From positions 77,211 to 141,210 of the forward strand of contig JAHJRQ010000002.1 in assembly GCA_018830485.1 (NCBI GenBank): 64,000 bases of DNA, given 5' to 3'. This DNA is from Pseudomonadota bacterium (GTDB taxonomy: Bacteria; Desulfobacterota; Desulfobulbia; Desulfobulbales; Desulfurivibrionaceae). A program made the position numbers and the translations under genes. The notes beneath the pieces were generated by a model, which had not been told where the DNA came from, ran no database searches, and worked only from the letters and a program-made list of their open reading frames with translations. Of this stretch, positions 1 to 64,000 are shown piece after piece; positions within the stretch are counted from its first letter, which is position 1; the number at the start of each line of letters is the position of its first letter.

Positions 1-250
1 GCCCGGCATGGACTTCCGCGAGGTTTTCCATGGAGCCGGCGGACGGCTGGGCCGTGACGATCACGGTCGAAATGCCTTTGACCATTGGGTTTGATTCGAT
101 GGCGTCGGCCACCTGTTGAAAGGTTCCGCCCGCCGGCCCTCCCCGGAAGATGACTTTTTTTGTCAGGGCAAGGGCCTGATGGCCAGGAGTACAAATCAGA
201 AGCAGGCCCATGCAGATGATCAGCGCGAGGTGAAAAGTTTTTTTTGCCAT
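1..250 (-). CDS. TAXI-type TRAP solute-binding protein, N-terminal part
   Basis: The gene starts at 250 and runs off the left edge, so only the first 83 residues are visible. Residues 1-25 form a signal peptide: a KK start, a hydrophobic core and an ALA-type cleavage site. The mature start has a Gly-rich FRGGPAGGTFQQVADAI stretch followed by SAGSMENLAEV. This resembles the N-terminus of TAXI-family periplasmic receptors (GTGGxxGxYY..A then GGSxxNL). Such proteins bind carboxylates or glutamate for TRAP transporters. The membrane subunits would lie outside the window. The family call rests on a short segment. Confidence 0.6.
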   Translation of the reverse strand, partial: MAKKTFHLALIICMGLLLICTPGHQALALTKKVIFRGGPAGGTFQQVADAIESNPMVKGISTVIVTAQPSAGSMENLAEVHAG

Positions 251-471
251 GGGAAGGTTCTCTGTTGAGAGGGGAAACGGCTCGTTAGCGCCGGGTTGGG
301 CGCACGGTGGCGCGATGGGCGTCATTGCCCCGCCCTCTTGTCCTAAAATAGTACCGTGCTTTTTCAGCCGATGCAATATGGATGGTCTTGCACAAAAGTT
401 TGAATGTGACCGCAACGGGTGCTGCGGCTCGTTGAGTCCCGGTAATGCTGCCGGCGAAGGAGAAAACAACC

Positions 472-510
472 ATGCAGACAGACGGTTGGGAAAACTATGA
501 GTATTTTTGA
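472..510 (+). other. possible 12-codon leader ORF overlapping the next gene
   Basis: An AAGGAG ribosome site at 457-462 lies nine bases before an ATG at 472 that opens MQTDGWENYEYF and a stop at 510. The start codon of the membrane-protein gene (497) lies inside it in another frame and has no good ribosome site of its own. This looks like translational coupling through a short upstream frame, but it may be chance. Confidence 0.25.
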
Positions 511-763
511 GATTGTCATGTTGGCGTGCTTTGGGGCGGCCTGGCCTTTTTCCCTCTGCCGCTCGTACCGCTCCCGGACCAATGCCGGCAAGAGCCTTTT
601 TTTTCTGGGGGTGGTTTTTCTGGGATATGTCTCCGGCATTCTGCATAAAATATTTTTCAGCCCCGATATGGTGATAGGCTTGTATATCCTGAACGGAATC
701 ATGGTGTTTGGAGATATTCTCCTGTACTTCCGGAACCGCAGGCTTGACCAACCGGGTGGTTGA
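497..763 (+). CDS. small PQ-loop/SWEET-like membrane protein
   Basis: This 88-residue protein has three predicted membrane segments (about residues 3-20, 31-50 and 56-78). Its sequence pattern (CFGAAWPFSL..SYRSRTNAGKSLFF near the N-terminus, then a GYVSGILHK loop) is that of a small conserved family resembling one half of a PQ-loop/SWEET transporter. Substrate and role are unknown. It stands alone between two minus-strand genes. Its ribosome site is poor; the strong AAGGAG upstream serves an overlapping short frame instead. Confidence 0.7.
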   Translation: MSIFEIVMLACFGAAWPFSLCRSYRSRTNAGKSLFFLGVVFLGYVSGILHKIFFSPDMVIGLYILNGIMVFGDILLYFRNRRLDQPGG

Positions 764-800
764 ACGGAGGGGGAAATGTTGCCGCGTCAGGCCGGTGAAG

Positions 801-2687
801 TTACAGCTCCAACTGAACGCCGACCTCTATGACCTGATCCGAGGGGATGTCGAAAAATGCCGCGGCATCCATGGCGTTGCGCGCCAGGAAGAGGAAAAGG
901 TGCGAGCGCCAGCGCCACATTTCCGGGTGTTCGCCGATGGAGAGTTTTTCCCTCCCCAGAAAAAAGCTGGCCTCTTTCATCTCCAGGTTCACCCCTTTGC
1001 CGCGGGACAGGGCGAAAATGGCGTCAATGTTCGGCTCTTCCATGAAACCGTAGTGGGCAATGATGCGGTAGAGGCCTGCGCCCAGTTTCTCGGCCTCGAT
1101 TTTTTCGAAGTTCGGCACCCTGGGGATTTCCTCGGTGCGGATGTTAAGAAAAATAACCTCCGAGTGCAGGATCTTGTTGTGTTTCAGGTTGTGGATCAGC
1201 GCGGCGGGGACAATATCATGGCCCCGGGTCAGGAACACGGCTTGGCCGCTGACTCGCTGCGGCGGGTTGGCTGCCAGCATATTCTTGAATGCGTCCAGTC
1301 TCGGGGTCAGGCTCCGCATCTTGTTGCCAAGGATTTCCCGACCCTGTTCCCAGGTCAGCATGATGAGGAAGAAGAATCCGCCGATGCCGAGGGCAAACCA
1401 GGCGCCATGGAAGAGTTTGCTCATGTTCGCTGCGAAAAAGGGAAGATCAACCGCAAAGAACAGGGCGGTGAGCAATCCGGCGGTCAGCCGGCTCCAGCCC
1501 CAGCGTTTGCTGGCCACCACAAAAAAGAGGGTGGTGGTGATCAGCATGGTGGCGCTCACTGCCACGCCATAGGCGGCGGCCAGATTGCTTGAGGATTGAA
1601 AGCCCAGGACCAGGCCGATGGTGCAGAGCATCAGGGCCCAGTTCACCGGTCCCACATAGATCTGCCCCATGTGCGAGGACGAGGTGTGGGTGACCCGCAG
1701 CCGGGGAAGATATCCCAGTTGAATCGCCTGGCGGGTCAGGGAAAAGGAACCGGTGATCACGGCCTGGGAGGCGATGATCGTGGCGCACGTGGCCAGGATC
1801 ACCATGGGGATCATGGCCCAGTCCGGAACCAGGGCGTAGAAGGGGTGGTACGCTTCTTCCGGCCGGACAAGCAGGAGGGCGCCCTGGCCGAAATAGTTCA
1901 GGGCCAGGGCCGGAAAGGCGACCAGGAACCAGACCAGTTGGATGGGGCGTTTGCCGAAATGGCCCATGTCGGCATAGATCGCCTCGGCCCCGGTAACCGC
2001 CAGGAAGACCGCGCCCAAGACAATGAAGCCGTGCAGCCTGTTTTCGAGAAGAAAACTGATCCCGTGCCATGGGAAGACGGCGGCCAGAACCTCGGGGTAG
2101 TTGACGATTTGGGCAATGCCGAGGCCGGCAAGGGTGCAGAACCAGAGGAGCATGATCGGCCCGAACAGGCGGCCCACCCTGGCGGTGCCCTGCTTTTGCA
2201 GGAGAAACAGCCCGCCGAGGATGATGATGGTGGCCGGGAGGATATAGGCTTCGAGCAGCGGGGTGATGTTCTTTACCCCTTCCACGGCGCTCAGTACCGA
2301 GATGGCCGGGGTGATCATGCCGTCGCCGTACATCAGGCAGGCGGCAAAAACGCCCAGCCCCACCAGGGCCCATTGCGGGGTGCGGGGCTTGATGTTTTTC
2401 GGTTTGATCAGGGCGGTCAGGGCCAGAACCCCGCCTTCGCCATCGTTGTCGGCCCTGAGGATGAAGCCGAGATATTTAACGCTGACAATGAGCAGCAGTG
2501 CCCAGAAGATGAGGGACAAGACGCCGAGTATATTGCCGGCGGAAGCCGTGATTGCGTACTGGCCGTGGAAACATTCCCGCATGGCGTACAGAGGGCTGGT
2601 GCCGATGTCGCCGAAAACAACGCCCAGGGCCGCAAGCGACAGCGCGGTTAATTTTTTGCCGGGGATTTCATCGGAGGGGGGATTCAT
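801..2687 (-). CDS. kup: Kup-type low-affinity K+ transporter
   Basis: This is a K+ uptake permease of the KUP/HAK/KT family, probably a K+/H+ symporter of the inner membrane. The family signature VFGDIGTSPLYA sits at residues 24-35, about a dozen hydrophobic segments follow, and the C-terminal ~150 residues are soluble, as in Kup (usual length ~620-630 aa; here 628). The start at 2687 is chosen because AGGAAAA precedes it at good spacing; an upstream ATG at 2720 in the same frame adds 11 unlikely residues. It is divergent from the ankyrin gene and monocistronic as far as can be seen. Confidence 0.93.
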   Translation of the reverse strand: MNPPSDEIPGKKLTALSLAALGVVFGDIGTSPLYAMRECFHGQYAITASAGNILGVLSLIFWALLLIVSVKYLGFILRADNDGEGGVLALTALIKPKNIKPRTPQWALVGLGVFAACLMYGDGMITPAISVLSAVEGVKNITPLLEAYILPATIIILGGLFLLQKQGTARVGRLFGPIMLLWFCTLAGLGIAQIVNYPEVLAAVFPWHGISFLLENRLHGFIVLGAVFLAVTGAEAIYADMGHFGKRPIQLVWFLVAFPALALNYFGQGALLLVRPEEAYHPFYALVPDWAMIPMVILATCATIIASQAVITGSFSLTRQAIQLGYLPRLRVTHTSSSHMGQIYVGPVNWALMLCTIGLVLGFQSSSNLAAAYGVAVSATMLITTTLFFVVASKRWGWSRLTAGLLTALFFAVDLPFFAANMSKLFHGAWFALGIGGFFFLIMLTWEQGREILGNKMRSLTPRLDAFKNMLAANPPQRVSGQAVFLTRGHDIVPAALIHNLKHNKILHSEVIFLNIRTEEIPRVPNFEKIEAEKLGAGLYRIIAHYGFMEEPNIDAIFALSRGKGVNLEMKEASFFLGREKLSIGEHPEMWRWRSHLFLFLARNAMDAAAFFDIPSDQVIEVGVQLEL

Positions 2688-2816
2688 ACGGTTTTTTCCT
2701 TTATTTTCGGCAAGCGGCACTATCGGTCATTGTCACTCAAAGTGCAATAAAAAAACATCCTTGCCCGCCTGGCGGGCTTTGCCCTTTGCCCTCGTTGCTT
2801 TCGATGCTATGGTATA

Positions 2817-2825
2817 TGGGATAAT
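2817..2825 (+). promoter_or_regulatory. possible extended -10 promoter for the ankyrin gene
   Basis: TGGGATAAT fits an extended -10 box (TGn plus GATAAT at 2820-2825), about 115 bases before the ankyrin gene start. No good -35 box is seen. Weak evidence. Confidence 0.3.
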
Positions 2826-2941
2826 CATACCTTGCCTTTTGTGAAAACGCCGCAGTTGCGCGCGCAAACAGCGGTGCGTCGCCCGTGGTGGCGGCAGGTT
2901 TTTTCTGTGCCCCGATTATGGGGAAGAGGGAGTCGCAAGCC

Positions 2942-3649
2942 ATGCCCGATGGATATACAGCCATCTTCGCTCTTTTTGCCCTTGTGGCAGTTATCAGCTT
3001 TTTTTTGATCCGGGTGAGCCGCGCCTTGGCTTTGCGTGAGGAGGAGGGGGATGACGGCAAGCCCGGGATTTTTACGCGGTTCCGTCGCCGGGATGATTTT
3101 TTTGTGGTCGATGGAACCGGCAAGACCATTCTCATGCAGGCGGTTGCCCAGGGGTTTGTGGAAGGGGTCGATCATGTTCTGGTCAAAGCCGGTGTCGAAG
3201 CGGTCAATTCCGCCACGGATGACGGCACCACCGCCCTGCATTGCGCCATTGCTCCAGGCAATCCGGCCATTGTGTCCAAACTCTTGGCCTTCGGCGCCCA
3301 ACCGAATGTCGCCGACCATGACGGCAGAACTCCTCTCTGGCTGGCGGCGCACAAGGAGGATGCACGGATCGCCGCCTTGCTTCTTGATTACAAGGCGGAT
3401 CCGAACTGCCGGGTGGGAAAAAACAGACTGACTCCCCTCATGGCTGCGGCAAAAAATGGGCGAATCGAGGTGGTTCATCTGCTCCTTGACCGGGGGGCCG
3501 ACCCTCGACTTGTTTCGGAAGACGGCAGGACCGCGGCCCATTTTGCCAGGGAAAATTTCAAGGCGAATATGGTAGACCAGGTCGCGCATAACCAAAAACT
3601 TGCCCGGATGCTCCTGCGGCTTGAGTCCGTCCTGAAACCCGGAGCGTGA
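2942..3649 (+). CDS. membrane-anchored ankyrin-repeat protein
   Basis: This 235-residue protein has a short N-terminus, one membrane segment (about residues 5-24, rich in F/A/V/I) and a cytoplasmic part with four or five ankyrin repeats. The repeats are recognisable by DGTTALHCAI, DGRTPLWLAA, LTPLMAAAKNG and DGRTAAHFA, each followed by a LLxxGAxPN-type turn. Ankyrin repeats bind other proteins; the partner is unknown. The ATG at 2942 is chosen because GGGAG lies nine bases upstream and the membrane segment begins just after it; an in-frame ATG at 2918 is possible. Confidence 0.85.
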   Translation: MPDGYTAIFALFALVAVISFFLIRVSRALALREEEGDDGKPGIFTRFRRRDDFFVVDGTGKTILMQAVAQGFVEGVDHVLVKAGVEAVNSATDDGTTALHCAIAPGNPAIVSKLLAFGAQPNVADHDGRTPLWLAAHKEDARIAALLLDYKADPNCRVGKNRLTPLMAAAKNGRIEVVHLLLDRGADPRLVSEDGRTAAHFARENFKANMVDQVAHNQKLARMLLRLESVLKPGA

Positions 3650-3868
3650 GCCAAGCAGCCGAATCCCTGTGCGTCATGCCGATCCCCTCCCTGTTGTCTC
3701 GCATATTTTTTCCCTGATTCCGCGGGTCAAAGCACGATAATTCGCCTCTCTTGGGAGCTCACTTTTTTGGTGCGCTGGCTTCATGATATGCTTCGTGCCG
3801 ACAGAGGCGCACCGCTTCCAGTCTTTGGCCTCCGATCGGTTCGGGCGCTGAAAAGGAGATATTTCGCC

Positions 3869-3897
3869 TTGACAGAGTTCAAGTTTTTTCTTATTAA
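3869..3897 (+). promoter_or_regulatory. sigma-70 promoter of the NapH-like ferredoxin gene
   Basis: TTGACA (3869-3874), a 17-base spacer and TATTAA (3892-3897) make a near-consensus vegetative promoter in an AT-rich tract. It lies about 110 bases before the start at 4010. The rest of the 360-base gap (3650-4009) shows no gene. Confidence 0.7.
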
Positions 3898-4009
3898 ACA
3901 AATAAACTTTTTAACTATATACTTAATCTTTAAGTGGTGGCATCGACAGGGGGGCCTTCGGTGGCTAAAGTGATGAAAGCCTGCGTTTTGCAGTCTGAAG
4001 GGTGAGGGG

Positions 4010-4669
4010 ATGAAAGAAAAGAAGAATCGTAAATATTGGCAGATCGGGCTTGCGCCCCTCGTGCCCCTTGTGGTGGTCGGCGGTTATTTTTGGCCCTATC
4101 TCGGCTATATCGCCATCGCCATGCTGCTGTTCATGCTCATCCTTTCCCTGTTTCGCGGCCGTTATTATTGCGGCTGGTTTTGCGCCATGGGTTCTTTTCA
4201 CGAGCGGCTGCTCGCATTGTTCAGCCGCAAGAAGAAGATGCTGCCGGTTCTCAAGGCACCATGGTTTCGCTGGCTTATTTTTGTCCTGATGATGGGTTTG
4301 CTGTTATCCCGGCTGATCCTGGCCGATGGTGATCCAAAAAAAATCGGGGCTGCTTTCGTGATGATGTGGACCATTTCCACAGGGATAGGCATATGGCTTG
4401 GTCTGCTCTGGAAACCGAGGTCCTGGTGCAGCATCTGTCCCATGGGCCTTTTTCAGGGATTTCTCGGGATGCGGGCCTATCGGTTGCAGGTTGGAGACGG
4501 ATGCCGCGAGTGCGGCCTGTGCGAGAAGGTCTGCCCCATTGAAACCAACCCGGGCAGTATGCGGAGCATCGGAAAAGTCAGAAGCGCCGATTGCATGCGC
4601 TGCGGAAACTGTGTGGTGAATTGTCCTGCCAAGGCACTCTCGTTTGCAAAGGGGGCGGATTCCCGCTGA
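4010..4669 (+). CDS. NapH/CcoG-like membrane 4Fe-4S ferredoxin
   Basis: This 219-residue inner-membrane iron-sulfur protein has four hydrophobic stretches (about 12-30, 33-50, 85-103 and 112-132). It carries two CxxxC-type cytoplasmic motifs, CGWFCAMG (~52) and CSICPMG (~141), then two ferredoxin-like 4Fe-4S motifs (CRECGLCEKVCP and CMRCGNCVVNCP). This is the NapH/NosR/CcoG arrangement; members pass electrons from quinol or flavin to periplasmic reductases or assembly steps. No nap, nos or cco genes are adjacent, so its partner is unknown. A TTGACA/TATTAA promoter precedes it and a strong terminator follows. Confidence 0.85.
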   Translation: MKEKKNRKYWQIGLAPLVPLVVVGGYFWPYLGYIAIAMLLFMLILSLFRGRYYCGWFCAMGSFHERLLALFSRKKKMLPVLKAPWFRWLIFVLMMGLLLSRLILADGDPKKIGAAFVMMWTISTGIGIWLGLLWKPRSWCSICPMGLFQGFLGMRAYRLQVGDGCRECGLCEKVCPIETNPGSMRSIGKVRSADCMRCGNCVVNCPAKALSFAKGADSR

Positions 4670-4740
4670 AAAGGGGCAGGTGAATTTTCGGCCCGGCACT
4701 GCTTATCAGCGCTGGGGTGAAAGAAGCCGGCTGTTGACAA

Positions 4741-4779
4741 AAAAAGCCGAATCGCTTGATGGCGATTCGGCTTTTTTTG
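4741..4779. terminator. bidirectional rho-independent terminator
   Basis: A perfect 15-bp stem (AAAAAGCCGAATCGC with its complement) has a 6-base loop and ends in a T run on either strand. It lies between the convergent ferredoxin and flagellin genes and can stop both. Confidence 0.92.
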
Positions 4780-4809
4780 TTGAGGATGTGGCCGCAAGGA
4801 GGATGCGGT

Positions 4810-5649
4810 TCAACCTTGCAGCAGGCTCAATACGTTTTGTTTGTTCATGTTTTTGGCCTGGGCCAGGGCAAAGGATTTCGCCTCGGTGAGAACCTTCATG
4901 GTAGTGAAGTTGATGGTTTCTTCCGCCAGATCAACATCGGCGATGCGCGAGGCGGCGGCCAGCAGGTTGCTGCCGGAGGCGGTCAAGTTGTTGATCGTCG
5001 AGGAAAGCTGCGTTTGGGTGGAACCGATGTCTGCCCGGGCGGCGTTGATCTGTGCCAGGGCCGCATCGGCAATCTTTATGGCATCCTGGGCGCTTTCCTG
5101 GCTCAGAACACTGACCTCGGAGAGCGTGCCCACGGTGGGGCTGCCGAGGGTGTTTGTTTCTGCCGAGGGGATGGACAGCTTCATGGTTTCGCCGCTGTTG
5201 GCCCCCACTTGTATCTCTTTTCCGGAAAAAGTGCCGGAAAGCAACTGCTGTCCGTTATACTTAGTATTTTCGGCGATTTTGTCGAGTTGGTCCAAGGATG
5301 CGTTGACCTCTTTCTGGAGAGCCTGGCGGGACTCCGTGCTTTGGCTGGCGTTTGCCGCCTGGACCGCCTTTTCGCGGATGGACTGCACCAGGGTTGTGGA
5401 CTGAGCCAAAGCGCTGTCCGCCACCTGGGCCATGGAAACGGCATCGTTGGCGTTGCGCAAGGCTTGTCCCATTCCCCGTGCCTGGGTGGTTAGACTGTCG
5501 GCGATGACCATGCCGGCGGCATCATCCGAAGCCTTGTTGATGCGCCGTCCGGAAGCGATTTTTTCCAGGGACGAGGCAAGGTTTTTCTGGCTGCGCCCCA
5601 GTTGGCTGACGGCTAATGCGCTGCTGTTGCTGTTGATCGTAATGGCCAT
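4810..5649 (-). CDS. fliC: flagellin
   Basis: This is the flagellar filament subunit, secreted by the flagellar type III system. The 279-residue protein has conserved N-terminal (INSNSSALAVSQLGRSQKNL, SGRRINKASDDAAGM) and C-terminal (SRIADVDLAEE, QAKNMNKQNVLSLLQG) coiled-coil domains. The variable centre is short, so this is a small flagellin of only D0/D1 plus a little. GGAGG precedes the ATG. No other flagellar genes are in the window, and the gene stands alone between two terminating regions. Confidence 0.95.
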   Translation of the reverse strand: MAITINSNSSALAVSQLGRSQKNLASSLEKIASGRRINKASDDAAGMVIADSLTTQARGMGQALRNANDAVSMAQVADSALAQSTTLVQSIREKAVQAANASQSTESRQALQKEVNASLDQLDKIAENTKYNGQQLLSGTFSGKEIQVGANSGETMKLSIPSAETNTLGSPTVGTLSEVSVLSQESAQDAIKIADAALAQINAARADIGSTQTQLSSTINNLTASGSNLLAAASRIADVDLAEETINFTTMKVLTEAKSFALAQAKNMNKQNVLSLLQG

Positions 5650-5671
5650 GGCACACCTCCTTGTATACCGT

Positions 5672-5701
5672 ATACTATGCGGATATGCCGGAGGAAGTCA
5701 A
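5672..5701 (-). promoter_or_regulatory. possible flagellin promoter and GTATAC palindrome
   Basis: On the minus strand TTGACT (5701-5696), an 18-base spacer and TAGTAT (5677-5672) resemble a sigma-70 promoter. A GTATAC-c/g-GTATAC palindrome (5663-5675) overlaps the -10 region. The predicted leader would be only ~15 bases. No sigma-28 (TAAA..GCCGATAA) or sigma-54 site is seen. Confidence 0.35.
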
Positions 5702-5796
5702 GGAGGAAACCGGAAATTAATTCGTGAACTTGGGCAGATGCGCAGTGTTGGCGTCGCCGATCTCCCGGCGGGTCCTGCCTCCTGCCGGAAACCGCT

Positions 5797-5946
5797 TCAA
5801 TCCGTGTTCGTGTCTGAAAGTTGATCAGGCAGGGATTCAGATGGGATTTCCTTTTTTTCCAGCAGGCTCTGCTTTTTTTCTTCCTTTTTCTTTTTCTTTG
5901 CCAGTTCCCGCTGCCGTTTTTCGTACTGATAGTTAGGCTTTGCCAA
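5797..5946 (-). CDS. small highly charged Lys/Glu protein, TTG start
   Basis: This 49-residue frame opens at a TTG (5946) preceded by GGTGG and reads MAKPNYQYEKRQRELAKKKK, then a KEEKKQSLLEKKE stretch and an acidic tail ending in DTNTD. The MAKPN(Y/F)QxEKRQ(K/R)xLAKKKKKEEK pattern recalls a family of ~50-residue proteins in Deltaproteobacteria and Geobacter relatives, whose function I do not know. It would be a basic, helical, possibly nucleic-acid-binding peptide. It lies between cmoB and flagellin on the same strand. It is easily missed because it is short and starts with TTG. Confidence 0.6.
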   Translation of the reverse strand: MAKPNYQYEKRQRELAKKKKKEEKKQSLLEKKEIPSESLPDQLSDTNTD

Positions 5947-5987
5947 GTCGCCACCATTTTTAGGTAAAGGGTTGATCCGCAGACCAT

Positions 5988-6947
5988 TCAGGGGCTCTTC
6001 GCCCGAAGATATACCCGCAAGGGTGCCGGGTAGCCTTCCACGGTCAGGGTAGGGTTGCCGGGGTCAAGGAAATCTTCGTAGGATTCAAAGGTCATCCATG
6101 TTGTTTTCCGTTGTTCTTCGCTGCTCATGGGGTGGCTGCAAAAGATTTCCACCTCGCTGAAGCCGGTGCGGATGAGCCAGTTGCGCAAGCAACTGGCCGT
6201 GGGCACGAAATAGGTGCCCGGTACCTTAGCATAACGCTCCTCAGGAAAAAGGGCCACCGGTTCCTCGCCGGGAATGGCCTGGGATTCTACAATTAAAACC
6301 CCGCCGGGGCGCATGGCTGCCCGGATTTCCCGCAGCATCTCCACCGGCGAGATGCGGTGGTAGATGATGCCCATCAGAAAAACCACATCAAAACAGGTGG
6401 GGAAGAGGGTGATGTCCTCCACTCCCATCAGCTCGATGAACAGCTCGTCGGCCCCGGCCAAACGGCGGAGGCTCTTGAAACAGTAATAATGCTGGAGAAA
6501 GGGTTCAAGCCCGATAACACAGCGCGGCTTATGCTCCAGCATGCGAAACATGTAATAGCCGTTGTTGCAGCCGATATCGGCCACCACCTTGCCGGTGAGG
6601 TCGGGCAGGGCGGGCAGCAGCCGATTCCACTTGCGCCAGCTTTGCCATTCGGCATCGATTTCAACCCCGAACACCTCGAATGGTCCCTTGCGCCAGGGCA
6701 TGAAGGACCGCATGGCCTCCCGCACCAGGCACAGATCGGTTTCGCCCAACTCATCGGCCCGTCCGATGGTCACCGCATCCTTGCTGAAATCGGTGAACCG
6801 TGCCCGCAGGTGATGCAAGGCCTCATAGGGCTCGCGGAAGCGCAAAAAGCCTTTCTTGGGCTGGGCCAGCCGGGTGGCCGTCTCTGTCCGCCGGGCGCGG
6901 ATGGCGTCCTTGTCGGCAGTTTTCAGCAGGTCAAGATAATCGCGCAT
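5988..6947 (-). CDS. cmoB: tRNA U34 carboxymethyltransferase CmoB
   Basis: CmoB transfers a carboxymethyl group from carboxy-S-adenosylmethionine to 5-hydroxyuridine-34 of tRNAs, making cmo5U. The 319-residue length matches the family (323 in E. coli). Recognised motifs are MPWRKGPFxxxGVxID, the Rossmann SAM loop VADIGCNNGYYMFRM, FLMGIIYHRxSP, and the C-terminal TWMTFESYEDFLDP and TVEGYPAPLR blocks. The ATG at 6947 is chosen because homology begins there; the frame is open further upstream but that part is Arg/Pro-rich shadow sequence overlapping yhbY. The CmoA partner is not in the window. Confidence 0.93.
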   Translation of the reverse strand: MRDYLDLLKTADKDAIRARRTETATRLAQPKKGFLRFREPYEALHHLRARFTDFSKDAVTIGRADELGETDLCLVREAMRSFMPWRKGPFEVFGVEIDAEWQSWRKWNRLLPALPDLTGKVVADIGCNNGYYMFRMLEHKPRCVIGLEPFLQHYYCFKSLRRLAGADELFIELMGVEDITLFPTCFDVVFLMGIIYHRISPVEMLREIRAAMRPGGVLIVESQAIPGEEPVALFPEERYAKVPGTYFVPTASCLRNWLIRTGFSEVEIFCSHPMSSEEQRKTTWMTFESYEDFLDPGNPTLTVEGYPAPLRVYLRAKSP

Positions 6948-6967
6948 GGCCGGGGCTGAGGCGACAG

Positions 6968-7291
6968 CTATTTGCCCTTCGGCAGCTTGATTTTCTTGTC
7001 TTCTTTCTGCTCCTTGTTTTCGCGGAAGAGCAGGAAGGTCTTGCCGATGATCTGGGCGATCCGGCTTTTGGTTTTTTGGGCCAGCAGCTCGGCGGCCTCT
7101 TCCCGGGCGTAGGGGCAACCGTCCTGGATCTTGACCTTGACCAGCTCATGTGCGGTAAGCACTGCTTCCAGCGCGGCAATGAGATTGTCGGTAACGCCAT
7201 CCTTGCCGATCATGACCAGAGGGGACAGGTGGTGTCCCAGACCGCGCAGGTGGCGGGCCTCTTTGCCCGCAAGATACAATTTTTTGTTCAT
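6968..7291 (-). CDS. yhbY: YhbY-type CRM-domain RNA-binding protein
   Basis: This 107-residue protein has the bacterial CRM fold: LxGKEARHLRGLGHHLSPLVMIGKDGVTDNLI, a lengthened GxxG-like loop, and HELVKVKI in the middle. YhbY binds pre-50S ribosomal particles. The usual length is ~97; the tail here adds a charged EQKEDKKIKLPKGK extension. It lies 20 bases upstream of cmoB and probably shares its transcript, which pairs a ribosome factor with a tRNA-modification enzyme. Confidence 0.92.
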   Translation of the reverse strand: MNKKLYLAGKEARHLRGLGHHLSPLVMIGKDGVTDNLIAALEAVLTAHELVKVKIQDGCPYAREEAAELLAQKTKSRIAQIIGKTFLLFRENKEQKEDKKIKLPKGK

Positions 7292-7405
7292 GTCTTTTGC
7301 CTAAAGCCGTTGTATTTAAGGCGCTGTCGTCGTCCGTAGATCAGAGACGGCATGCGAAGCCGCGACGAAATGCTCACGAGTGGCGAGGCTGTTCTGCAAC
7401 AGAGC

Positions 7406-8602
7406 CTAAAAGAGGTTTGAGATAATTCTGGAGCCGCCGACCCACATGCCGGCCACAGCCCCGATGCTCGGCAGCATAAAGGCCAGAAAAAGCCGCAACA
7501 GCCGGTTGCGCCACCAGCCGCGGACGCTTGCCATGTCTTGCAGCACGGTTTCAAACTCAATCACCAGCGGCGGTTGGGCCATGACCTGAATGAATGCCGT
7601 GAGGTGTCCCACGCCGAGCACGGGCAGCAGGGTGGTGATGGGCGCTCCGACAAAGGCGCCGAGGATGGTAAAGGGATGGGCCAGCGCCAGAATGGCCCCG
7701 AATGCGGCGGGAAGGCCGGTGGCCAGAATCCAGAACAGCACATTCTCGCCGGCCACCTCCGCGCCCTTGGTGACGGCGATCGCAACCAGAGCCAGCACGA
7801 TGATGGCGGGGATGGCCCAACCGATCACCTTCCAGACCGGAGACACCGGCGGAATTATGTTGATCCCTTCCATCTGGCCGCTGCGGTCTTCGCCAAGGGC
7901 CGTTTTGATCCCGGCCACATGCCCGGCCCCCACCACGGCCACCAGCCTCTTGCCTTCGGCCCCCTTGATTTTTTCCGCCAGAAAGGTGTCCCGCTCGTCG
8001 ATGAGCACCTGCTTGAGCTCGGGCATGGCCTGGCCCAGTTCACTGAGCAGCTCGGAGAGAACATCGCTTTCCTTCAATTCCCGCAGTTTGTCCTCGGTGA
8101 TCTCTGTTTCCTCGAACATGCTGGTGAGAATACTGGCCAGCAGATAGTTTTTGCGCCAAAACGAGGTGGATTGCCAGGCCCGGCGCAGGGTGACCCGCAC
8201 ATCCCGGTCGCAGAGCGTCACGGGGATGCCGTATTTCTCCGCCTCCTGCACGGCCTCCAGTAGCTCGGTGCCCGGCTTGACCCCCATCTGGTCGCCGAGG
8301 CGTTTTTGATACGAGGCAAGAAGCATGTTGATCAGCAGGGTGGAGAGCTGTTTCTTGCGGATGATTTCCCGCAGGTCGAGAAGCTCCCAGGTCTTGCGCT
8401 TGGCCAGGGCCTCGTAGCGTTTTTCGTCAAGTTCCACGCAGACGCAGTCCGGCCTTTCCGCAGCAATGACCTGGCGCACCAGATCCACCGACTCCTTGGA
8501 GATGTGGGCCGTGCCGATGAGGAAGATTTCCCGGTCGCCCAGCTTCAGGCAATGGACATCCGGGGGATAATTGGAGGCGGACTCCGCCGTGGGTTCAATC
8601 AT
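7406..8602 (-). CDS. TraB/TIKI-family membrane protein
   Basis: This 398-residue protein carries the TraB/GumN/PrgY domain in its first ~240 residues (FLIGTAHISKESVDLV, CVELDEKRYEAL, then VVGAGHVAGI), whose GTAH, E and GxGH residues are the proposed metal-binding site. Three or four membrane segments follow (about 265-285, 295-325, 330-350 and 370-390). TIKI relatives are metalloproteases; PrgY relatives inhibit peptide pheromones. The bacterial role is unproven. It starts 14 bases after the FadL-type gene ends, so the two are probably co-transcribed. Confidence 0.85.
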   Translation of the reverse strand: MIEPTAESASNYPPDVHCLKLGDREIFLIGTAHISKESVDLVRQVIAAERPDCVCVELDEKRYEALAKRKTWELLDLREIIRKKQLSTLLINMLLASYQKRLGDQMGVKPGTELLEAVQEAEKYGIPVTLCDRDVRVTLRRAWQSTSFWRKNYLLASILTSMFEETEITEDKLRELKESDVLSELLSELGQAMPELKQVLIDERDTFLAEKIKGAEGKRLVAVVGAGHVAGIKTALGEDRSGQMEGINIIPPVSPVWKVIGWAIPAIIVLALVAIAVTKGAEVAGENVLFWILATGLPAAFGAILALAHPFTILGAFVGAPITTLLPVLGVGHLTAFIQVMAQPPLVIEFETVLQDMASVRGWWRNRLLRLFLAFMLPSIGAVAGMWVGGSRIISNLF

Positions 8603-8616
8603 GTTTTTGTGTCATA

Positions 8617-9855
8617 TTAAAAGCGGTATTGCAGCCCGATATTGAGGAGATGGGCTGCGGAATTGTCGAAGGTGCCGTTTGGTTTGGGAACGGAATTGGC
8701 AACGGTTCTGCTTTCTTTGTCGTCGTAGAGATAAGCCGCGCCAACTTGCAGTGTGTCGGTGATCCGGTATCTCGCGCCGATGGAATATATTTTGGCGTCG
8801 GAATCCGGCAGCTCAAATCCCAATGTTTCGTCCGGTATGGGGTTCTTATCGATGGCGAATCCGGCCATGACGGTCCAGTGGGTGTTCAGCTTGTGGGTCA
8901 GGCCAATGCGGAAGGCATCGGTGTTGCTCCAGTTTTTTGTGCCAGGGGCATCGAAAAGGGAGTAGAGGGTGGGGTTGATGGTGAGCAGTGAAACATCGTA
9001 ATTGAAATCCAGCTTGTCGTAGGCGCTCCAGTAGGTTTTGTCATAGGTGAACTCCACCGTGGTCGCATCAAAGGTGTAGGCGGCGGCCAAGGTGAGCACC
9101 GCCGGGGCAGGCACCATGACCTCTGCGTACCGGTTGCTGTAAACAGTGGCGCCGCCGATGCCGAGCGTTGCGTCTCCCTCAATCTCCAAGTTGACCTTGG
9201 AGCGGTAAGTTGCTGCAAGCGCGAGGTTGCTGAGCGGTTTATAGGTGGCGGCGAGGTTGTACCCGTAATCCGTGGCGGAGCCTTCGAGATCCCGTCGCGC
9301 CAGGCCGAGGGTGCCGAGGGTATCGGTGCTTTTCACCTTGCCTTCGCTGTAAATTGCCCGCACTCCTGCGGCAACGGAAAAAGTGTCGCTTACCTGATAC
9401 GAAAGATTGGGGTTGAGCTCATAGGTTTTCAGAGTGAATTCTTCCGAGGTCATGCGGGGATACGGAGCCTCCCATCGTTTGGATAGGCCGTAAGGATAGA
9501 CCAGCGAAAAGCCGAAGCGGAAGTTGTTGTAGAGGGGCGAGACAAGGTGAAACTCGGGGAGGCCAAAATTTTCTGTTCTGGAACCGCCGCTTCTGGTGGA
9601 GGAATTGATGTCGGTATATTCAATGCTCACCAGATTAATGTAGGTGAGGCTGAGCTCGGAATGCCAGCCGTCCTCCAGCCAGCTCATGTTGGCCGGGTTG
9701 TAATAACTGGCGTCCGCAGCCGGAGTGTTGGCCACATAGGCGTTACTGAGCGCCACTGAGTTTGTGGATTGCTCCGGGATGCGATAGCCCGAGGCAAAGG
9801 CGGGGCCGGCGGCCAGTATTCCGGCCAGGGCGGCAACAGCGATTCTTTTTTTCAT
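8617..9855 (-). CDS. fadL: FadL/OmpP1/TodX outer-membrane channel
   Basis: This is a 14-strand beta-barrel channel for hydrophobic compounds, classically long-chain fatty acids. Residues 1-21 are a signal peptide (KKR, hydrophobic core, AFA). The mature N-terminus SGYRIPEQSTNSVALSNAYVA and the DASYYNPANMSWL hatch motif are diagnostic of the family, and the protein ends in an aromatic residue (LQYRF) as barrels require. At 412 residues it is typical. It lies 32 bases downstream of an acyl-CoA synthetase gene, which supports a fatty-acid-uptake role. Confidence 0.9.
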   Translation of the reverse strand: MKKRIAVAALAGILAAGPAFASGYRIPEQSTNSVALSNAYVANTPAADASYYNPANMSWLEDGWHSELSLTYINLVSIEYTDINSSTRSGGSRTENFGLPEFHLVSPLYNNFRFGFSLVYPYGLSKRWEAPYPRMTSEEFTLKTYELNPNLSYQVSDTFSVAAGVRAIYSEGKVKSTDTLGTLGLARRDLEGSATDYGYNLAATYKPLSNLALAATYRSKVNLEIEGDATLGIGGATVYSNRYAEVMVPAPAVLTLAAAYTFDATTVEFTYDKTYWSAYDKLDFNYDVSLLTINPTLYSLFDAPGTKNWSNTDAFRIGLTHKLNTHWTVMAGFAIDKNPIPDETLGFELPDSDAKIYSIGARYRITDTLQVGAAYLYDDKESRTVANSVPKPNGTFDNSAAHLLNIGLQYRF

Positions 9856-9887
9856 CTCCTCTCTCCTTTTTTCCCTTTCATCTCAAA

Positions 9888-11573
9888 TCAGGTGGAACTG
9901 GTGTACAGATAGCGCTTTATTTTATGGGTTGCGGTTTTGGTGAACGGCTCGCGGTGTTCGCTCACCAAGGCAAGCTGCGCATACTGGGGCAGTTGCTGGT
10001 TTACCTGTTTTTTGATTTCAGCCAGAATCCCGGCGATATGGTCCCTCTGCCGGGTTTGGTCCTTGCCTCGGGTTTGCGCATCGATCAGCTCGTAATCGAG
10101 ATAGACCAGAGCTTCCAATCGGTTGTCGCTTTCGCGCACCAGCGATTCCACCACATGCCGGAAGGCGTTGATCTTCTCTTCAATCGCTTCAGGATAGATG
10201 TTCTCGCCGTGGGAAAGGACAATCACGCTCTTGGAACGTCCCTTGATAAAGAGATTGCCCTGCGGGTCGAGATAGCCCAGATCGCCGGTGGAAAGCCAGC
10301 CATCGGGAGCAAGCACCTCCCGTGTCGCTTCTGGATTGGCGCGATACCCTTGCATCACATTGGGGCCCCGGACCAGGATTTCACCCAGGCCCGTTTCAGG
10401 GTTTGCTTTGCTGATCCGGACCTCCACATTCTGCACCGGTTTTCCTGCCGAGCCCAGGGCGATGCTCGAATCGCCGTATGGCCCGGCGCTGACCAGGGGG
10501 GAGGCTTCGGTCAAGCCGTAGCCGACAATATATGGAAAGCCGGCCTCGGCCAGGAATCGTTCCACCTCGATGTTGAGCGGTGCTCCGCCGATGGCGACAA
10601 ACTTCAGCGTGCCGCCGAAAAAGAGTTGCAGTTTTCGGCCGATTTTCTGCAGGATCTTGCGGCGGACGAGGGGCAGCTTCATGGCTGCCCGCATGAAAAC
10701 ATTGGCGCTGATGGCCGGCAGCACCTTTTTTTTGTAAATTTTCTCCATGACCATGGGCACCATGCACATGATGGAGGGGTGTTCGTGTTTGCATATCCGT
10801 TCAAGAACGGTGGGCGTCGGGGTCTTGCCTGCATAGACGATGCGGGAGCCCGTGACCAGCGGCACCAGGAAGCTGATGGTGAATTCATAGGCATGGGACA
10901 TGGGCAGGATCGAAAGAAAGGTCCAGCCCTGCACCGGCTCATCGGGAAAGATGGACAGGGTGGAGCGAACATTGCTGATGAAGTTTTTATGGCTCAGCAT
11001 CACCGCCTTGGCATGGCCCGAGGTGCCGGAGGTATAGATGATCGAGGCGGTGTCGTCCGGACCGGCCAGATCCGCAGCGATGGCTTTTTTCTTTTCCGGA
11101 AGATCCCTGGCGGCAAGGAGAAAACGGCTGAAGGGCAGGGTGGCCAGGAGGTTGTTCGGGTCGATGGCGTCATCCAGGGTGATCACATCCTTGAGTGTGT
11201 TGCCTGGAAGCTCGTAGAGCTTTTCAAGCTGGCGTTGGGTGGTGAAGAGAATGGTTGCTCCGGCTTCCTTCAGAATGTGCTTGACGTCGGCCTCCGGAAA
11301 ATCGGGAAGGATCGGAACCGCGATCGCCCCAAGCCGGACAATGCCGAAATATGCCATGCCCCACTGGGGGGAATTGTCGGCGAGAATCGCCACCCGGTCG
11401 CCTTTTCTGATGCCTTGTTCCTTGAGCAGGGCCGCGATTTCCAGGGCCTTTTGGCGGAACTCCCCGTAGTGCAAGGGCGGTTGAAAGGCGAGGCCTGCCG
11501 CAGGCAGGTTTTTGAAGGATCGGGAACTTTCCTCCAGCAGCAGGTTCAGTGTCGTTATGGCGGTGGCGATCAT
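9888..11573 (-). CDS. long-chain acyl-CoA synthetase (AMP-forming)
   Basis: This adenylate-forming enzyme activates a fatty acid with ATP and CoA. The 561-residue protein shows the P-loop-like IIYTSGTSGHAK (~167), the GYGLTEASPL motif and the WLSTGDLGYLDPQGNLFIKGR hinge block, with a C-terminal lid domain. The catalytic Lys of the lid is likely in the FTKTATHKIKR tail. The start at 11573 overlaps the stop of the upstream sensor kinase gene as ATGA, so the two are translationally coupled. With the FadL channel downstream it probably handles imported fatty acids; the substrate chain length is inferred. Confidence 0.9.
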   Translation of the reverse strand: MIATAITTLNLLLEESSRSFKNLPAAGLAFQPPLHYGEFRQKALEIAALLKEQGIRKGDRVAILADNSPQWGMAYFGIVRLGAIAVPILPDFPEADVKHILKEAGATILFTTQRQLEKLYELPGNTLKDVITLDDAIDPNNLLATLPFSRFLLAARDLPEKKKAIAADLAGPDDTASIIYTSGTSGHAKAVMLSHKNFISNVRSTLSIFPDEPVQGWTFLSILPMSHAYEFTISFLVPLVTGSRIVYAGKTPTPTVLERICKHEHPSIMCMVPMVMEKIYKKKVLPAISANVFMRAAMKLPLVRRKILQKIGRKLQLFFGGTLKFVAIGGAPLNIEVERFLAEAGFPYIVGYGLTEASPLVSAGPYGDSSIALGSAGKPVQNVEVRISKANPETGLGEILVRGPNVMQGYRANPEATREVLAPDGWLSTGDLGYLDPQGNLFIKGRSKSVIVLSHGENIYPEAIEEKINAFRHVVESLVRESDNRLEALVYLDYELIDAQTRGKDQTRQRDHIAGILAEIKKQVNQQLPQYAQLALVSEHREPFTKTATHKIKRYLYTSST

Positions 11574-14530
11574 GGGCGCACGGCGGTTAATTTTTCCAGA
11601 ATCTGGTACATGCTTTGTATTTCCACGGGTTTGGTCAGATACGCGTCCATGCCGGCCGCAAGGCATTTTTCCCGGTCGCCCTTGATGGCGTTGGCGGTGA
11701 GGGCGATGATGGGCAGATCGAGGCGCAGGCTCTGGCGGATGGCCCTGGTGGCGGTCAATCCGTCCATTTTCGGCATGGTGACATCCATCAACACCGCATC
11801 ATAGGTTTTTTCTTGCAGGGCCGCCAGCGCCTCATGACCGTTGCCCGCTATATCAACCAGAATGCCGGCTCTTGTCAAGAGTTGACTTGTCACCATCTGG
11901 TTTACCGGGTCGTCCTCGACCACAAGCACCTGTTTTCCCTTTAGGGTCGTGAATTGTTTTTTGTCGTTTTCCCGAGGTGGATGAGCGGTGCAGGCCGGAG
12001 TGGCATCTGCCGTTTCGAGGCAGGCGACGATTGTTTCGAACAGATAGGATTGCTTGAGCGGCTTGTTCAGGACGACAACCCGGAGGCAACCCTGGAGGTT
12101 TTCAAGGGGAGGACCGGAATCGGGTTGGGTGAGGATTATGGCCGGAGTCAGGACCTCCTCCGGGTGGCTGGCCGCCCGGGTTGCCAGAAAATGCGGCAGA
12201 TCGAGTCCGGGCAGGGAGCTGTCGAGAACACGAAGTGCGTATCCCGGGGCGTTGTGGGTGATAGCGCCTGCTTCCAAGGGCTGGACGGCTTCCGGCCTGC
12301 AAGCAAAGCCCGCGAGCATCTCCAGCAAGGTTTCCCGCAAGGCCGGGTGGGGTGTCGCCACCAGAACCCTGGCCCCGGAAATCGAGGCGGGAAGGACAAG
12401 GGCGTGCTGGGCCTCCTGGGGTTGAAGCTCTACGTTGACGGTAAAATGGAAGGTGCTTCCTTTGCCCGGCTCGCTTTCGGCGCTGATTTCCCCCCCCATG
12501 AGGGTGACCAGTTGTTTGCTGATGGCAAGACCCAGCCCGGTTCCCCCATACAGCCTGGAGGTTGAGCTGTCTGCCTGGGTGTATTCGCTGAAGAGTTGTC
12601 TGATCTGGGCATGGTTGATGCCGCTGCCTGTATCCCGGACGGAAAAGGAGAGGATTGCCGCAACATCGGTGAGCCTCTCTGCGTGGGCCGTGACGGCGAC
12701 CTCGCCTGCTTGGGTGAACTTGATGGCGTTGTTGACCAGGTTGATCAGAATCTGCCGCAGGCGGAGGGCGTCGCCCTTCAAGGCGCAGGGGGTGCTGCCG
12801 CGCACGTTGATGAGCAATTCAAGGCCTTTGTCCGCAGCCTGCTTGCCGAACAGATCCGCAAGACTCTCCAGGGTTTCCCGCAGGTCAAAATTGGCGCACT
12901 CAAGGTCAAGGCGACCGGCTTCTATTTTCGAGAAATCAAGGATGTCGTTGATCAGGGCAAGCAGCGTTTTTCCCGAGTCCTGGATAACGGCGAGGTATTG
13001 CCGGAGTTTTGCAGTTTCGGCTAATTTTGAAGCCATGTTTGCCATGCCGAGGATGGCGTTCATCGGGGTGCGGATTTCATGGCTCATGGAGGCAAGGAAC
13101 TGGGATTTTGCCTTGCTGGCCGCTTCCGCCCGGGCTTCGGCTTTTTGCCGGTCCATCGCTTCCCGGGAGAGGTTTTCGTTGACCCGGCTCAGGTCCGCTG
13201 TCCGTTCTTCAAGCAGAGTCTCCAGGGAGTTTTTGAACTGTTCCATATCCCGAAAGGATTTTTCCAGCTCGCCGTGGGCTTCCTCAAGCTCCCGGGCGTA
13301 AACGGTCTGCATCTGCTCCTTTTCCTGCTTCATGAGCTGGAATCGGTCGGCAAGCCCCATGGACAACAGGATGACCTCCCAGGCCGAGCCGAGCTGGATG
13401 CCCCAGTGGGTGATGAAGTTGTGGGGCAGGATGCCGAAGGTTTTCAGGGCATACACCGTTACCCCTAGCATGGAAACGGACCAGGCCAGAAAATAATAGC
13501 GGGCCGGGCGGTAGCCTTTGATCATGCAGATAAAGCCTGCAACGATCAGGGCAACCACGGTCAGGCTCATCAGGGTTGCCAGCCGGATGCTCAGGTTGTA
13601 GCCGATAAAAAGGGTAAGCACACTGCCGATAATGGAAAGGACGAGGCCTGCCCGGAGAATGGCGTCAATCCGGGGGACGTTTTTCGGCGTGTCGAGGATG
13701 TTTCTGGTGAACTGGGTGGCGAAGATGTAGGCAAGGAAGATGAACAGGGGGGTGCAGTTGTTGGCCCACCAGATTTGCTCTGGCCAGAAATACTGGAACG
13801 CCATGCCGTTGACGCTTAACTGGAAGAGCATGTAGGTGAAGACGAAAAGAACGTAGTAGAGATAGGTGCTGTCCTTGAGGCCGAGATAGATGAAAAAGTT
13901 GTAGATCATCATGACCAGCAGGATGCCGTAATAGATGCCCAGCAGCATCTGTTCCATGGTGATTTCCTCAGCCAGGCAGGCTGGGGAATGCAGTACGATT
14001 GGCAAATTCAGGGAGCTTGTCGTTTCACAGCGCAGGTACAGGGTTTTCTCTTCGCCGGAGGCCAGCATGACCGGGAAGATGGTATTTTTGTGCTGGATGG
14101 TTCTTTCCTTGAAGGGCAAGCTGTCGCCTGCCTTAAAAACGGTGAAGGTCTCCGGTCCGGAGGGGATATACAAGTCTATTCGGTCAAGCAGGGGGTATTT
14201 TATTTCGAGAAAATACTCCATCGTGCGGGGCAGGCTGTTTTTTACGGTAAAACGAGCCCAGACCGCGGAAGTGGTAAAGCCGAAGCTGGGGGTTTCGGTG
14301 GAAGAGGGGGTAAAGCGAGGTTCGTTTTGCCAGGAGATAATGTCGGTGATCGTGAGATGTGTAGTGGGGTCTTCCAGGAGTTCGAGATGTTTCGCCAGGA
14401 AGTACGAGCCGTGTTCCGGAGTGATAACCACCGGAGCAGGCATGGCCCAAACAGTTGCCGGGGGTGCCAAAAGGCAGAAAAAAGCGAAGCCCTGGAGGCA
14501 AAGCCCCAGCATGGGTCGGGTGAGCATCAA
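11570..14530 (-). CDS. 7TMR-DISM hybrid sensor histidine kinase
   Basis: This 986-residue membrane kinase has a signal peptide (1-29), a periplasmic 7TMR-DISM extracellular domain (~35-175, a beta-sandwich often linked to carbohydrate or organic ligands), seven membrane helices (~185-400), a coiled coil, HisKA (SMSHEIRTPMNA, His ~483), an HATPase (N box, DTGSGI, GTGLGLAI) and two receivers. The first receiver (~735-850) lacks the N-terminal acidic pair but keeps an Asp (LDSSLPG) and Lys. The second (~866-980) is complete (VVEDDPVN, LMDVTMPKMDG, KP). Its stop overlaps the acyl-CoA synthetase start. Confidence 0.92.
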   Translation of the reverse strand: MMLTRPMLGLCLQGFAFFCLLAPPATVWAMPAPVVITPEHGSYFLAKHLELLEDPTTHLTITDIISWQNEPRFTPSSTETPSFGFTTSAVWARFTVKNSLPRTMEYFLEIKYPLLDRIDLYIPSGPETFTVFKAGDSLPFKERTIQHKNTIFPVMLASGEEKTLYLRCETTSSLNLPIVLHSPACLAEEITMEQMLLGIYYGILLVMMIYNFFIYLGLKDSTYLYYVLFVFTYMLFQLSVNGMAFQYFWPEQIWWANNCTPLFIFLAYIFATQFTRNILDTPKNVPRIDAILRAGLVLSIIGSVLTLFIGYNLSIRLATLMSLTVVALIVAGFICMIKGYRPARYYFLAWSVSMLGVTVYALKTFGILPHNFITHWGIQLGSAWEVILLSMGLADRFQLMKQEKEQMQTVYARELEEAHGELEKSFRDMEQFKNSLETLLEERTADLSRVNENLSREAMDRQKAEARAEAASKAKSQFLASMSHEIRTPMNAILGMANMASKLAETAKLRQYLAVIQDSGKTLLALINDILDFSKIEAGRLDLECANFDLRETLESLADLFGKQAADKGLELLINVRGSTPCALKGDALRLRQILINLVNNAIKFTQAGEVAVTAHAERLTDVAAILSFSVRDTGSGINHAQIRQLFSEYTQADSSTSRLYGGTGLGLAISKQLVTLMGGEISAESEPGKGSTFHFTVNVELQPQEAQHALVLPASISGARVLVATPHPALRETLLEMLAGFACRPEAVQPLEAGAITHNAPGYALRVLDSSLPGLDLPHFLATRAASHPEEVLTPAIILTQPDSGPPLENLQGCLRVVVLNKPLKQSYLFETIVACLETADATPACTAHPPRENDKKQFTTLKGKQVLVVEDDPVNQMVTSQLLTRAGILVDIAGNGHEALAALQEKTYDAVLMDVTMPKMDGLTATRAIRQSLRLDLPIIALTANAIKGDREKCLAAGMDAYLTKPVEIQSMYQILEKLTAVRP

Positions 14531-14872
14531 TGCATTGAGCCTGTGCGTGGCGGCATGGATATCGGCCTTGTGTTTCGTGGTCCGGAAGAGGACAGATACG
14601 ATACATGTACTATAAACATGAAAAACAAGGCAAAAACAATATCTTTGTCGTGTTGTATCAGCGGGTTAATGGGATTTTTCTCCAGCGGAAGCTGTAAAAA
14701 TGGAAAGACAGTGGCAAGGAGGTGGAGGCCGGAAAAATAATTTTTTAGCGGATTGTGCCACATTGCGGTATCATTTTTTTGCATAACAAGAGTCCAGCCA
14801 TTCTCGACAATGGCTGGACAAGGGGCAGAGTCCCTGTCCGGGTTGTTTCAAACGCAAGCAGGAGGTGGCGGG
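14531..14872. other. intergenic region with AT-rich stretch and leader hairpins
   Basis: This gap between the divergent hybrid kinase and monoheme cytochrome genes contains AT-rich sequence (14595-14660), runs of T before 14781, and two overlapping hairpins at 14792-14839 described separately. No gene with a credible ribosome site is seen. Confidence 0.6.
14792..14839 (+). promoter_or_regulatory. two mutually exclusive hairpins in the cytochrome leader
   Basis: Hairpin 1 pairs 14792-14802 with 14809-14819 (11 bp, perfect, loop CTCGAC). Hairpin 2 pairs 14816-14824 with 14832-14839 (8 bp, one bulged A). They share GGAC at 14816-14819, so only one can form. They lie 33 bases before the cytochrome start. 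No T run follows either. An attenuator-like or mRNA-stability switch is possible. Confidence 0.4.
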
Positions 14873-15271
14873 ATGCAGCAAAAGAGCGTGGTTATGGCGA
14901 CGATGGCGGCATGTCTGGTGGTGTTGTCACAGGCAGCGGTTTTTGCCGGAGAAACAACCTACCGTTTTGACCCTGTGACCCAGTCCAGCCGGGCCATGGA
15001 GTTCAAGAACACCTGGGCCGGGTATAAGCTCTATCAAAGCAACTGCAAAAGCTGCCATTTTAGGGGGAATGACAAGGGCGCCAGGTTCCTGGACACGGAT
15101 TCCAGGACCATGCGGGGATGGAATTCGGTTTTTTACAATAAAAATGTGCAGTGCGCCAAGGATGGCTCCTGGGCCAAGTTGTCGCAGGAGGATCTGTTGG
15201 TTGTCAACGATTACCTGTACAGCAAGGCATATGACACCTGGGACCCCCGCTCCAACAAAAGCTGTGGCTGA
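14873..15271 (+). CDS. periplasmic monoheme cytochrome c
   Basis: This 132-residue protein has a signal peptide (1-26, ending VFAGE) and one haem c attachment site, CKSCH, preceded by GYKLYQSNC. It fits a small class I-like cytochrome with the haem site near the N-terminus; the possible distal Met is TMRGW (~79). It would carry electrons in the periplasm. The start at 14873 is chosen because AGGAGG lies seven bases upstream and the signal peptide begins there. No reductase or oxidase genes are beside it. Confidence 0.85.
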   Translation: MQQKSVVMATMAACLVVLSQAAVFAGETTYRFDPVTQSSRAMEFKNTWAGYKLYQSNCKSCHFRGNDKGARFLDTDSRTMRGWNSVFYNKNVQCAKDGSWAKLSQEDLLVVNDYLYSKAYDTWDPRSNKSCG

Positions 15272-15307
15272 TAAGCCCGGATTGCTCCCGGTCCGGGAGC
15301 AATACCG

Positions 15308-15796
15308 TCATATCCTGGTGAAGTCCCAGTTCAGCGGCCGGCCGTTTTTGTATGGAAGGTGGCCATGAAAGATACGGGGGTCGGAATCAAACACCAGGGG
15401 TAGAAAATACCGGTCTCCTTCCCACATCGGCAGGAGATGCAGATGATCGATGGGGTGCCAGGCAAGCGCCCCTTCTTCATTTTCACGGAATGGGGTGCCG
15501 TGGAAGCGGTCGATCCGGAAGATAAACCCCAGCCAGTCTTCCCCGTGCGGTCCGAAGCCGGGCCAGTTGATGGTTCCGCGCAGCAGGATCTCCTCGCAGT
15601 CGATCCCGGCTTCTTCCTTGATCTCTCTCGCGATGCAGGTGAGGACATCCTCGTCGGGGCGCATTTTCCCGCCCAGGCCGTTGTACTTGCCCAAATGGGC
15701 GTCAGTTGGGCGGGCATTGCGGTGGACAAGAAGGGTCTGGGCCCGGTCCGGAGAAAGAATGTAGCCAAGGGTGCCGATGATGGGGGTGTAGGGCAT
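15308..15796 (-). CDS. NUDIX hydrolase, MutT/MTH1-like
   Basis: This 162-residue protein has a Nudix box GKMRPDEDVLTCIAREIKEE plus AGI, matching Gx5Ex7REUxEExGU exactly, preceded by LLVHRNARPTDAHLGKYNGLGGK. The WPGFGPHGEDWLGFIF and final NWDFTRI blocks resemble 8-oxo-dGTP or oxidised-nucleotide phosphohydrolases (MTH1-type). It may clean oxidised nucleotides, but the substrate cannot be read from sequence. The ATG at 15796 follows AGGA at good spacing; an in-frame ATG at 15853 has no ribosome site. Confidence 0.85.
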   Translation of the reverse strand: MPYTPIIGTLGYILSPDRAQTLLVHRNARPTDAHLGKYNGLGGKMRPDEDVLTCIAREIKEEAGIDCEEILLRGTINWPGFGPHGEDWLGFIFRIDRFHGTPFRENEEGALAWHPIDHLHLLPMWEGDRYFLPLVFDSDPRIFHGHLPYKNGRPLNWDFTRI

Positions 15797-15950
15797 GTCC
15801 GTCCTGTTGCCGGGGAGATTTGCAAGGTTGGAAAAAACATTTGTTTCTTTCAAAATCCGCTATGATTCTATACCATGATTACAGGAAGGGAAAGAACCGC
15901 GGATCAGTGATGGCTGTCCGCGGTTCTTGGCTTAAAGTATAGAGGCGAAA

Positions 15951-16943
15951 ATGGCAATCCTTATTGTTGATGATATCCCGGTAAACCTGATGCTGCTCGA
16001 GGAGATGCTCCGGCAGGAGGGGTATGCGGATATTTATTGTCTCAAAAGCGGCCAGGACGCCCTGGAAATGCTTGCGGCCACGGAAAAGGGTGCGGTCGGG
16101 GAGAGAAGAGTCGATCTCATCCTCATGGACGTCATGATGCCGGGCATGGATGGTATAGAAACCTGCCAACGGATAAAGGCGCAGGACGGGTTGCGGGATA
16201 TTCCGGTGATCATGGTCACGGTCCGCGATGATGATGAGGCGCTCGCCCAGGCCTTTGCCATGGGAGCGACCGACTATATCATCAAGCCGGTAAAGGAGAT
16301 AGAGCTGCTGGCCAGGGTTCGCGCCGCCCTGAAGCTGAAGCATGAAACCGATCGGCGCAAGGCGCGGGAGCTGGAGCTGGTCGAGCTCACCACGCAACTC
16401 GATCTGCTGAACCGTCGACTGATGCACATGGTGCCGCGAGACAGCCTCACCGAGGTGGGCAATCGTCGTTATTTTGATGAAATCCTGGGCAGGGAATGGA
16501 ATCGGGCCCGGCGGGAGGTGGTTCCCCTTTCGCTGTTCATGGTGGCCCTCGATGATTTTAAGCGATTTAACGAAACCCATGGCCGGGACAAGGGCGACGA
16601 ATGGCTGCGCAAGGTGGCTGACTCCCTGAGTTGTGTTCTCAAACGGGCGGGAGACACCGTGGTCCGCTACGGCGAGGAGGAGTTTGCCGCCATTCTCCCC
16701 AATACCCAAAATGGTGGAGCCATGACCCTGGCCCACGAGTTTATGGCGCACATGGCCGCCTCGGACGACAGGGACGGCGCCGCGCAAACAGCCGGGGAGT
16801 CCCTGACGCTGAGCGTCGGCCTTGCAACCGCCGAGCCGTGTCGAGGCTCGGATATGCAGGGGCTGATAGCTGCCGCGGAGGGAGCGCTTTATCTGGCCAA
16901 GGGGGACGGGGGCAACCGGATCAAGGTGGCTCTTGATTGTTAG
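15951..16943 (+). CDS. response regulator with degenerate GGDEF domain
   Basis: The receiver (1-125) is complete: VDDIPVN, LILMDVMMPGMDG with the phospho-Asp ~63, and KPVKE. A coiled linker leads to a GGDEF domain (~165-325). The signature reads RYGEEEF where RYGG(D/E)EF is normal, so the second glycine is Glu. The substrate-Mg residues near DDFKRFNE are kept, and the I-site RxxD (RAGD) sits five residues before the motif. Diguanylate cyclase activity is doubtful; it could act as a c-di-GMP sensor. It heads a plus-strand set with a 71-residue protein and a PAS kinase. Confidence 0.88.
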   Translation: MAILIVDDIPVNLMLLEEMLRQEGYADIYCLKSGQDALEMLAATEKGAVGERRVDLILMDVMMPGMDGIETCQRIKAQDGLRDIPVIMVTVRDDDEALAQAFAMGATDYIIKPVKEIELLARVRAALKLKHETDRRKARELELVELTTQLDLLNRRLMHMVPRDSLTEVGNRRYFDEILGREWNRARREVVPLSLFMVALDDFKRFNETHGRDKGDEWLRKVADSLSCVLKRAGDTVVRYGEEEFAAILPNTQNGGAMTLAHEFMAHMAASDDRDGAAQTAGESLTLSVGLATAEPCRGSDMQGLIAAAEGALYLAKGDGGNRIKVALDC

Positions 16944-16979
16944 TAATTCCTGAAAACTATTGGTGAGAGGAGGATCATG

Positions 16980-17195
16980 ATGAAACAGTGCAGCCTGCAT
17001 GATTTTATGGAAGAACTGAAGCCCTGGCTCGACACGAATCACATCCGCAGCGCCGAGTTGAGCGGGGGGAGTCAGTTGACCCTCTATTTCCTGGATGGGA
17101 TGAAGAATGTCTATCGGATTGATGATTGCAACGAGAGCCAGATCCGGGCTGTTGTCAGCGATTTGAAGAAAAAAGGGATAGCGGTAAAGGAATAA
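16980..17195 (+). CDS. small conserved protein of unknown function
   Basis: This 71-residue soluble, mixed alpha/beta protein has an N-terminal helix (HDFMEELKPWLDTNHI), strands around LTLYFLDGMKNVYRID and a final helix ending KKKGIAVKE. I recognise no family. The second ATG of an ATGATG pair is chosen because AGGAGG lies six bases before it. It sits 36 bases after the receiver-GGDEF gene and 118 bases before a PAS kinase gene on the same strand, so it may be part of that signalling unit. Confidence 0.65.
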   Translation: MKQCSLHDFMEELKPWLDTNHIRSAELSGGSQLTLYFLDGMKNVYRIDDCNESQIRAVVSDLKKKGIAVKE

Positions 17196-17313
17196 TTTTG
17201 GAGCATGATCGGGATCAGGGATTCCGCGTTCCCCTTGATCTGGTGGCATCGTTTTGACATGCGGCAGGGACGGCATCGGGCAAGTTTTTCGTGGGCCATG
17301 ATCTGGTGGGGGT

Positions 17314-18393
17314 ATGACTGAAAAAACGGTGGCGGAGACCCAGAAGCAGTTTATCATTCTCAAAAACGCGGTTGAAAACACCAACGAGGCTTTTGTCACC
17401 ATTGATGAAAGCTCCACGGTGATCTTTTTCAACAGGGCGGCGGAGAGGATGTTCGGGTATGACCGGGCGGAGATTGTAGGTCACGATCTGGGAAAAATAC
17501 TCACCACCATGTGCAGGGCCGGACATGAGCGGGCCGTGGCCAGGTATGTCGGCACCGGGCAGGCAACTTTGATCGGGCATGAGACGGAGCTGGTGGTGGC
17601 CCGCAAAAACGGGGAAACCTTTCCCGCCACCATCTCTTTTTCCGTGGCGAACATTGAGGGGCAGCGCTATTTTACCGGGCTGATCAGGGATCTCTCCGAC
17701 ACCAAGGTTCTGGAGGGTCTTCTTGCCCAGAATGAGCGGCTGGCCGCGCTGGGCCAGACCGTGGCCGAGATCAACCATGAAATAAAAAATCCCCTGATCA
17801 TGATTGGCGGGTTTGCCCGGCAGCTTTTGAAGAAAGCAACCGAGGAGAAAGACCGGGCCAAGTTGACCATCATCGTCGATGAGGTCACCCGCCTGGAAAA
17901 CCTGCTTGCCGGGCTGAAAGAGCTGTACCGGCCCCCGCAGCTCAATCTTGCCGGAGTTTCCCTGAACGAGCTTTTGGCCGAGGTTGTCGCCCTGGCGCAT
18001 TCCTATTCCGCCGGCAAAGGGGTTGATATCCGGCTGGCATCCTCCGCCGAGGTCGTGGTCGAGGTGGACAGGGAGAAGATGAAACAGGTGCTGGTGAACC
18101 TTGTGAAGAACGCGATTGAAGCAACCCCCCCAGGAGGGGAGATCGTGGTCGGCACCAGGGTGCACGAGGAGCTGGTGGAGGTTGCAGTGACGGACACCGG
18201 GGAGGGGATCCCCGAGGAGCTCAAAAAAAGGATATTCCTGCCTTTTTTCACCACAAAAGAGCAGGGGACCGGCCTGGGCCTCTGCATCTCTAAAAGGATT
18301 ATCGAGGATCACCCCGGCTGCTCATTTCAGTTGGACAGCAAGGAAGGCAAGGGTACCGTCGCCACCATCGGCTTCAGCCGCAACAAGGGGTGA
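17314..18393 (+). CDS. cytoplasmic PAS sensor histidine kinase
   Basis: This 359-residue kinase has no membrane segment. A PAS domain (~15-130: AVENTNEAFVTIDESSTV, FNRAAERMFGY, RKNGETFPATIS) leads to a HisKA-like dimerisation domain with phospho-His in EINHEIKNPL (~153) and an HATPase domain (N box VNLVKNAIEA, DTGEGIP, FTTKEQGTGLGL). It would sense a cytoplasmic signal through PAS, ligand unknown. The receiver-GGDEF protein two genes upstream is the nearest candidate partner. The start codon has a weak ribosome site (GGTGGGGGT). Confidence 0.9.
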   Translation: MTEKTVAETQKQFIILKNAVENTNEAFVTIDESSTVIFFNRAAERMFGYDRAEIVGHDLGKILTTMCRAGHERAVARYVGTGQATLIGHETELVVARKNGETFPATISFSVANIEGQRYFTGLIRDLSDTKVLEGLLAQNERLAALGQTVAEINHEIKNPLIMIGGFARQLLKKATEEKDRAKLTIIVDEVTRLENLLAGLKELYRPPQLNLAGVSLNELLAEVVALAHSYSAGKGVDIRLASSAEVVVEVDREKMKQVLVNLVKNAIEATPPGGEIVVGTRVHEELVEVAVTDTGEGIPEELKKRIFLPFFTTKEQGTGLGLCISKRIIEDHPGCSFQLDSKEGKGTVATIGFSRNKG

Positions 18394-18399
18394 GGTGCC

Positions 18400-19125
18400 T
18401 CAGGCCGGCAGGCCTTTGAGGATCAATTCCCGCTCGCGCTGCCGAATGTACCTGGTCAGTTCATCTTCTTCCTTCCGTTTGCTCCGGAAGGCAACGCCGT
18501 AAAAGACAATACCCATCTGCCGGTCATGGTAGGTTCGGACAACGTCTCCCTGGGATATTTTTTTCTGCTGCCACCCCGTGAGGATATTCTCTTCATCTCC
18601 GGCTGGGATCGATAGGGCTATGTCCTGGACGGTGTTTCGCGACAAACTCATCGGTTTTTTCGAAAAAAAGAGCATGCCCGTGGCGCTGATATTTTTCAAG
18701 GTCAGGCCGGTGTGCAGCGTGTTGGCGCTGCGAAAGGAAACATGGCAGCCGGGGGGGGCATCGACCCGGTAACGGGACCGCCGCTGCAGGCGGAACATCT
18801 CCTGCGGGCGGGAAGATCGCAGGGTGTCCAGGGACTCCGACAGGATGCGTACGTCAAAATGATTGGTGAGCCTTGCCTTGTCCTTGAAAATAATGCGGAT
18901 CTTCGGGCATGGGGACCAGTCCCGCGGTCGATCGATGAGCAAACCCTGGTCGTTGGCGCCGATCAGGATGGCGGGCCCGGACTGGTATCCTCTGCCGGCT
19001 AGAAAGATCGGGAGATGTTCCGTCACCAGCCATGCGAGAGTCCGCTCGATACGTTCGCTTGAGGCGGATGATTCATAGCCCGCGCCGATGTCCAGCCAGC
19101 CGGAAACGGGGGGTGTTTTTTCCAT
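18400..19125 (-). CDS. YcgR-like PilZ domain protein
   Basis: This 241-residue protein has an N-terminal YcgR-like domain (~30-105) and a C-terminal PilZ domain (~108-235). The c-di-GMP-binding residues are present: RRSRYRV (the RxxxR motif) and NISATGM (D/NxSxxG). PilZ proteins bind c-di-GMP and alter flagellar, pilus or polysaccharide output. Its gene converges with the PAS kinase gene (six bases apart) and shares the region with three GGDEF genes, so it is a likely local receptor. With a flagellin in the window, a flagellar brake role is possible. Confidence 0.88.
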   Translation of the reverse strand: MEKTPPVSGWLDIGAGYESSASSERIERTLAWLVTEHLPIFLAGRGYQSGPAILIGANDQGLLIDRPRDWSPCPKIRIIFKDKARLTNHFDVRILSESLDTLRSSRPQEMFRLQRRSRYRVDAPPGCHVSFRSANTLHTGLTLKNISATGMLFFSKKPMSLSRNTVQDIALSIPAGDEENILTGWQQKKISQGDVVRTYHDRQMGIVFYGVAFRSKRKEEDELTRYIRQRERELILKGLPA

Positions 19126-19228
19126 GGCGATCGTGTCATCCCTTGAAGAATTGTTTTTTGAGGGATTTTACGACGAACGGTTCGGCCAGGCAATACGGGG
19201 TACTCTGTATTTTTTCCGGCATATTGAT

Positions 19229-20485
19229 TCAGGGTGCGACGCCGACGCGGTTGCGCCCGGCTTTTTTGGCCTCGAGCATGGCGGTGTCTGCCTGCTTGAT
19301 AAAGTCGGAAAAATCAGGCTGGTCGGCGGTGGTCCCCGGGGAATAGCACGCCACGCCGAAGGTGGCGGTGATCCGGATATGGTGCTGGTCCGCGATGCTG
19401 ACCTGGGCCTCGATGGCTTGCCGCAAGCGTTCCGCCAGGGCGCGGCCTTGTTCCAAGTCGGTTTCCGGTAAAAGCATGAGGAATTCTTCTCCGCCGTAAC
19501 GACCGAGGGTGTCGGTCTGGCGGCATTGCTCCTGGGCCGTGGCGCTGATCGTTTTCAGCACCGCATCGCCAGCCTCATGACCGTAACTGTCATTAACCCG
19601 CTTGAAATGGTCTGCATCAAAAAAGATACAGGCAAGGGGATGGCGGTAACGGGTGGCGCGCTCGAGTTCCTCCTTAAGGCGCTCGTGCAGAAAACGGCGG
19701 TTTTTGAGTTTGGTCAGGTCGTCGGTGATCGCCATTTCCCGGATGCGTTCTTCCGCAGCCGCCAGCTTTTTTTTGAGTCCGCCCACCAGGCGGTAAACGA
19801 TTCCCAGAAACGAGATCAGAGTTACCGTGAACAGCAGGCCCAAAAGCAGGCGGTGCAACATCTGGGCGCGCATCATGTCGTTGATGTTGAAGCGGACGCT
19901 GATGCCGCCGCGCACTTCGCCAAGCTGATATCCTTGCCCGGCATGGCAGGCGAGGCAGGGTTTTTCAACGAAAAGCGGGGCCATGTAGCGGTAATAGGTG
20001 TTCCCATCGATTGTATCCTTGCCGATGGCCTCGGTTTTCCCCTGGGCAAAACTCAGCAGCGCCTGCAGTTCAAAAGGGTCTGGGATATTATTGGGATTGA
20101 GCGGTTTGAGGCTGGTGATGCGGAACTGGAACGCGCCTTCACGGTCGGCGATTTCCGAGATTTCCCTGGTCATCAGGGCTGGGTTTTTTTTGGTGTAGGT
20201 CTTGCCGTTGCTGGCTGTGATGTCCGGGTTTTCAAGGTAGGGGTTGGATTGCATGCCCGGCGTTTTTTCAACGTAAACGCCGCCGTGCAGGGCATTCCAT
20301 TTCCGGGCAATGACCAGGCTGTTGAAAAGCGACTGGGCCCGGCTCTGGAGCTCTTTTTCGATGGTCTTCTGGTGATTGAGGTAAATGCCGGTGAAGAGGG
20401 AGGAAATGAACAGCAGGATCACCATGCTGATATTGACGGCAAAACGTTTCCAGGGAGATGTGTACTCTGATTTTTGGAGTGTCAT
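19229..20485 (-). CDS. haem c-binding DUF3365 sensor diguanylate cyclase
   Basis: This 418-residue protein has one membrane segment (~14-33), a periplasmic DUF3365/Tll0287-like domain (~40-200) with a haem c site CLACH (~180), a second membrane segment (~213-232), a short coil and a GGDEF domain (~250-415). The active site is intact (DADHFKRVND, RYGGEEF) and an RxxD I-site (RQTD) is five residues upstream. It should make c-di-GMP from two GTP in response to a periplasmic redox or gas signal sensed by the haem. The signal is inferred. GTACTCTGA-type upstream sequence gives no clear promoter. Confidence 0.9.
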   Translation of the reverse strand: MTLQKSEYTSPWKRFAVNISMVILLFISSLFTGIYLNHQKTIEKELQSRAQSLFNSLVIARKWNALHGGVYVEKTPGMQSNPYLENPDITASNGKTYTKKNPALMTREISEIADREGAFQFRITSLKPLNPNNIPDPFELQALLSFAQGKTEAIGKDTIDGNTYYRYMAPLFVEKPCLACHAGQGYQLGEVRGGISVRFNINDMMRAQMLHRLLLGLLFTVTLISFLGIVYRLVGGLKKKLAAAEERIREMAITDDLTKLKNRRFLHERLKEELERATRYRHPLACIFFDADHFKRVNDSYGHEAGDAVLKTISATAQEQCRQTDTLGRYGGEEFLMLLPETDLEQGRALAERLRQAIEAQVSIADQHHIRITATFGVACYSPGTTADQPDFSDFIKQADTAMLEAKKAGRNRVGVAP

Positions 20486-20587
20486 GGTTTTGTCTGTATC
20501 CGAAAAAAGGGGCGATTTTCAAAGAAATATCAAAAGTTACCGAGCTTGCTGATTTTTGGCAAGGCTCTCCCGTGCAAGGCCAAGGAG

Positions 20588-21352
20588 TCAGTGGTGCTGT
20601 GTCGCGGCACGCTCGGAGTATGCAACCACCTTGTTGCGGCCTGTCTTCTTGGCCTGGTACAGGGCTTGGTCGGCAAAGGCGAGCAGTTCCTCCGGTTTTT
20701 TCGGGGAGTGAGCCCGGTTCGATGCCAGGCCGATGCTGATGGTGACCCGCATGGCAACGTCCTTATCCTGATGGGTATAGACCTCCGCCCGGGCGCGGAT
20801 ACGTTCGGCAATGCGCATGGCGCCGTCCAGATCCGTGTTGGGCAGGAGGATGGCGAACTCCTCTCCCCCATAGCGGGTCACGGTGTCGGTGGCGCGGGCC
20901 TCGTGGAGAATCTGTTCCGCTGTTCCTTTAAGGACCAGATCGCCAAAGGGATGGCCGCAGGTGTCGTTGACCTCCTTGAAAAGGTCGAGGTCGAGCATCA
21001 TGCAGGAAAGCTCCGTCCGGTGGCGTTGGGCCAGGAGAAACTCATGGCGAAGCATTTCCTGGAAGTACCGGTGGTTGTACAGGCCGGTCAGGCTGTCCCG
21101 GCTGGACTGCTCGCGGAGCTTCTTGTTGAGAATGCTCAGCTCATGGGCGACGGAAGTCATCCGGTTGGCGTGGGAGATCAGCAGGCCGAGCAAAAGAGCG
21201 GTGATGCCCGCGGTTATCCCCCCGACCAGGAGATGCTCGGGATCAAAATAGGGGATTTCCGGATGCATGAAGGAATCGATGACCGGACTGATATTGGCCA
21301 TGAGCAGCAGGATGGCCATATAGATCAGCACGCGGATCATCCGTTGGCGCAT
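20588..21352 (-). CDS. membrane diguanylate cyclase
   Basis: This 254-residue protein has two membrane segments (~5-24 and ~42-60), a coiled coil (~65-82) and a GGDEF domain (~85-245) with DLDLFKEVND and RYGGEEF, so all catalytic residues are present. The RxxD inhibitory site (RATD) is five residues before it. The ATG at 21352 is chosen because GGGAGG lies six bases upstream; a TTG at 21379 in the same frame is less likely. It is a minimal sensor-less cyclase, possibly set by membrane state or dimerisation. It follows mutY by 91 bases on the same strand. Confidence 0.9.
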   Translation of the reverse strand: MRQRMIRVLIYMAILLLMANISPVIDSFMHPEIPYFDPEHLLVGGITAGITALLLGLLISHANRMTSVAHELSILNKKLREQSSRDSLTGLYNHRYFQEMLRHEFLLAQRHRTELSCMMLDLDLFKEVNDTCGHPFGDLVLKGTAEQILHEARATDTVTRYGGEEFAILLPNTDLDGAMRIAERIRARAEVYTHQDKDVAMRVTISIGLASNRAHSPKKPEELLAFADQALYQAKKTGRNKVVAYSERAATQHH

Positions 21353-21443
21353 TGTTCCCTCCCTTTCTGAAAGATTCAAACCATGCCTTTTTGTAATAGT
21401 ATAGTAACAAGGAAGGCCTGGAAAGTACAGGCAAGGCGGTTTT

Positions 21444-22532
21444 TTATAGTTCTTCCTCCAGGCGGTTGATCAAGCGGCGGTGGGGGGAGGGAAAGGCGAA
21501 ATTCACAAGTTCCTCCGGGGTTACCCAGCGGTATTCCTGGGCGGCGTGGAGGACCGGCGTGATGCCTTTGCCCCGCAGGCGGCAGTGGTAGCAGTGCAGC
21601 GTAACCCGGTATTTGGTGAAATTGTGGATGATGGTGGCTATTTTTTCCAGCCCATGGATGGCAAAGCCTGTTTCCTCCCGATATTCCCGAACCAGCGCCT
21701 GTTCCGGCGTTTCGTCCTCCTGTAAGCCTCCGCCGGGGAATTCCCAAAGATTGGGCCAGACATCATCGGGCAGGCGTTTCTGGATGTAAATCTTTCCCTG
21801 ATGCCGGAGTATCCCGCTTGCCATGGTGATGGGGATGATCTCCCGCGCCTTGCCCGCAACCGGTCTTTCATTCGTTACTCCTTGGGCAAAGGCCTCGCAG
21901 TGAGCGTGGATCGGGCAGACATCGCACCGGGGAGAGCGGGGCAGACAGACCAGGGCGCCCAGTTCCATGAGCGCCTGATTGAAATACCGCGCCTGGCCTT
22001 CGGGGATAAGCTCGGCGGCCTTCTGCCAGATGAAGTTGTGGGTCTGCTTTTCCTTGACCGGGACGGCCAGGTTGAAAAGCCGGGAAAAAAGGCGCTCCAC
22101 ATTGGCGTCCACGATGGGGTGGCTCCGGTTGAAGGCGAGGCTCATGATGGCCCCGGCAGTATAGCGGCCAATGCCGGGAAGCTGGAGCAGGGCCGCGTGG
22201 TCTTCCGGCAGGGCGGAGCCGTGCCTCAGGCAGAGCAGCTCGGCGGTCTTGAGGAGGTTCTTGGCCCGGGAGTAGTAGCCCAAGCCTTCCCACAGCCGCA
22301 GGACTTCCTGCTCTTTCGCCTCCGCCAGGGCGGCAATGTCGGGAAAATATTCGAGCCAGCGGGTGAAGTAGACAACCACCCGATCCATCTGGGTCTGCTG
22401 CAGCATGACCTCGGAAATCCAGATGTGATAGGGGAGATAGGTTTTCCGCCAGGGGAGATCGCGGCCATTTTTGGCAAACCAGTGGAGCAGTCCATCCTGC
22501 AGGGAGGGTAACGACATGGCGGACTTGCTCAT
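21444..22532 (-). CDS. mutY: A/G-specific adenine glycosylase MutY
   Basis: MutY removes adenine mispaired with 8-oxoguanine. The 362-residue protein shows LPWR and EVMLQQTQ (catalytic Glu ~41), the helix-hairpin-helix LPGIGRYTAGA with the catalytic Asp in NVERLF/IVDAN, the 4Fe-4S loop Cx6Cx2Cx5C (CLPRSPRCDVCPIHAHC) and a C-terminal Nudix-like 8-oxoG recognition domain (~225-355). The ATG at 22532 overlaps the helicase stop codon (ATGA), so translation is coupled. The upstream frame is open but shadow-like. Confidence 0.95.
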   Translation of the reverse strand: MSKSAMSLPSLQDGLLHWFAKNGRDLPWRKTYLPYHIWISEVMLQQTQMDRVVVYFTRWLEYFPDIAALAEAKEQEVLRLWEGLGYYSRAKNLLKTAELLCLRHGSALPEDHAALLQLPGIGRYTAGAIMSLAFNRSHPIVDANVERLFSRLFNLAVPVKEKQTHNFIWQKAAELIPEGQARYFNQALMELGALVCLPRSPRCDVCPIHAHCEAFAQGVTNERPVAGKAREIIPITMASGILRHQGKIYIQKRLPDDVWPNLWEFPGGGLQEDETPEQALVREYREETGFAIHGLEKIATIIHNFTKYRVTLHCYHCRLRGKGITPVLHAAQEYRWVTPEELVNFAFPSPHRRLINRLEEEL

Positions 22533-25500
22533 CCTTCCTTCAGCAGCCGCAAAAGATCGGCGGGATTCATGGCGTGGCCGACATCGGTGCCTTCCAGCAG
22601 GCTGTCCGCCAGGGCTCTCTTTTCGTGGTGGAGGTGAACGATCTTTTCCTCGATGGTGTTCTTTGCCACCAGCCGGTAGATGGTCACCGGGTGCTTCTGG
22701 CCGATGCGATGAGCCCGGTCCGAGGCCTGATCCTCCACGGCGGGATTCCACCAGGGGTCCATGTGGATCACATAGTCCGCGGCGGTGAGGTTGAGGCCGA
22801 CCCCGCCGGCCTTGAGGCTGATGAGAAAGAGGTCGCCATGGCCCGCCTGGAATTCCTGGACCTGGCGCTGGCGTTCCCGGGGGGGGGTGCTGCCGTCCAG
22901 GTACCGGTAGGGAATGCCCTGTTGCTCGAGATGTTCGCGAACCAGGCTCAAATGATCGACAAACTGGCTGAACACCAGGGCCTTGTGCCCGTTTTCCCGC
23001 AATTCATCCACCAGCTTGGCAAAGAGGGTGAGTTTGGCGCTGGGGATGTCGGTTTCGGGCAGGACCAGGCGCGGGTTGCAGCAGGCCCTGCGCAGTTTCA
23101 TGATCTCGGCCAGGATCTGCAGCGAGCGTTTTCCCGGCGGCCCGCCTGTCTGACGCAGGTTTTCAAGGGCCCGCTGCCTCAGCGCCAGATAGAGGGCCGC
23201 CTCCTTTTCCTCCATCTCCACCTGCAAAAGAATCTCGGTGCGCTCGGGCAACTCCTCCAGAACCTGCGATTTGAGGCGGCGCAGGATGAAGGGGTTGATC
23301 AGTTTTTTGAGTTTTTTCCGCGCCTCCGGGTCGTTGCCGCGCTCGATGGGGATGGCAAACCGCTGGTTGAACTGGTTCAGGGAGCCGAGAAGCCCTGGGT
23401 TGATGAACTGAAACAGGTTCCAGAGCTCGGTGAGGTGGTTTTCAATGGGGGTGCCGGTGGTGACCATCTTGAACTTCCCTTGCAAGAGCATGGCTGCCCG
23501 CGAGCGTTTGGTGATGAAGTTCTTGATGGCCTGGGCCTCGTCCAGGATGATGGTCTCCCAGTTTCGGGTGGCAAGGAGCGCTGATTCCTGCTGGAGCAGG
23601 CCGTAGCTGCAGATCAGCAGATCGAAGGGGCCGAGCTCGGCGAGCATTTTTTTCCTCTGGCGGCCGCCGAAGAGAACGACCCTGAAGGTGGGGGCAAAAC
23701 GGTTTGCCTCCTCCTCCCAGTTGGGGCAAACCGAGGTCGGGGCAACCACCAGGGTCGGTCCCTGCTCGGCGCGGTCAAGGGCCAGAGCCAGGGCCTGGAT
23801 GGTCTTGCCGAGGCCCATGTCGTCGGCCAGGCAGGCCCCCACCCCCCAGTTGGCCAGGCGGGCCAGCCAGTTGAACCCGACCAGTTGATAATCCCGAAGC
23901 ACGGCCTTGAAGGTGGACGGCAGTTTCGGCTCATATGCTCGGGCCTCCTTGAGCCGTTTATGCTGTTCCTGCCAGCGCTCATCCGTGTGCAGCTCTCCCA
24001 CCCCGTTGGTGAAATCCTCCAGGGCCAGGGCGGCAAGAGGGTGGAGGCGGAGCGTGGTTTTTTTCAGCTCGGCAAAGGCGGCTATCTCATCCAGGCGTTT
24101 GCGCAGCTCCCGGGAGAGGGAGAGGAAATGGCCATGCCCCAAGGGGATGAAGCGGCTGCTGTGTGTCTGGGCCAGCTCAAGCAGGGTGCGCATGTCGAGA
24201 ACCAGCGATTCGTTGAGCTTCAGGGTTCCGCTCATCTCAAACCAGTTGTTGCGTTCCTTCACCGTGAGCAGAAACTGATTGAGTTCGGCCGGCGGACTCA
24301 CCGTGAGGCGTTCCCCCTCGGGCCATTCAATGAGGACGCTATCCGGGAGGCTCTGCAGTTCGAGGAGGAGTTGCAAGCATTCCTCCGGATCCTGCAGCAG
24401 CCATTCCCGCTCCAGGTCGGTTCCCTTTGCCAGCATGGGGCATGAATCTTCGACAAAGCGGGCGTTTGCTTCTTCAAGGTCCAGGTTGCGCTGGGTCTGG
24501 ATGCGTTTGCCGCCGCTGTGGGCGATGATGGTTTTGGGCCCTTCTCCCGGCCGCTGGTATGGGCCGTCGGGCTGGAGAGGCCTGACGAGCATGGCCAGTC
24601 TGAACCCGGCTCCGTAGGGCAGGAGCTGCATGTGGATCCGGGCGTCCGGCGGCGCCTCGGCCACGTCTACGGATTTTCCGTCTATGGTGGAATGGACGGT
24701 CATGAAGGAGGAGATGTTGCCCAGGGTGGCAAAAAGCTCGTCCTTGCCGTCGCGGGGAACACTCAAGCCATTGGGGCCGATAATCTCGGCCACCCGCCGA
24801 TGGTCCTTGGTGATGGGGTAAATCCGAAAGCGGGCCGGGGTTTCCCGAATGACTATCGCCTCAGTGCTGTCGGGCCACGGGGAGAACTGAATCAACAGCG
24901 ACTCCCCCTGCTGGTCAACCCGCAATTCCGGTTCGCCCTGCAGGATCTCAACCGGGGTTTTCGGTGAATCGGCGAGAAAAACATGGGGATGCCCGAGGAG
25001 GGAGACCATGGCGGCAGGCATGGTGAAGCGGAAAAAAACGCCCCTGCTGTCTTTGTGCTCGGTAATGGTTTCACACACCAGGAGATCCTGCGGGCTCAAG
25101 AACGTGGGCTTGTTTTTGCGAAACAGTTTCCGTAAGGCCACGGATCTGCCCTTGGTCCATTGGCCGCGGGCGGTAAGATTCTGGATCTTGGGCACCAGGG
25201 AGACGAGGCCCTCCTGGGTGCGGTAATCGATCATCCAGGTCAGTCGTGATGCGGTTTCCGGCTTGGCGAGATTCCGGGCTGGGGACGAGCTGAAGTTGAG
25301 GGCGCGCAGGGCGCGTTGCCATTGTTCTTCCGGGGTGATCATGCTTGCAAGGGAACAGGCCTGTGCGAGTTCGTCCGTGGCGGCCGCAGGGGCTGATTGT
25401 TCTCCGGCCAGGCGCAGCAGGGATCCGTATTCGCGGGCAAGCCACAGATACCCGTGCGCCGCGGCTTTTTTCCGGAATGATTTCAGGTGCGGCAGGCAGA

Positions 25501-26680
25501 CCGGGCTGGGCCTTCCTTCGATCCAGTAGGTGACAAGGGAGAGGAATAGCGTGGTGATGCTGTGCGGCCGGGGAAGGATGCTGACTGCCGTCAGCCGGTC
25601 GCGGGCCAGGTCAAGTCGGTTTTCCCTTGCTTCAACCAGGGCAAGGAGGAGGAAATAGGAGGGCAGAAAGGGGTTGTGGGGCTGAATGTCCTCAATGTCC
25701 TTGATGATGTCCCTGAGCTGCTGGTGTGCGGTGTAATCATCATTCTGGAGCAAGGCCAGCAGGTAAAACAGCCCTTCAACCCCGGTGAAATACGCCTGGT
25801 CGTTCTGGTTGGCCTTTCGGATCTTGGCGAGATCTTTTTCGTAGCAGTGAATGGCTGCCGTTGTTTCTCCGGCAAGAAACTGCTGCCAACCCCGCACACC
25901 CAGCGGCGCTCCCTGTTGCAGGGTGTTGTCCAGCCAGGCGGAGGCGGCCTGGGTTTGCCCCCGGATGAGCAGATGGGAGGTCAGCAGAGAGGAAAAAGGC
26001 TCGCGGTTTTTCGCGGAGAGACCCTTGAGGAAACGTTTGTCTTGCAGGTATTCCCGGGGCAGGATGATTTCCGTAAGGTGGAGCAGTCCGTTCAGGAAGA
26101 TCTGATGCAGGGCGTAGAGTTGGACATGGAGGGGGAGCCTGGCGAACCATGGCGGGTCAAAGGGTAAGCCGCAGAGCATGACCAGGGGGTTTTCCGGGAA
26201 ATGTTCCGGGAATTTTTCCTGAAGTTCAAGAAGGACGAGGAGGTTGCGGGTGTACGCTGTTTCGTCCGCGGCAAGGAGGGCAAGGCGAAGGTCGCGCAGG
26301 GAGCGGCGCCACAGACAGTCCGGGTCGGGGCTTTTCTCCGGGGCCGGGGTTGGCCAGGCGTGCTGGATGGCGAGGGCCAGGGCCGGAAAATACGGCTGTT
26401 TCCGGCTGTCATGGGCCACAAGCTCAAGGATTTCCCTGCGGCAGGCGCAGTCCTTTTCGAGAAGACTTTTTTGCGCAAGCTCGGTCAGTCCGGCCAGGAG
26501 ATGCCCTTCCGTGGGCGCGGGCCATTTATGCCCTGCCGCCGAGGGAAACAGGCAGGAAATCAGGGCGGACTCCCGGATCGGTTCTCCTGCCAAGGCGCAA
26601 GCGTGCAGGACGAAGCGGGTTTGTGGCGCCAGGGACTGGTATGCGGCCCATGGGCTTTGGTTGTTTTTCGGGGGGGTCAT
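22529..26680 (-). CDS. SNF2-family helicase with long N-terminal region
   Basis: This 1383-residue protein has a Swi2/Snf2 ATPase core at its C-terminus: ADDMGLGKTIQ (~955), TSVCPNWEEE, ILDEAQAIKN (~1046), TTGTPIENHLTELWNLFQFI, then the helicase C lobe FSQFVDHL (~1238), SLKAGGVGLNLTAADYVI and AHRIGQ. These enzymes translocate on double-stranded DNA and remodel DNA-protein complexes. The first ~900 residues are unusual: a helical TPR-like stretch (~20-500) with many Leu/Ala, then a beta-rich part. Trx2 is upstream, MutY downstream with a coupled start. The start at 26680 is the ATG before the first conserved-looking block; its ribosome site is weak. Confidence 0.9.
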   Translation of the reverse strand: MTPPKNNQSPWAAYQSLAPQTRFVLHACALAGEPIRESALISCLFPSAAGHKWPAPTEGHLLAGLTELAQKSLLEKDCACRREILELVAHDSRKQPYFPALALAIQHAWPTPAPEKSPDPDCLWRRSLRDLRLALLAADETAYTRNLLVLLELQEKFPEHFPENPLVMLCGLPFDPPWFARLPLHVQLYALHQIFLNGLLHLTEIILPREYLQDKRFLKGLSAKNREPFSSLLTSHLLIRGQTQAASAWLDNTLQQGAPLGVRGWQQFLAGETTAAIHCYEKDLAKIRKANQNDQAYFTGVEGLFYLLALLQNDDYTAHQQLRDIIKDIEDIQPHNPFLPSYFLLLALVEARENRLDLARDRLTAVSILPRPHSITTLFLSLVTYWIEGRPSPVCLPHLKSFRKKAAAHGYLWLAREYGSLLRLAGEQSAPAAATDELAQACSLASMITPEEQWQRALRALNFSSSPARNLAKPETASRLTWMIDYRTQEGLVSLVPKIQNLTARGQWTKGRSVALRKLFRKNKPTFLSPQDLLVCETITEHKDSRGVFFRFTMPAAMVSLLGHPHVFLADSPKTPVEILQGEPELRVDQQGESLLIQFSPWPDSTEAIVIRETPARFRIYPITKDHRRVAEIIGPNGLSVPRDGKDELFATLGNISSFMTVHSTIDGKSVDVAEAPPDARIHMQLLPYGAGFRLAMLVRPLQPDGPYQRPGEGPKTIIAHSGGKRIQTQRNLDLEEANARFVEDSCPMLAKGTDLEREWLLQDPEECLQLLLELQSLPDSVLIEWPEGERLTVSPPAELNQFLLTVKERNNWFEMSGTLKLNESLVLDMRTLLELAQTHSSRFIPLGHGHFLSLSRELRKRLDEIAAFAELKKTTLRLHPLAALALEDFTNGVGELHTDERWQEQHKRLKEARAYEPKLPSTFKAVLRDYQLVGFNWLARLANWGVGACLADDMGLGKTIQALALALDRAEQGPTLVVAPTSVCPNWEEEANRFAPTFRVVLFGGRQRKKMLAELGPFDLLICSYGLLQQESALLATRNWETIILDEAQAIKNFITKRSRAAMLLQGKFKMVTTGTPIENHLTELWNLFQFINPGLLGSLNQFNQRFAIPIERGNDPEARKKLKKLINPFILRRLKSQVLEELPERTEILLQVEMEEKEAALYLALRQRALENLRQTGGPPGKRSLQILAEIMKLRRACCNPRLVLPETDIPSAKLTLFAKLVDELRENGHKALVFSQFVDHLSLVREHLEQQGIPYRYLDGSTPPRERQRQVQEFQAGHGDLFLISLKAGGVGLNLTAADYVIHMDPWWNPAVEDQASDRAHRIGQKHPVTIYRLVAKNTIEEKIVHLHHEKRALADSLLEGTDVGHAMNPADLLRLLKEG

Positions 26681-26696
26681 TGGCAGGCGGGCGATC

Positions 26697-27143
26697 CTAA
26701 GTCCGAATGAAACTGTCGAGTTTGGCGACAAGGGCGTCTTCCGGCAAGGCGCCGACAATTTGGTCGGCAACCTGGCCGTTTTTGAAAAAAATAAGGGTTG
26801 GGACGCCCCGGATTCCGTATTGTCCTGCGCTGATGTGGTTTGTGCTGGTGTCGATCGTGGCGATGATCGCCCGCCCGAAAAAACGGCGCGCCAATCGCTC
26901 CATCACCGGGGCCAGCATTCTGCAGGGACCGCAGGTCGGCGAATAGAAATCGAGCATGACAGGCAGGTCGGCCTCGCGGATTGCCTGCGCGGCATCCTGG
27001 TCGGTAAGCTCGACCGGCGCGGCGTAATCGGCCATGGGCAGAGAGGTCTGGCATTTGCCGCAGCGCGGCTTACGGTGCTGTTTGACGGCGACCACTTTGT
27101 TCTTGGTCTGACAGCTTGGACATGCAACAATCAGGCTATTCAT
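26697..27143 (-). CDS. trxC: thioredoxin 2 with N-terminal zinc ribbon
   Basis: This 148-residue protein disulfide reductase has an N-terminal zinc ribbon (CPSC ~8-11 and CGKC ~28-31), as in TrxC, and a thioredoxin fold with active site CGPC (~71-74), DFYSPTCG and the cis-Pro loop GIRGVPTLIFF. It would reduce cytoplasmic disulfides and support oxidative-stress defence. It is first in a minus-strand run with the SNF2 helicase (17 bases) and mutY. Reading the three as one transcript gives a redox and DNA-repair theme. Confidence 0.94.
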   Translation of the reverse strand: MNSLIVACPSCQTKNKVVAVKQHRKPRCGKCQTSLPMADYAAPVELTDQDAAQAIREADLPVMLDFYSPTCGPCRMLAPVMERLARRFFGRAIIATIDTSTNHISAGQYGIRGVPTLIFFKNGQVADQIVGALPEDALVAKLDSFIRT

Positions 27144-27192
27144 GGTATGCTATCGGTCACGCAGGTAAAGGATAAAAAAAGGGGCGCTGTGC

Positions 27193-27951
27193 ATGAAAGT
27201 CCATTTCTTGGGGGTTGGCGAGGCCTGTGACCCCGAACGCTTCAACACCTCGATTCTGGTTGTGGGCGGGAGCAAAAAACATTATATCCTACTTGACTGC
27301 GGATTTACCACCCCCCATCGATATTTTGCCGATTGTTTCGATCCGGACCAGCTTGAGGCTCTGTGGATCTCGCATTTTCACGGGGATCATTTTTTCGGGG
27401 TTCCCTTGCTGCTCCTGCGATTCTGGGAGATGGGGCGCGTTAAGCCGCTGCTGCTGGCCGGGCCAAATGGCTTGCGGGAAAAGATCGAGATGGCCCTTGA
27501 TCTGGCCTACCCTACTTTTTTAGGGAAACTGCGCTATGCTTTGGAGTATCGCGAGCTTGAGGATGGCGACTCTTTTCAAGGGGCCGGATTTCTCTGGCGG
27601 GTGGCCGCCACGGAGCACTCGCAGCCCTGTCTCGCCCTCCGGTTGAATGGTGACGGGAAATCGATATTTTACAGTGGTGATGGGCGGTCCACCGCGGGAT
27701 CAGCCAGTCTGGCAAAGGGATGCACGCTTATGGTGCATGAGGCGTATCGGATTGCAGGGCAGACCGCCAATCATGGCAGCCTTGCCGAGTGCCTCGATGT
27801 GGCGCGGCAGGCAGGATGCGAAAAGCTGGCAATCGTGCATGTCGCGCATTATGAGCGGGAGCGGGAAATGGGAGAGCTTCGGCGTCTTCTGGGCGAATCC
27901 GGCTTGCCGGGTGTTTTTCTGCCGGAACCGGGCGAGAGCCTGGAGCTCTGA
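27193..27951 (+). CDS. metallo-beta-lactamase-fold hydrolase, RNase Z-like
   Basis: This 252-residue protein has the zinc motif HFHGDH (~61), an upstream LLDCG strand, SGDGR (~159), a VHEAY block (~175) and a late VHVAH histidine. This is the RNase Z/PhnP-like subset of the beta-lactamase fold; those enzymes cut RNA or phosphodiesters. The GEACDPERFNTSILV start is like hypothetical hydrolases of sulfate reducers. The substrate is unknown. It is divergent from trxC, with 49 bases between starts. Confidence 0.85.
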   Translation: MKVHFLGVGEACDPERFNTSILVVGGSKKHYILLDCGFTTPHRYFADCFDPDQLEALWISHFHGDHFFGVPLLLLRFWEMGRVKPLLLAGPNGLREKIEMALDLAYPTFLGKLRYALEYRELEDGDSFQGAGFLWRVAATEHSQPCLALRLNGDGKSIFYSGDGRSTAGSASLAKGCTLMVHEAYRIAGQTANHGSLAECLDVARQAGCEKLAIVHVAHYEREREMGELRRLLGESGLPGVFLPEPGESLEL

Positions 27952-28305
27952 GCGAAAGGCAGCCCTGGGGATTCCGGGATGGGGCAGGTTCAGCTTTTGA
28001 AAAGCATGGGGTTCGGAGAGATTGCCGCCAGGCTGGCGCCGGATCCTGGCGGCCAGGGGCGTGATTTGCCATTCATCCGGTGGTGGTGAATTATCTGGAA
28101 CCAAAAATCATGGGGCGCGGTCTTACTCTCAGCGGTTGGGTTTTCCGTGGTCCCGTGACAGCAAGCCGTGCTGTCGCGATGGAAGAGTGATTAGGCCATG
28201 CCCCTGGCACAGCGGGTCTGCGCGGAAGAGTGGCGCATTGTGGCGGAATGATTATTATGAAACCCTGTGGTTCGCAATTTCAAATGTATAGCGCAAGGAG
28301 AGATT
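27952..28305. other. structured intergenic region
   Basis: This 354-base gap has two clear stem-loops. GCCGCCAGG (28024-28032) pairs perfectly with 28045-28053, and 28154-28162 pairs with 28170-28178 (9 bp, one wobble, loop AAGCCGT). Neither is followed by T residues. There is no convincing gene; a 36-codon frame at 27979 has no ribosome site. It may hold an uncharacterised RNA or a leader of the Bax-inhibitor gene. Confidence 0.4.
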
Positions 28306-29022
28306 ATGTACAGCAGTGACAACGGCAGAACAATGGTTATCGACCAGTCCCGCTCCCAGGAGGCAACCCTTTTCCTGGCCAAGGTCTTCAACTGGATGGC
28401 CATCGGCCTTGGGCTCACCGGGGTTACCGCCCTGGTGGTAGCCAGCACCCCGGCCCTGCAGCAGGCAATCTTCGGCAACAAGATCCTGTTCTATGGCATG
28501 ATTTTCGGCGAACTCGGCATGGTGATCTATCTTTCAGCCCGGATCGAACAGATGTCCGCCGGGATGGCGACCAATCTTTTTCTGGCCTATTCCATCTTGA
28601 ACGGGGTGACCATTTCCGCGATCCTCCTGCTCTATACCGGCGCCTCCGTCGCCACTACCTTCTTTGTCGCGGGCGGCATGTTCGTTTCCATGGCGATCTA
28701 CGGCACGGTGACCAAAAAAGACCTCACCAGCATGGGTTCCTTTTTATTCATGGGGCTCATTGGCATAGTGATCGCCTCGGTGGTGAATATCTTTCTGGCC
28801 AGCTCCATGGTTTCCTGGGTTGTTTCCGCCATCGGCGTGATCGTTTTCACCGGCCTGACCGCCTACGACGTGCAGAAGATCACCCGGCTCGGCTCGGGCG
28901 GGATCATGGAAAACGGCCAGGCCGCGATCCGGAAGGGCGCGATCATGGGGGCCCTGGCTCTGTATCTCGATTTTGTCAATCTGTTCCTCATGCTGCTCCG
29001 TTTCTTGGGGGATCGCCGTTAA
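28306..29022 (+). CDS. Bax inhibitor-1/YccA-family membrane protein
   Basis: This 238-residue protein has seven hydrophobic segments and the BI-1 family blocks MAIGLGLTGVTALVVAS (~34) and FTGLTAYDVQKI (~185), ending in ALYLDFVNLFLMLLRFLG. Bacterial relatives include YccA and YbhL; YccA modulates FtsH proteolysis and others conduct Ca2+. The ATG at 28306 follows AAGGAG five bases upstream. It is followed by a strong terminator and preceded by a structured 354-base gap, so it is transcribed alone. Confidence 0.92.
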   Translation: MYSSDNGRTMVIDQSRSQEATLFLAKVFNWMAIGLGLTGVTALVVASTPALQQAIFGNKILFYGMIFGELGMVIYLSARIEQMSAGMATNLFLAYSILNGVTISAILLLYTGASVATTFFVAGGMFVSMAIYGTVTKKDLTSMGSFLFMGLIGIVIASVVNIFLASSMVSWVVSAIGVIVFTGLTAYDVQKITRLGSGGIMENGQAAIRKGAIMGALALYLDFVNLFLMLLRFLGDRR

Positions 29023-29042
29023 GCCGGAGCGCCATAGTATAG

Positions 29043-29081
29043 AAAAAAGCGATTGTCCGGGGCGGCAATCGCTTTTTTTTT
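29043..29081 (+). terminator. rho-independent terminator after the BI-1 gene
   Basis: AAAAAAGCGATTG (29043-29055), loop TCCGGGGCGG, then CAATCGC and a T run. The stem is at least 10 bp and the T tract is eight or nine bases. Confidence 0.9.
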
Positions 29082-29190
29082 CGATTTGAATATATCCGGG
29101 GATCTGCGTTACCTTGTGAGGCAGTTCGCATGTGGCGACGGCTTGCGCAAAGAAAAAACGAAGGTATTTGTGATCCGGAGGAGAAGATTC

Positions 29191-29352
29191 ATGGGAAATG
29201 TGAAAAATCGATGGTTGCGTGGGACAAAAGCCATCACCGTGTTGCTGTGTGCGGCAGTGTTGGCAGGAGTTGTCGCGTGCGCGAGCCAGACAGGGGAAGC
29301 CCCCAAGAAGTCCGGCGGTGGCTGTGTGAGCTTTTTGCGGTTGTTTTCGTAG
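29191..29352 (+). CDS. tiny lipoprotein
   Basis: This 53-residue protein has a basic start (NVKNRWLRGTKA), a hydrophobic stretch and a lipobox ending VVAC, so cleavage should leave a lipidated 24-residue peptide CASQTGEAPKKSGGGCVSFL and RLFS. The mature part holds a second Cys. It resembles entericidin-like small lipoproteins only in layout. GGAGGAG precedes the ATG at 29191 at good spacing, and terminators lie on both sides, so it is an independent transcript. Function unknown. Confidence 0.7.
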   Translation: MGNVKNRWLRGTKAITVLLCAAVLAGVVACASQTGEAPKKSGGGCVSFLRLFS

Positions 29353-29381
29353 GCACGGTTTCCTGGAAACAGGACGATGAG

Positions 29382-29416
29382 AAATCCGGCCGGATAATTC
29401 CGGGCCGGATTTTTTT
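29382..29416 (+). terminator. rho-independent terminator after the small lipoprotein gene
   Basis: ATCCGGCC and GGCCGGAT form an 8-bp perfect stem around a loop of ~11 bases, followed by seven T. It can also end the minus-strand VWA-gene transcript only weakly. Confidence 0.85.
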
Positions 29417-29506
29417 GTGCGGGAGCAAAGGAAAGGGGTGTCTCTTGCCCATTGACAGGAGGGAACCGGTTAATGGCGCATGGAAGATCCAGGTATCCGT
29501 CCAGGG

Positions 29507-31843
29507 TCAGGAGGTGAGGCCCCGGTAGATTTCTGGAATCCGGTTGGGGAGTTTTCCGACCTCGTCGATGCAGATGTAATTCACCTCCCCGTACATATGG
29601 GGGAGATAGGCGTGGGCCTGTTTGTCAATGGTGATGCAGAATGGATGCACCCCCTGCGCCTTGGCCTCGATCAAGGCATGGCGGGTGTCCTCGATGGCAT
29701 ACTCGCCCTTGTAATCGTCATAATCCTCGGGCTTGCCGTCGGAAAGGGTGATGAGCAGTTTGATTCTCGCCTCGCTTTCGGCAAGGAGCCTGGTCAGATG
29801 CCGGATGGGCGGTCCCATTCGCGTGTATTCCTGGGGGGCGATGGCGGCAATCCTCCCCTTCACCGCATCGTCGTAAGGTTCGCCAAGGTCCTTGATCCGG
29901 AACAGCTCGGAACGCGTGCGGCGCATGCCGGAAAATCCGTAGATGCCGTAGGTGTCGCCCAAAACCTCCAGGGCTTCGCACATGAGGATCAGGGCTTCCT
30001 TGAGGGCGGTGTTTACCCATCCCTCGGTTGAGGAGGACATGTCAACGAGGAAGAGGGCGCTGATGTTGCGCTTGTCCCGGGCCAGCCGGATATAGAGATC
30101 CTCCGAGGGAGAAAGGCCGGCTTTGATATCGGCAAGCGTTTCGATGAGGGCGTCGAGATCGATTTCGTCCCCGTCTTTTTGCCGCCGGACAAAGCGTTCC
30201 TGGTTGCGCATCATTTCGAACTGCCGCTTGAGCCGGGTCAGGTGGCCGCGGTATCTCTTCAGGGTGTTGCCGACAAAAGTGCCTGCGACCGGAATGATTT
30301 TTTTGACGGCAAGGGAGCACCAGTTTTTGCGAAAGCCCGCGCGCCGGTAATCCCACTCGTCAAAGATGAAGAGATCGGCTCCGGCAAGGGGTTCGCCCTC
30401 CCGGGGGGCAGGGGCGTTTCCCTGTGCCAGCCCCTTGCCCGCAGCCTGCTTGGCGCTGGAGAGGTACTGGGAAGGGATCTGGCCGAGATCCTCGACGATC
30501 TCCCTGGCCAGTTTTTTGAGTTTGTCGGGAAGATCGATGTGGCTGTCGTCGATGGTGATGAATTCCAGGGTTTTCTCCCCTTGCGGTTTTGTGCCCTGGG
30601 TATCTTTCCCAGCCCCTTCGGGCGGAATAACAGCGGCGGTCTGGCCTTCGAGGTCGGGAAATCCCGTGCCCTGTACTTCTCCTTTTTCTTTTTCGCCTGG
30701 GGCATTCCGGGGCGTTTGCGCGTTGATGACGGCGGTGAGGGCCTCGATGAACTGTTCCTTGGCCGCTGCTCTTTTTTTCCGCTGCACCGCCAGGACCTCG
30801 GCCGGGCGCAGCACGCCCTGGAAAATTATGGGGGGGGCCGGTTCCCCGGTTAGGTCGAGAAACCGGGCATACGCCTTCGTTGCAAAGCAGGCGGAGTCCT
30901 GGCTGGTTGCATTCTCGCGAAATAATCCGTTAAAAAGGCTGGTTACGGGATGGGGCGCGGAAGGGGTTTCGCCGGTATCCTCCGCGGCCCGGAGAAGGAT
31001 GGTTCTTTGCAGGTCTCCGGTGGAGCCCTCCGCGCCCCGGGGGATTGTCCGGGCAAGGGCCTGGAAGATAGGGCCGCTTTCCCGCATGAGGCCGGGAAGC
31101 TTTTCCCGGAGAAAAACGGTGGCCCTGGCGGTTTCGCCAAGGTGGAAAAGGTGGGCCGCAACGGCTGGTTTTGCAAACAGGTTGCAGTAATCGTTGAGGC
31201 CGGTGCATGCAGGGGGAAGGGCGGTGCGCTGCCGTCTTGTGGCGGCGGGAATCGCCGGGGAGCCCGCGGGGAGATGGAGCGAAAAGGTGCCGATGGCGGT
31301 AAAGGCCCACTGAAAGGAGATGATGAGTTTGTAGAGCAGGAAATTGTCGGTCTGTTTTGGAAAGACGGCGATCCCGGGGGGGAGATAGACCGCCGCAGTG
31401 TCCGTGTAGACCTCCTGGCCGGGGATCAATTCCAGGGGATGCCCGGCCAGTCCGGTGGCATAGGGCTGCAGTCGGCCGGTGACCTCGGCGAGGCTGATGC
31501 CGGTTTCTCCCCGTATCGTGCAGAGAAAGGTTTCCTCCACCCGTTCGAGGAGCTGCCGGGTCTGATGCAGCCCCCCGGATTCATAGGCCGCAAGGATGGT
31601 CTTGACCCAGTCGGCAAGCTGGGAGTGGTGCAGGCAGGTAAGTCCCTTTTTCACCGCCTTGAGAAAGCTGTTGCAGAGGGCATGACTCACCGGCCAGATT
31701 GCGGCAATCTGACGAAAGATTTCGTCCAGCGCCGCATCGGGCAACCCCTGCAGCGGCTCGGTTATCTCTTCGATCTCCCAGTCGTTGAGGATGTCCGGCA
31801 GGACTGCCTGGGCAAATCTGGTTTTGAGTTCGCGTGGGTCCAG
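29507..31843 (-). CDS. CbbO/NorD-type VWA-domain protein
   Basis: This is a large (778-residue as drawn) cytoplasmic protein with a C-terminal von Willebrand A domain (~590-765). Its MIDAS motif is DMSSS, then FSGMRRTRSE and SDGKPEDYDDY. The N-terminal ~560 residues are helical and acidic, as in CbbO/NorD/NirQ-partner proteins, which work with a MoxR-type AAA+ to activate a target enzyme. The upstream CbbQ-type gene (14 bases) is the partner. Start: no ATG, GTG or TTG precedes the TTG at 31744, which has no spaced ribosome site; the frame stays open to a CTG at 31843 with GGAGG six bases upstream, and the extra 33 residues look coding. Confidence 0.8.
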   Translation of the reverse strand: MDPRELKTRFAQAVLPDILNDWEIEEITEPLQGLPDAALDEIFRQIAAIWPVSHALCNSFLKAVKKGLTCLHHSQLADWVKTILAAYESGGLHQTRQLLERVEETFLCTIRGETGISLAEVTGRLQPYATGLAGHPLELIPGQEVYTDTAAVYLPPGIAVFPKQTDNFLLYKLIISFQWAFTAIGTFSLHLPAGSPAIPAATRRQRTALPPACTGLNDYCNLFAKPAVAAHLFHLGETARATVFLREKLPGLMRESGPIFQALARTIPRGAEGSTGDLQRTILLRAAEDTGETPSAPHPVTSLFNGLFRENATSQDSACFATKAYARFLDLTGEPAPPIIFQGVLRPAEVLAVQRKKRAAAKEQFIEALTAVINAQTPRNAPGEKEKGEVQGTGFPDLEGQTAAVIPPEGAGKDTQGTKPQGEKTLEFITIDDSHIDLPDKLKKLAREIVEDLGQIPSQYLSSAKQAAGKGLAQGNAPAPREGEPLAGADLFIFDEWDYRRAGFRKNWCSLAVKKIIPVAGTFVGNTLKRYRGHLTRLKRQFEMMRNQERFVRRQKDGDEIDLDALIETLADIKAGLSPSEDLYIRLARDKRNISALFLVDMSSSTEGWVNTALKEALILMCEALEVLGDTYGIYGFSGMRRTRSELFRIKDLGEPYDDAVKGRIAAIAPQEYTRMGPPIRHLTRLLAESEARIKLLITLSDGKPEDYDDYKGEYAIEDTRHALIEAKAQGVHPFCITIDKQAHAYLPHMYGEVNYICIDEVGKLPNRIPEIYRGLTS

Positions 31844-31857
31844 GGGGGTGCCTCCGC

Positions 31858-32664
31858 TTAAAAGAGGGAGCTGGTTATCTCCTCAAGGGCTGCCAGCATT
31901 TCATGGTCATCGGTCAGGGTCTCGGTGATCGTGGCCTTGCAGGCAGTGCGCGGCTGGATGCCGCTTTTGATGAGTTTGCCGGCATGGATCAGGAGCCGGG
32001 TGCTTGCCCCCTCCTGCAGGCCGGAGTCCTTCAGGCTCCGGGTCATGGTTGCCAGCCGGACAAGTTTTTCCGCCAGCGGCTGCTCGATGCCGGATTCCTC
32101 CCGGACAATGCGGGCCTCCAGTTCGGGAGGGGGGTAGTTGAATTCAAAGGAAACGAAACGCTGGCGGGTCGACTGCTTCAGATCCTTGAGCACGCTCTGG
32201 TAGCCGGGATTGTAGGAGATGGCCAGCATGAATTCGGGCGGGGCGGTCAGGGTTTCCCCCAGCTTTTCAATGGGCAGCTCCCGCCGGTCGTCGGCCAGGG
32301 GGTGGATGACCACGGTGGTGTCCTTTCTGGCTTCGACGATTTCGTCAAGATAGCAAATGGCTCCGGTCCGGACCGCCTTGGTGAGGGGGCCGTCCATCCA
32401 GACCGCTTCTCCACCCTTGATGAGAAACCGGCCGATGAGGTCGCTGGTGGAAAGATCGTCATGGCACGATACGGTGATGAGCGGACGGGTGAGTTCCCAG
32501 GCCAGCCGATGCATGAACCGGGTTTTGCCGCAACCGGTCGGGCCTTTTAACAGGATCGGCAGACCGTTGTGGTATGCTGTCTTGGCGATGTGCAGTTCTT
32601 CCGCCTGTTCCAGATAGAATGGCTTTTCGGCAATGAGCTGCGCTGCGGTGGCGATTTTTTTCAT
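31858..32664 (-). CDS. CbbQ/NorQ-type MoxR AAA+ ATPase
   Basis: This 268-residue ATPase has Walker A LLKGPTGCGKTRF (~37), the CHDDLSTSDLIGRF insert, Walker B AICYLDEIVEA (~100), sensor 1 MLAISYNPGYQS and a C-terminal helical lid with TRLLIHAGKLI. This set is specific to the CbbQ/NorQ/NirQ branch. Such proteins form hexamers that remodel a target (RuBisCO or NO reductase) through a VWA partner, which is the next gene. No such target gene is in the window. The ATG at 32664 follows GGAGG nine bases upstream. Confidence 0.93.
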   Translation of the reverse strand: MKKIATAAQLIAEKPFYLEQAEELHIAKTAYHNGLPILLKGPTGCGKTRFMHRLAWELTRPLITVSCHDDLSTSDLIGRFLIKGGEAVWMDGPLTKAVRTGAICYLDEIVEARKDTTVVIHPLADDRRELPIEKLGETLTAPPEFMLAISYNPGYQSVLKDLKQSTRQRFVSFEFNYPPPELEARIVREESGIEQPLAEKLVRLATMTRSLKDSGLQEGASTRLLIHAGKLIKSGIQPRTACKATITETLTDDHEMLAALEEITSSLF

Positions 32665-32999
32665 CTGTTTCCGCCCTCCTTGACGGAAGAAAATAAGGAC
32701 GGTTGGCGCTGGGGGCAAATGAAAATCTGACGGATTCGCAAATAAAAAAGGGGAAAATGGCGCAGGTGTGCAACATAAAAAATTAAGGCTTCCTTAAAAA
32801 GTTGCGCTGCGATTACCGCCGCCGGCCGCTTCGGTCCCTGCTGGAATCGTGAATTGTTGCGAATTTAAAAAAGTTGGGCTGGGCCGAAAATACTTGCCGG
32901 TGTCGGCCGGTGGGGGTAAGGAGTGGAAAATACCCTGCATATTTTCTGAAGAAAGGAATGAGAACCAGGGGTTCCCTTCGGGAGGGAGGACGGAGAGGC
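32665..32999. other. divergent intergenic region with a small palindrome
   Basis: This gap separates the CbbQ/O genes from an unknown plus-strand gene. It is AT-rich around 32770-32800 and contains TTAAGG-CTT-CCTTAA (32783-32797), a possible operator. No gene or clear terminator is seen. Confidence 0.4.
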
Positions 33000-33551
33000 A
33001 TGATTACAGAAGCAGGGAGAGAGGCGGCGAAAAAACGGAAATGGTATGAGAAATACCTGCCGTTTGTGGCCAGAAGTCCGGAAATGCAACTGCGCTGGCT
33101 TGAGTCGACTTTTAAAAAAGGCGTTCTGAGCCCGAATGAAGTAACCCCATATCTCAAGCTGTTCATGGCTCCGGACGGGGAAGGAAATCTGGCCCGGGTT
33201 CGTGGGTTGCTCCACGCATTGAGCGGCAGCCTCATTGAAAAAATGCTGGGAGCTGCCGATATCTATGATGTCCCGGATCTTTTTCGGTGCATCGCCGTGC
33301 CTACGGTGGCGCAGGCGGTCATTGCCATTACCAAATCGCCCCCTCCTTACGAGAAGACTCCGGAATTGGTCGTCGATAAGGTTTTTCAGGCGGTGTACGA
33401 CTGTTCGGAAGAGCTTTTGGCCCGGGCGGCGGCGGAGGTGGCGGCGAGTGTGGACAAGCCTGCCCATTTCCAGGAGGCCTATGAGAGGTTCAAGGAGATC
33501 AAGGAGGATGAGAAATTGTTGAGTGCTCTGTATCCCAAGGCCATACTGTAA
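33000..33551 (+). CDS. unknown soluble helical protein
   Basis: This 183-residue protein is largely alpha-helical and charged, with no signal peptide or membrane segment. Segments such as RKWYEKYLPFVARSPEMQLR and the final YERFKEIKEDEKLLSALYPKAIL look like helical repeats. I recognise no domain. GGGAGG and GAGAGG lie before the ATG at 33000. It is divergent from the CbbQ/O pair with a 335-base gap and ends in its own terminator, so a link to that pair is only by position. Confidence 0.75.
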   Translation: MITEAGREAAKKRKWYEKYLPFVARSPEMQLRWLESTFKKGVLSPNEVTPYLKLFMAPDGEGNLARVRGLLHALSGSLIEKMLGAADIYDVPDLFRCIAVPTVAQAVIAITKSPPPYEKTPELVVDKVFQAVYDCSEELLARAAAEVAASVDKPAHFQEAYERFKEIKEDEKLLSALYPKAIL

Positions 33552-33571
33552 ATCCTGCATGGTTCGTCAAA

Positions 33572-33605
33572 TAAAAAGCCCTTCCGGATTCGGAAGGGCT
33601 TTTTA
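33572..33605. terminator. rho-independent terminator
   Basis: AAAAAGCCCTTCCG, loop GATT and CGGAAGGGCTTTTT form a perfect stem of about 13 bp with T residues on both strands. It separates the convergent unknown gene and the PxxKW gene. Confidence 0.92.
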
Positions 33606-33629
33606 TGATTCTGCAAAGAGTAGGGATGG

Positions 33630-33896
33630 TTATTTCTTCTTGCCCTTCGTTGCGGCGCGTTTTGAAGCCTTCAAGGGGTTGATCTTGAGTGTGGACACGC
33701 TGATCTCTGGTTTCACATGGGTTGCAAAATTACAGAGGCCCAGGCGCCATTTGGCTTCCGGCATGGCGTAGGTGGAGCAATATTTTGCTGCCTCGACCTC
33801 AACCATACGTTCGCAACCTTCACATTTGTCAATGATCTGTTGAAACTGGCCGGTGGTATATTTGCTGGTCATGTCCTTGGGAGCCGCTTTTGCCAT
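33630..33896 (-). CDS. PxxKW-family cysteine-rich protein
   Basis: This 88-residue protein contains the signature MPEAKWRLG (PxxKW) after CEGCERMV and C in AAKYCSTYA, with a further Cys in LGLCNFATH. The Cys pattern suggests a zinc or iron-sulfur site. The family is known from sulfate- and metal-reducing Deltaproteobacteria and its function is not established. The tail is very basic (KASKRAATKGKKK). The ATG at 33896 follows GGAGA seven bases upstream; one codon pair earlier is another ATG. It has its own promoter. Confidence 0.85.
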   Translation of the reverse strand: MAKAAPKDMTSKYTTGQFQQIIDKCEGCERMVEVEAAKYCSTYAMPEAKWRLGLCNFATHVKPEISVSTLKINPLKASKRAATKGKKK

Positions 33897-34023
33897 TGTC
33901 ATTCTCCGTATGAAACCCGGGTCGGGGATTCGCGTTCATCCCTTTCCCTTGGTCGGGTACTGGTTGTTGTGGTAGTCAGAGCGCCGCCGCAAGCGGACGC
34001 AACATCATATTAATGAATCAGCT

Positions 34024-34052
34024 TATTTAAATTATCCAGTGTGGAGTGTCAA
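34024..34052 (-). promoter_or_regulatory. sigma-70 promoter of the PxxKW gene
   Basis: On the minus strand TTGACA (34052-34047), a 17-base spacer and TAAATA (34029-34024) match the vegetative consensus well. It gives a leader of about 120 bases before the start at 33896. Confidence 0.6.
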
Positions 34053-34151
34053 TAAAAAAAGAGGACGGCGATGCGGGGGAAAGAGACCCTTTGGAGATGA
34101 AAATGACGGGATGTAGGAATTTTGCCGACATAAATAAACGCTATCTATCTA

Positions 34152-34180
34152 TTGTTTTTGAGAAAATCTTAAGATATAAG
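34152..34180 (+). promoter_or_regulatory. sigma-70 promoter of the pilC gene
   Basis: TTGTTT (34152-34157), a 17-base spacer and TATAAG (34175-34180) fit a vegetative promoter about 40 bases before the start at 34223. An AAGATAT direct repeat overlaps it. The rest of the 33897-34222 gap holds the divergent promoter above and no gene. Confidence 0.55.
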
Positions 34181-34222
34181 ATATAAATGCCGGTTTAATT
34201 TCAGCAACAGAGGGGATGGGAT

Positions 34223-35434
34223 ATGCCGTTTTATATCTGGAAGGGTGTCAACTCCTATGGGGAAAAGCGCAAGGGTAAGATTGAAATGCCCAGCGAAGCC
34301 ATGGCGCAAGCGCATCTGAAAAAGATGCGGATAACGGTGTCCATGCTGAAAGAAGCCCCCAAGGACATGTTCGAAAATATTGAGTTTTTAAAGCCGAAAA
34401 TAACCGGCAAGGATGTTGTCATCTTCACCCGTCAGTTGTCCACCATGATCGATGCAGGACTGCCTCTGGTGCAAAGCCTGGAGATTTTGGGGGAGCAGAT
34501 GGAAAATCCCAGCTTCAAGAAAGTTTTGCGGGCAATCAGGTCGGATGTCGAGACCGGCACCACCTTTGCCGATGCCATGAAGAAGCACCCCACCTGCTTT
34601 GACACGCTGTATTGCAACATGGTTGAGGCCGGCGAGGTCGGCGGTATTCTGGATACCATCCTGAACCGGCTCGCCTCCTTCATGGAAAAAAACATGGCGC
34701 TCAAGAAGAAGGTCAAGGGAGCGATGACCTACCCCATTATCTGCATCTGTATCTCCTTTGTGGTCATGGCGGTGATGCTGGTTTTCGTGGTGCCGGTTTT
34801 TCAAAAGATGTTCGCTGATTTTGGCGGCGCCCTGCCCGGACCGACCCAGTTTGTTGTCGATATGAGTGAGTTCGCCAAAGGGAATTTTCATATCATCATC
34901 GCCGCCATCTTTGCCGCGGTTTTTCTGGTGAAAAAGATATACAAGACGGAGAAGGGCCGCATTGAGATGGACCGGATGCTGCTGAACATGCCCATTGTGG
35001 GCACTCTTCTGCGCAGGGTGGCGGTGGCCAAGTTCACTCGGACCCTCGGCACCATGCTGCAAAGCGGGGTGCCGATCCTGGAATCCCTCAATGTCGTGGC
35101 CAGAACCGCGGGAAACAAGATCATTGAGATGGCGGTGTTCCGGGTGACGGACAGCATCAGCGAAGGACGGGCCATTGCCGAGCCCCTGGAGGAGACAGGG
35201 GTGTTTCCCGGGATGGTGGTGCAGATGATCAATGTCGGTGAAGCCACCGGCGCCCTTGATGTCATGTTGACCAAGATTGCTGATTTTTATGACGAAGAGG
35301 TTGATCAGGCCGTGGAAAACCTGACTGCGGCGATCGAGCCTTTGATGATGTGTTTTCTTGGCGGCATGATCGGCGGATTGGTTGTTGCCATGTATCTGCC
35401 CATCTTCAGTATGGCTGGGGCTGTGGGCGGTTAA
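34223..35434 (+). CDS. pilC: type IV pilus inner-membrane protein PilC
   Basis: This 403-residue protein belongs to the PilC/GspF platform family, with two T2SS-F domains (~70-190 and ~272-395) and three membrane segments (~172-192, ~215-235 and ~375-398). The domains carry FTRQLSTMIDAGLPLVQSLEI and FTRTLGTMLQSGVPILESLNV, and GEVGG or GEATG turns. It organises pilus assembly with PilB and PilT. Those genes are not in the window, so it is a detached pilC. GAGGGG precedes the ATG. Confidence 0.93.
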   Translation: MPFYIWKGVNSYGEKRKGKIEMPSEAMAQAHLKKMRITVSMLKEAPKDMFENIEFLKPKITGKDVVIFTRQLSTMIDAGLPLVQSLEILGEQMENPSFKKVLRAIRSDVETGTTFADAMKKHPTCFDTLYCNMVEAGEVGGILDTILNRLASFMEKNMALKKKVKGAMTYPIICICISFVVMAVMLVFVVPVFQKMFADFGGALPGPTQFVVDMSEFAKGNFHIIIAAIFAAVFLVKKIYKTEKGRIEMDRMLLNMPIVGTLLRRVAVAKFTRTLGTMLQSGVPILESLNVVARTAGNKIIEMAVFRVTDSISEGRAIAEPLEETGVFPGMVVQMINVGEATGALDVMLTKIADFYDEEVDQAVENLTAAIEPLMMCFLGGMIGGLVVAMYLPIFSMAGAVGG

Positions 35435-35464
35435 TTTTAGGGCGTATCCTGTATTGGTTTTTTG

Positions 35465-35512
35465 GGAGCCGTTACGAAATAATTATTACAGCGATCATTT
35501 TGTTACGGCTCC
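35465..35512. repeat. imperfect inverted repeat between pilC and eno
   Basis: GGAGCCGTTAC (35465-35475) and GTTACGGCTCC (35502-35512) can pair with one mismatch around an AT-rich 26-base loop. No T run follows on the plus strand. It may protect or end the pilC transcript. Confidence 0.35.
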
Positions 35513-35565
35513 TTATGCCGGTCACTGGATTTCAATGTTACGGTTATTATTGGACAACGGCTTAA

Positions 35566-36901
<1,336 letters not shown>

Positions 36902-36926
36902 ATGAGCCAATAAAGGAGGGTGCCCC

Positions 36927-37211
36927 ATGACCCTGACAAAAGCGGATCTTGTCCAAAAGGTCTATCAAAATCACAATTTCACCAAGGCCCAGGCTGCCGA
37001 GGCCGTTGAGGCTTTTCTGCGCATTGCCAAGAAATGCCTGAATACCGGTGAGGATCTGTTGATCAGTGGTTTTGGCAAGTTCAACGTGAAAAAGAAAAAT
37101 GCCCGGCGCGGGAGAAATCCCCAGACCGGAGATGAACTGATTCTGGAAGCCCGTAAGGTTGTGACCTTCAAGCCCTCCGGACTTCTGCGTTCCAGGATCA
37201 ACGGAGACTAG
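36927..37211 (+). CDS. ihfA: HU/IHF-family DNA-bending protein, IhfA-like
   Basis: This 94-residue protein has the HU-family DNA-binding arm and core: MTLTKADLVQKVY, ISGFGKFNVKKKNARRGRNPQTGD and the tail VVTFKPSGLLRSRING. The RRGRNPQTG(D/E) signature and the LTKADL start favour the IHF alpha branch over HU. IHF bends DNA to assist recombination and sigma-54 promoters, of which there is a probable one in this window. AGGAGG lies upstream. Confidence 0.88.
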   Translation: MTLTKADLVQKVYQNHNFTKAQAAEAVEAFLRIAKKCLNTGEDLLISGFGKFNVKKKNARRGRNPQTGDELILEARKVVTFKPSGLLRSRINGD

Positions 37212-37257
37212 CCCCCCTTCTCCCGGGGAGCGGATTTCCGACGCTGACACGTTTCGC

Positions 37258-37310
37258 AAGACGGGTTGTGTTTCCCTTGGCAGCAAGGAGGCAGCCCGTC
37301 TTTTTTTTTT
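37258..37310 (+). terminator. rho-independent terminator after the HU/IHF gene
   Basis: AAGACGGG (37258-37265) pairs with CCCGTCTT (37295-37302) around a ~29-base loop, followed by ten T. The next gene, lpxD, is 160 bases further on and has no clear promoter. Confidence 0.8.
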
Positions 37311-37473
37311 TAGGGCCGTGACGAGGCAAGCATGGGCGTGGGGCCATTCCGTCGCGGTTCCTTGTCCGGATCATGGTGTTTTACTGTTGCGGTTGTTGTG
37401 AGCAACGGTGAACTTTTTTTCTTGTGCCGCGGGATGCTTTTGCGCGTCCGGTGGGCAGAGAGAGGGAGCGAAT

Positions 37474-38547
37474 ATGGCCTGCGAACAGAAAAGTCTTGCG
37501 GAACTGGCTGCTCTGGTTCAAGGAGAGCTGGTTGGCGACCCCGGGGTGCTCATCGGCGGGGTTGCCGATTTTGACAGTGCCGGCAAGGGCGAGATAACCT
37601 TTGTCGCCGATCTCAAGCGCGGGGGTCGGCTCGACCAATGCAAGGCCTCGGCAATCATTGTGCCGAATTCGGTTGCCGAAATCAGCGTGCCTGCGATTCG
37701 GGTCAGGAATCCATACCTTGCCGTGGCCCGTATCCATGCCCTGTTTGTCGCGGAACCGTTTGTCGCCACGGGCATCGATGCGCGGGCGGTTGTGGGCCGG
37801 GATTGCCGTATCCCAGCCGAGGTTGCCATCAGCCCCCTGGTCTATCTTGGCAACCGGGTTCGGCTTGGGCAGCGGGTAACGCTTCATCCGGGGGTGGTCG
37901 TGTATGACGACGCCGTTATCGGCGACGATGTGGTGCTGTATTCCAATGTAACGATCGGCCGTGGTTGCCGAATCGGGAACCGGGTTATTATCCACGGCGG
38001 GACCGTGATCGGCAGTGATGGTTTCGGCTATGCCACCGAAGGCAGCGGCCGCCATGTCAAGCGGCCCCAGGTCGGCGTGGTCCAGATCGATGATGATGTG
38101 GAGATCGGGGCCAATACCTGTATTGACCGCGCCACCTTCGGCAAGACCTGGATCAAGCGGGGGACGAAGATCGATAATCTCGTGCAGCTTGGTCATAATG
38201 TGATGATCGGGGAGGACGCAATGGTTGTCGCCCAGGTGGGCATGGCCGGCAGTACTACCACCGGCAACAATGTGGTTTTGGGAGGGCAGGTCGGTCTTGC
38301 CGGGCACATCCACCTCGGGGACCGGGTAATGGTTGCGGCCAAATCAGGGGTGCATAACAGCCTGGAACCTGGCGCCATCGTGGCCGGCATTCCGGCCATC
38401 CCCCACAAAACCTGGCTGCGCGCCAGCGCGGCCTATGCGAAACTTCCGGAAATGGTGCGGGAGATGCGGGAATTGAGACGGCAGATCGCCGCGCTGTCCC
38501 GGGAAATAACGCAGGACGAAGAGGATCGTCCTGAAAGCAACGGATAA
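37474..38547 (+). CDS. lpxD: UDP-3-O-acyl-glucosamine N-acyltransferase LpxD
   Basis: LpxD adds the second 3-hydroxyacyl chain in lipid A synthesis, from acyl-ACP to the 2-amino group. The 357-residue protein has the uridine-binding N-terminal domain (~1-105), a left-handed beta-helix of hexapeptide repeats (~110-310) and a C-terminal helix. The catalytic His is in LVQLGHNVMIG (~241), and GGTVIGSDGFGYA is a family motif. The start at 37474 follows GGGAG; homology begins with SLAELA. It heads lpxD-fabZ-lpxA-lpxI. Confidence 0.95.
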   Translation: MACEQKSLAELAALVQGELVGDPGVLIGGVADFDSAGKGEITFVADLKRGGRLDQCKASAIIVPNSVAEISVPAIRVRNPYLAVARIHALFVAEPFVATGIDARAVVGRDCRIPAEVAISPLVYLGNRVRLGQRVTLHPGVVVYDDAVIGDDVVLYSNVTIGRGCRIGNRVIIHGGTVIGSDGFGYATEGSGRHVKRPQVGVVQIDDDVEIGANTCIDRATFGKTWIKRGTKIDNLVQLGHNVMIGEDAMVVAQVGMAGSTTTGNNVVLGGQVGLAGHIHLGDRVMVAAKSGVHNSLEPGAIVAGIPAIPHKTWLRASAAYAKLPEMVREMRELRRQIAALSREITQDEEDRPESNG

Positions 38548-38623
38548 CGTGCGGACTGGTCGCCGCGGACGGCAACGATGGCCCGGCATCGGTTCGGCCC
38601 AGTAAAAAGAGAGGTGAGGTGGC

Positions 38624-39070
38624 ATGGATTCTGATCTGCAGCAGCTTGATATCCTGGAAATCCTGAAGATTTTACCGCACAGGTATCCCTTTCTCATGGT
38701 GGACCGCATTGTCGAGATGCACCTCGGCGAATCCATCCGGGGGTACAAGAACGTGACCATGAACGAGAATTTTTTTCAGGGGCATTTTCCCTCGCAACCC
38801 GTTATGCCGGGGGTCTTGATCCTCGAAGGCATGGCCCAGGTCGGTGCGATCCTTGCCTATCTCACCGATCCCGAGGCGGTTGCCAGCAAGCTCGTCTATT
38901 TTGCAGGTCTTGACAGCGTGAAATTCCGGCAGAAGGTCGTGCCTGGAGACCAGTTGTATTACGAGCTTTCGGTGAGCAAGCGCAAGGCCAGGTTTTGGAA
39001 AATGGACGGCAAGGCCTATGTCGACGCCAAGCTCGTGGCCGAAGCGGAGCTCATGGCAACTTTTGCCTGA
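38624..39070 (+). CDS. fabZ: 3-hydroxyacyl-ACP dehydratase FabZ
   Basis: FabZ dehydrates (3R)-hydroxyacyl-ACP in fatty-acid elongation and sits beside lipid A genes in many Gram-negatives because both draw on the same substrates. The 148-residue hot-dog protein has LPHRYPFLMVDRI, the active-site block NFFQGHFPSQPVMPGVLILE (His and Glu) and SVKFRQKVVPGDQL. GAGGTG precedes the ATG. It lies 76 bases after lpxD and 64 before lpxA. Confidence 0.96.
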   Translation: MDSDLQQLDILEILKILPHRYPFLMVDRIVEMHLGESIRGYKNVTMNENFFQGHFPSQPVMPGVLILEGMAQVGAILAYLTDPEAVASKLVYFAGLDSVKFRQKVVPGDQLYYELSVSKRKARFWKMDGKAYVDAKLVAEAELMATFA

Positions 39071-39134
39071 GCGTCCCCGGAAATCTTTCATCCGTTTTTG
39101 ATGTTTCAACCAACCAAACCCAAGCGAAGGCGCA

Positions 39135-39938
39135 ATGAACATACATCCTACCGCAGTTATTGATCCCGGGGCGAAGGTCCATGCCTCCACCACCGTTGGC
39201 CCCTATGCCGTTATCGAGAAAGGGGTGGAGATCGGCCCTGATTGCGTGGTCTGTCCCCATGCCGTGGTCACGGGACTGACCACCATCGGCGCCCGCAACA
39301 CCATCGGCTCCTTCACCAATATCGGCGGGCCGCCCCAAGACTTAAAATACAACAACGAACCCACCCGGCTGGTCATCGGCGACGACAATCAGATTCGGGA
39401 GTATGTTTCCATCCACCGCGGCACCCCGGGCGGCCATGGGGTGACCACGGTGGGCAGCGGCAATCTGCTCATGGCCTACACCCACATCGCCCATGACTGC
39501 GTGATTGGAGATCATGTGATCATGGCCAATGCCGCCACCCTGGGCGGGCATGTCGAGGTCGCCGACCGGGTGATCATCGGGGGGCTCACCGCCGTACACC
39601 AGTTTGTCCGCATCGGCGAGTATGCCTACATCGGCGGCATGTCCGGGCTCAGCAAGGATGTGCCCCCCTATGTGATCTTGGCCGGCATCCGCAACCAGAT
39701 GCGGGTGACCGGGATCAACCGGATCGGCCTGCGAAGATCCGGTTTTACCGCCGATGAGATCAAAAAACTGGGGCAGGCCTACAAAATCATTTTCCGCAGC
39801 CCGGAATTGCTGCTCCAGGATGCGCTTGCTAAGACCCTGGAAGAGATTCCCGATTGCGCGCCGGTTGCCAAGCTGGTGAATTTCTTTGCCACCTCGAAAC
39901 GCGGGGCGGTGCGTATGGCCGGTGATGACGAAGAATAG
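39135..39938 (+). CDS. lpxA: UDP-GlcNAc O-acyltransferase LpxA
   Basis: LpxA makes the first acylated intermediate of lipid A by adding a 3-hydroxyacyl chain to UDP-GlcNAc. The 267-residue protein starts MNIHPTAVIDPGAKV, has hexapeptide repeats to ~190 and the catalytic His in THIAHDCVIG (~120), with GGPPQDLKYNNEPTRLVIGD and NRIGLRRSGF as family blocks. It overlaps lpxI by 14 bases, so the two are coupled. The C-terminal helical domain (~200-267) is complete. Confidence 0.96.
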   Translation: MNIHPTAVIDPGAKVHASTTVGPYAVIEKGVEIGPDCVVCPHAVVTGLTTIGARNTIGSFTNIGGPPQDLKYNNEPTRLVIGDDNQIREYVSIHRGTPGGHGVTTVGSGNLLMAYTHIAHDCVIGDHVIMANAATLGGHVEVADRVIIGGLTAVHQFVRIGEYAYIGGMSGLSKDVPPYVILAGIRNQMRVTGINRIGLRRSGFTADEIKKLGQAYKIIFRSPELLLQDALAKTLEEIPDCAPVAKLVNFFATSKRGAVRMAGDDEE

Positions 39939-40761
39939 CATCGGCATCATCGCCGGCGGCGGTCAATTTCCGAAGCTTTTTGCCGAGGCCGCCAAAAAAG
40001 CGGGGCGCGAGGTGGTGATCGTGGCGCACCAGGGAGAGTCCTGGCCAGAGCTCGAAACCGTGGCCGATCGGTTCTGCTGGGTAAAACTCGGCCAGTTGGG
40101 GCGGATCATAAGTTTTTTCCGGGAACATGGCGTTACGGAAACCGTCTTTTTGGGCGCCATCACCAAAACCAAGATTTTCAAGGATGTCTGGCCGGACCTC
40201 AAGGGGTTGACCCTTTGGAACAAGATAGACATCCGCCAGGACGACGCGATCCTGCGGGCAGTGGCCGGGGTTCTGGAGCAGGAAGGCATTCACGTTCTGG
40301 AGTCCACCCTCTATCTCAAGGATCTGCTCTTCCCCAAGGGGGTGCTTACCAAGAAAAAGCCCTCTGCCGAGCAGATGGAGGATATCCGTTTCGGCTGGCA
40401 AACCGCCCGGGCCATCGGCGCCCTGGATATCGGGCAGTGCGTGGTGGTCCGGGACCGCACCGTGCTGGCGGTGGAGGCCATTGAGGGGACGGATGCCGCC
40501 ATCACCCGGGGCGGCGCGCTGGGAAAAGAAAAGGTTGTGGTCGTCAAGGTGAAAAAGCCCAAGCAGGATTTCCGTTTCGACCTGCCGGCCATCGGCGGAA
40601 AAACCATTGAGACCATGGCCTCGGTCAAGGCTGCTGTCCTGGCGGTGGAAACCGGGCAGGCCCTGCTTTTTGACCGGGAGGCCGTGATCGAAGCGGCGAA
40701 CCGGGCCGGGATTGTCGTGGTTGGGGTGGAAGAGTTGCCGGACGGCACCCTGTCGTTGTAG
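39925..40761 (+). CDS. lpxI: UDP-2,3-diacylglucosamine pyrophosphatase LpxI
   Basis: LpxI hydrolyses UDP-2,3-diacylglucosamine to lipid X, replacing LpxH in many Alphaproteobacteria and Deltaproteobacteria. The 278-residue protein has the N-terminal domain SIGIIAGGGQFPKLFAEAA, VFLGAITKTKIF, and the catalytic domain block GTDAAITRGGAL and FRFDLPAIG. The ATG at 39925 lies within the end of lpxA. Its stop codon overlaps the first base pairs of an inverted-repeat element. Confidence 0.95.
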   Translation: MTKNSIGIIAGGGQFPKLFAEAAKKAGREVVIVAHQGESWPELETVADRFCWVKLGQLGRIISFFREHGVTETVFLGAITKTKIFKDVWPDLKGLTLWNKIDIRQDDAILRAVAGVLEQEGIHVLESTLYLKDLLFPKGVLTKKKPSAEQMEDIRFGWQTARAIGALDIGQCVVVRDRTVLAVEAIEGTDAAITRGGALGKEKVVVVKVKKPKQDFRFDLPAIGGKTIETMASVKAAVLAVETGQALLFDREAVIEAANRAGIVVVGVEELPDGTLSL

Positions 40762-40895
40762 TAACTGCTCAGCAGCACCACATCTGCTTCGCCGCTACGC
40801 TGCTGTCATCGGCCTGCTCATGTGCAACAGCACACTTCGCAGACCTCTTCCGCGCATCTGTGGCAGCAGCGAAGCGGCGCTGCTGAGCAGTTACT
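40760..40895. repeat. 136-bp inverted-repeat element (MITE-like)
   Basis: A perfect 17-bp inverted repeat bounds it: AGTAACTGCTCAGCAGC at 40760-40776 and its complement at 40879-40895. Inside, a second weaker inverted pair (GCTTCGCCGC.. near 40787 against GCAGCGAAGCGGCG near 40864) extends the stem. The left end overlaps the lpxI stop codon. No coding capacity. Confidence 0.8.
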
Positions 40896-40945
40896 TGCTG
40901 TAGTTTTTTCGTTACCGATACTCAGTCAGCAGGAAGATACCTCTC

Positions 40946-41845
40946 ATGAAAGCCATGGTTCTGGCTGCGGGCTTCGGAACACGCCTGCGCCCCTATTCCC
41001 TGCAACGTCCCAAGCCGCTGTTCCCGGTGCTTGACACCCCCCTTCTTGCCCATACCCTGGGCCAGCTCCGCCGGAGCGGGGTTGAGGATGTCGTGGTCAA
41101 TGCCCACCATCTCCGGGAGCAAATCAGCACCATGCTCCATGGTCAGCGAGATGTTCGGGTTCAGCTCGAGGATCTGGAGCTGGGGACCGGGGGTGGCCTG
41201 CGGTTGGCGCACAGTCATTTTGGCGGGTCTCCTTTTCTTGCGGTCAACGGCGATATTGTCCACGATCTCGATCTGGCCGCGGTCTATGGATCCCATTGCG
41301 CCTCGGGGGCTGAGGTGACCATGGTGCTGCACGACTGTTCCCGATTCAACAATGTCCGCGTCAATGGCCAGAGCAGGATCGTCGGGTTTTCCGAGCCGGC
41401 CGGAGAGGGCGAACGCTTGTTGGCCTTCACCGGGGTGCAGGTCATCAATCCGGCGGTTCTCTCCCTGATCCCCGAGGGCGTTTTCTACAACATCATCGAT
41501 TGCTATGCCGACTTGCTGAAACGCGGCGGCACAATCCAGGCCCTGGTCGTTTCCGGCCATTTCTGGACCGATATGGGCACCCCGGCGGATTATCTGCAGC
41601 TCCACGAGGATATTGTGCTGAAGGGGGGGATGCCCGGATTTTTCCCGGAGCGCGGAGCCTCTCCTTTCTATCTCGCAAAAGACGTGGTTCTCGGCTCCAG
41701 GGTCGCCTTGCAGGACTGGGTTTCCATCGGACATGGGGCAACCATCGGCGAGGGGGCCAGCCTGACGAGGGTTGTGGTCTGGGATGGGGCCAGGGTTGCC
41801 CCCGGCAGTATCGTGACTGACAGTATCATCACGGGGGAGGGCTAA
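40946..41845 (+). CDS. murU: MurU-like nucleotidyltransferase
   Basis: This 299-residue enzyme has the sugar-nucleotidyltransferase signature LAAGFGTRLRPYSLQRPKPLFPV (GxGTR..PK), a VNGDIVHDLDL metal site (~102) and a C-terminal left-handed repeat (LGSRVALQDWVSIGHGATIG). The sequence and its neighbour match the MurNAc-1-phosphate uridylyltransferase pair of peptidoglycan recycling; a generic NDP-sugar role is the alternative. The C-terminal hexapeptide stretch is an addition to MurU (~220 aa). The next gene starts two bases after its stop. Confidence 0.75.
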   Translation: MKAMVLAAGFGTRLRPYSLQRPKPLFPVLDTPLLAHTLGQLRRSGVEDVVVNAHHLREQISTMLHGQRDVRVQLEDLELGTGGGLRLAHSHFGGSPFLAVNGDIVHDLDLAAVYGSHCASGAEVTMVLHDCSRFNNVRVNGQSRIVGFSEPAGEGERLLAFTGVQVINPAVLSLIPEGVFYNIIDCYADLLKRGGTIQALVVSGHFWTDMGTPADYLQLHEDIVLKGGMPGFFPERGASPFYLAKDVVLGSRVALQDWVSIGHGATIGEGASLTRVVVWDGARVAPGSIVTDSIITGEG

Positions 41846-41846
41846 G

Positions 41847-42875
41847 GTGTTTACAGAACAACACAGACTGGCCCTGGCCAGATTATTGGCCGCGCAGGGG
41901 TTTTCTTCTGATGTGCCGATGGCGGACAGGATGGCCGGGGACGGCTCCGACCGGCAGTTCTACCGTTTTGCCGTGGGCGATTTTTCCCTGCTGGCGGTGT
42001 TGCCCGGCGCCGGCCAAGCCCAGGGCATGGCCGAGGCGCGGGCCGCCCATGCAATAGGCTGCCATTTTTTCACCCATGGGGTGCCGGTTCCTCGGATCTA
42101 CGGCTTTGCCGAGGAGTGCGGCCTTATCCTCTGCGAGGACCTCGGCGACACCAAGCTTCATGATCTGCTCCTCCGGCATGGTGCGGAGGAGGAGGCGGAT
42201 GCCTGTTACCGGCAGGCCCTTGCCGCCCTGGCTCATTTGCAGACCGAGACGCGCCGAGGGTTTCAGCCGGAATGGTGCTGGGATACCACCCGTTATGACC
42301 GCGCCCTCATGCTGACCAGGGAATCCGGCTATTTCCGGAAGGCCCTGTGCGAGGATTTTCTGGGGATGAGCGACTTGCCCCAAGGGCTTGATCAGGAGTT
42401 TGTCTTTCTGGCGGAGCGAGCCATGCAGGAGCCCGCCGATTTTATCCTGCACCGCGATTTTCAATCGCGCAACCTCATGATCTGTGAGGGAAAAGTCAGA
42501 ATTATCGATTTTCAGGGTGCCAGACTGGGGCCGTTGGGGTATGATCTCGCCTCCCTGCTCATCGATCCCTATGCCGGTTTGTCCCCGCCCCGGCAACAGG
42601 CCCTTCTCTGCTTCTACCTGGATGCGCTCGCCGCTCATATTCCCCTTGACCGGGGACGATTCATTGAGGGATATTACTACATGACCCTGCAGCGCAACCT
42701 GCAGATTCTGGGAGCTTTTGCCTTTCTTTCCAAGAATCGGGGGAAAGATTTTTTTCGACAGTTCATCAACCCCGCCGCCGCCACCCTTGACGAGCACTTG
42801 GCCGCGCCGCAGGGGCGGGATTTCCCCTCTCTGCGCACTGTGGTGGAACAGGCGCGAGATTTCCTTAGTGCATGA
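41847..42875 (+). CDS. amgK: AmgK-like sugar kinase (aminoglycoside phosphotransferase fold)
   Basis: This 342-residue kinase has the APH fold: GSDRQFYRF (~33), ILCEDLGD (~92), the catalytic loop ILHRDFQSRNLMI (~197) and IIDFQGARLGPLGYDLASLL (DFQ metal motif). AmgK phosphorylates N-acetylmuramic acid and GlcNAc at the anomeric carbon, feeding MurU. The gene starts with GTG at 41847, directly after the MurU-like gene (GGGGGAGGGC upstream), as in the amgK-murU operon known from Pseudomonas. Confidence 0.8.
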   Translation: MFTEQHRLALARLLAAQGFSSDVPMADRMAGDGSDRQFYRFAVGDFSLLAVLPGAGQAQGMAEARAAHAIGCHFFTHGVPVPRIYGFAEECGLILCEDLGDTKLHDLLLRHGAEEEADACYRQALAALAHLQTETRRGFQPEWCWDTTRYDRALMLTRESGYFRKALCEDFLGMSDLPQGLDQEFVFLAERAMQEPADFILHRDFQSRNLMICEGKVRIIDFQGARLGPLGYDLASLLIDPYAGLSPPRQQALLCFYLDALAAHIPLDRGRFIEGYYYMTLQRNLQILGAFAFLSKNRGKDFFRQFINPAAATLDEHLAAPQGRDFPSLRTVVEQARDFLSA

Positions 42876-42890
42876 TGGGCTCGCACAATG

Positions 42891-42970
42891 CGTCACCCCG
42901 GCGAAGGCCGGGGTCCAGCCTTGCTGCAACTCTCCGGGAAAACTGGATTTCGGCCTTCGCCGGAATGACG
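42891..42970. repeat. 80-bp inverted repeat, CCGGCGAAGGCCGG type
   Basis: Arms 42891-42918 and 42943-42970 (28 bases each) are complementary at all but five positions. The CGTCAc/tTCCGGCGAAGGCCGG wording is a common intergenic palindrome in proteobacterial genomes. It lies between amgK and der. Confidence 0.8.
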
Positions 42971-43033
42971 GAATGGAGCCTTTTTTGAGTCGTTGCGCGT
43001 GCATCAATAACCAACACGGAACCCATAACTCCC

Positions 43034-44374
43034 ATGCAAACACGATATCCCATCGTTGCCCTGGTCGGCCGGCCCAATGTCGGCAAATCAAGCCTTTTCA
43101 ACCGGTTCGCCAAGAGCCGCAAAGCCATTGTCGACCCTACCCCCGGCGTGACCCGTGACCGCCATTATGAGCAGGTGACCATGGAGGAGCGGACTTTTAT
43201 CCTGGTCGACACCGGCGGCATCGAGGGCGACGGCCGGGAGATGATGGCCGGTTTGATCCGCGAACAGACCATGCAGGCCATGCGGGAGGCGGATGTGATC
43301 CTCTTCCTGCTGGACGGCAAGGAGGGGGTGCTGCCGGAAGACTACGAGGTGGCGGATTATCTACGGCGCACGAAAAAACCGGTGCATTTTTTGGTCAACA
43401 AGGTGGACAGCCCGGAGCTTGAACAGAAGCTCATTCCCCAATTTTATGAGCTGGGGGTGGATAAACTCTGGCCTGTTTCCGCGGCGCACGGCTATGGGGT
43501 CAAGCCCTTTTTTGAGGCCCTGCTCGAAACCCTACCGGTTTTTCCCGAATCCGACGACATCCCGCCGGAAACCATCAGCCTGGCCTGCCTGGGGCGGCCC
43601 AATGTGGGCAAGTCTTCCCTGATTAACCGGCTGCTGGGCGAAGAGCGCATGGTGGTTTCGGATATTCCCGGCACCACCAGGGATTCGGTGGACACCCTGC
43701 TCACGGTTGGCAAACAGCCGTACCTGCTCATCGATACGGCCGGGATCCGGCGCAAGGGCAAGGTGCAGGAAAAACTCGAGAAATTCAGCGTGCTCCAGGC
43801 CCTGGGCGCCTTGGAACGCTGCGATATAGTGCTGATCCTCATAGATGCGGGGGAGGGAATCACCGAGCAGGACACCAAGGTGCTGGGCTATGCCTTTGAA
43901 CGGGGCAGGGCCTGTATGATCGTGGTGAACAAATGGGATCTGCTCCACGGCGATGGGAAGCGGCAGAAGCAGTTGATGGAGGAGATTGCCCGGGCCACGA
44001 GCTTTGTAGAATATGCCCCGGTGCTCAAGATCTCCGCCCTTACCGGCGCAGGGGTGAGGCAGTTGCTGCCCACGGTGGCGAAGATCTACAAGCAGTATTG
44101 CGGCTCCTTTTCAACCGGCAAGATTAACCGGATCCTGCAGGATGCGCTGGAAGGGCATAATCCGCCCATGCACAAGGGGAGGCGCCTCAAGCTCTACTAC
44201 ACGACCCAGATTTCCACCAAGCCCCCCACCTTTATCGTCTTTGCCAATTATCCCAAGGGGGTGCATTTCTCCTACCTCCGCTATCTGCTCAACCAGTTCA
44301 GGGCCGGGCTCAAGCTGGACGCCATCCCCATCAAGATTATCCTGAAGGAACGGCAACGCAAAGAATATGGCTAA
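43034..44374 (+). CDS. der: GTPase Der (EngA)
   Basis: Der is a two-GTPase-domain protein for 50S ribosome assembly. The 446-residue protein shows G1 GRPNVGKSSLFNRF (~10) and again GRPNVGKSSLINRLL (~185), DTGG and DTAGIRRKGK switch motifs, NKVD (~118) and NKWDL (~295), and the C-terminal KH-like domain (~355-440) with GRRLKLYYTTQISTKPPTFI. The start ATG is the only one preceding the G1 motif. Its stop overlaps the next kinase gene by eight bases. Confidence 0.97.
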   Translation: MQTRYPIVALVGRPNVGKSSLFNRFAKSRKAIVDPTPGVTRDRHYEQVTMEERTFILVDTGGIEGDGREMMAGLIREQTMQAMREADVILFLLDGKEGVLPEDYEVADYLRRTKKPVHFLVNKVDSPELEQKLIPQFYELGVDKLWPVSAAHGYGVKPFFEALLETLPVFPESDDIPPETISLACLGRPNVGKSSLINRLLGEERMVVSDIPGTTRDSVDTLLTVGKQPYLLIDTAGIRRKGKVQEKLEKFSVLQALGALERCDIVLILIDAGEGITEQDTKVLGYAFERGRACMIVVNKWDLLHGDGKRQKQLMEEIARATSFVEYAPVLKISALTGAGVRQLLPTVAKIYKQYCGSFSTGKINRILQDALEGHNPPMHKGRRLKLYYTTQISTKPPTFIVFANYPKGVHFSYLRYLLNQFRAGLKLDAIPIKIILKERQRKEYG

Positions 44375-46424
44375 TGACCCTGGAGAGGAGAGGCTTTTTC
44401 CTTTAGGCTGTGATGGGCCGGGCGTGTATGCGGCCTTTGCCGCCCTGGCCGAGGAATCGGGCTATGCCCGGCATCTTGCTCTACGGGAAAAGTCTTGGGA
44501 GCTGTATCTCGTCTGCCTTGCCGAAGATCTTGCCTCTTTTCTTGCCGCATATCCCGCGGCAGAGACGCTCATTCCTCCCCAGTCTGCCGTTCGCGGCCCC
44601 GACCTCCCTGCCGCGGCCGGCCTTGAGGCAGTGCGCACCTTCAGGCCGCTCGGTCTGCCGTTCACCATTTTTTTCTCTCTGCTGAAATGCGCCCGCCAGG
44701 TTTTTTTCATCTGCTTGTCAGAGGGCAACCGCGAGCAGGTTCGGGCCGGATGCGCCCTTTTTTTTGACCGGATGGAAGCCGCTGCCGTCAGTCAGTGGGT
44801 CAAGGAGGAGAGCGGTTCCGTCCTGCACAGGCTTCGCAAGGCGCGGCAGTATATTCTCAAAGAAAAAAGGCGCTATGCCGCGGTGTTTTCGCGGATGGCC
44901 GAGCCGGCTTTTATCGTGGATCGGGAACGTTGCCTGGTGGATGTCAATGACGCCTTTGAGGATTTTTTCAAGGTGCGCGGGGAGACGCTGGCCGGCAAAT
45001 CCTGCGATGTGGTATTGGGGCATGCGGTCTGCGAGGCCTGTCTGCTGGAAAATGCGCTGTCCGAACAGGGTTCCTTTTCCAGCATCGAGATTGCCATTCC
45101 GGTTGCCGGGGAAACCCGGACGGTGCTGATGAGCGGCACTTCCCTGGGGTTTGTGAACGGGGAAGATTCCGGCGGTATTGTGGTGCTGCAGGATATCACC
45201 GAGCAGCGGCGAATTGAGCTTGCCCTTCAGGCAAGCGAGGAACAGTTCCGGACCCTGGTTGAGAATATTCCCGATGTCGCCTGGCGAGCGGATGCAGAGG
45301 GGGGGCTGGTCTATGTCAGCCCCAAGATGAAAAGGATCTGCGGCTACGAGCCGGAGGATCTGCTCGGGCAGAGCAGATTCAGCCACGTTCATCCCGAGGA
45401 TGTTGACGAGGTCCGCAAGCGGTATGGCCAGCTCTTCAGCAAGGAGCGGGATTTCACTCTCCATTACCGGTTGCGGCATAAAAAAGGAAAATGGCTCTGG
45501 GTGCATGACCGGGCCCAGGCTGTCGGCGGCTATGCCACCGGGGTTTTCTCCGATGTCACCAAGCTGCGCAAGATGGAGGATGAGCTCAAGGAGTACCGGG
45601 TCTGGCTGGAGGAGATGGTGGACGAAAGAACCCAGGAGGCCGAAGCGGTGAACCGGCAGCTGCTGCTGGAGGTGGCCGAGCGCCAGCAGGCGCAGCAGGA
45701 GCTGGAACGGGTGGCGGCGCGCCTCAGGCACTCCAACGCCGAACTGGAGCAGTTCGCCCATGTGGCGTCCCACGACATGAAGGAGCCGCTCCTGCTGATC
45801 GTCTCCTTTGCCGAGCGGCTGCTGGCCAAATGGCCCGAAAAATTCGACGGCAAGGCAGGGGAATTTCTCCGGCGCATTCTCAAGGCAGGACACCAGTTGC
45901 AGGAGCTGATGGACAACATTTTACAACTTTCCAAGGTGCGCAACTGCGATCACCCTTTCGGAGCGGTTGACCTGAATGATCTCCTGCGGGAGGTGATGGC
46001 TGATTTTGAGGAGAAAACCAGGCAGATGGGGGGAACCATCGGCCTGGGAACTTTTGCGGCCATTGAGGGAGACAGGACCCAACTGCGGCAGCTTTTCCAG
46101 AACCTCATTGCCAACGCCTTGAAATACCGGCAGAAAAGCATTCCCCCCCTGGTCGAGGTGAAGGGCAGAACGCTGCCGGGCAAAATCTATGAAATAACGG
46201 TGCAGGATAACGGCATCGGCTTTGAGGAAAAGCATGCGGAGCGGATTTTTCAGCCCTTTGTCCGGCTGCACGGCCACCACGAGTACGACGGGACCGGGAT
46301 CGGCTTGGCAACCTGCGAAAAAATCGTCGCCCGGCACGGCGGAAGGATTTCCGCCAAAAGCAGGCCGGGGGAGGGCTCGATTTTTATCGTTCAATTGCCC
46401 CTTTTTCAGTCTAAGCGCCAATAG
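44367..46424 (+). CDS. PAS-domain sensor histidine kinase
   Basis: This 685-residue cytoplasmic kinase has an N-terminal unclassified region (~1-165), a PAS domain (~172-275: AVFSRMAEPAFIVDRERCLVDVND) with a CxxC (CEAC ~230), a second PAS with PAC (~290-400: RTLVENIPDVAWRADAEGGLVYVSP), a coiled coil (~405-470), HisKA (FAHVASHDMKEPL, His ~470) and an HATPase (NALKYR, QDNGIGF, GTGIGLATCEKI). Phosphotarget unknown. It overlaps der by eight bases, an odd partnership. Confidence 0.92.
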   Translation: MANDPGEERLFPLGCDGPGVYAAFAALAEESGYARHLALREKSWELYLVCLAEDLASFLAAYPAAETLIPPQSAVRGPDLPAAAGLEAVRTFRPLGLPFTIFFSLLKCARQVFFICLSEGNREQVRAGCALFFDRMEAAAVSQWVKEESGSVLHRLRKARQYILKEKRRYAAVFSRMAEPAFIVDRERCLVDVNDAFEDFFKVRGETLAGKSCDVVLGHAVCEACLLENALSEQGSFSSIEIAIPVAGETRTVLMSGTSLGFVNGEDSGGIVVLQDITEQRRIELALQASEEQFRTLVENIPDVAWRADAEGGLVYVSPKMKRICGYEPEDLLGQSRFSHVHPEDVDEVRKRYGQLFSKERDFTLHYRLRHKKGKWLWVHDRAQAVGGYATGVFSDVTKLRKMEDELKEYRVWLEEMVDERTQEAEAVNRQLLLEVAERQQAQQELERVAARLRHSNAELEQFAHVASHDMKEPLLLIVSFAERLLAKWPEKFDGKAGEFLRRILKAGHQLQELMDNILQLSKVRNCDHPFGAVDLNDLLREVMADFEEKTRQMGGTIGLGTFAAIEGDRTQLRQLFQNLIANALKYRQKSIPPLVEVKGRTLPGKIYEITVQDNGIGFEEKHAERIFQPFVRLHGHHEYDGTGIGLATCEKIVARHGGRISAKSRPGEGSIFIVQLPLFQSKRQ

Positions 46425-46538
46425 CGATCCGCAGTTTCCTGCCGCCGACCTTTCCTTGGGGAGGGTTGGCAATGCCGGGATATCTTCCCTTTTTTATCGT
46501 AAAAAATACTTCCTTCCGAGCTCCTCTTTGAGTATGCT

Positions 46539-46587
46539 GTACCATATATTGTGGTGGTGTATGCATTCGATGCGCCATATAGTGTTT
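46539..46587 (+). promoter_or_regulatory. tandem NrdR-like boxes upstream of nrdJ
   Basis: Two palindrome-like sites, CCATATATTG (core 46542-46551) and CCATATAGTG (core 46575-46584), resemble the NrdR consensus acaCwAtATaTwGtgt with one mismatch and two in the cores. Their starts are 33 bases apart, near the usual ~31. They lie 40-90 bases before the nrdJ start. Confidence 0.7.
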
Positions 46588-46628
46588 TATTTCCGTTACA
46601 ATCATGACATTTACCCAAGGGGTGCCCG

Positions 46629-48812
46629 ATGGATTTACCGATCAGTTTTGATGAAGCGCTGAAGGAATGGGAGCGATTTGAAGAGTATCTTGTGCAGGCC
46701 AGGTATGCAATCCGCAACAATAAAACCGGGGTGCCCATGGAAAAGGACATGACCCAGGTGCTGTTGCGCGTCAGCAGGCAGTTCAAGCATCCTGCGGTTG
46801 CCAAGGCCCTGATCCACGGCACCATCATTACGGCCACCCCGTTTCTGATGAACGGCGGTAACCCCCATACCCGCCGGGCAGGCTATTATTCCTGCTATCC
46901 CCTGGGCGATGTGGAAGACTCCACCGACGCGATATTCGACATGGAGCGGGATCTGGTCAGCATCTTCCAGCATGCCGGCGGCGGCGGCATCGATGTGACC
47001 AAGATCCGGCCCAAGGGCACCATTGTGGACAACGGTCAGGGCCTTGCCTCCGGTCCGGTTTCCTTTGCCAAGGGCTTTTCCCATCTTTCCGAGCGTATCA
47101 GCCAGGGCGGCAAGCGGCGGGGCGCCCTGATGATTCAGGCGGACTGGGATATCAAGGACGTGAAGGAGTTCATTTCCTTCAAGGGGGATAATCCCGGCCA
47201 GTACACCGGCTGCAACATTTCGCTCAACGTGACCGACGAGAAGTTCTGGGACGATGAGGAGCTTACCAATCTGGTGGCCGAGTATATCTGGAAATCCGGC
47301 GATCCCGGCCTGCTTTTCACCCAGAAAAGCCTGGCCAATACCCCGGTGCTGGCCAAGCATAATCCGGTCTACTCCAACCCCTGCGGAGAATATCTTTCCA
47401 CCAAGGATACGGCCTGCAATCTGCTTACGGTCTGTCTGTCAAAGTGCCTCGACGAGGACAAGGGCAAGTTTCTCGACGCGGTTTTTGAAGCGGCCCGGCT
47501 TGCGGCCATTGCCGGCAACGAGATCCTCGACCTGGGCGGCTTTCCGCCCATCGAGCGGATCAAGGCCAATACCCTCAAATTTCGGCCCATCGGCATCGGG
47601 TTTACCGGGTTGCACCATGCCATGAACCATTTCGGCGTTTCCTATGCCGATGAGCACGAGGCCCCGCTCTTTGCCAAGGCGACCCAATTGGTCCTGATGC
47701 TGGGCTCCATGCAGGGCAGCCTTGACTACGCCGAGTTCATCAAAAAAGAAGGCAAGCAGAAAAAGCTCACCCCCCAGGAATGGAACATGACCTATGTCGA
47801 CAAGATCGACAGCGAGGCCATTGCCTTCATCGAGTCGGACATGCCCGATAAGGCCAGGTGGCGCAAGCGGACCAGCGAGATCTTCACCACCCTGCGCAAG
47901 CTCGGCGGGTTGTACAACTCGGTGACCACCTCCCAGGCCCCCACCGGGTCCATCTCCCAGTTGATGCGGGTGGCCTGTACCGGGGTGGAGCCCTATTTCT
48001 CCATGATCCAGCGCCGTAAGGTTAAGGATGTGGATGATTCCTGGAAGGAATTCATCCTCGTGCCCCTGGAGTTTTATCAGTACGAGGATGAGAAGATCGA
48101 GTGGGTTGCCGAGCAGACCGCGCACAAGATCGAGCCGTACCAGCAGATCCGGATTCTTGAGGCGTGCCAGGCCTTCAACCATACCGCGGTATCCAAGACC
48201 ATCAACCTGCCAGCCGACACCACGGTGTCCGACATCAAGAAGATCCTCCAGTATGCCCGGAAGAGCAACCTCAAGGGCATCACCATGTTCCGCGACTCCT
48301 CCATGGAAGGGGTGCTGAGCGATCACGGCGGCAAGGTGGAGGCGACCTGCGAATTCTGCGACATGGACGTGCGCAGCGGCTCCACCTACAAGTTTCGTGG
48401 GCCGGCGCCGCTCTATATCACGGCCAACAAAGGCGGCCAGGGGCATGTGCGCGAGGTGTTCCTCAACACCACCAAGTCCGGCTCGACCCTGCACGGGATG
48501 AGCGAGGCCCTGGGCCGGGTCATTTCCGTGGCGCTCCAGCACGATTACCGGCTGGTGGGCAAGATCGCCCGGACCCTGGAGGATATCTCCTCGGACGGCG
48601 CCTGGATCAGCGCCTCGCTGGGCAGGGTCTATTCCATTCCCGCCGCCCTGGCCAAGGTGCTTGACAAGAGCGGAGAGGGCGAAGTGGAGCAGGATCCGGA
48701 GCCCTACACCGAGCCGTCCTCCTATGCCTCCTGCCCGGCCTGCGGCAAGATCAGCCTGCGGCGCAGCGGCGGCTGCAACCAGTGCGTGAGTTGCGGGTAT
48801 TCCTCCTGTTGA
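46629..48812 (+). CDS. nrdJ: class II (B12-dependent) ribonucleotide reductase NrdJ
   Basis: NrdJ reduces ribonucleotides with an adenosylcobalamin radical, independent of oxygen. The 727-residue protein has the YYSCYPLGDVEDS start, GGGGIDVTKIRPKG, the active-site NPCGEYL (~256; N and E with the Cys), NSVTTSQAPTGSISQLM, FNHTAVSKTINLP, a TSCPD domain (~565-660) and a C-terminal zinc ribbon (CPACGK..CVSCGYSSC). The NrdR-like boxes upstream suggest dNTP-linked control. No cobalamin riboswitch is seen. The ATG at 46629 follows AAGGGG. Confidence 0.95.
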   Translation: MDLPISFDEALKEWERFEEYLVQARYAIRNNKTGVPMEKDMTQVLLRVSRQFKHPAVAKALIHGTIITATPFLMNGGNPHTRRAGYYSCYPLGDVEDSTDAIFDMERDLVSIFQHAGGGGIDVTKIRPKGTIVDNGQGLASGPVSFAKGFSHLSERISQGGKRRGALMIQADWDIKDVKEFISFKGDNPGQYTGCNISLNVTDEKFWDDEELTNLVAEYIWKSGDPGLLFTQKSLANTPVLAKHNPVYSNPCGEYLSTKDTACNLLTVCLSKCLDEDKGKFLDAVFEAARLAAIAGNEILDLGGFPPIERIKANTLKFRPIGIGFTGLHHAMNHFGVSYADEHEAPLFAKATQLVLMLGSMQGSLDYAEFIKKEGKQKKLTPQEWNMTYVDKIDSEAIAFIESDMPDKARWRKRTSEIFTTLRKLGGLYNSVTTSQAPTGSISQLMRVACTGVEPYFSMIQRRKVKDVDDSWKEFILVPLEFYQYEDEKIEWVAEQTAHKIEPYQQIRILEACQAFNHTAVSKTINLPADTTVSDIKKILQYARKSNLKGITMFRDSSMEGVLSDHGGKVEATCEFCDMDVRSGSTYKFRGPAPLYITANKGGQGHVREVFLNTTKSGSTLHGMSEALGRVISVALQHDYRLVGKIARTLEDISSDGAWISASLGRVYSIPAALAKVLDKSGEGEVEQDPEPYTEPSSYASCPACGKISLRRSGGCNQCVSCGYSSC

Positions 48813-48835
48813 CGAACGGAAAAGAGGGCGGTTCC

Positions 48836-50779
48836 ATGCAATCAGGCCCGCAGCAGGGCAGATACAGCAAGGCGGTCATGGCTTTCATGGCCGTCTTGTT
48901 TTTTTTCATGGTGCTGGTTGACGTCATCATTGCCCGTCATCAACGGAATTTTTTGTTTTCCAGGGCGGAAGAACAAGTCCGCCGGGATCTCCAGCTGATG
49001 GCGGTCAATTTACTTGAGCCGACCCTCAAGTATGACTACGATTGGATACACGGATTCGTCCGGCGCTGGGGCGAGGAGCATCCCGAGGTGGTGCGCCTGG
49101 CCGCCATCGGCCCTGAGGGCAGGGATCTTTTTGCTTTCAGCCGTCCCGATGCAGGGGCAAAAGCCTTTCTGGTCGAAGAGAAGGTGCACTTTCAGGGCAA
49201 AAAACTGTTGACCCTGCAGATGGTGGCTTCCTCCGGCGAGGTGGATGCGCTTTTGCGCAAGCTCCACTGGCAGTTGGGGCTTGCCTCGTTTTTCCTCACG
49301 GCGATCGCAGGAATTGCCCTGTGGTTCACCCTGAAACGCATTGCCTTTGCTCCCCTTGAAAAAGAGATCGGTCTGCGCCTGGAGACGGAGCAGCAACTTG
49401 CCGCGGCCCACCACCGCCTTGAGGAGCGGGTGCGCGAACGGACCGCCGATCTGGAGGACGCCAATCTCCTGTTGCAGAAAGAGGTTGCGGTGCGTCATGC
49501 TGCGGAAGCGCAGTTTGCCAGGCTGCACCGGGAGTACGAGCTGATCCTGAAATCCGCCGGGGAGGGAATCTATGGCCTGGACACCGAGGGACGCATAACC
49601 TTTGTCAACTTGGCGGGATTGCAGATTCTTGGGTATGATGAGGCGGAGTTGATCGGCAAGCATCTGCACGATTTCCCCCATCATGTGCGCTGGGACGGCG
49701 AGCCGTATGGCCGGGGGGATTGCCCGGTGTGCGCCGCCTATGGCGAGGGGAGAGAAAATCACGGGGGGGAAAGCTATTTTGCCAGAAAGGACGGCTCTGT
49801 TTTTCCGGTGGATTTTGTCTGCACCCCCCTTGTGGAAGGGGAAACGGTCATGGGGACGGTTGTGGTCTTTGAAGACATTACCGTGCGCAAGCAGGCCGAA
49901 CGCGATTTGCTTGCCCTGACCGAAACCCTGGAGCGGCGGGTCATGGAGCGCACCGCACGTCTGGACGCAGCCAACCTGGAATTGCGGGAAACCCTTGGGC
50001 AGTTGGAGCAGACCCAGGCGCAGTTGGTGCAATCCGGGAAGATGGCGGCCTTGGGGGATCTGGTGGCCGGGGTTGCCCATGAGATCAACACTCCGGTGGG
50101 CGTGGGCGTAACCGCGGCGTCGCATCTGGAGAACAAGACCAGGGAGATTGTGGCCCTTTACGGGGAAGGGCGGATGAAGCGCAGTGATCTTGACCGGTAT
50201 CTCGCCCTCTGCCAGGATGCGGCGAGTCTGATTTTTTCCAATCTTCACCGGGCGGCGGGACTCATCCGCAGCTTCAAGCAGGTGGCGGTGGATCAGTCCG
50301 GGGAGGGGCGCAGGACCTTTCGGGTCAAGGAATACCTTGCCGAGGTCTGCCTGAGCCTGCGGCCTGTTTTAAAGAACACCGGTCATCGCCTGGAAATCTC
50401 CTGTCCCGAGGATCTGGAGCTGAACAGCTATCCCGGGGCATTATCCCAGATCGTCACCAACTTCATCACCAACTCGTTGACCCATGCCTACGATGGGGAC
50501 CAGGCCGGGATTTTGCTCGTGGAAATAGGGCTGGAGGGGGGCAATGTCCGGTTTTGCTACCGCGATGACGGCAAGGGCATGACAGAGGATCTGGTCCGCC
50601 ACGCCTTTGATCCGTTTTTTACGACAAACAGGGAAAAAGGGGGGAGCGGTTTAGGTCTGCATATCGTATATAATCTTGTGACCCAGAAATTACTGGGGTC
50701 AATTACCTGTGAAAGTAAGCCGGGAAAGGGAACATCCTTTGTTCTGCTTTTCCCGGCCGCCATACCTGGGGGGGTATAG
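48836..50779 (+). CDS. membrane PAS sensor histidine kinase
   Basis: This 647-residue kinase has a membrane segment (~14-33), a periplasmic sensor (~35-140), a second membrane segment (~145-168), a coiled coil, a PAS domain (~232-350: ILKSAGEGIYGLDTEGRITFVN; a CPVC pair ~297) and a kinase core with His in VAHEINTPVG (~417), NSLTHAYDGDQAGI and GSGLGLHIVY. It is 23 bases after nrdJ and directly upstream of an HD-GYP receiver, which is probably its partner. GGGCGG precedes the ATG. Confidence 0.92.
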   Translation: MQSGPQQGRYSKAVMAFMAVLFFFMVLVDVIIARHQRNFLFSRAEEQVRRDLQLMAVNLLEPTLKYDYDWIHGFVRRWGEEHPEVVRLAAIGPEGRDLFAFSRPDAGAKAFLVEEKVHFQGKKLLTLQMVASSGEVDALLRKLHWQLGLASFFLTAIAGIALWFTLKRIAFAPLEKEIGLRLETEQQLAAAHHRLEERVRERTADLEDANLLLQKEVAVRHAAEAQFARLHREYELILKSAGEGIYGLDTEGRITFVNLAGLQILGYDEAELIGKHLHDFPHHVRWDGEPYGRGDCPVCAAYGEGRENHGGESYFARKDGSVFPVDFVCTPLVEGETVMGTVVVFEDITVRKQAERDLLALTETLERRVMERTARLDAANLELRETLGQLEQTQAQLVQSGKMAALGDLVAGVAHEINTPVGVGVTAASHLENKTREIVALYGEGRMKRSDLDRYLALCQDAASLIFSNLHRAAGLIRSFKQVAVDQSGEGRRTFRVKEYLAEVCLSLRPVLKNTGHRLEISCPEDLELNSYPGALSQIVTNFITNSLTHAYDGDQAGILLVEIGLEGGNVRFCYRDDGKGMTEDLVRHAFDPFFTTNREKGGSGLGLHIVYNLVTQKLLGSITCESKPGKGTSFVLLFPAAIPGGV

Positions 50780-50780
50780 C

Positions 50781-52337
50781 ATGGTGGAGTCACATGAGGC
50801 GGTTTTTTTTGCGGATGAGCCGGAGGAGTCCGGTTCTTCCGGACAACAGTCCGTGGGGAACGGCGCCTGGAAGGTGCTGGTGGTCGATGACGAGGAAGAG
50901 GTGCATGCCGTCACCAAATTGGTGCTTGCCGACTTTACTTACGAGAACAAAAGGTTGCTCTTTCTGCACGCCTATTCCGGGAGGGAGGCCAGGGAGCTCA
51001 TTGCCGAGCATCCCGACACCGCCATCATTTTTCTTGACGTGGTCATGGAAAAAAATGATGCCGGACTCGATGTGATCCGCCATATCCGGGAGGAGCTGAA
51101 GAATTCCTTTGTCCGGATCATCCTGCGCACCGGCCAGCCCGGCCAGGCGCCGGCGGAGAAGGTGATCATCGAGTATGACATCAATGATTACAAGGAGAAA
51201 ACCGAGCTCACCGCCCAGAAGCTCTTCACCACCATGGTGGCGTCCCTGCGCTCCTACCGGGACATCCTTACCATCGAGGCCAACCGCAAGGGACTGGAAA
51301 AGATCATCGACGCGGCCACCTCCATCTGCCGTCTCCGTTCGGTCACCAATCTGGCCAGCGGGGTTCTGACCCAACTGGTGGCCATCCTCCATCTCAGTGA
51401 AAACGCCCTCTATTGTCAAACTTCCGGGATTGCGGTGGCCAATATCCAGGGCAGTTTCAAGATGCTTGCCGCCACCGGGGCTTACGAGTCGTATCTCGAT
51501 GCCGAGGCTGGGGGAGATTTGCCGGCCAAGGTTCTTGCCTATGTCCGGCAGGCCACGACGCTCAAGCAATCCATCTGCCAGGACAACCGCTACATCGGGT
51601 ATTTTTGCAGTGAGCGCGGGGAGGAAACGGTTATCTATATCGAGGGCTGGCGCGATCTCAGCGAGCTTGACCGCAGGATGATCGAGGTTTTTTGCGGCAA
51701 CGTCCAGGTGGCCTACGAAAATGTGCTTCTAACCCAGGAGATCGAAGCAACCCAGAAGGAGATCATCTATACCCTGGGCCAGCTTGCCGAGATGCGTTCC
51801 CTTGAGACCGGCAACCATGTCCATCGAGTGGCGGAATACAGCCGGCTGCTCGCGGAAAAACATGGCATGAGCCCGCGGGAGGTGGAGGTGATCCGTCTTG
51901 CCTCTTCCATGCATGATGTCGGCAAAGTCGCCATCCCCGATGCCATTCTCAACAAAACCGGGCCGCTCACCGCTGCCGAGTTTGAGATTATGAAGACCCA
52001 TACCAGCCGGGCCCGGGAGATGCTGGGTCTTTCCGACCGGAAGGTTGTCAAGGCCGCGATCGTCATCGCCATGCAGCATCACGAAAAGTTTGACGGCAGC
52101 GGCTATCCCAAGGGCTTGAAAGGGGAGGATATCCATATCAGCGCCAGAATCACCGCCCTTGCCGATGTCTTTGACGCCCTGGGCAGTGACCGTACTTACC
52201 GTCAGGCCTGGGAGATGGAGGCTATTCTTGATCTTATCCGCGCGGAACGCGGCGTGCATTTCGACCCGATCCTGGTGGATCTCTTTTTTGAAAATATAGA
52301 CACGATCCTGTCCATCAGAACCAACCTGGCAGGCTAG
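50781..52337 (+). CDS. response regulator with DUF3369 and HD-GYP domains
   Basis: This 518-residue protein has a receiver (~30-155: VVDDEEEVH, IFLDVVMEKND, RTGQPG), a DUF3369 region (~160-310) and an HD-GYP domain (~335-515) with SSMHDVGK, THTS, HHEKFDGSGYPKG, so the metal ligands and GYP are complete. It should hydrolyse c-di-GMP. The start is one base after the kinase's stop; the tandem genes form a kinase-to-phosphodiesterase pathway. The upstream open frame overlaps the kinase and is not used. Confidence 0.93.
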   Translation: MVESHEAVFFADEPEESGSSGQQSVGNGAWKVLVVDDEEEVHAVTKLVLADFTYENKRLLFLHAYSGREARELIAEHPDTAIIFLDVVMEKNDAGLDVIRHIREELKNSFVRIILRTGQPGQAPAEKVIIEYDINDYKEKTELTAQKLFTTMVASLRSYRDILTIEANRKGLEKIIDAATSICRLRSVTNLASGVLTQLVAILHLSENALYCQTSGIAVANIQGSFKMLAATGAYESYLDAEAGGDLPAKVLAYVRQATTLKQSICQDNRYIGYFCSERGEETVIYIEGWRDLSELDRRMIEVFCGNVQVAYENVLLTQEIEATQKEIIYTLGQLAEMRSLETGNHVHRVAEYSRLLAEKHGMSPREVEVIRLASSMHDVGKVAIPDAILNKTGPLTAAEFEIMKTHTSRAREMLGLSDRKVVKAAIVIAMQHHEKFDGSGYPKGLKGEDIHISARITALADVFDALGSDRTYRQAWEMEAILDLIRAERGVHFDPILVDLFFENIDTILSIRTNLAG

Positions 52338-53293
52338 CCCTCGTGCGCCTTCAAGGCATCGGCGATGAGCGGCCAGGTTGTGCGCAGCGCTTCCCGATCG
52401 GTAAAGGGGATGGTGAGGTGCACCTGGTCCTGTTCAAAGGAGGGCGAGTGATTGAGGCCCACCCCGCTGGGCAGCTTGAGCGCGGCGGCAAAGGCGCGGA
52501 ATTCCTCTTCCGCCTCGGTGAGCCTGGGGAAGCGTTGTTCGGTGAGCCACTGCATGAGCCGGGCTGTTTTTTGGGGGATGTTGGTCTCCTGCGGGTCAAG
52601 GATTTCCCGCACCTCTGGCTGGCTGAGCAGGGCCATGACCGAGGTGTTGTGCCTGGCGGCCATTTCCCGGCAGATGGCGGAGATTTTTTTTTGGTTGCTG
52701 ACGCTGAGGCTCAGCATCTCCATGACTTCGTACAGGGAAAGGCGGTCGGTGAAATTCAGGCCCAGCAGTTCCCTGGCCACCGCCTCGTGCAGCCGGCCGG
52801 CATGGAGCGCGGTGAGCAGGTGCTCTTCAAGCCGCAGCAGCGGCAACAGGCTTTGCAGGTGATGGCGGTGGGGTTCCAGCCCCAGAACGGGGAGAAACCT
52901 TTTGGTCGCCTCGTTTTCATCCAGATGAGCGAGGATCTTTTGGAAAAAGATCGCCTGCTCGACCACGGAGATGTTGCCCCGGAGCACGGTGTCTTCCAGA
53001 TTGATGGCCAGGGTTTCCGAGGGCAGGGTATCCGCCGGCAGCACCAGGCAGATGGTCGAGATGGAGTGCAGGGCCTGCTGGGCGGCCAGCAAACGTCTGC
53101 GGCCCGTGATGATCTCCATGCTGGTTCGCCCCTGTTCCCGGAGTATGGGCGGGTGGAGAATCCCGGCTCGGGCAATGGAATCCAGCAGCGCTGGGCTTGG
53201 TTCTCGTGCTTCTTCCGGGGTCAGGCTGTTGCGGAAATCCTGAAAATTGATGTGGTGCAGGTTGACAAGGCTTGAACGGAAGGTCGGCGGCAT
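52334..53293 (-). CDS. ParB-like nuclease-domain protein
   Basis: This 319-residue protein begins with a ParB/sulfiredoxin-like domain (~5-120): LLDSIARAGILHPPILRE, then ITGRRRLLAAQQALHSI, the (T/G)GxRRxxAA motif of ParB-N CTPases, and a helical part with LLGLNFTDRLSLYEVME and EMAARHNTSVM. It lacks an obvious ParB-C dimer end and its neighbours are not parA, so it is unlikely to be the chromosomal ParB. It resembles a stand-alone ParB-related DNA-binding or CTPase protein. The function is not established. Its stop overlaps the stop of the HD-GYP gene (convergent). Confidence 0.7.
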   Translation of the reverse strand: MPPTFRSSLVNLHHINFQDFRNSLTPEEAREPSPALLDSIARAGILHPPILREQGRTSMEIITGRRRLLAAQQALHSISTICLVLPADTLPSETLAINLEDTVLRGNISVVEQAIFFQKILAHLDENEATKRFLPVLGLEPHRHHLQSLLPLLRLEEHLLTALHAGRLHEAVARELLGLNFTDRLSLYEVMEMLSLSVSNQKKISAICREMAARHNTSVMALLSQPEVREILDPQETNIPQKTARLMQWLTEQRFPRLTEAEEEFRAFAAALKLPSGVGLNHSPSFEQDQVHLTIPFTDREALRTTWPLIADALKAHEG

Positions 53294-53361
53294 GGTTTTC
53301 TCATTGTGTGGCGGATGGGTTCTGGTTTTCAGGGTTGCTGATGCACTTGTGAAAAATAGCC

Positions 53362-53438
53362 CTTCGACAAGCTCAGGGCGAACGAAGATGTTTTTATTTT
53401 AATTCAAATAACTACCGTTCGTGCTGAGCTTGTCGAAG
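53362..53438. repeat. 77-bp inverted repeat, CTTCGACAAGCTCAG type
   Basis: Arms 53362-53384 and 53416-53438 (23 bases) are complementary at 21 positions, with an AT-rich loop of 31 bases. This motif is a very common intergenic palindrome in environmental proteobacteria. It lies between the ParB-like and RibD-like genes. Confidence 0.85.
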
Positions 53439-53529
53439 CACTTTTTTCGAGGTCGTCGTGCATGACTCTATGGGAAAAAAGGCCCATCTTGTCAATGAAA
53501 ACCTGTAGGCTCTTTTCAAGAGGGGCAAC

Positions 53530-54174
53530 GTGAAAGTAACCATCATCGCGGCCAGCACCATCTGCGGACGCATCGGCCCCGGCCTTACCGGCAGCTCGCT
53601 TGATCGCGGGCTGCTCGAAAGGATGCGGGCGGCAAGCGATGCCAGCCTGTTGGGCGCGGAAACCCTGCGCCAGGGCGACCCGGAGATGCGGGGGCCGGAG
53701 GGGGTTCTTTTGCCCAACCGGATCAGGGGGTTCATCACCGGCTCCGGAAATATCCCGGTGGCGGGGAAGAAAGTTTTCCGGCACGGGGAACCGCCCCTTA
53801 TCTTTACCGGGGCGGCAACGGCTGCCGGCTTGCGGCACAGGCTGGGCGCGCTGGCCCAGGTCGTTCCTCTGCCGTCTGCATCCGGAGGGGGGCTTTCCCT
53901 GGCCGCGGCCCTTGCCCATCTGGCACAACTCGGCGCGGCCTCGGTCCTGATCGAAGGCGGCGGCGGGTTGAACTACGCCTGCCTGCGGCAGGGGGTTGTC
54001 GATGAGATTCTCCTCACCCTGACCCCGAAGATTTCCGGAGCTCAGGGGGCGCCTTCCCTGTGCGGCGGCCCTGAGCCCCTGGGGGAGCCGTTTTTGCCGC
54101 TGGCCCTGGTTTCGTGCGAGGCGGCGCCAACGGGGGAAGTCTTTTTGAAATACCGGGTAGGCAAAGGAGAATGA
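53530..54174 (+). CDS. RibD-C/dihydrofolate-reductase-like protein
   Basis: This 214-residue protein resembles the C-terminal reductase domain of RibD (pyrimidine reductase) and DHFR folds: IAASTICGRIGPGLTGSSLDRGLLERMRAASDASLLGAETLRQG, then ASVLIEGGGGLNYACLRQGVVDEILLTLTP. It has the NADPH-binding look, but lacks the deaminase half of RibD and its substrate is unknown. The next gene's start sits on its stop codon, with AAGGAG before it, so a functional pair with the PP-loop protein is likely. GAGGGGCAACGTG precedes the ATG. Confidence 0.8.
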   Translation: MKVTIIAASTICGRIGPGLTGSSLDRGLLERMRAASDASLLGAETLRQGDPEMRGPEGVLLPNRIRGFITGSGNIPVAGKKVFRHGEPPLIFTGAATAAGLRHRLGALAQVVPLPSASGGGLSLAAALAHLAQLGAASVLIEGGGGLNYACLRQGVVDEILLTLTPKISGAQGAPSLCGGPEPLGEPFLPLALVSCEAAPTGEVFLKYRVGKGE

Positions 54175-54176
54175 CC

Positions 54177-54926
54177 ATGCAGCAGGAACTGGCGATCTTG
54201 TATTCCGGAGGGACGGATTCCCTCGCCCTCTATGCCCTGGCCAGCGCCGGGCATCATCCCGGCCTGCCCAGGCCGGTGCGCATTCATCTCCTCCACATGC
54301 TCAACGGCATGGGCCGCTTTGCCGATTTTCCCAGAAACCGTTTTCTTGCCGCGCACAAGATCCTGCTGGCCAATGCCTCCGATCCCAAGAAGATTCCGGA
54401 GGCCGAGATGGTGGAGCTTGACATGGGCCGGATGTTCCAGGGGTTGTGGCTCGACCGCTATGAGGAAATGATGCCCCGCTACAACGGGAAAAATCTTGTC
54501 TGCGTGGCCTGCAAGCTCGCGATGCACGCCCGGGCCATCGTCTATTGCCATGAGCATTTCGTTCCCCATTTCGTGGCCGGCTACACCAGGAAGCAGGGGC
54601 ATTACCCCGAGCAGACCCCGGTTTTCATGGAAAAGGTACGGGAGCTGTCCGCCCGGTTCGGGATCAACACCACCTTCCCGGTCTACGAGGATTTTGACGA
54701 CCAGGTGATCACCCGGCATGTGCTGGAGGATTTCGGACTGCCCTCCACGGGCGGGGGCGAGCGGAAATGCCTGTTCTGCCAGACCCTGACCACGGCTACG
54801 GAGAAGGAGATCGGCCAGTACCTCGACGACATGCTTCCCCTGGTCGGCGAGTATATTGAGCATCGTCTGGCCGGTCGGGTCCGCGAGGCGGCTCTCTGTT
54901 TTCCTCCCGGCAACCGGCGCGAATAG
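54177..54926 (+). CDS. PP-loop ATP pyrophosphatase with two CxxC motifs
   Basis: This 249-residue protein begins LAILYSGGTDSLALYAL (SGGTDS PP-loop), so it adenylates a substrate by ATP pyrophosphorolysis as in QueC, TilS and thiolation enzymes. CVACK (~106) and CLFCQ (~200) form two CxxC pairs that may bind zinc or an iron-sulfur cluster. The HLLHMLNGMGRFADFPRNRF and YTRKQGHYPEQTP blocks are not recognised as any named subfamily. An ATG at 54171 overlaps the RibD-like stop, but the ATG at 54177 has AAGGAG seven bases upstream. Probably acts with the RibD-like protein. Confidence 0.75.
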   Translation: MQQELAILYSGGTDSLALYALASAGHHPGLPRPVRIHLLHMLNGMGRFADFPRNRFLAAHKILLANASDPKKIPEAEMVELDMGRMFQGLWLDRYEEMMPRYNGKNLVCVACKLAMHARAIVYCHEHFVPHFVAGYTRKQGHYPEQTPVFMEKVRELSARFGINTTFPVYEDFDDQVITRHVLEDFGLPSTGGGERKCLFCQTLTTATEKEIGQYLDDMLPLVGEYIEHRLAGRVREAALCFPPGNRRE

Positions 54927-54985
54927 CGACCGGGAGATCGATCTGCCAAAATCAGGGCAATCCCCTCGCCCGGTCTGCGGTAAGG

Positions 54986-55010
54986 GGCGCAAGATATTTT
55001 GCGCCTTTGC
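54986..55010 (+). terminator. weak stem-loop after the PP-loop gene
   Basis: GGCGCAA (54986-54992) pairs with TTGCGCC (54999-55005) around GATATT, followed by TTT only. The stem is 7 bp. It may end the upstream transcript. Confidence 0.4.
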
Positions 55011-55158
55011 GTTGCTTTTTCTTGTTGTTCTCCTGCGTTATCCCGTGTTCACCCCCCTCCCCCTGGTCAAATTACATTGCGCCCCTTTCCTTGTGGCGCA
55101 GATTCCCTCGGCCTTGTTTTATAGCGCGAATTCATCCCTTTGTTTGTTTTGTTGGGGC

Positions 55159-55175
55159 TTGGCACCCAATTTGCT
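55159..55175 (+). promoter_or_regulatory. sigma-54 promoter of the octaheme cytochrome gene
   Basis: TTGGCAC-CCAAT-TTGCT matches the sigma-54 consensus (YTGGCACnnnnnTTGCW): GG at 55161-55162 and GC at 55173-55174, exactly 10 bases between. It lies ~100 bases before the start at 55274. No sigma-70 promoter is apparent in this 347-base gap. Confidence 0.7.
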
Positions 55176-55273
55176 TCTTGCAAACGGGATATGCTGCGTA
55201 TATTGCCTCTGTCATGGGGCCAGGAAAAGGGAAGAGTAACCGTTCATTTTTTATTAAGGAGGAGAAAAAGGCT

Positions 55274-56716
55274 ATGAAAAAATCCCGTGTATTCTCGGCA
55301 ATGCTGGTTGCGTCGGCTGTGGTGGCCGGCGGATCGGCCTATGCCGGCGAGGCGCACAAGGCGATCACCGGTCCTTTTGCCACGCCCATGGAGGTGACCA
55401 AGAAATGTCTTGAGTGCCATGCGGACGCGGCAACGGACATCATGCAAACCACCCACTGGACCTGGTCCAGCGAACAGGAGATCTCCGGCAAGAAGGGTAA
55501 GGTCGCGCTGGGCAAGAAGAATGCGGTCAATAATTTTTGCATCTCTGTCGATTCCAACTGGCCCCGTTGCACCAGTTGCCACATCAGCTACGGCTGGAAG
55601 GATGCCAAGTTTGATTTCACCGACAAAAACAGGGTGGATTGCCTGGTCTGCCATGACACCACCGGCACCTATAAGAAGGCGCCTCCCGCAGCCGGCATGC
55701 CCTTTGGCTTCACCGGCAACGCCGAATTGGACGCCAAGCCCGTTAATCTGGTGGCCGTGGCCCAGGGCGTCGGCAAGACAGCCAAGAAAAATTGTGTGGC
55801 CTGCCATGGCTTTGGCGGCGGCGGCAACAACGTTAAGCATGGGGATATCGATTCGTCCATGGTCAATCCCACCAAGGCCATTGACGTGCACATGGGCTCC
55901 GATGGCCTGAATTTTCAGTGCACCGAGTGCCACACCACCCAGAAGCATGAGATCAAGGGCAACTCCATGATCGTCACGCCCGGCGGCAAGAATCATCTGG
56001 AGTGCACCCAATGCCATGACGCCAAGCCCCACAAGAACGCCAAGCTGAACTCGCATGCCGCCACCGTGGCCTGCCAGACCTGCCATATCCCCACCTTTGC
56101 CAAGGCCATCCCCACCAAGGTCGAGTGGGATTGGTCCACAGCCGGTCAGGACATCACGGTGGACGAGCAGGTGTTCGGCACGGAGAAACGCGAGGGCTAC
56201 GACAAGAAGAAAGGCCATTTCAAGTGGGAGAAAGGCGTGAAGCCTACCTACAAATGGTACAACGGCAACGCCACCGTCTATCTGCGCGGCGAGAAGATCG
56301 ATCCGGCCAAGGTCACCGAGTTGAACGCGCCGGTGGGCAGCATCAAGGACAAGACCGCCAAGATCTATCCCTTCAAGGTGCATACCGGGAAGCAGATCTA
56401 CGATAAGGAAAACAAGTACTTCCTGACCCCCAAGGTCTGGCCGACCAACAAGGAAGACAAGGATGCCTACTGGAAGAATTTTGACTGGGACAAGGCGGCC
56501 AGGGCCGGCAGCGAGGCCTCGGGCCTGGCGTACAGCGGCAGCTACGATTTTGCCCCCACTGTCATGTACTGGCGGATCAACCACATGGTTGCCCCGGCAA
56601 GCGAGGCCCTGAAGTGTAACGACTGCCATGCCGCAAATGGCCGTCTCGACTGGAAGGCTCTCGGCTACAAGGGCGATCCCATGAAAACAAAAGGCGCTGC
56701 CAGGATGAAGAAGTAA
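55274..56716 (+). CDS. octaheme cytochrome c, tetrathionate reductase (OTR) family
   Basis: This is a 480-residue periplasmic multiheme cytochrome with a signal peptide (1-24, ending AYAG). Eight CxxCH sites are present: CLECH, CTSCH, CLVCH, CVACH, CTECH, CTQCH, CQTCH and CNDCH. The CLECH/CTSCH/CLVCH spacing and final KCNDCHAANGRLDWKALGY are like the Shewanella octaheme tetrathionate reductase family, which also acts on nitrite and hydroxylamine in vitro. The physiological substrate here is unknown. AAGGAGG precedes the ATG; a strong terminator follows. It is transcribed alone. Confidence 0.93.
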   Translation: MKKSRVFSAMLVASAVVAGGSAYAGEAHKAITGPFATPMEVTKKCLECHADAATDIMQTTHWTWSSEQEISGKKGKVALGKKNAVNNFCISVDSNWPRCTSCHISYGWKDAKFDFTDKNRVDCLVCHDTTGTYKKAPPAAGMPFGFTGNAELDAKPVNLVAVAQGVGKTAKKNCVACHGFGGGGNNVKHGDIDSSMVNPTKAIDVHMGSDGLNFQCTECHTTQKHEIKGNSMIVTPGGKNHLECTQCHDAKPHKNAKLNSHAATVACQTCHIPTFAKAIPTKVEWDWSTAGQDITVDEQVFGTEKREGYDKKKGHFKWEKGVKPTYKWYNGNATVYLRGEKIDPAKVTELNAPVGSIKDKTAKIYPFKVHTGKQIYDKENKYFLTPKVWPTNKEDKDAYWKNFDWDKAARAGSEASGLAYSGSYDFAPTVMYWRINHMVAPASEALKCNDCHAANGRLDWKALGYKGDPMKTKGAARMKK

Positions 56717-56741
56717 TATTCCTGGTTTCCGCACCCTCCCT

Positions 56742-56779
56742 AAGCCCCCTTCTTTTTTCGAGGAAGGGGGCTTTTTTTT
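56742..56779 (+). terminator. rho-independent terminator after the octaheme gene
   Basis: AAGCCCCCTTC (56742-56752) pairs perfectly with GAAGGGGGCTT (56763-56773), followed by an eight-T run. Confidence 0.93.
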
Positions 56780-56830
56780 AGATTTTTCCCCATTGGCGCG
56801 CAGCCGAGCACCGGAGGGGCTGGTAATGCT

Positions 56831-57208
56831 TTAAGCCAAGGGCTTCCTGCGGCGGCGTATCCAGTAGATATAGCCGTAGATGAGCAGGTTCACCGCGATC
56901 AGCCCCCCGCCCAGCAAATAACGCAGCTCAATGGTCAGGTTCTCGGGATAGAGAAACCGGACCACATAATGCTCGATGAATCCACCCGCATAGCCCGCTT
57001 CGCCGCCCCGTTTCAGCAGAAAATTCTCCAGCGGCGTAAGCGGGCAGATCCAATCCGCCAACTCGATCACCACCCCCCAAAACACGGCGCCAAGATGTAG
57101 CCACAGCAGGGAAGGGCGGCGCAGCACCAGCAAGCCTCCCAAGACGGCAAAAAGCGTGAAGGCGAGATGGAGCAGGAGGACGCAGTCGGCGGCTATGCGG
57201 TAGATCAT
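56831..57208 (-). CDS. DUF2784-family membrane protein
   Basis: This 125-residue protein has four predicted membrane segments (~8-28, ~33-50, ~78-93 and ~95-115) with LHLAFTLFAVLGGLL, WLHLGAVFWGVVIELADWICPLTPLEN and GFIEHYVVRFLYPENL, the last two diagnostic of the DUF2784 family. Function unknown. The ATG at 57208 has no strong ribosome site. It is convergent with the octaheme gene, separated by the terminator. Confidence 0.88.
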   Translation of the reverse strand: MIYRIAADCVLLLHLAFTLFAVLGGLLVLRRPSLLWLHLGAVFWGVVIELADWICPLTPLENFLLKRGGEAGYAGGFIEHYVVRFLYPENLTIELRYLLGGGLIAVNLLIYGYIYWIRRRRKPLA

Positions 57209-57298
57209 CAGAATGGGAGTGGGCGTTTTTCGTGGTGAGAAGAAGGAGAGGGGGGCACTTTTGATAAGGAAACTTTGTGCCCCCCTGGGTAGTTCTGG

Positions 57299-57508
57299 TT
57301 ACGGATGATACTTGAAGGAAAGCGAAACCCTGGCCCGGTAGGCGGCAACCTTGCCGTTTTCAATCTTCATGTCCAGCTTGATGACCTCGGCGACCCGGAG
57401 ATCCTTCAGGCTCTTGCTCGCCGTGTCGATTGCCGTTTGGGCCGCCGCTTCCCATGATTCGGTGCTGGTGCCCACCACTTCGATGATTTTGTAGACGCTT
57501 CCTGACAT
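57299..57508 (-). CDS. dodecin
   Basis: This 69-residue protein is a dodecin: SVYKIIEVVGTSTESWEAAAQTAIDTA, then LRVAEVIKLDMKIENGKVAAYRARVSLSFKY. Dodecins assemble into hollow dodecamers that bind flavins or coenzyme A. The Trp at ~19 (SWEAA) is the flavin-stacking residue. GGAGACAACCATG gives a ribosome site. It is 90 bases upstream of the DUF2784 gene, and a 153-bp structured repeat lies before it. Confidence 0.94.
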   Translation of the reverse strand: MSGSVYKIIEVVGTSTESWEAAAQTAIDTASKSLKDLRVAEVIKLDMKIENGKVAAYRARVSLSFKYHP

Positions 57509-57576
57509 GGTTGTCTCCTCTGTTGGGGGTTATGAAAAGACTTTCCGCGCTTTCACCTGTTGATGCCTGCTTCTTT

Positions 57577-57729
57577 AGGGAACCTTGAAAAATCAACTTC
57601 CTGTTGATTTTTCAAGCCGCAAAACCAAAACAAGTTTTGCCTTTGCTCACATTTTCAGCAACGTATGTGGCTGAAAATGACGGGGCGTCCTTGCCCCGCA
57701 CAGGAGCCTTGAATTTTTCAAGGCTCCCT
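57577..57729. repeat. 153-bp multi-hairpin repeat element
   Basis: The ends are 19-base imperfect inverted repeats (16 matches): AGGGAACCTTGAAAAATCA at 57577 and the complement of 57711-57729. Between them are four hairpins: a perfect 14-bp stem (57584-57597 with 57603-57616), a 7-bp stem (57619-57625 with 57634-57640), a perfect 10-bp stem (57650-57659 with 57670-57679) and a 6-bp GC stem (57681-57686 with 57693-57698). No protein is encoded. Confidence 0.75.
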
Positions 57730-57800
57730 GTATAAGTACCACGGTGATTAGTGGTGCTGTCAACTGTATTTGCCGGAAATCGCAGCGGGCAACAGGCAGG

Positions 57801-58694
57801 TCATTTCCCAACCTTGAGGCCGAACATCCCCTGGAGTGCCGCGGGCAGATCCGCGGGCAGGACCACGGTCTTGGCGTTTCCGGAAAGACCCAGCTCCTGC
57901 AAGGCGCCAATATATTTCTCGCCCAGCAGGTAGAGGGCAGGCAACTGCTCGTTGCCGATACCTTGTTGCACCAGGGCCAGGGCATCCTTGGTGGCCTGGG
58001 CCAGGACCACCCGGGCTTCGGCGTCCCTTCGCGAGGCTTCCAGACCGCCCTCCGCCTCCAGGATGGCTTTCTGCTTCTGGCCTTCCGCCGTCAGGATGGC
58101 AGCCTGTTTTTCGCCTTCGGCCTCGGTGATGGCCGCCCTACGGATCCGCTCCGCCGCGGCCTGCCGCTCCATGGAGGCCTGCATGGTCGCCGATGGTTTG
58201 ATGTCCTGAATCTCGATGCTCTTCACCGTCAAGCCCCAATCCTCCAGATCATTGGCAATGGCCTGGATAAGTTTCACCTTGATCTGCTCCCGGGAGCTGA
58301 GGGCGTCATCCAGGTCCATCTGGCCGATAATGGCCCGCAGGTTGGTCATGATCAGATTCTTGGTGGCATGTTCGTAGAAATCGATGCCGAAAATGGCCTT
58401 GTGCGGGGTGTGGATGTTGATAAAGGCTATGGCGTTGGTGATGATCACCGCATTGTCCCGGGTGATGACCTCCTGGCTGGGGATATCCAGGGAGATATCC
58501 TTTCTGGTTACCTTGGCGGCAATGGTGTCGATATACGGGATGATCAGGTTCAGGCCCGGCGTCAGCGTCGTATGGTATTTGCCGAGTCGCATGATGACAA
58601 ACTCATACCCCTGCGGCACGATCTTGACCCCGTTGGCAATGGTGACAAACACAAGAACCAGAATGGCAACGACGATAATAAGTCCCACATCCAT
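57801..58694 (-). CDS. qmcA: SPFH/stomatin-family protein (QmcA-like)
   Basis: This 297-residue protein has an N-terminal membrane anchor (~3-20), an SPFH/band 7 domain (~25-190: VPQGYEFVIMRLGKYHTTLTPGLNLIIPY, DIPSQEVITRDNAVI), and a long charged coiled coil (ERQAAAERIRRAAITEAEGEKQAA). It is the stomatin type that organises membrane patches and works with NfeD, whose gene lies 32 bases upstream. Possible partners include membrane proteases. Ribosome site GGAGGAATATTCT precedes the ATG. Confidence 0.93.
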   Translation of the reverse strand: MDVGLIIVVAILVLVFVTIANGVKIVPQGYEFVIMRLGKYHTTLTPGLNLIIPYIDTIAAKVTRKDISLDIPSQEVITRDNAVIITNAIAFINIHTPHKAIFGIDFYEHATKNLIMTNLRAIIGQMDLDDALSSREQIKVKLIQAIANDLEDWGLTVKSIEIQDIKPSATMQASMERQAAAERIRRAAITEAEGEKQAAILTAEGQKQKAILEAEGGLEASRRDAEARVVLAQATKDALALVQQGIGNEQLPALYLLGEKYIGALQELGLSGNAKTVVLPADLPAALQGMFGLKVGK

Positions 58695-58726
58695 AGAATA
58701 TTCCTCCAGGTGAAGATTAAACTCCG

Positions 58727-59194
58727 TTACAGCACTTTTTTTACTTTGAGAACCCGCTCTCCCTGGTCTGAAACGAGAACCGCGATAACCCGAACCCGGT
58801 TGCCTGTCTCAATGGGCTCGTCCGCCTGATACATCCACGATTCCTCCCCCAGCACCGGGACGGAAAACGCCACTCGGCCATGCTCTCCCGGAACCAGGGC
58901 CCGGGTGGCGGCAATTCCCATCTGGCCGATGGCTGTCTGGTCATCAGCCAGCAGGGTTTTGGTTTTTTTTCGTGGCACGAAGAAACGGAACCAAAAAAAG
59001 GTAAACCCGAGACTGGACGCGGAAAATACCAGTAACTGCCACTTCAGCGAAACGTCCGGGAGCGCGGCCAGTAGCAGGCCGGTCACCACCGCCCCCAGGC
59101 CGAACCAGAAAATAGTGAACGAGGGCACCACGATTTCCATGAGCACCAGAATGATTCCCAGGACAATCCAATGCCACCAGAGGATGTTTTCCAT
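58727..59194 (-). CDS. NfeD-like membrane protein
   Basis: This 155-residue protein has two or three membrane segments (~7-25, ~27-45 and ~53-70) followed by an OB-fold NfeD domain (~90-155: AIGQMGIAATRALVPGEHGRVAFSV, ETGNRVRVIAVLVS). It is the short NfeD type without protease domain and is the standard partner of stomatin-type SPFH proteins. It starts 32 bases upstream of the stomatin gene. The AAGGA before the ATG fits. Confidence 0.92.
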   Translation of the reverse strand: MENILWWHWIVLGIILVLMEIVVPSFTIFWFGLGAVVTGLLLAALPDVSLKWQLLVFSASSLGFTFFWFRFFVPRKKTKTLLADDQTAIGQMGIAATRALVPGEHGRVAFSVPVLGEESWMYQADEPIETGNRVRVIAVLVSDQGERVLKVKKVL

Positions 59195-59259
59195 TGTCCT
59201 TCCTTGTTGTAGATTTTTGAAAAATTCGAGGCTATTCCGGAGGCATAACGTGAAATTAA

Positions 59260-59281
59260 GGGGCGCGCTTTAGCGCGTCCC
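59260..59281 (-). terminator. weak terminator of the 125-residue protein gene
   Basis: GGG-G-CGCGC and GCGCG-T-CCC form a 9-bp stem (one wobble) with loop TTTA; on the minus strand TTAATTTC follows. It would end the transcript of the gene at 59304-59681. Confidence 0.4.
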
Positions 59282-59303
59282 TCTTGAATGCAAGGTTAGG
59301 GGA

Positions 59304-59681
59304 CTACTGATCCAATTTGTCGAGAGGATGGTGCTCAAGTAACCCCCATAAACCGTCGTCTTTCTCGGAGCCGCGGGCTCCGAGTTCAATTAGTAAACGC
59401 TTCGTTGTTTCTTCATCTGCACCAACCACGCGAGACAGTGTTGTGATTTTTCGCCAGTGATCTTTGAATCGTGTATCACGAAGCATTTGTTCCAAGAGCT
59501 TCTTTCTTCCTTCGTCAAGTTTCCGGCGCGGGCTGTCTTGAAACCAGTGAAGAAGAAAATTGCCAACGACAGTGATGATTGCGCCAACGACAACACCAGC
59601 GAGCCCAACAACAGCGACCCAAAACGACGTGTCGGCAATAACCTTTCCGGCGATTTCAGTTGCGAGTGTTGTGGTATCCAC
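59304..59681 (-). CDS. single-span membrane protein of unknown function
   Basis: This 125-residue protein has one membrane segment (~20-42, WVAVVGLAGVVVGAIITVVGNFLL) followed by a charged soluble tail: KLDEGRKKLLEQMLRDTRF, WRKITTLSRVVGADEETTKRLLIELGARGSEKDDGLWGLLEHHPL. I recall similar conserved hypothetical proteins ending in this GSEKxDGLWGLxxxHPL pattern, without a known role. It has an AT-rich, unusual base composition compared with its neighbours, and the RAYT element lies just upstream, so it may be transferred. Confidence 0.75.
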   Translation of the reverse strand: MDTTTLATEIAGKVIADTSFWVAVVGLAGVVVGAIITVVGNFLLHWFQDSPRRKLDEGRKKLLEQMLRDTRFKDHWRKITTLSRVVGADEETTKRLLIELGARGSEKDDGLWGLLEHHPLDKLDQ

Positions 59682-59745
59682 GTGATTATTTCCCTAACAA
59701 TATTATTATTGAGCTAGTCGGTAAGACCCGATGGTTCAAAAAAGT

Positions 59746-59781
59746 CCGTAGGATGCGGTGAGGAACGAACCGCATCGATCG
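59746..59781 (+). repeat. REP copy 1 (GTAG-hairpin)
   Basis: GTAG (59748-59751) stands directly before a hairpin: GATGCGGT (59752-59759) pairs with ACCGCATC (59769-59776) around a 9-base loop. A GTAG foot before a hairpin is the hallmark of REP sequences handled by RAYT enzymes. It lies 3' of the RAYT gene. Confidence 0.8.
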
Positions 59782-59794
59782 TGCACCGCTCGGG

Positions 59795-60325
59795 TTATTC
59801 ACCACCACAAACATCGCTGCTCGGTTCGCTCGCCCAATCCTCGGGACACAAACCTTTCATGACGTAATCATGAAAACTCGAGTAAGGCCATGCCTTGACC
59901 TGCTCAACCCAGCCGTGTTTTACCGGATTCCAATGAATATACTCGACATGGCGCTCAAAATCGACTTCATCCCGAAGCAAATGCTCCCAATAGCGCCGCT
60001 GCCAAATTCCCCGCTCTCCCCTGTTTATCCTGATCGACGATCTTCTTTCGGTGGCCGGCAAAGCGCGGGAGAATCCGGCCTTGATCAATGCCCACCTCGT
60101 TTTAAAATCGGCGGCCCCATGCGGCAAGGTGAATATGCAATGGAGATGCTCTGGAAGAACCACTATGGCATCGATGGAAAACGGATGCGACCGTTTCACT
60201 TTCGAGAACGACTGCCGGAGTAAATCGACATTTTCCGTGAGAGTCCGATTGCCCCGGCGTTCGGCACAGTTGACGGTGAAAAAGTACGAGCCACCGGTGA
60301 TCTTTGGCCGCCGATATTCAACCAT
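59795..60325 (-). CDS. REP-associated tyrosine transposase (RAYT, TnpA-REP)
   Basis: This 176-residue Y1-type single-strand DNA nuclease has the IS200/IS605-like HxH motif in VVLPEHLHCIFTLP (~57), the nucleophile Tyr in RHVEYIHWNPVKHG (~132) and the family blocks ITGGSYFFTVN and WQRRYWEHLLRDE. RAYTs recognise and cut REP palindromes. Here two inverted REP copies flank the gene, so this looks active or recently active. The start is taken at 60325; no strong ribosome site is seen. Confidence 0.92.
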   Translation of the reverse strand: MVEYRRPKITGGSYFFTVNCAERRGNRTLTENVDLLRQSFSKVKRSHPFSIDAIVVLPEHLHCIFTLPHGAADFKTRWALIKAGFSRALPATERRSSIRINRGERGIWQRRYWEHLLRDEVDFERHVEYIHWNPVKHGWVEQVKAWPYSSFHDYVMKGLCPEDWASEPSSDVCGGE

Positions 60326-60358
60326 AGGTCCCCGAGGTTGTTGATTGTGTGGGGAACT

Positions 60359-60393
60359 CGATCGATGCGGTTTGCCCTCACCGTATCCTGCGG
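60359..60393 (-). repeat. REP copy 2, inverted
   Basis: Read on the minus strand it matches copy 1 at about 30 of 36 positions, with GCAG in place of GTAG and one A/C mismatch in the stem. It sits just upstream of the RAYT gene and at the end of the toxin remnant. Confidence 0.75.
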
Positions 60394-60422
60394 GCTTCGT
60401 GTGAAAAGATTATGTGCATCAT
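60378..60422 (-). pseudogene. truncated ParE/RelE-type toxin gene
   Basis: Directly after the antitoxin, with the start codon sharing the last base of its TAA, a frame reads MMHIIFSHEARRIR and stops. The first ten residues match the usual opening of RelE/ParE-family toxins (MxIIFSxEAR). The frame is then replaced by REP copy 2, so the rest of the toxin (about 85 residues expected) is gone. The remainder is not found on the far side of the element. Confidence 0.6.
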
Positions 60423-60625
60423 TATTCGCCGAGGATTTCCTCTGCGGGGATGCCTTGCACCTTGCCGGCACGGCAGGCCGCCAGGCGGTGTTCCGCTTCG
60501 TTAAGCCAGAGGCGGTCGATTTCCTGGTCGGGTTTGTCGAGACTGTGCAACACTCGGTCAACCAGGTCGAAACGCTCTGCCGGATCGAGCTTCAAGGCCA
60601 TTGCCGCCAGTTCTTGTGTATTCAT
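60422..60625 (-). CDS. antitoxin, addiction-module component family
   Basis: This 67-residue protein has the TIGR02574-type pattern: MNTQELAAMALKLDPAERFDLVDRVLHSLD, PDQEIDRLWLNEAEHRLAACRAG, and an acidic tail ending in IPAEEILGE. Such small helical proteins partner RelE/ParE-type toxins, binding both toxin and promoter. Its toxin is truncated by the downstream REP element, so it is an orphan. AAAAGGAG lies eight bases before the ATG. Confidence 0.9.
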   Translation of the reverse strand: MNTQELAAMALKLDPAERFDLVDRVLHSLDKPDQEIDRLWLNEAEHRLAACRAGKVQGIPAEEILGE

Positions 60626-60876
60626 GTTTATCTCCTTTTAATGGGGCTAGGCAACCCCCATGGAGGCCCCCATTTATTCGTCGATTTCAATAGTTAGATT
60701 CTATGTGGCAACGCAATGAAAGGCAAGGAGAAAATCGGCCGCGATCTGCTCGCATCCCGCGTCGGCTCGAGCAAGATATGCCGCAAGCAGGAAGTTCATC
60801 AATTGTGCTTTGGCCCGGTTTTGTGATATTCAAAGAGAAGAAGCCGCCACAATAATCCGCCACAAGGGAGGCCCCC

Positions 60877-62940
60877 ATGCCACGCGATATTCCGGTGGGT
60901 AACGGCCGTCTCCTGGTCTGCTTCGACCAGGAGTACCGCATCCGCGACCTGTTTTTTCCCCATGTCGGTCAGGAAAACCACGTCTCCGGAGACTTCTGCC
61001 GCTTCGGGGTCTGGGTTGACGGCTTTTTCCGCTGGGTCGGCCCGGAGTGGCGGCGGGATCTTCTCTACGCGCCGGACACCATGGTGACCCAGGTCAATCT
61101 CTTCCACGACGAATTGGGGCTCCTGCTCACCTGCCGTGATGCCGTGGATTTCCACGAGAACATCTATCTCCGCGAGGTGGTGGTGGAAAATCTGCGGCCG
61201 GCAGCCAGGGATATCCGCCTCTTTTTTGCCCAGAGCTTCAATATCTCCGGCAACCGGGTCGGCGACACCGCCGCCTTTGACCCGGAAACCGGCGGCATTG
61301 TCCATTACAAGGGGAGCCGCTATTTTCTCGCCGGGGGCAGCGTGAACGGCGATACCGCTTTTGCCCAGTTCGCGGTTGGGCAGAAAAAAGTGAACGGCAA
61401 GGAAGGCACCTTCCGCGATGCCGAGGACGGCTTTCTCTCCGGCAACACCATCGCCCAGGGATCGGTGGACTCGGTGGCCGCGCTCCATCTCGCCGTGCCG
61501 GGCAACGGCCGGGCCAGCGCGTATTATTGGCTGGCCGCAGGCGAATCCTGGCATGAGGTGCGCCGCCTCGACGGGGTGGTCAGAGGCAAAACTCCGCAGA
61601 CCCTGCTCCAGCGGACGGCCGATTACTGGCAGCTCTGGGTCCGCAAGGAGATGCCGCGCCTCGATCTCCTCCCGGCCAAGGTGGCGGACCTCTATCACCG
61701 CAGCCTGCTGGTGGTGCAGAGCCAGCTCGATTGGCAGGGCGGGGTGCTGGCCGGCAACGATTCGGACGTGATCCAGTTCAACCGCGATACCTATTCCTAC
61801 GTCTGGCCGCGGGACGGAGCGCTGGCGGCCAATGCCCTCGACATGGCGGGCTACCCGATTCCGGCTCAGCGCTTCTTTGAATTCTGCGGGGCAGCTATTG
61901 AGCGGGAAGGTTATTTTCTGCACAAGTACAACCCGGACGGGACCCTGGCCTCCTCCTGGCATCCCTGGCTCAACAACGGCCAGAGCCAGTTGCCGATCCA
62001 GGAGGACGAAACCGCCCTGGTGGTCTGGGCGTTGTGGAACCATTTCGTGCTGTACCGCGACATCGAGTTCATCAAGCCCCTTTACCGGCCGCTAATCAAA
62101 AACGCGGCGGACTTCATGTGCCGTTACCGGGATCAGGAAACCGGCCTGCCCTCTCCCTCGTACGACCTGTGGGAAGAGCGGCGCGGCATCCTCAGCTTCA
62201 CCACCGGGGCCGTGTTCGGCGGCCTCACCGCCGCCTCGCTTTTCTGCAGCGTCTTCGGCGAGGAGGAAAAGGCCGGAGAATATCAAAAGGCTGCCGCCGA
62301 GATCCGCGATGCGGCGAGCAAGCATCTGTGGCGGGAAGAGCTTGGCCGTTTCTGCCGCATGCTCTCCCGCGAGGCGGACGGTGAACTCCGGGTTGATGCG
62401 GTGTGCGACAGCAGCCTGTGGGGTTTGTTCGCCTTCGGCCTGTATGAGCCGGATGACCCGCGCATCGAGGCGACCATGGCGGCGCTGCGGCAGAAATTAT
62501 GGCTCAACACCGGGGTGGGGGGCATGGCCCGCTACGAAGGAGATGGCTACCACCGGGCCGGCAGCGGTTATCCGGGCAATCCCTGGTTTCTCTGCACCCT
62601 GTGGCTGGCAGATTACCTTGCCTGTCGGGCAAAAAACGACGAGGAGATGGGTGAGTCCCTCGCCCTGCTCGAATGGGTGGCGAACCATGCCCTGCCCTCG
62701 GGGGTCCTGGCCGAACAGGTGCATCCGGAAACCGGCGAACCGCTTTCGGTCTCGCCCCTCACCTGGAGCCATGCCACCTTCATCGCCAGCACCCAGCGCA
62801 TCCTGCGGCGGCTGGCGGCCATGCATCCCTGCCCGACCTGCGGCCATGCCTCTTCGGTGCGGATGCACGAAGAGGACTGGCTCTCCTCCCTCTATGGCAA
62901 GGCCTGCGATACCATTCGCGGTATCTGCCGGGTCCGGTAG
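60877..62940 (+). CDS. GH15 glycoside hydrolase (glucoamylase/trehalase-like)
   Basis: This 687-residue cytoplasmic protein has an N-terminal beta-sandwich (~1-240, starting DIPVGNGRLLVCFDQ) and an (alpha/alpha)6 barrel (~260-660). It carries NRDTYSYVWPRDGALAANALD (~308) and the glutamate-bearing YDLWEERRGI (~428), as in glucoamylase-type GH15, with a C-terminal CPTCGH. Members cut alpha-glucosides from maltooligosaccharides or hydrolyse trehalose; the substrate is unclear. AGGGAGG precedes the ATG. TTGTGC-N16-GATATT at 60803-60830 is a weak promoter candidate. Confidence 0.92.
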   Translation: MPRDIPVGNGRLLVCFDQEYRIRDLFFPHVGQENHVSGDFCRFGVWVDGFFRWVGPEWRRDLLYAPDTMVTQVNLFHDELGLLLTCRDAVDFHENIYLREVVVENLRPAARDIRLFFAQSFNISGNRVGDTAAFDPETGGIVHYKGSRYFLAGGSVNGDTAFAQFAVGQKKVNGKEGTFRDAEDGFLSGNTIAQGSVDSVAALHLAVPGNGRASAYYWLAAGESWHEVRRLDGVVRGKTPQTLLQRTADYWQLWVRKEMPRLDLLPAKVADLYHRSLLVVQSQLDWQGGVLAGNDSDVIQFNRDTYSYVWPRDGALAANALDMAGYPIPAQRFFEFCGAAIEREGYFLHKYNPDGTLASSWHPWLNNGQSQLPIQEDETALVVWALWNHFVLYRDIEFIKPLYRPLIKNAADFMCRYRDQETGLPSPSYDLWEERRGILSFTTGAVFGGLTAASLFCSVFGEEEKAGEYQKAAAEIRDAASKHLWREELGRFCRMLSREADGELRVDAVCDSSLWGLFAFGLYEPDDPRIEATMAALRQKLWLNTGVGGMARYEGDGYHRAGSGYPGNPWFLCTLWLADYLACRAKNDEEMGESLALLEWVANHALPSGVLAEQVHPETGEPLSVSPLTWSHATFIASTQRILRRLAAMHPCPTCGHASSVRMHEEDWLSSLYGKACDTIRGICRVR

Positions 62941-63088
62941 TGTGTATAAATATAATTGCGCATTCCCATCCTGGCCTTCCTCCGCAGGTAAGGGTAAATT
63001 CATTCCCCTGCGGAATAACGCGGTGTGGTAGCCAGATCATTACCCTTGCCATTCCTGCCATGGGCAAAGCATCATGGGGGAAGATGGG

Positions 63089-63340
63089 CTATCCCTGGTT
63101 TTTTTCCACATTAAATCTGGCCTTTGCCTCGGTGATGATTCGCTCTGCCTCCGGCGGGCAGATGTTGCCAAGTTCTTCCCCGCACTGAAGAGTTGCGGAA
63201 GCCCAGTTGCAGCCCGTTCGGTCATCTATTCTCATCCGGATGATGGAAGCGAAGCGGCAATTTTTATGCTGGCCGGTTTTTTTTAGCTCCGTGTTCAGGA
63301 AACAGAGCAGTTCTTTTTCCGAAACAAGTTTTCGTTCCAT
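63089..63340 (-). CDS. small conserved protein of unknown function
   Basis: This 83-residue protein reads MERKLVSEKELLCFLNTELKKTG, then a CRFASIIRMRIDDRTGCNWASATLQCGEELGNICPPEAERIITEAKARFNVE pattern. I recall similar conserved hypothetical proteins in sulfate reducers and Geobacter relatives. It has four cysteines that might form a metal site. AGGGAGG lies five bases before the ATG. It overlaps the end of the radical SAM gene by 77 bases, which is unusual. Confidence 0.75.
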   Translation of the reverse strand: MERKLVSEKELLCFLNTELKKTGQHKNCRFASIIRMRIDDRTGCNWASATLQCGEELGNICPPEAERIITEAKARFNVEKNQG

Positions 63341-64000
63341 TTTGAATCCCTCCCTTACATTTTCTCACCAAAAAACGGTGGCCTTCATACTCGACAAGGA
63401 TGATTTTTTGGCTCTTCAGCAGCTCGTTGAGTATCCGCCTCCCATTTTTTCGCGCCTTGATCAGGGAAGACACGGTTTCCTCCCGCAATGGGTGAACCGC
63501 GGTGATGCCGAGAAGCTCCTCGGCAAGATCATCGCCGACAACAGCGCAGCTCTGTTCAAAGCCGAGGAGATACTCCACCTGCGCCAATTTTTCCGTGAAC
63601 AGTTGATGGGCTGCGGCCATAACGGATTCATCGGGAGTCCGGACCCATTTTTCCGCTGGCGGGCGAATCGGTGCGGCAAGATAGGCCCGGGCCGGTTGTA
63701 TTTCTGCGAGAAAATCCGCGACTGCCCGGATGTCCTCCGGTTTGTCGTTGAGGCCGGCGACGAGCATGGTTTCCGTTACCAGCTCCCCGCTGAAATCTTG
63801 GGCAAAGGCCTCGATCCCTTGCAATACCGCCTCAAGCCGCAACTTCGGGTGCGGCCGGTTGATCCTGCGCCAGCAACGGGGATCGACGGAATCAACCTTC
63901 ACCGAAACCCATTGGGCCTTGGCCACGGCCTGGCGCACCTCCGGCCGCCAGAGCAGGGAACCATTGGTGATGACGCCGATCTTTATTCCCAAAGCCCGAA
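63264..64000 (-). CDS. radical SAM protein, C-terminal part
   Basis: The gene starts beyond the right edge, so the CxxxCxxC motif is not visible. What remains shows the barrel's later half: IGVITNGSLLWRPEVRQA, VSVKVDS, GELVTETMLVAGLND and PEDIRAVADFLAEIQPARAYLAAPIRPP. A C-terminal winged-helix-like stretch (TVSSLIKARKNGRRILNELLKSQKIILVEYEGHRFLV) follows. The tail after FLVRKCKGG overlaps the next gene by 77 bases; a one-base change in the AAAA run near 63361 would give a natural end (FLVRKM). The substrate is unknown. Confidence 0.85.
   Translation of the reverse strand, partial: RALGIKIGVITNGSLLWRPEVRQAVAKAQWVSVKVDSVDPRCWRRINRPHPKLRLEAVLQGIEAFAQDFSGELVTETMLVAGLNDKPEDIRAVADFLAEIQPARAYLAAPIRPPAEKWVRTPDESVMAAAHQLFTEKLAQVEYLLGFEQSCAVVGDDLAEELLGITAVHPLREETVSSLIKARKNGRRILNELLKSQKIILVEYEGHRFLVRKCKGGIQNGTKTCFGKRTALFPEHGAKKNRPA

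Follow-up and report, generated by a model that had tools for sequence, protein, structure and literature searches.

What a reductase and a PP-loop ATPase, encoded by two coupled genes, may build together is the question raised by this locus. Both open reading frames are present in the sequence where the initial annotation of the window (the whole stretch of DNA analysed, 64,000 nucleotides) had placed them, and their products are called here RED, the reductase, and PP, the PP-loop protein. That annotation had seen in them the reductase and the adenylating enzyme of an unassigned modification pathway, acting perhaps on a tRNA, a cofactor or a small molecule. The reading favoured here, with a probability of roughly 45%, is that PP would be an Fe–S-dependent thiolase of a guanine nucleotide, or of a pterin derived from it, in a pathway leading to a reduced and sometimes glycosylated thio-pterin-like compound.

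The gene pair and its wider set

The translational coupling proposed from a stop/start overlap with AAGGAG is borne out, as the ATG at 54171 overlaps the stop codon of RED (read by eye) and the motif AAAGGAG precedes it (Table 1). Counted from this ATG, which sets the residue numbering used here, PP has 251 amino acids. A second ATG, at 54177, gives 249 amino acids and lies 7 nt downstream of AAAGGAG; it is the likelier start because of its better spacing from this motif. A listed ORF with a GTG start (54114–54926) was rejected for PP as too long.

Table 1. Features of the locus in window coordinates; the last two rows refer to contig C4 of the same genome.
Feature	Position	Strand	Basis
Divergent ParB/Noc-like gene	52334..53293	-	weak ParB_N match, 25.6 bits vs cut-off 26.3
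RED, stand-alone RibD_C-type reductase, 214 aa, GTG start	53530..54174	+	PF01872, PDB profile matches, predicted fold
Shine-Dalgarno-like AAAGGAG in the tail of RED, serving the PP gene	54163..54169	+	sequence
PP, PP-loop ATPase of the YcfA/TgsB branch	54171..54926	+	sequence profiles, fold comparison
P-loop SGGTDS, PP residues 12-17	54204..54221	+	conservation in alignment A1
CVAC (C111, C114), putative [4Fe-4S] ligands	54501..54512	+	invariant, 38/38
CLFC (C200, C203), C200 as putative third cluster ligand	54768..54779	+	C200 38/38, C203 30/38
Family-2 glycosyltransferase (GT)	C4:145230-146021
GTP cyclohydrolase IB paralogue	C4:146039-146920

RED lies upstream of PP on the same strand in 75 of the 75 loci containing both proteins, a redundant set in which several places are represented by two records; the gap between the genes has a median of 4 nt and is of 30 nt or less in 55 of these loci. 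Genomes of the order give best matches of 58–98% identity (short fragments aside), so that the pair is not a product of chance. The nearest named relatives, according to record titles, include a Desulfobulbaceae bacterium (PP 98% identical) and a Desulfurivibrio sp. (93%). The two genes also travel together across genomes, which the initial annotation had named as a check. Among 58 relatives, PP is found in 37 and RED (E ≤1e-15) in the identical 37, the other 21 having neither; among 192 genomes of the class, PP is present in 51 and RED in 44, all of them within those 51. Six of the seven PP-containing genomes without RED also lack the cyclohydrolase paralogue described below. In three of the seven (G074, G078 and G120) the PP copy has diverged, the P-loop Asp being replaced in two of them, and in G100 (L066) the GG of the P-loop has become GD. 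The remaining three (G175, G191 and G192) are 88–90% complete; the PP match is partial in G175, and PP begins at a contig end in G192.

The spread of PP is patchy, which suggests that the product is dispensable to many relatives: PP occurs in those 51 of 192 genomes and in 22 of 62 genera of the class sample, and in 18 of 296 genomes of a phylum sample. One of these 18 is a weak match in G352 (L095), a PP-like protein scoring about 30 bits, also weak against other PP-loop models, that was left out. Second PP fragments in G009, G032, G071 and G371 did not add to the number of genomes. As the genomes are related, counts are not independent, and distant loci and dispersed cases outweigh the totals. 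Fisher values for the counts, which disregard this relatedness, carry no weight here. The distances of PP correlate with those of RED (Spearman 0.56; 435 pairs, 30 loci), which is weak support at best, because it reflects shared ancestry.

The functional unit exceeds the pair. The link between reductase and PP-loop protein stands, and with them belong a GTP cyclohydrolase paralogue and a glycosyltransferase (GT), the latter in many genomes, so that the two-gene unit of the initial proposal was drawn too small. Comparison of neighbouring genes over the loci by tblastn revealed the recurring order RED, PP, family-2 GT and GTP cyclohydrolase IB. In the genome of the window, the last two genes are found 13 kb after PP, about 4 kb past the right end of the window; elsewhere in this genus they adjoin PP in one genome (L107) and lie 1–13 kb off in others and on another contig in some. 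Ten genomes related at the phylum level have a full-length PP. RED is directly upstream of it in eight of them and is encoded elsewhere in G331 and G480 (273 and 244 bits), and GT and cyclohydrolase are downstream in nine, the exception being G389, in which neither was found within the 14 kb read. In several loci of family f3 (L055, L068, L069, L128 and L133–L135), RED, PP and cyclohydrolase are contiguous without GT.

PF02649, the family of the cyclohydrolase, is represented in 58 of the 58 relatives, and co-occurrence was therefore tested on the operon copy itself. At E 1e-40 this copy was found in 46 of the 192 genomes of the class, that is, in 45 of the 51 with PP and in one of the 141 without it, G005, an 86% complete genome of the window's genus. 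GT (E ≤1e-35) is present in 34 of the 58 relatives, 32 of the 37 with PP and two of the 21 without it, both of the latter being incomplete genomes of the window's own genus. Its absence from five of the 37, together with the f3 loci devoid of it, indicates that GT is accessory.

It is highly improbable that these genes are just co-inherited lineage markers without a joint function. Most occurrences do fall in one order, where the genomes are not independent, but the order RED, PP, GT and cyclohydrolase is kept on one contig in six of the ten phylum-level genomes and, in a seventh, G371 (L092, L084), is divided between two, and dispersal has not led to loss of the genes (RED in G331 and G480; the cyclohydrolase in G019 and G022). 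The ParB/Noc-like gene is a recurring neighbour only within the order; it could be a regulator or reflect synteny, and it is kept outside the pathway without an assignment.

Placement of the PP-loop protein and its cysteines

The initial annotation held PP to be unusual and not close to QueC, TilS or ThiI. The PP of the window has no family match in Pfam, NCBIfam or PADLOC, and exceeds no curated QueC, TilS, ThiI, LarE or TtcA cut-off in Pfam or NCBIfam. Among 38 PP relatives, the best of the weak Pfam matches is Asn_synthase (E 0.007; four members), and those in NCBIfam are an unrelated regulator model (E 0.0047; one member), LarE (0.14) and TilS (0.2). The distance from these three families was thus rightly perceived and PP belongs to no curated family, but it is not an orphan, having full-length relatives in YcfA and TgsB. 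The sole convincing sequence match in the PDB is YcfA of Erwinia amylovora (phmmer 5.8e-11; profile 8.8e-12), represented by entries (9kq6, 9kq7, 9kq9, 9kqd) whose titles describe apo, ATP-bound, GTP-bound and ATP–GTP forms. The predicted model of PP (mean pLDDT 80.4, pTM 0.84) has one domain, and ranks 1–20 of its Foldseek search are all YcfA (5.5e-11 to 1.9e-09). In pairwise comparison (VIA) the model aligns to YcfA over 215 residues with Z 22.9 and rmsd 2.5, followed by ThiI (Z 13.6) and by QueC, MnmA/TrmU, ArtA, argininosuccinate synthase and LarE (about 11–13). Structure prediction thus provides PP with a definite relative.

The profile of PP also matches three TgsB-type proteins in hhalign (E 2.3e-18, 211 columns, 29%), and N108, L109, K115, H119, Y125, H129, G137, Q142, E147 and Q148, among other residues, are common to both. 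The P-loop Asp, D16, is kept in 36 of the 38 sequences of alignment A1, which comprises 38 of 56 distinct PP sequences, that of the window included (A2 comprises 36 of 49). Searching 72,556 plasmid records with PP (tblastn, E 1e-3) gave five matches, three from Staphylococcus, one from Alicyclobacillus and one from Vibrio. The one Staphylococcus plasmid examined carries a tgs-type operon, in the order PLP enzyme, PP-loop protein, NUDIX, DMT transporter, NUDIX and HAD, and the Alicyclobacillus neighbourhood is similar to it without the PLP enzyme. The same gene order is described for 6-thioguanine synthesis in S. chromogenes (PMC7994395).

The placement of PP in the YcfA/TgsB branch of 6-thioguanine PP-loop enzymes is, therefore, well supported. 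PP shares with YcfA the full-length fold, the P-loop and the NL..K..H, Q and EQ motifs; it differs from it in sequence (about 18–24% identity), in its three invariant cysteines, which are replaced in the aligned YcfA, and in its partner genes. TgsB, joined to PP by the profile and plasmid matches, likewise lacks the cysteine triad. Membership of the branch need not imply the same activity.

Other origins considered for PP were rejected: it has no PADLOC match as a defence system and no match in phage records (E 1e-3), seven pattern matches in viral_contigs include no relative, and a match to the PHROGs PAPS reductase family covers residues 6–39 only (E 0.0016).

Known PP-loop thiolases of the thioguanine type serve the making of an antimetabolite by a plant pathogen and by some staphylococci, and the sulfur of YcfA/TgsB is believed to come from a PLP enzyme. 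According to a review, YcfA and YcfC are both required for 6-thioguanosine formation (PMC6225789); the staphylococcal paper names a different partner for YcfA, YcfB (PMC7994395). It could be argued that the present genes, too, make a secreted antimetabolite of the 6-thioguanine type, since PP belongs to this branch and a patchy spread would suit a weapon. This is improbable. TgsA, TgsC, TgsD, TgsE and TgsF were found in none of 103 loci (tblastn, E 1e-4; 905,796 bases, redundant), whereas the TgsB query recovered PP in 99 of them; the search covered the locus flanks, with the staphylococcal Tgs proteins as queries. Close to the diverged PP copies of L057–L059 lies a DMT-like gene, which gave no match to TgsD at E 1e-4. 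The absence of these partners from the loci indicates that the set is not a transfer of the known tgs pathway to other hosts. Furthermore, PP and RED lie on the sole contig of three one-contig genomes (G019, G071 and G286), and the set carries its own cyclohydrolase paralogue, which 6-thioguanine would not need. What the kinship with YcfA/TgsB does offer is a better lead, sulfur insertion on a guanine-type small molecule, than generic adenylation or tRNA modification; of the initial proposal, the unassigned pathway remains and these two options are weakened.

The P-loop and the two CxxC pairs that had been recognised in PP are present (CVAC at residues 111–114, CLFC at 200–203). C111, C114 and C200 are invariant, and position 203 is Ser in seven of the 38 sequences and Gly in one. 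The corresponding residues of the three TgsB-type proteins are Leu, Asp or Glu, Ser and Gly. According to three papers, TtcA, NcsA, Ctu1 and TtuA have three cysteines, a CxxC and then a single one, that bind a [4Fe-4S] cluster or do so in models, and NcsA thiolates in vitro with inorganic sulfide (PMC10067955, PMC5372745, PMC6225789). The cysteines of PP, at 111, 114 and 200, resemble in order and spacing those of TtcA (122, 125 and 222) and human Ctu1 (144, 147 and 237), as given in two of these sources (PMC10067955, PMC5372745), the third Cys following some 86–97 residues on. This resemblance is suggestive, and by analogy C111, C114 and C200 of PP may ligate a [4Fe-4S] cluster. The loss of C203 in eight of 38 sequences fits three ligands better than four. 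The model has pLDDT below 50 around C200, and in hhalign PP aligns to E. coli TtcA at the P-loop alone (16 columns).

TtuA, NcsA and TtcA also differ from PP, in which no added RNA-binding or zinc-finger domain is seen, and the folds of TtuA and NcsA are at Z about 10.5 from its model. This bears on the proposal, which the fold relatives ThiI, MnmA, NcsA and TtuA might recommend, that PP thiolates a guanine of tRNA on which RED and the cyclohydrolase then act. The proposal is very improbable, as YcfA covers the 251-residue model nearly end to end, this nearest relative binds GTP according to its entry titles, and a cyclohydrolase acting on free GTP would be misplaced in a post-transcriptional step.

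PP-loop enzymes can also insert nitrogen, the superfamily using both N and S nucleophiles. On this basis, the same operon could act on the same guanine or pterin substrate with PP installing nitrogen, in the manner of QueC or asparagine synthetase, and its cysteines binding structural zinc. Two CxxC pairs are able to bind zinc, and QueC and ArtA are among the structural matches of PP. Nevertheless, this alternative is unlikely: the closest relatives of PP are by far thiolation enzymes, and several of the eight losses of C203 occur beside intact partner genes (L033, L055 and L065).

The cyclohydrolase paralogue and the reductase

Three PF02649 paralogues are encoded in the genome of the window (C7, C4 and C24), the operon copy being that on C4. 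The operon copy of L065 matches PF02649 with 168.3 bits and is nearest to MptA among the NCBIfam models, yet below the cut-offs (MptA 154.8 against 220; FolE2 127.2 against 215). C159, H182 and E271, which are taken here to be the catalytic residues of GTP cyclohydrolase IB, are kept in the eight sequences aligned, operon copies from seven genomes and a canonical copy. The paralogue thus shares with MptA and FolE2 the family and the active-site Cys, His and Glu, and departs from them as an extra, divergent copy with an insertion between CPC and H.QR. Its sequence indicates that it probably still opens GTP; the product, neopterin triphosphate or the cyclic phosphate, is uncertain because the scores fall below both cut-offs.

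RED is RibD-like, as initially annotated, matching the Pfam family RibD_C (PF01872) with 76.6 bits against a cut-off of 24.1. It stays below the cut-offs of all seven NCBIfam models that it matches, the best being the pyrimidine reductase family and the archaeal ArfC (TIGR01508, 57.3 against 186.45; PRK14059.1-1, 61.6 against 184). Its PDB profile matches include MthRED, MjaRED, Methanosarcina Rib7 and Rv2671. The predicted model (mean pLDDT 78.1) has Z 21.0 to Rv2671 with a bound dihydropteridine ring, tied with the pyrimidine reductases Rib7/RED. With Rv2671 and the archaeal ArfC proteins (MthRED, MjaRED, Rib7) it has in common the stand-alone RibD_C fold and the EGG motif; it differs from them in its equivalog scores and in the SLDG motif of the family, which in the RED set is TLCG or TICG (TICG in the window), with Cys12 nearly invariant. 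By homology, RED would be an NADPH-type reductase of either a pyrimidine or a pterin.

These affinities raise the question of whether RED and the cyclohydrolase simply serve folate or riboflavin synthesis, with PP as a passenger. RED is nearest to RibD/ArfC and to the DHFR-like Rv2671, and FolE2-type enzymes feed folate. Several observations make this seem quite improbable. FolA is encoded in the window's own genome and, by hand count, in 19 of the 37 genomes with PP and 12 of the 21 without it, so that RED does not simply replace FolA, and its candidacy as a DHFR substitute was discarded. The operon PF02649 copy comes in addition to a family already universal among the 58 relatives, a separate RibD-like ORF of 382–431 amino acids is present in the four phylum-level genomes checked, and none of the 58 relatives has PP without RED or RED without PP. 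No Rfam family reached its gathering score in a search for an upstream riboswitch in the window and nine loci.

A possible route to a thio-pterin

The making of one guanine-derived molecule would suit all four enzymes: the relative of thioguanine synthase, the GTP cyclohydrolase, the reductase of a pterin or pyrimidine, and the glycosyltransferase. The model favoured here, with PP as an Fe–S-dependent thiolase, proposes that PP adenylates the carbonyl oxygen at position 6 of guanine (position 4 of the pterin) and replaces it with sulfur; the source would probably be inorganic sulfide, bound to the free iron of a [4Fe-4S] cluster whose ligands are the three invariant cysteines. In what would be the most economical route, the cyclohydrolase IB paralogue opens GTP, or 6-thio-GTP, to a dihydropterin, and thiolation may come before or after ring opening. 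RED would then use NADPH to reduce a C=N bond, with glycosylation by GT as a further step in many lineages. Such a pathway would end in a metabolite or cofactor resembling a thio-pterin, reduced and often glycosylated. Direct use of sulfide would suit sulfidic anaerobes, and in cells rich in sulfide it could explain both why the PLP enzyme is absent and why PP has additional cysteines.

A more specific version, in which a cofactor pathway of Desulfobacterota joins a dedicated cyclohydrolase, Fe–S thiolation with free sulfide, reduction and frequent glycosylation into a 4-thio-tetrahydropterin glycoside for anaerobic sulfur metabolism, is conceivable but rather unlikely.

The definite relative of PP turns a vague proposal into a testable one, that of an Fe–S-dependent thiolase for a guanine or pterin substrate. 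Judging from record titles, the YcfA/TgsB branch appears to recur in anaerobes related to sulfate reducers, where it has gained cysteines and is accompanied by enzymes of pterin type, and the recurring gene set points to an undescribed sulfur-containing small molecule. If the reading is correct, it would define a biosynthetic pathway and a sulfur-containing metabolite not found in the literature searched, and a common ancestry of thioguanine synthases and a metabolic thiolase would be suggested. The four-gene set could in that case be expressed and its product read by mass spectrometry. In the open-licence literature, no description of a RED–PP operon was found among the matches listed for YcfA, 6-thioguanine, pterin glycosides and Desulfurivibrio, no mention was found of thiopterin, 4-thiopterin, thio-pterin or pterin-4-thione, and the YcfA PDB entry codes retrieved nothing related.

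DfsP/DUF166 was also considered as a fifth partner and rejected: it is present, by hand count, in 13 of the 37 genomes with PP and 10 of the 21 without it, and was not found in that of the window. Nothing relevant to DUF166/DfsP was found among the literature matches listed. In L085 and L087, the DfsP/DUF166 gene overlaps the cyclohydrolase gene.

Surroundings of the reductase and PP-loop genes

Across the order, many loci keep the ParB/Noc-like gene, which is possibly a regulator, in its divergent position beside the RibD_C-type reductase; none of the loci from more distant genomes (L085–L094) has it there. The inverted pair of TTCGACAAGCTCAG looks like a REP-type palindrome; these are the only two copies in the whole window when up to one mismatch is allowed, against an expectation of 0.02.

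Features of the window and of related loci
Feature	Location	Strand	Remarks
ParB/Noc-like gene	window, 52334-53293	-	divergent neighbour of reductase
Inverted pair of TTCGACAAGCTCAG	window, 53363-53437		just upstream of reductase
Octaheme cytochrome, tetrathionate-reductase family	window, 55007-56716	+	TIGR04315, 601 bits; directly downstream of PP-loop gene
Small ORF, REP-associated transposase-like	window, 59795-60325	-	likeness judged by eye only
DUF166 (seleno)protein DfsP gene	L085, 5554-6174; L087, 5966-6598		overlaps cyclohydrolase gene
tgs-like set (PP-loop, NUDIX, DMT, HAD)	L104, 6001-8711		Alicyclobacillus acidoterrestris plasmid
YcfA/TgsB-type PP-loop gene, then three unnamed same-strand genes	L105, 5827-9576		Vibrio coralliilyticus plasmid

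Diverged copies of the PP-loop protein

In three genomes (G074, G078 and G120; loci L057, L058 and L059) the PP-loop protein has diverged, the P-loop Asp being replaced by Asn in two of the copies and C203, the last Cys of CLFC, being absent from all three. Neither the reductase nor the glycosyltransferase nor the cyclohydrolase is encoded near them, and they adjoin genes that, named by eye, are DMT transporter-like, FAD oxidoreductase-like and rhodanese-like. These copies may have acquired a new function.

DfsP and plasmid-borne relatives

The overlap of the DfsP and cyclohydrolase genes occurs in two distant genomes, and 4 of 23 DfsP matches among relatives carry an in-frame TGA. A. acidoterrestris, with its plasmid-borne tgs-like set, is a possible further producer of 6-thioguanine.
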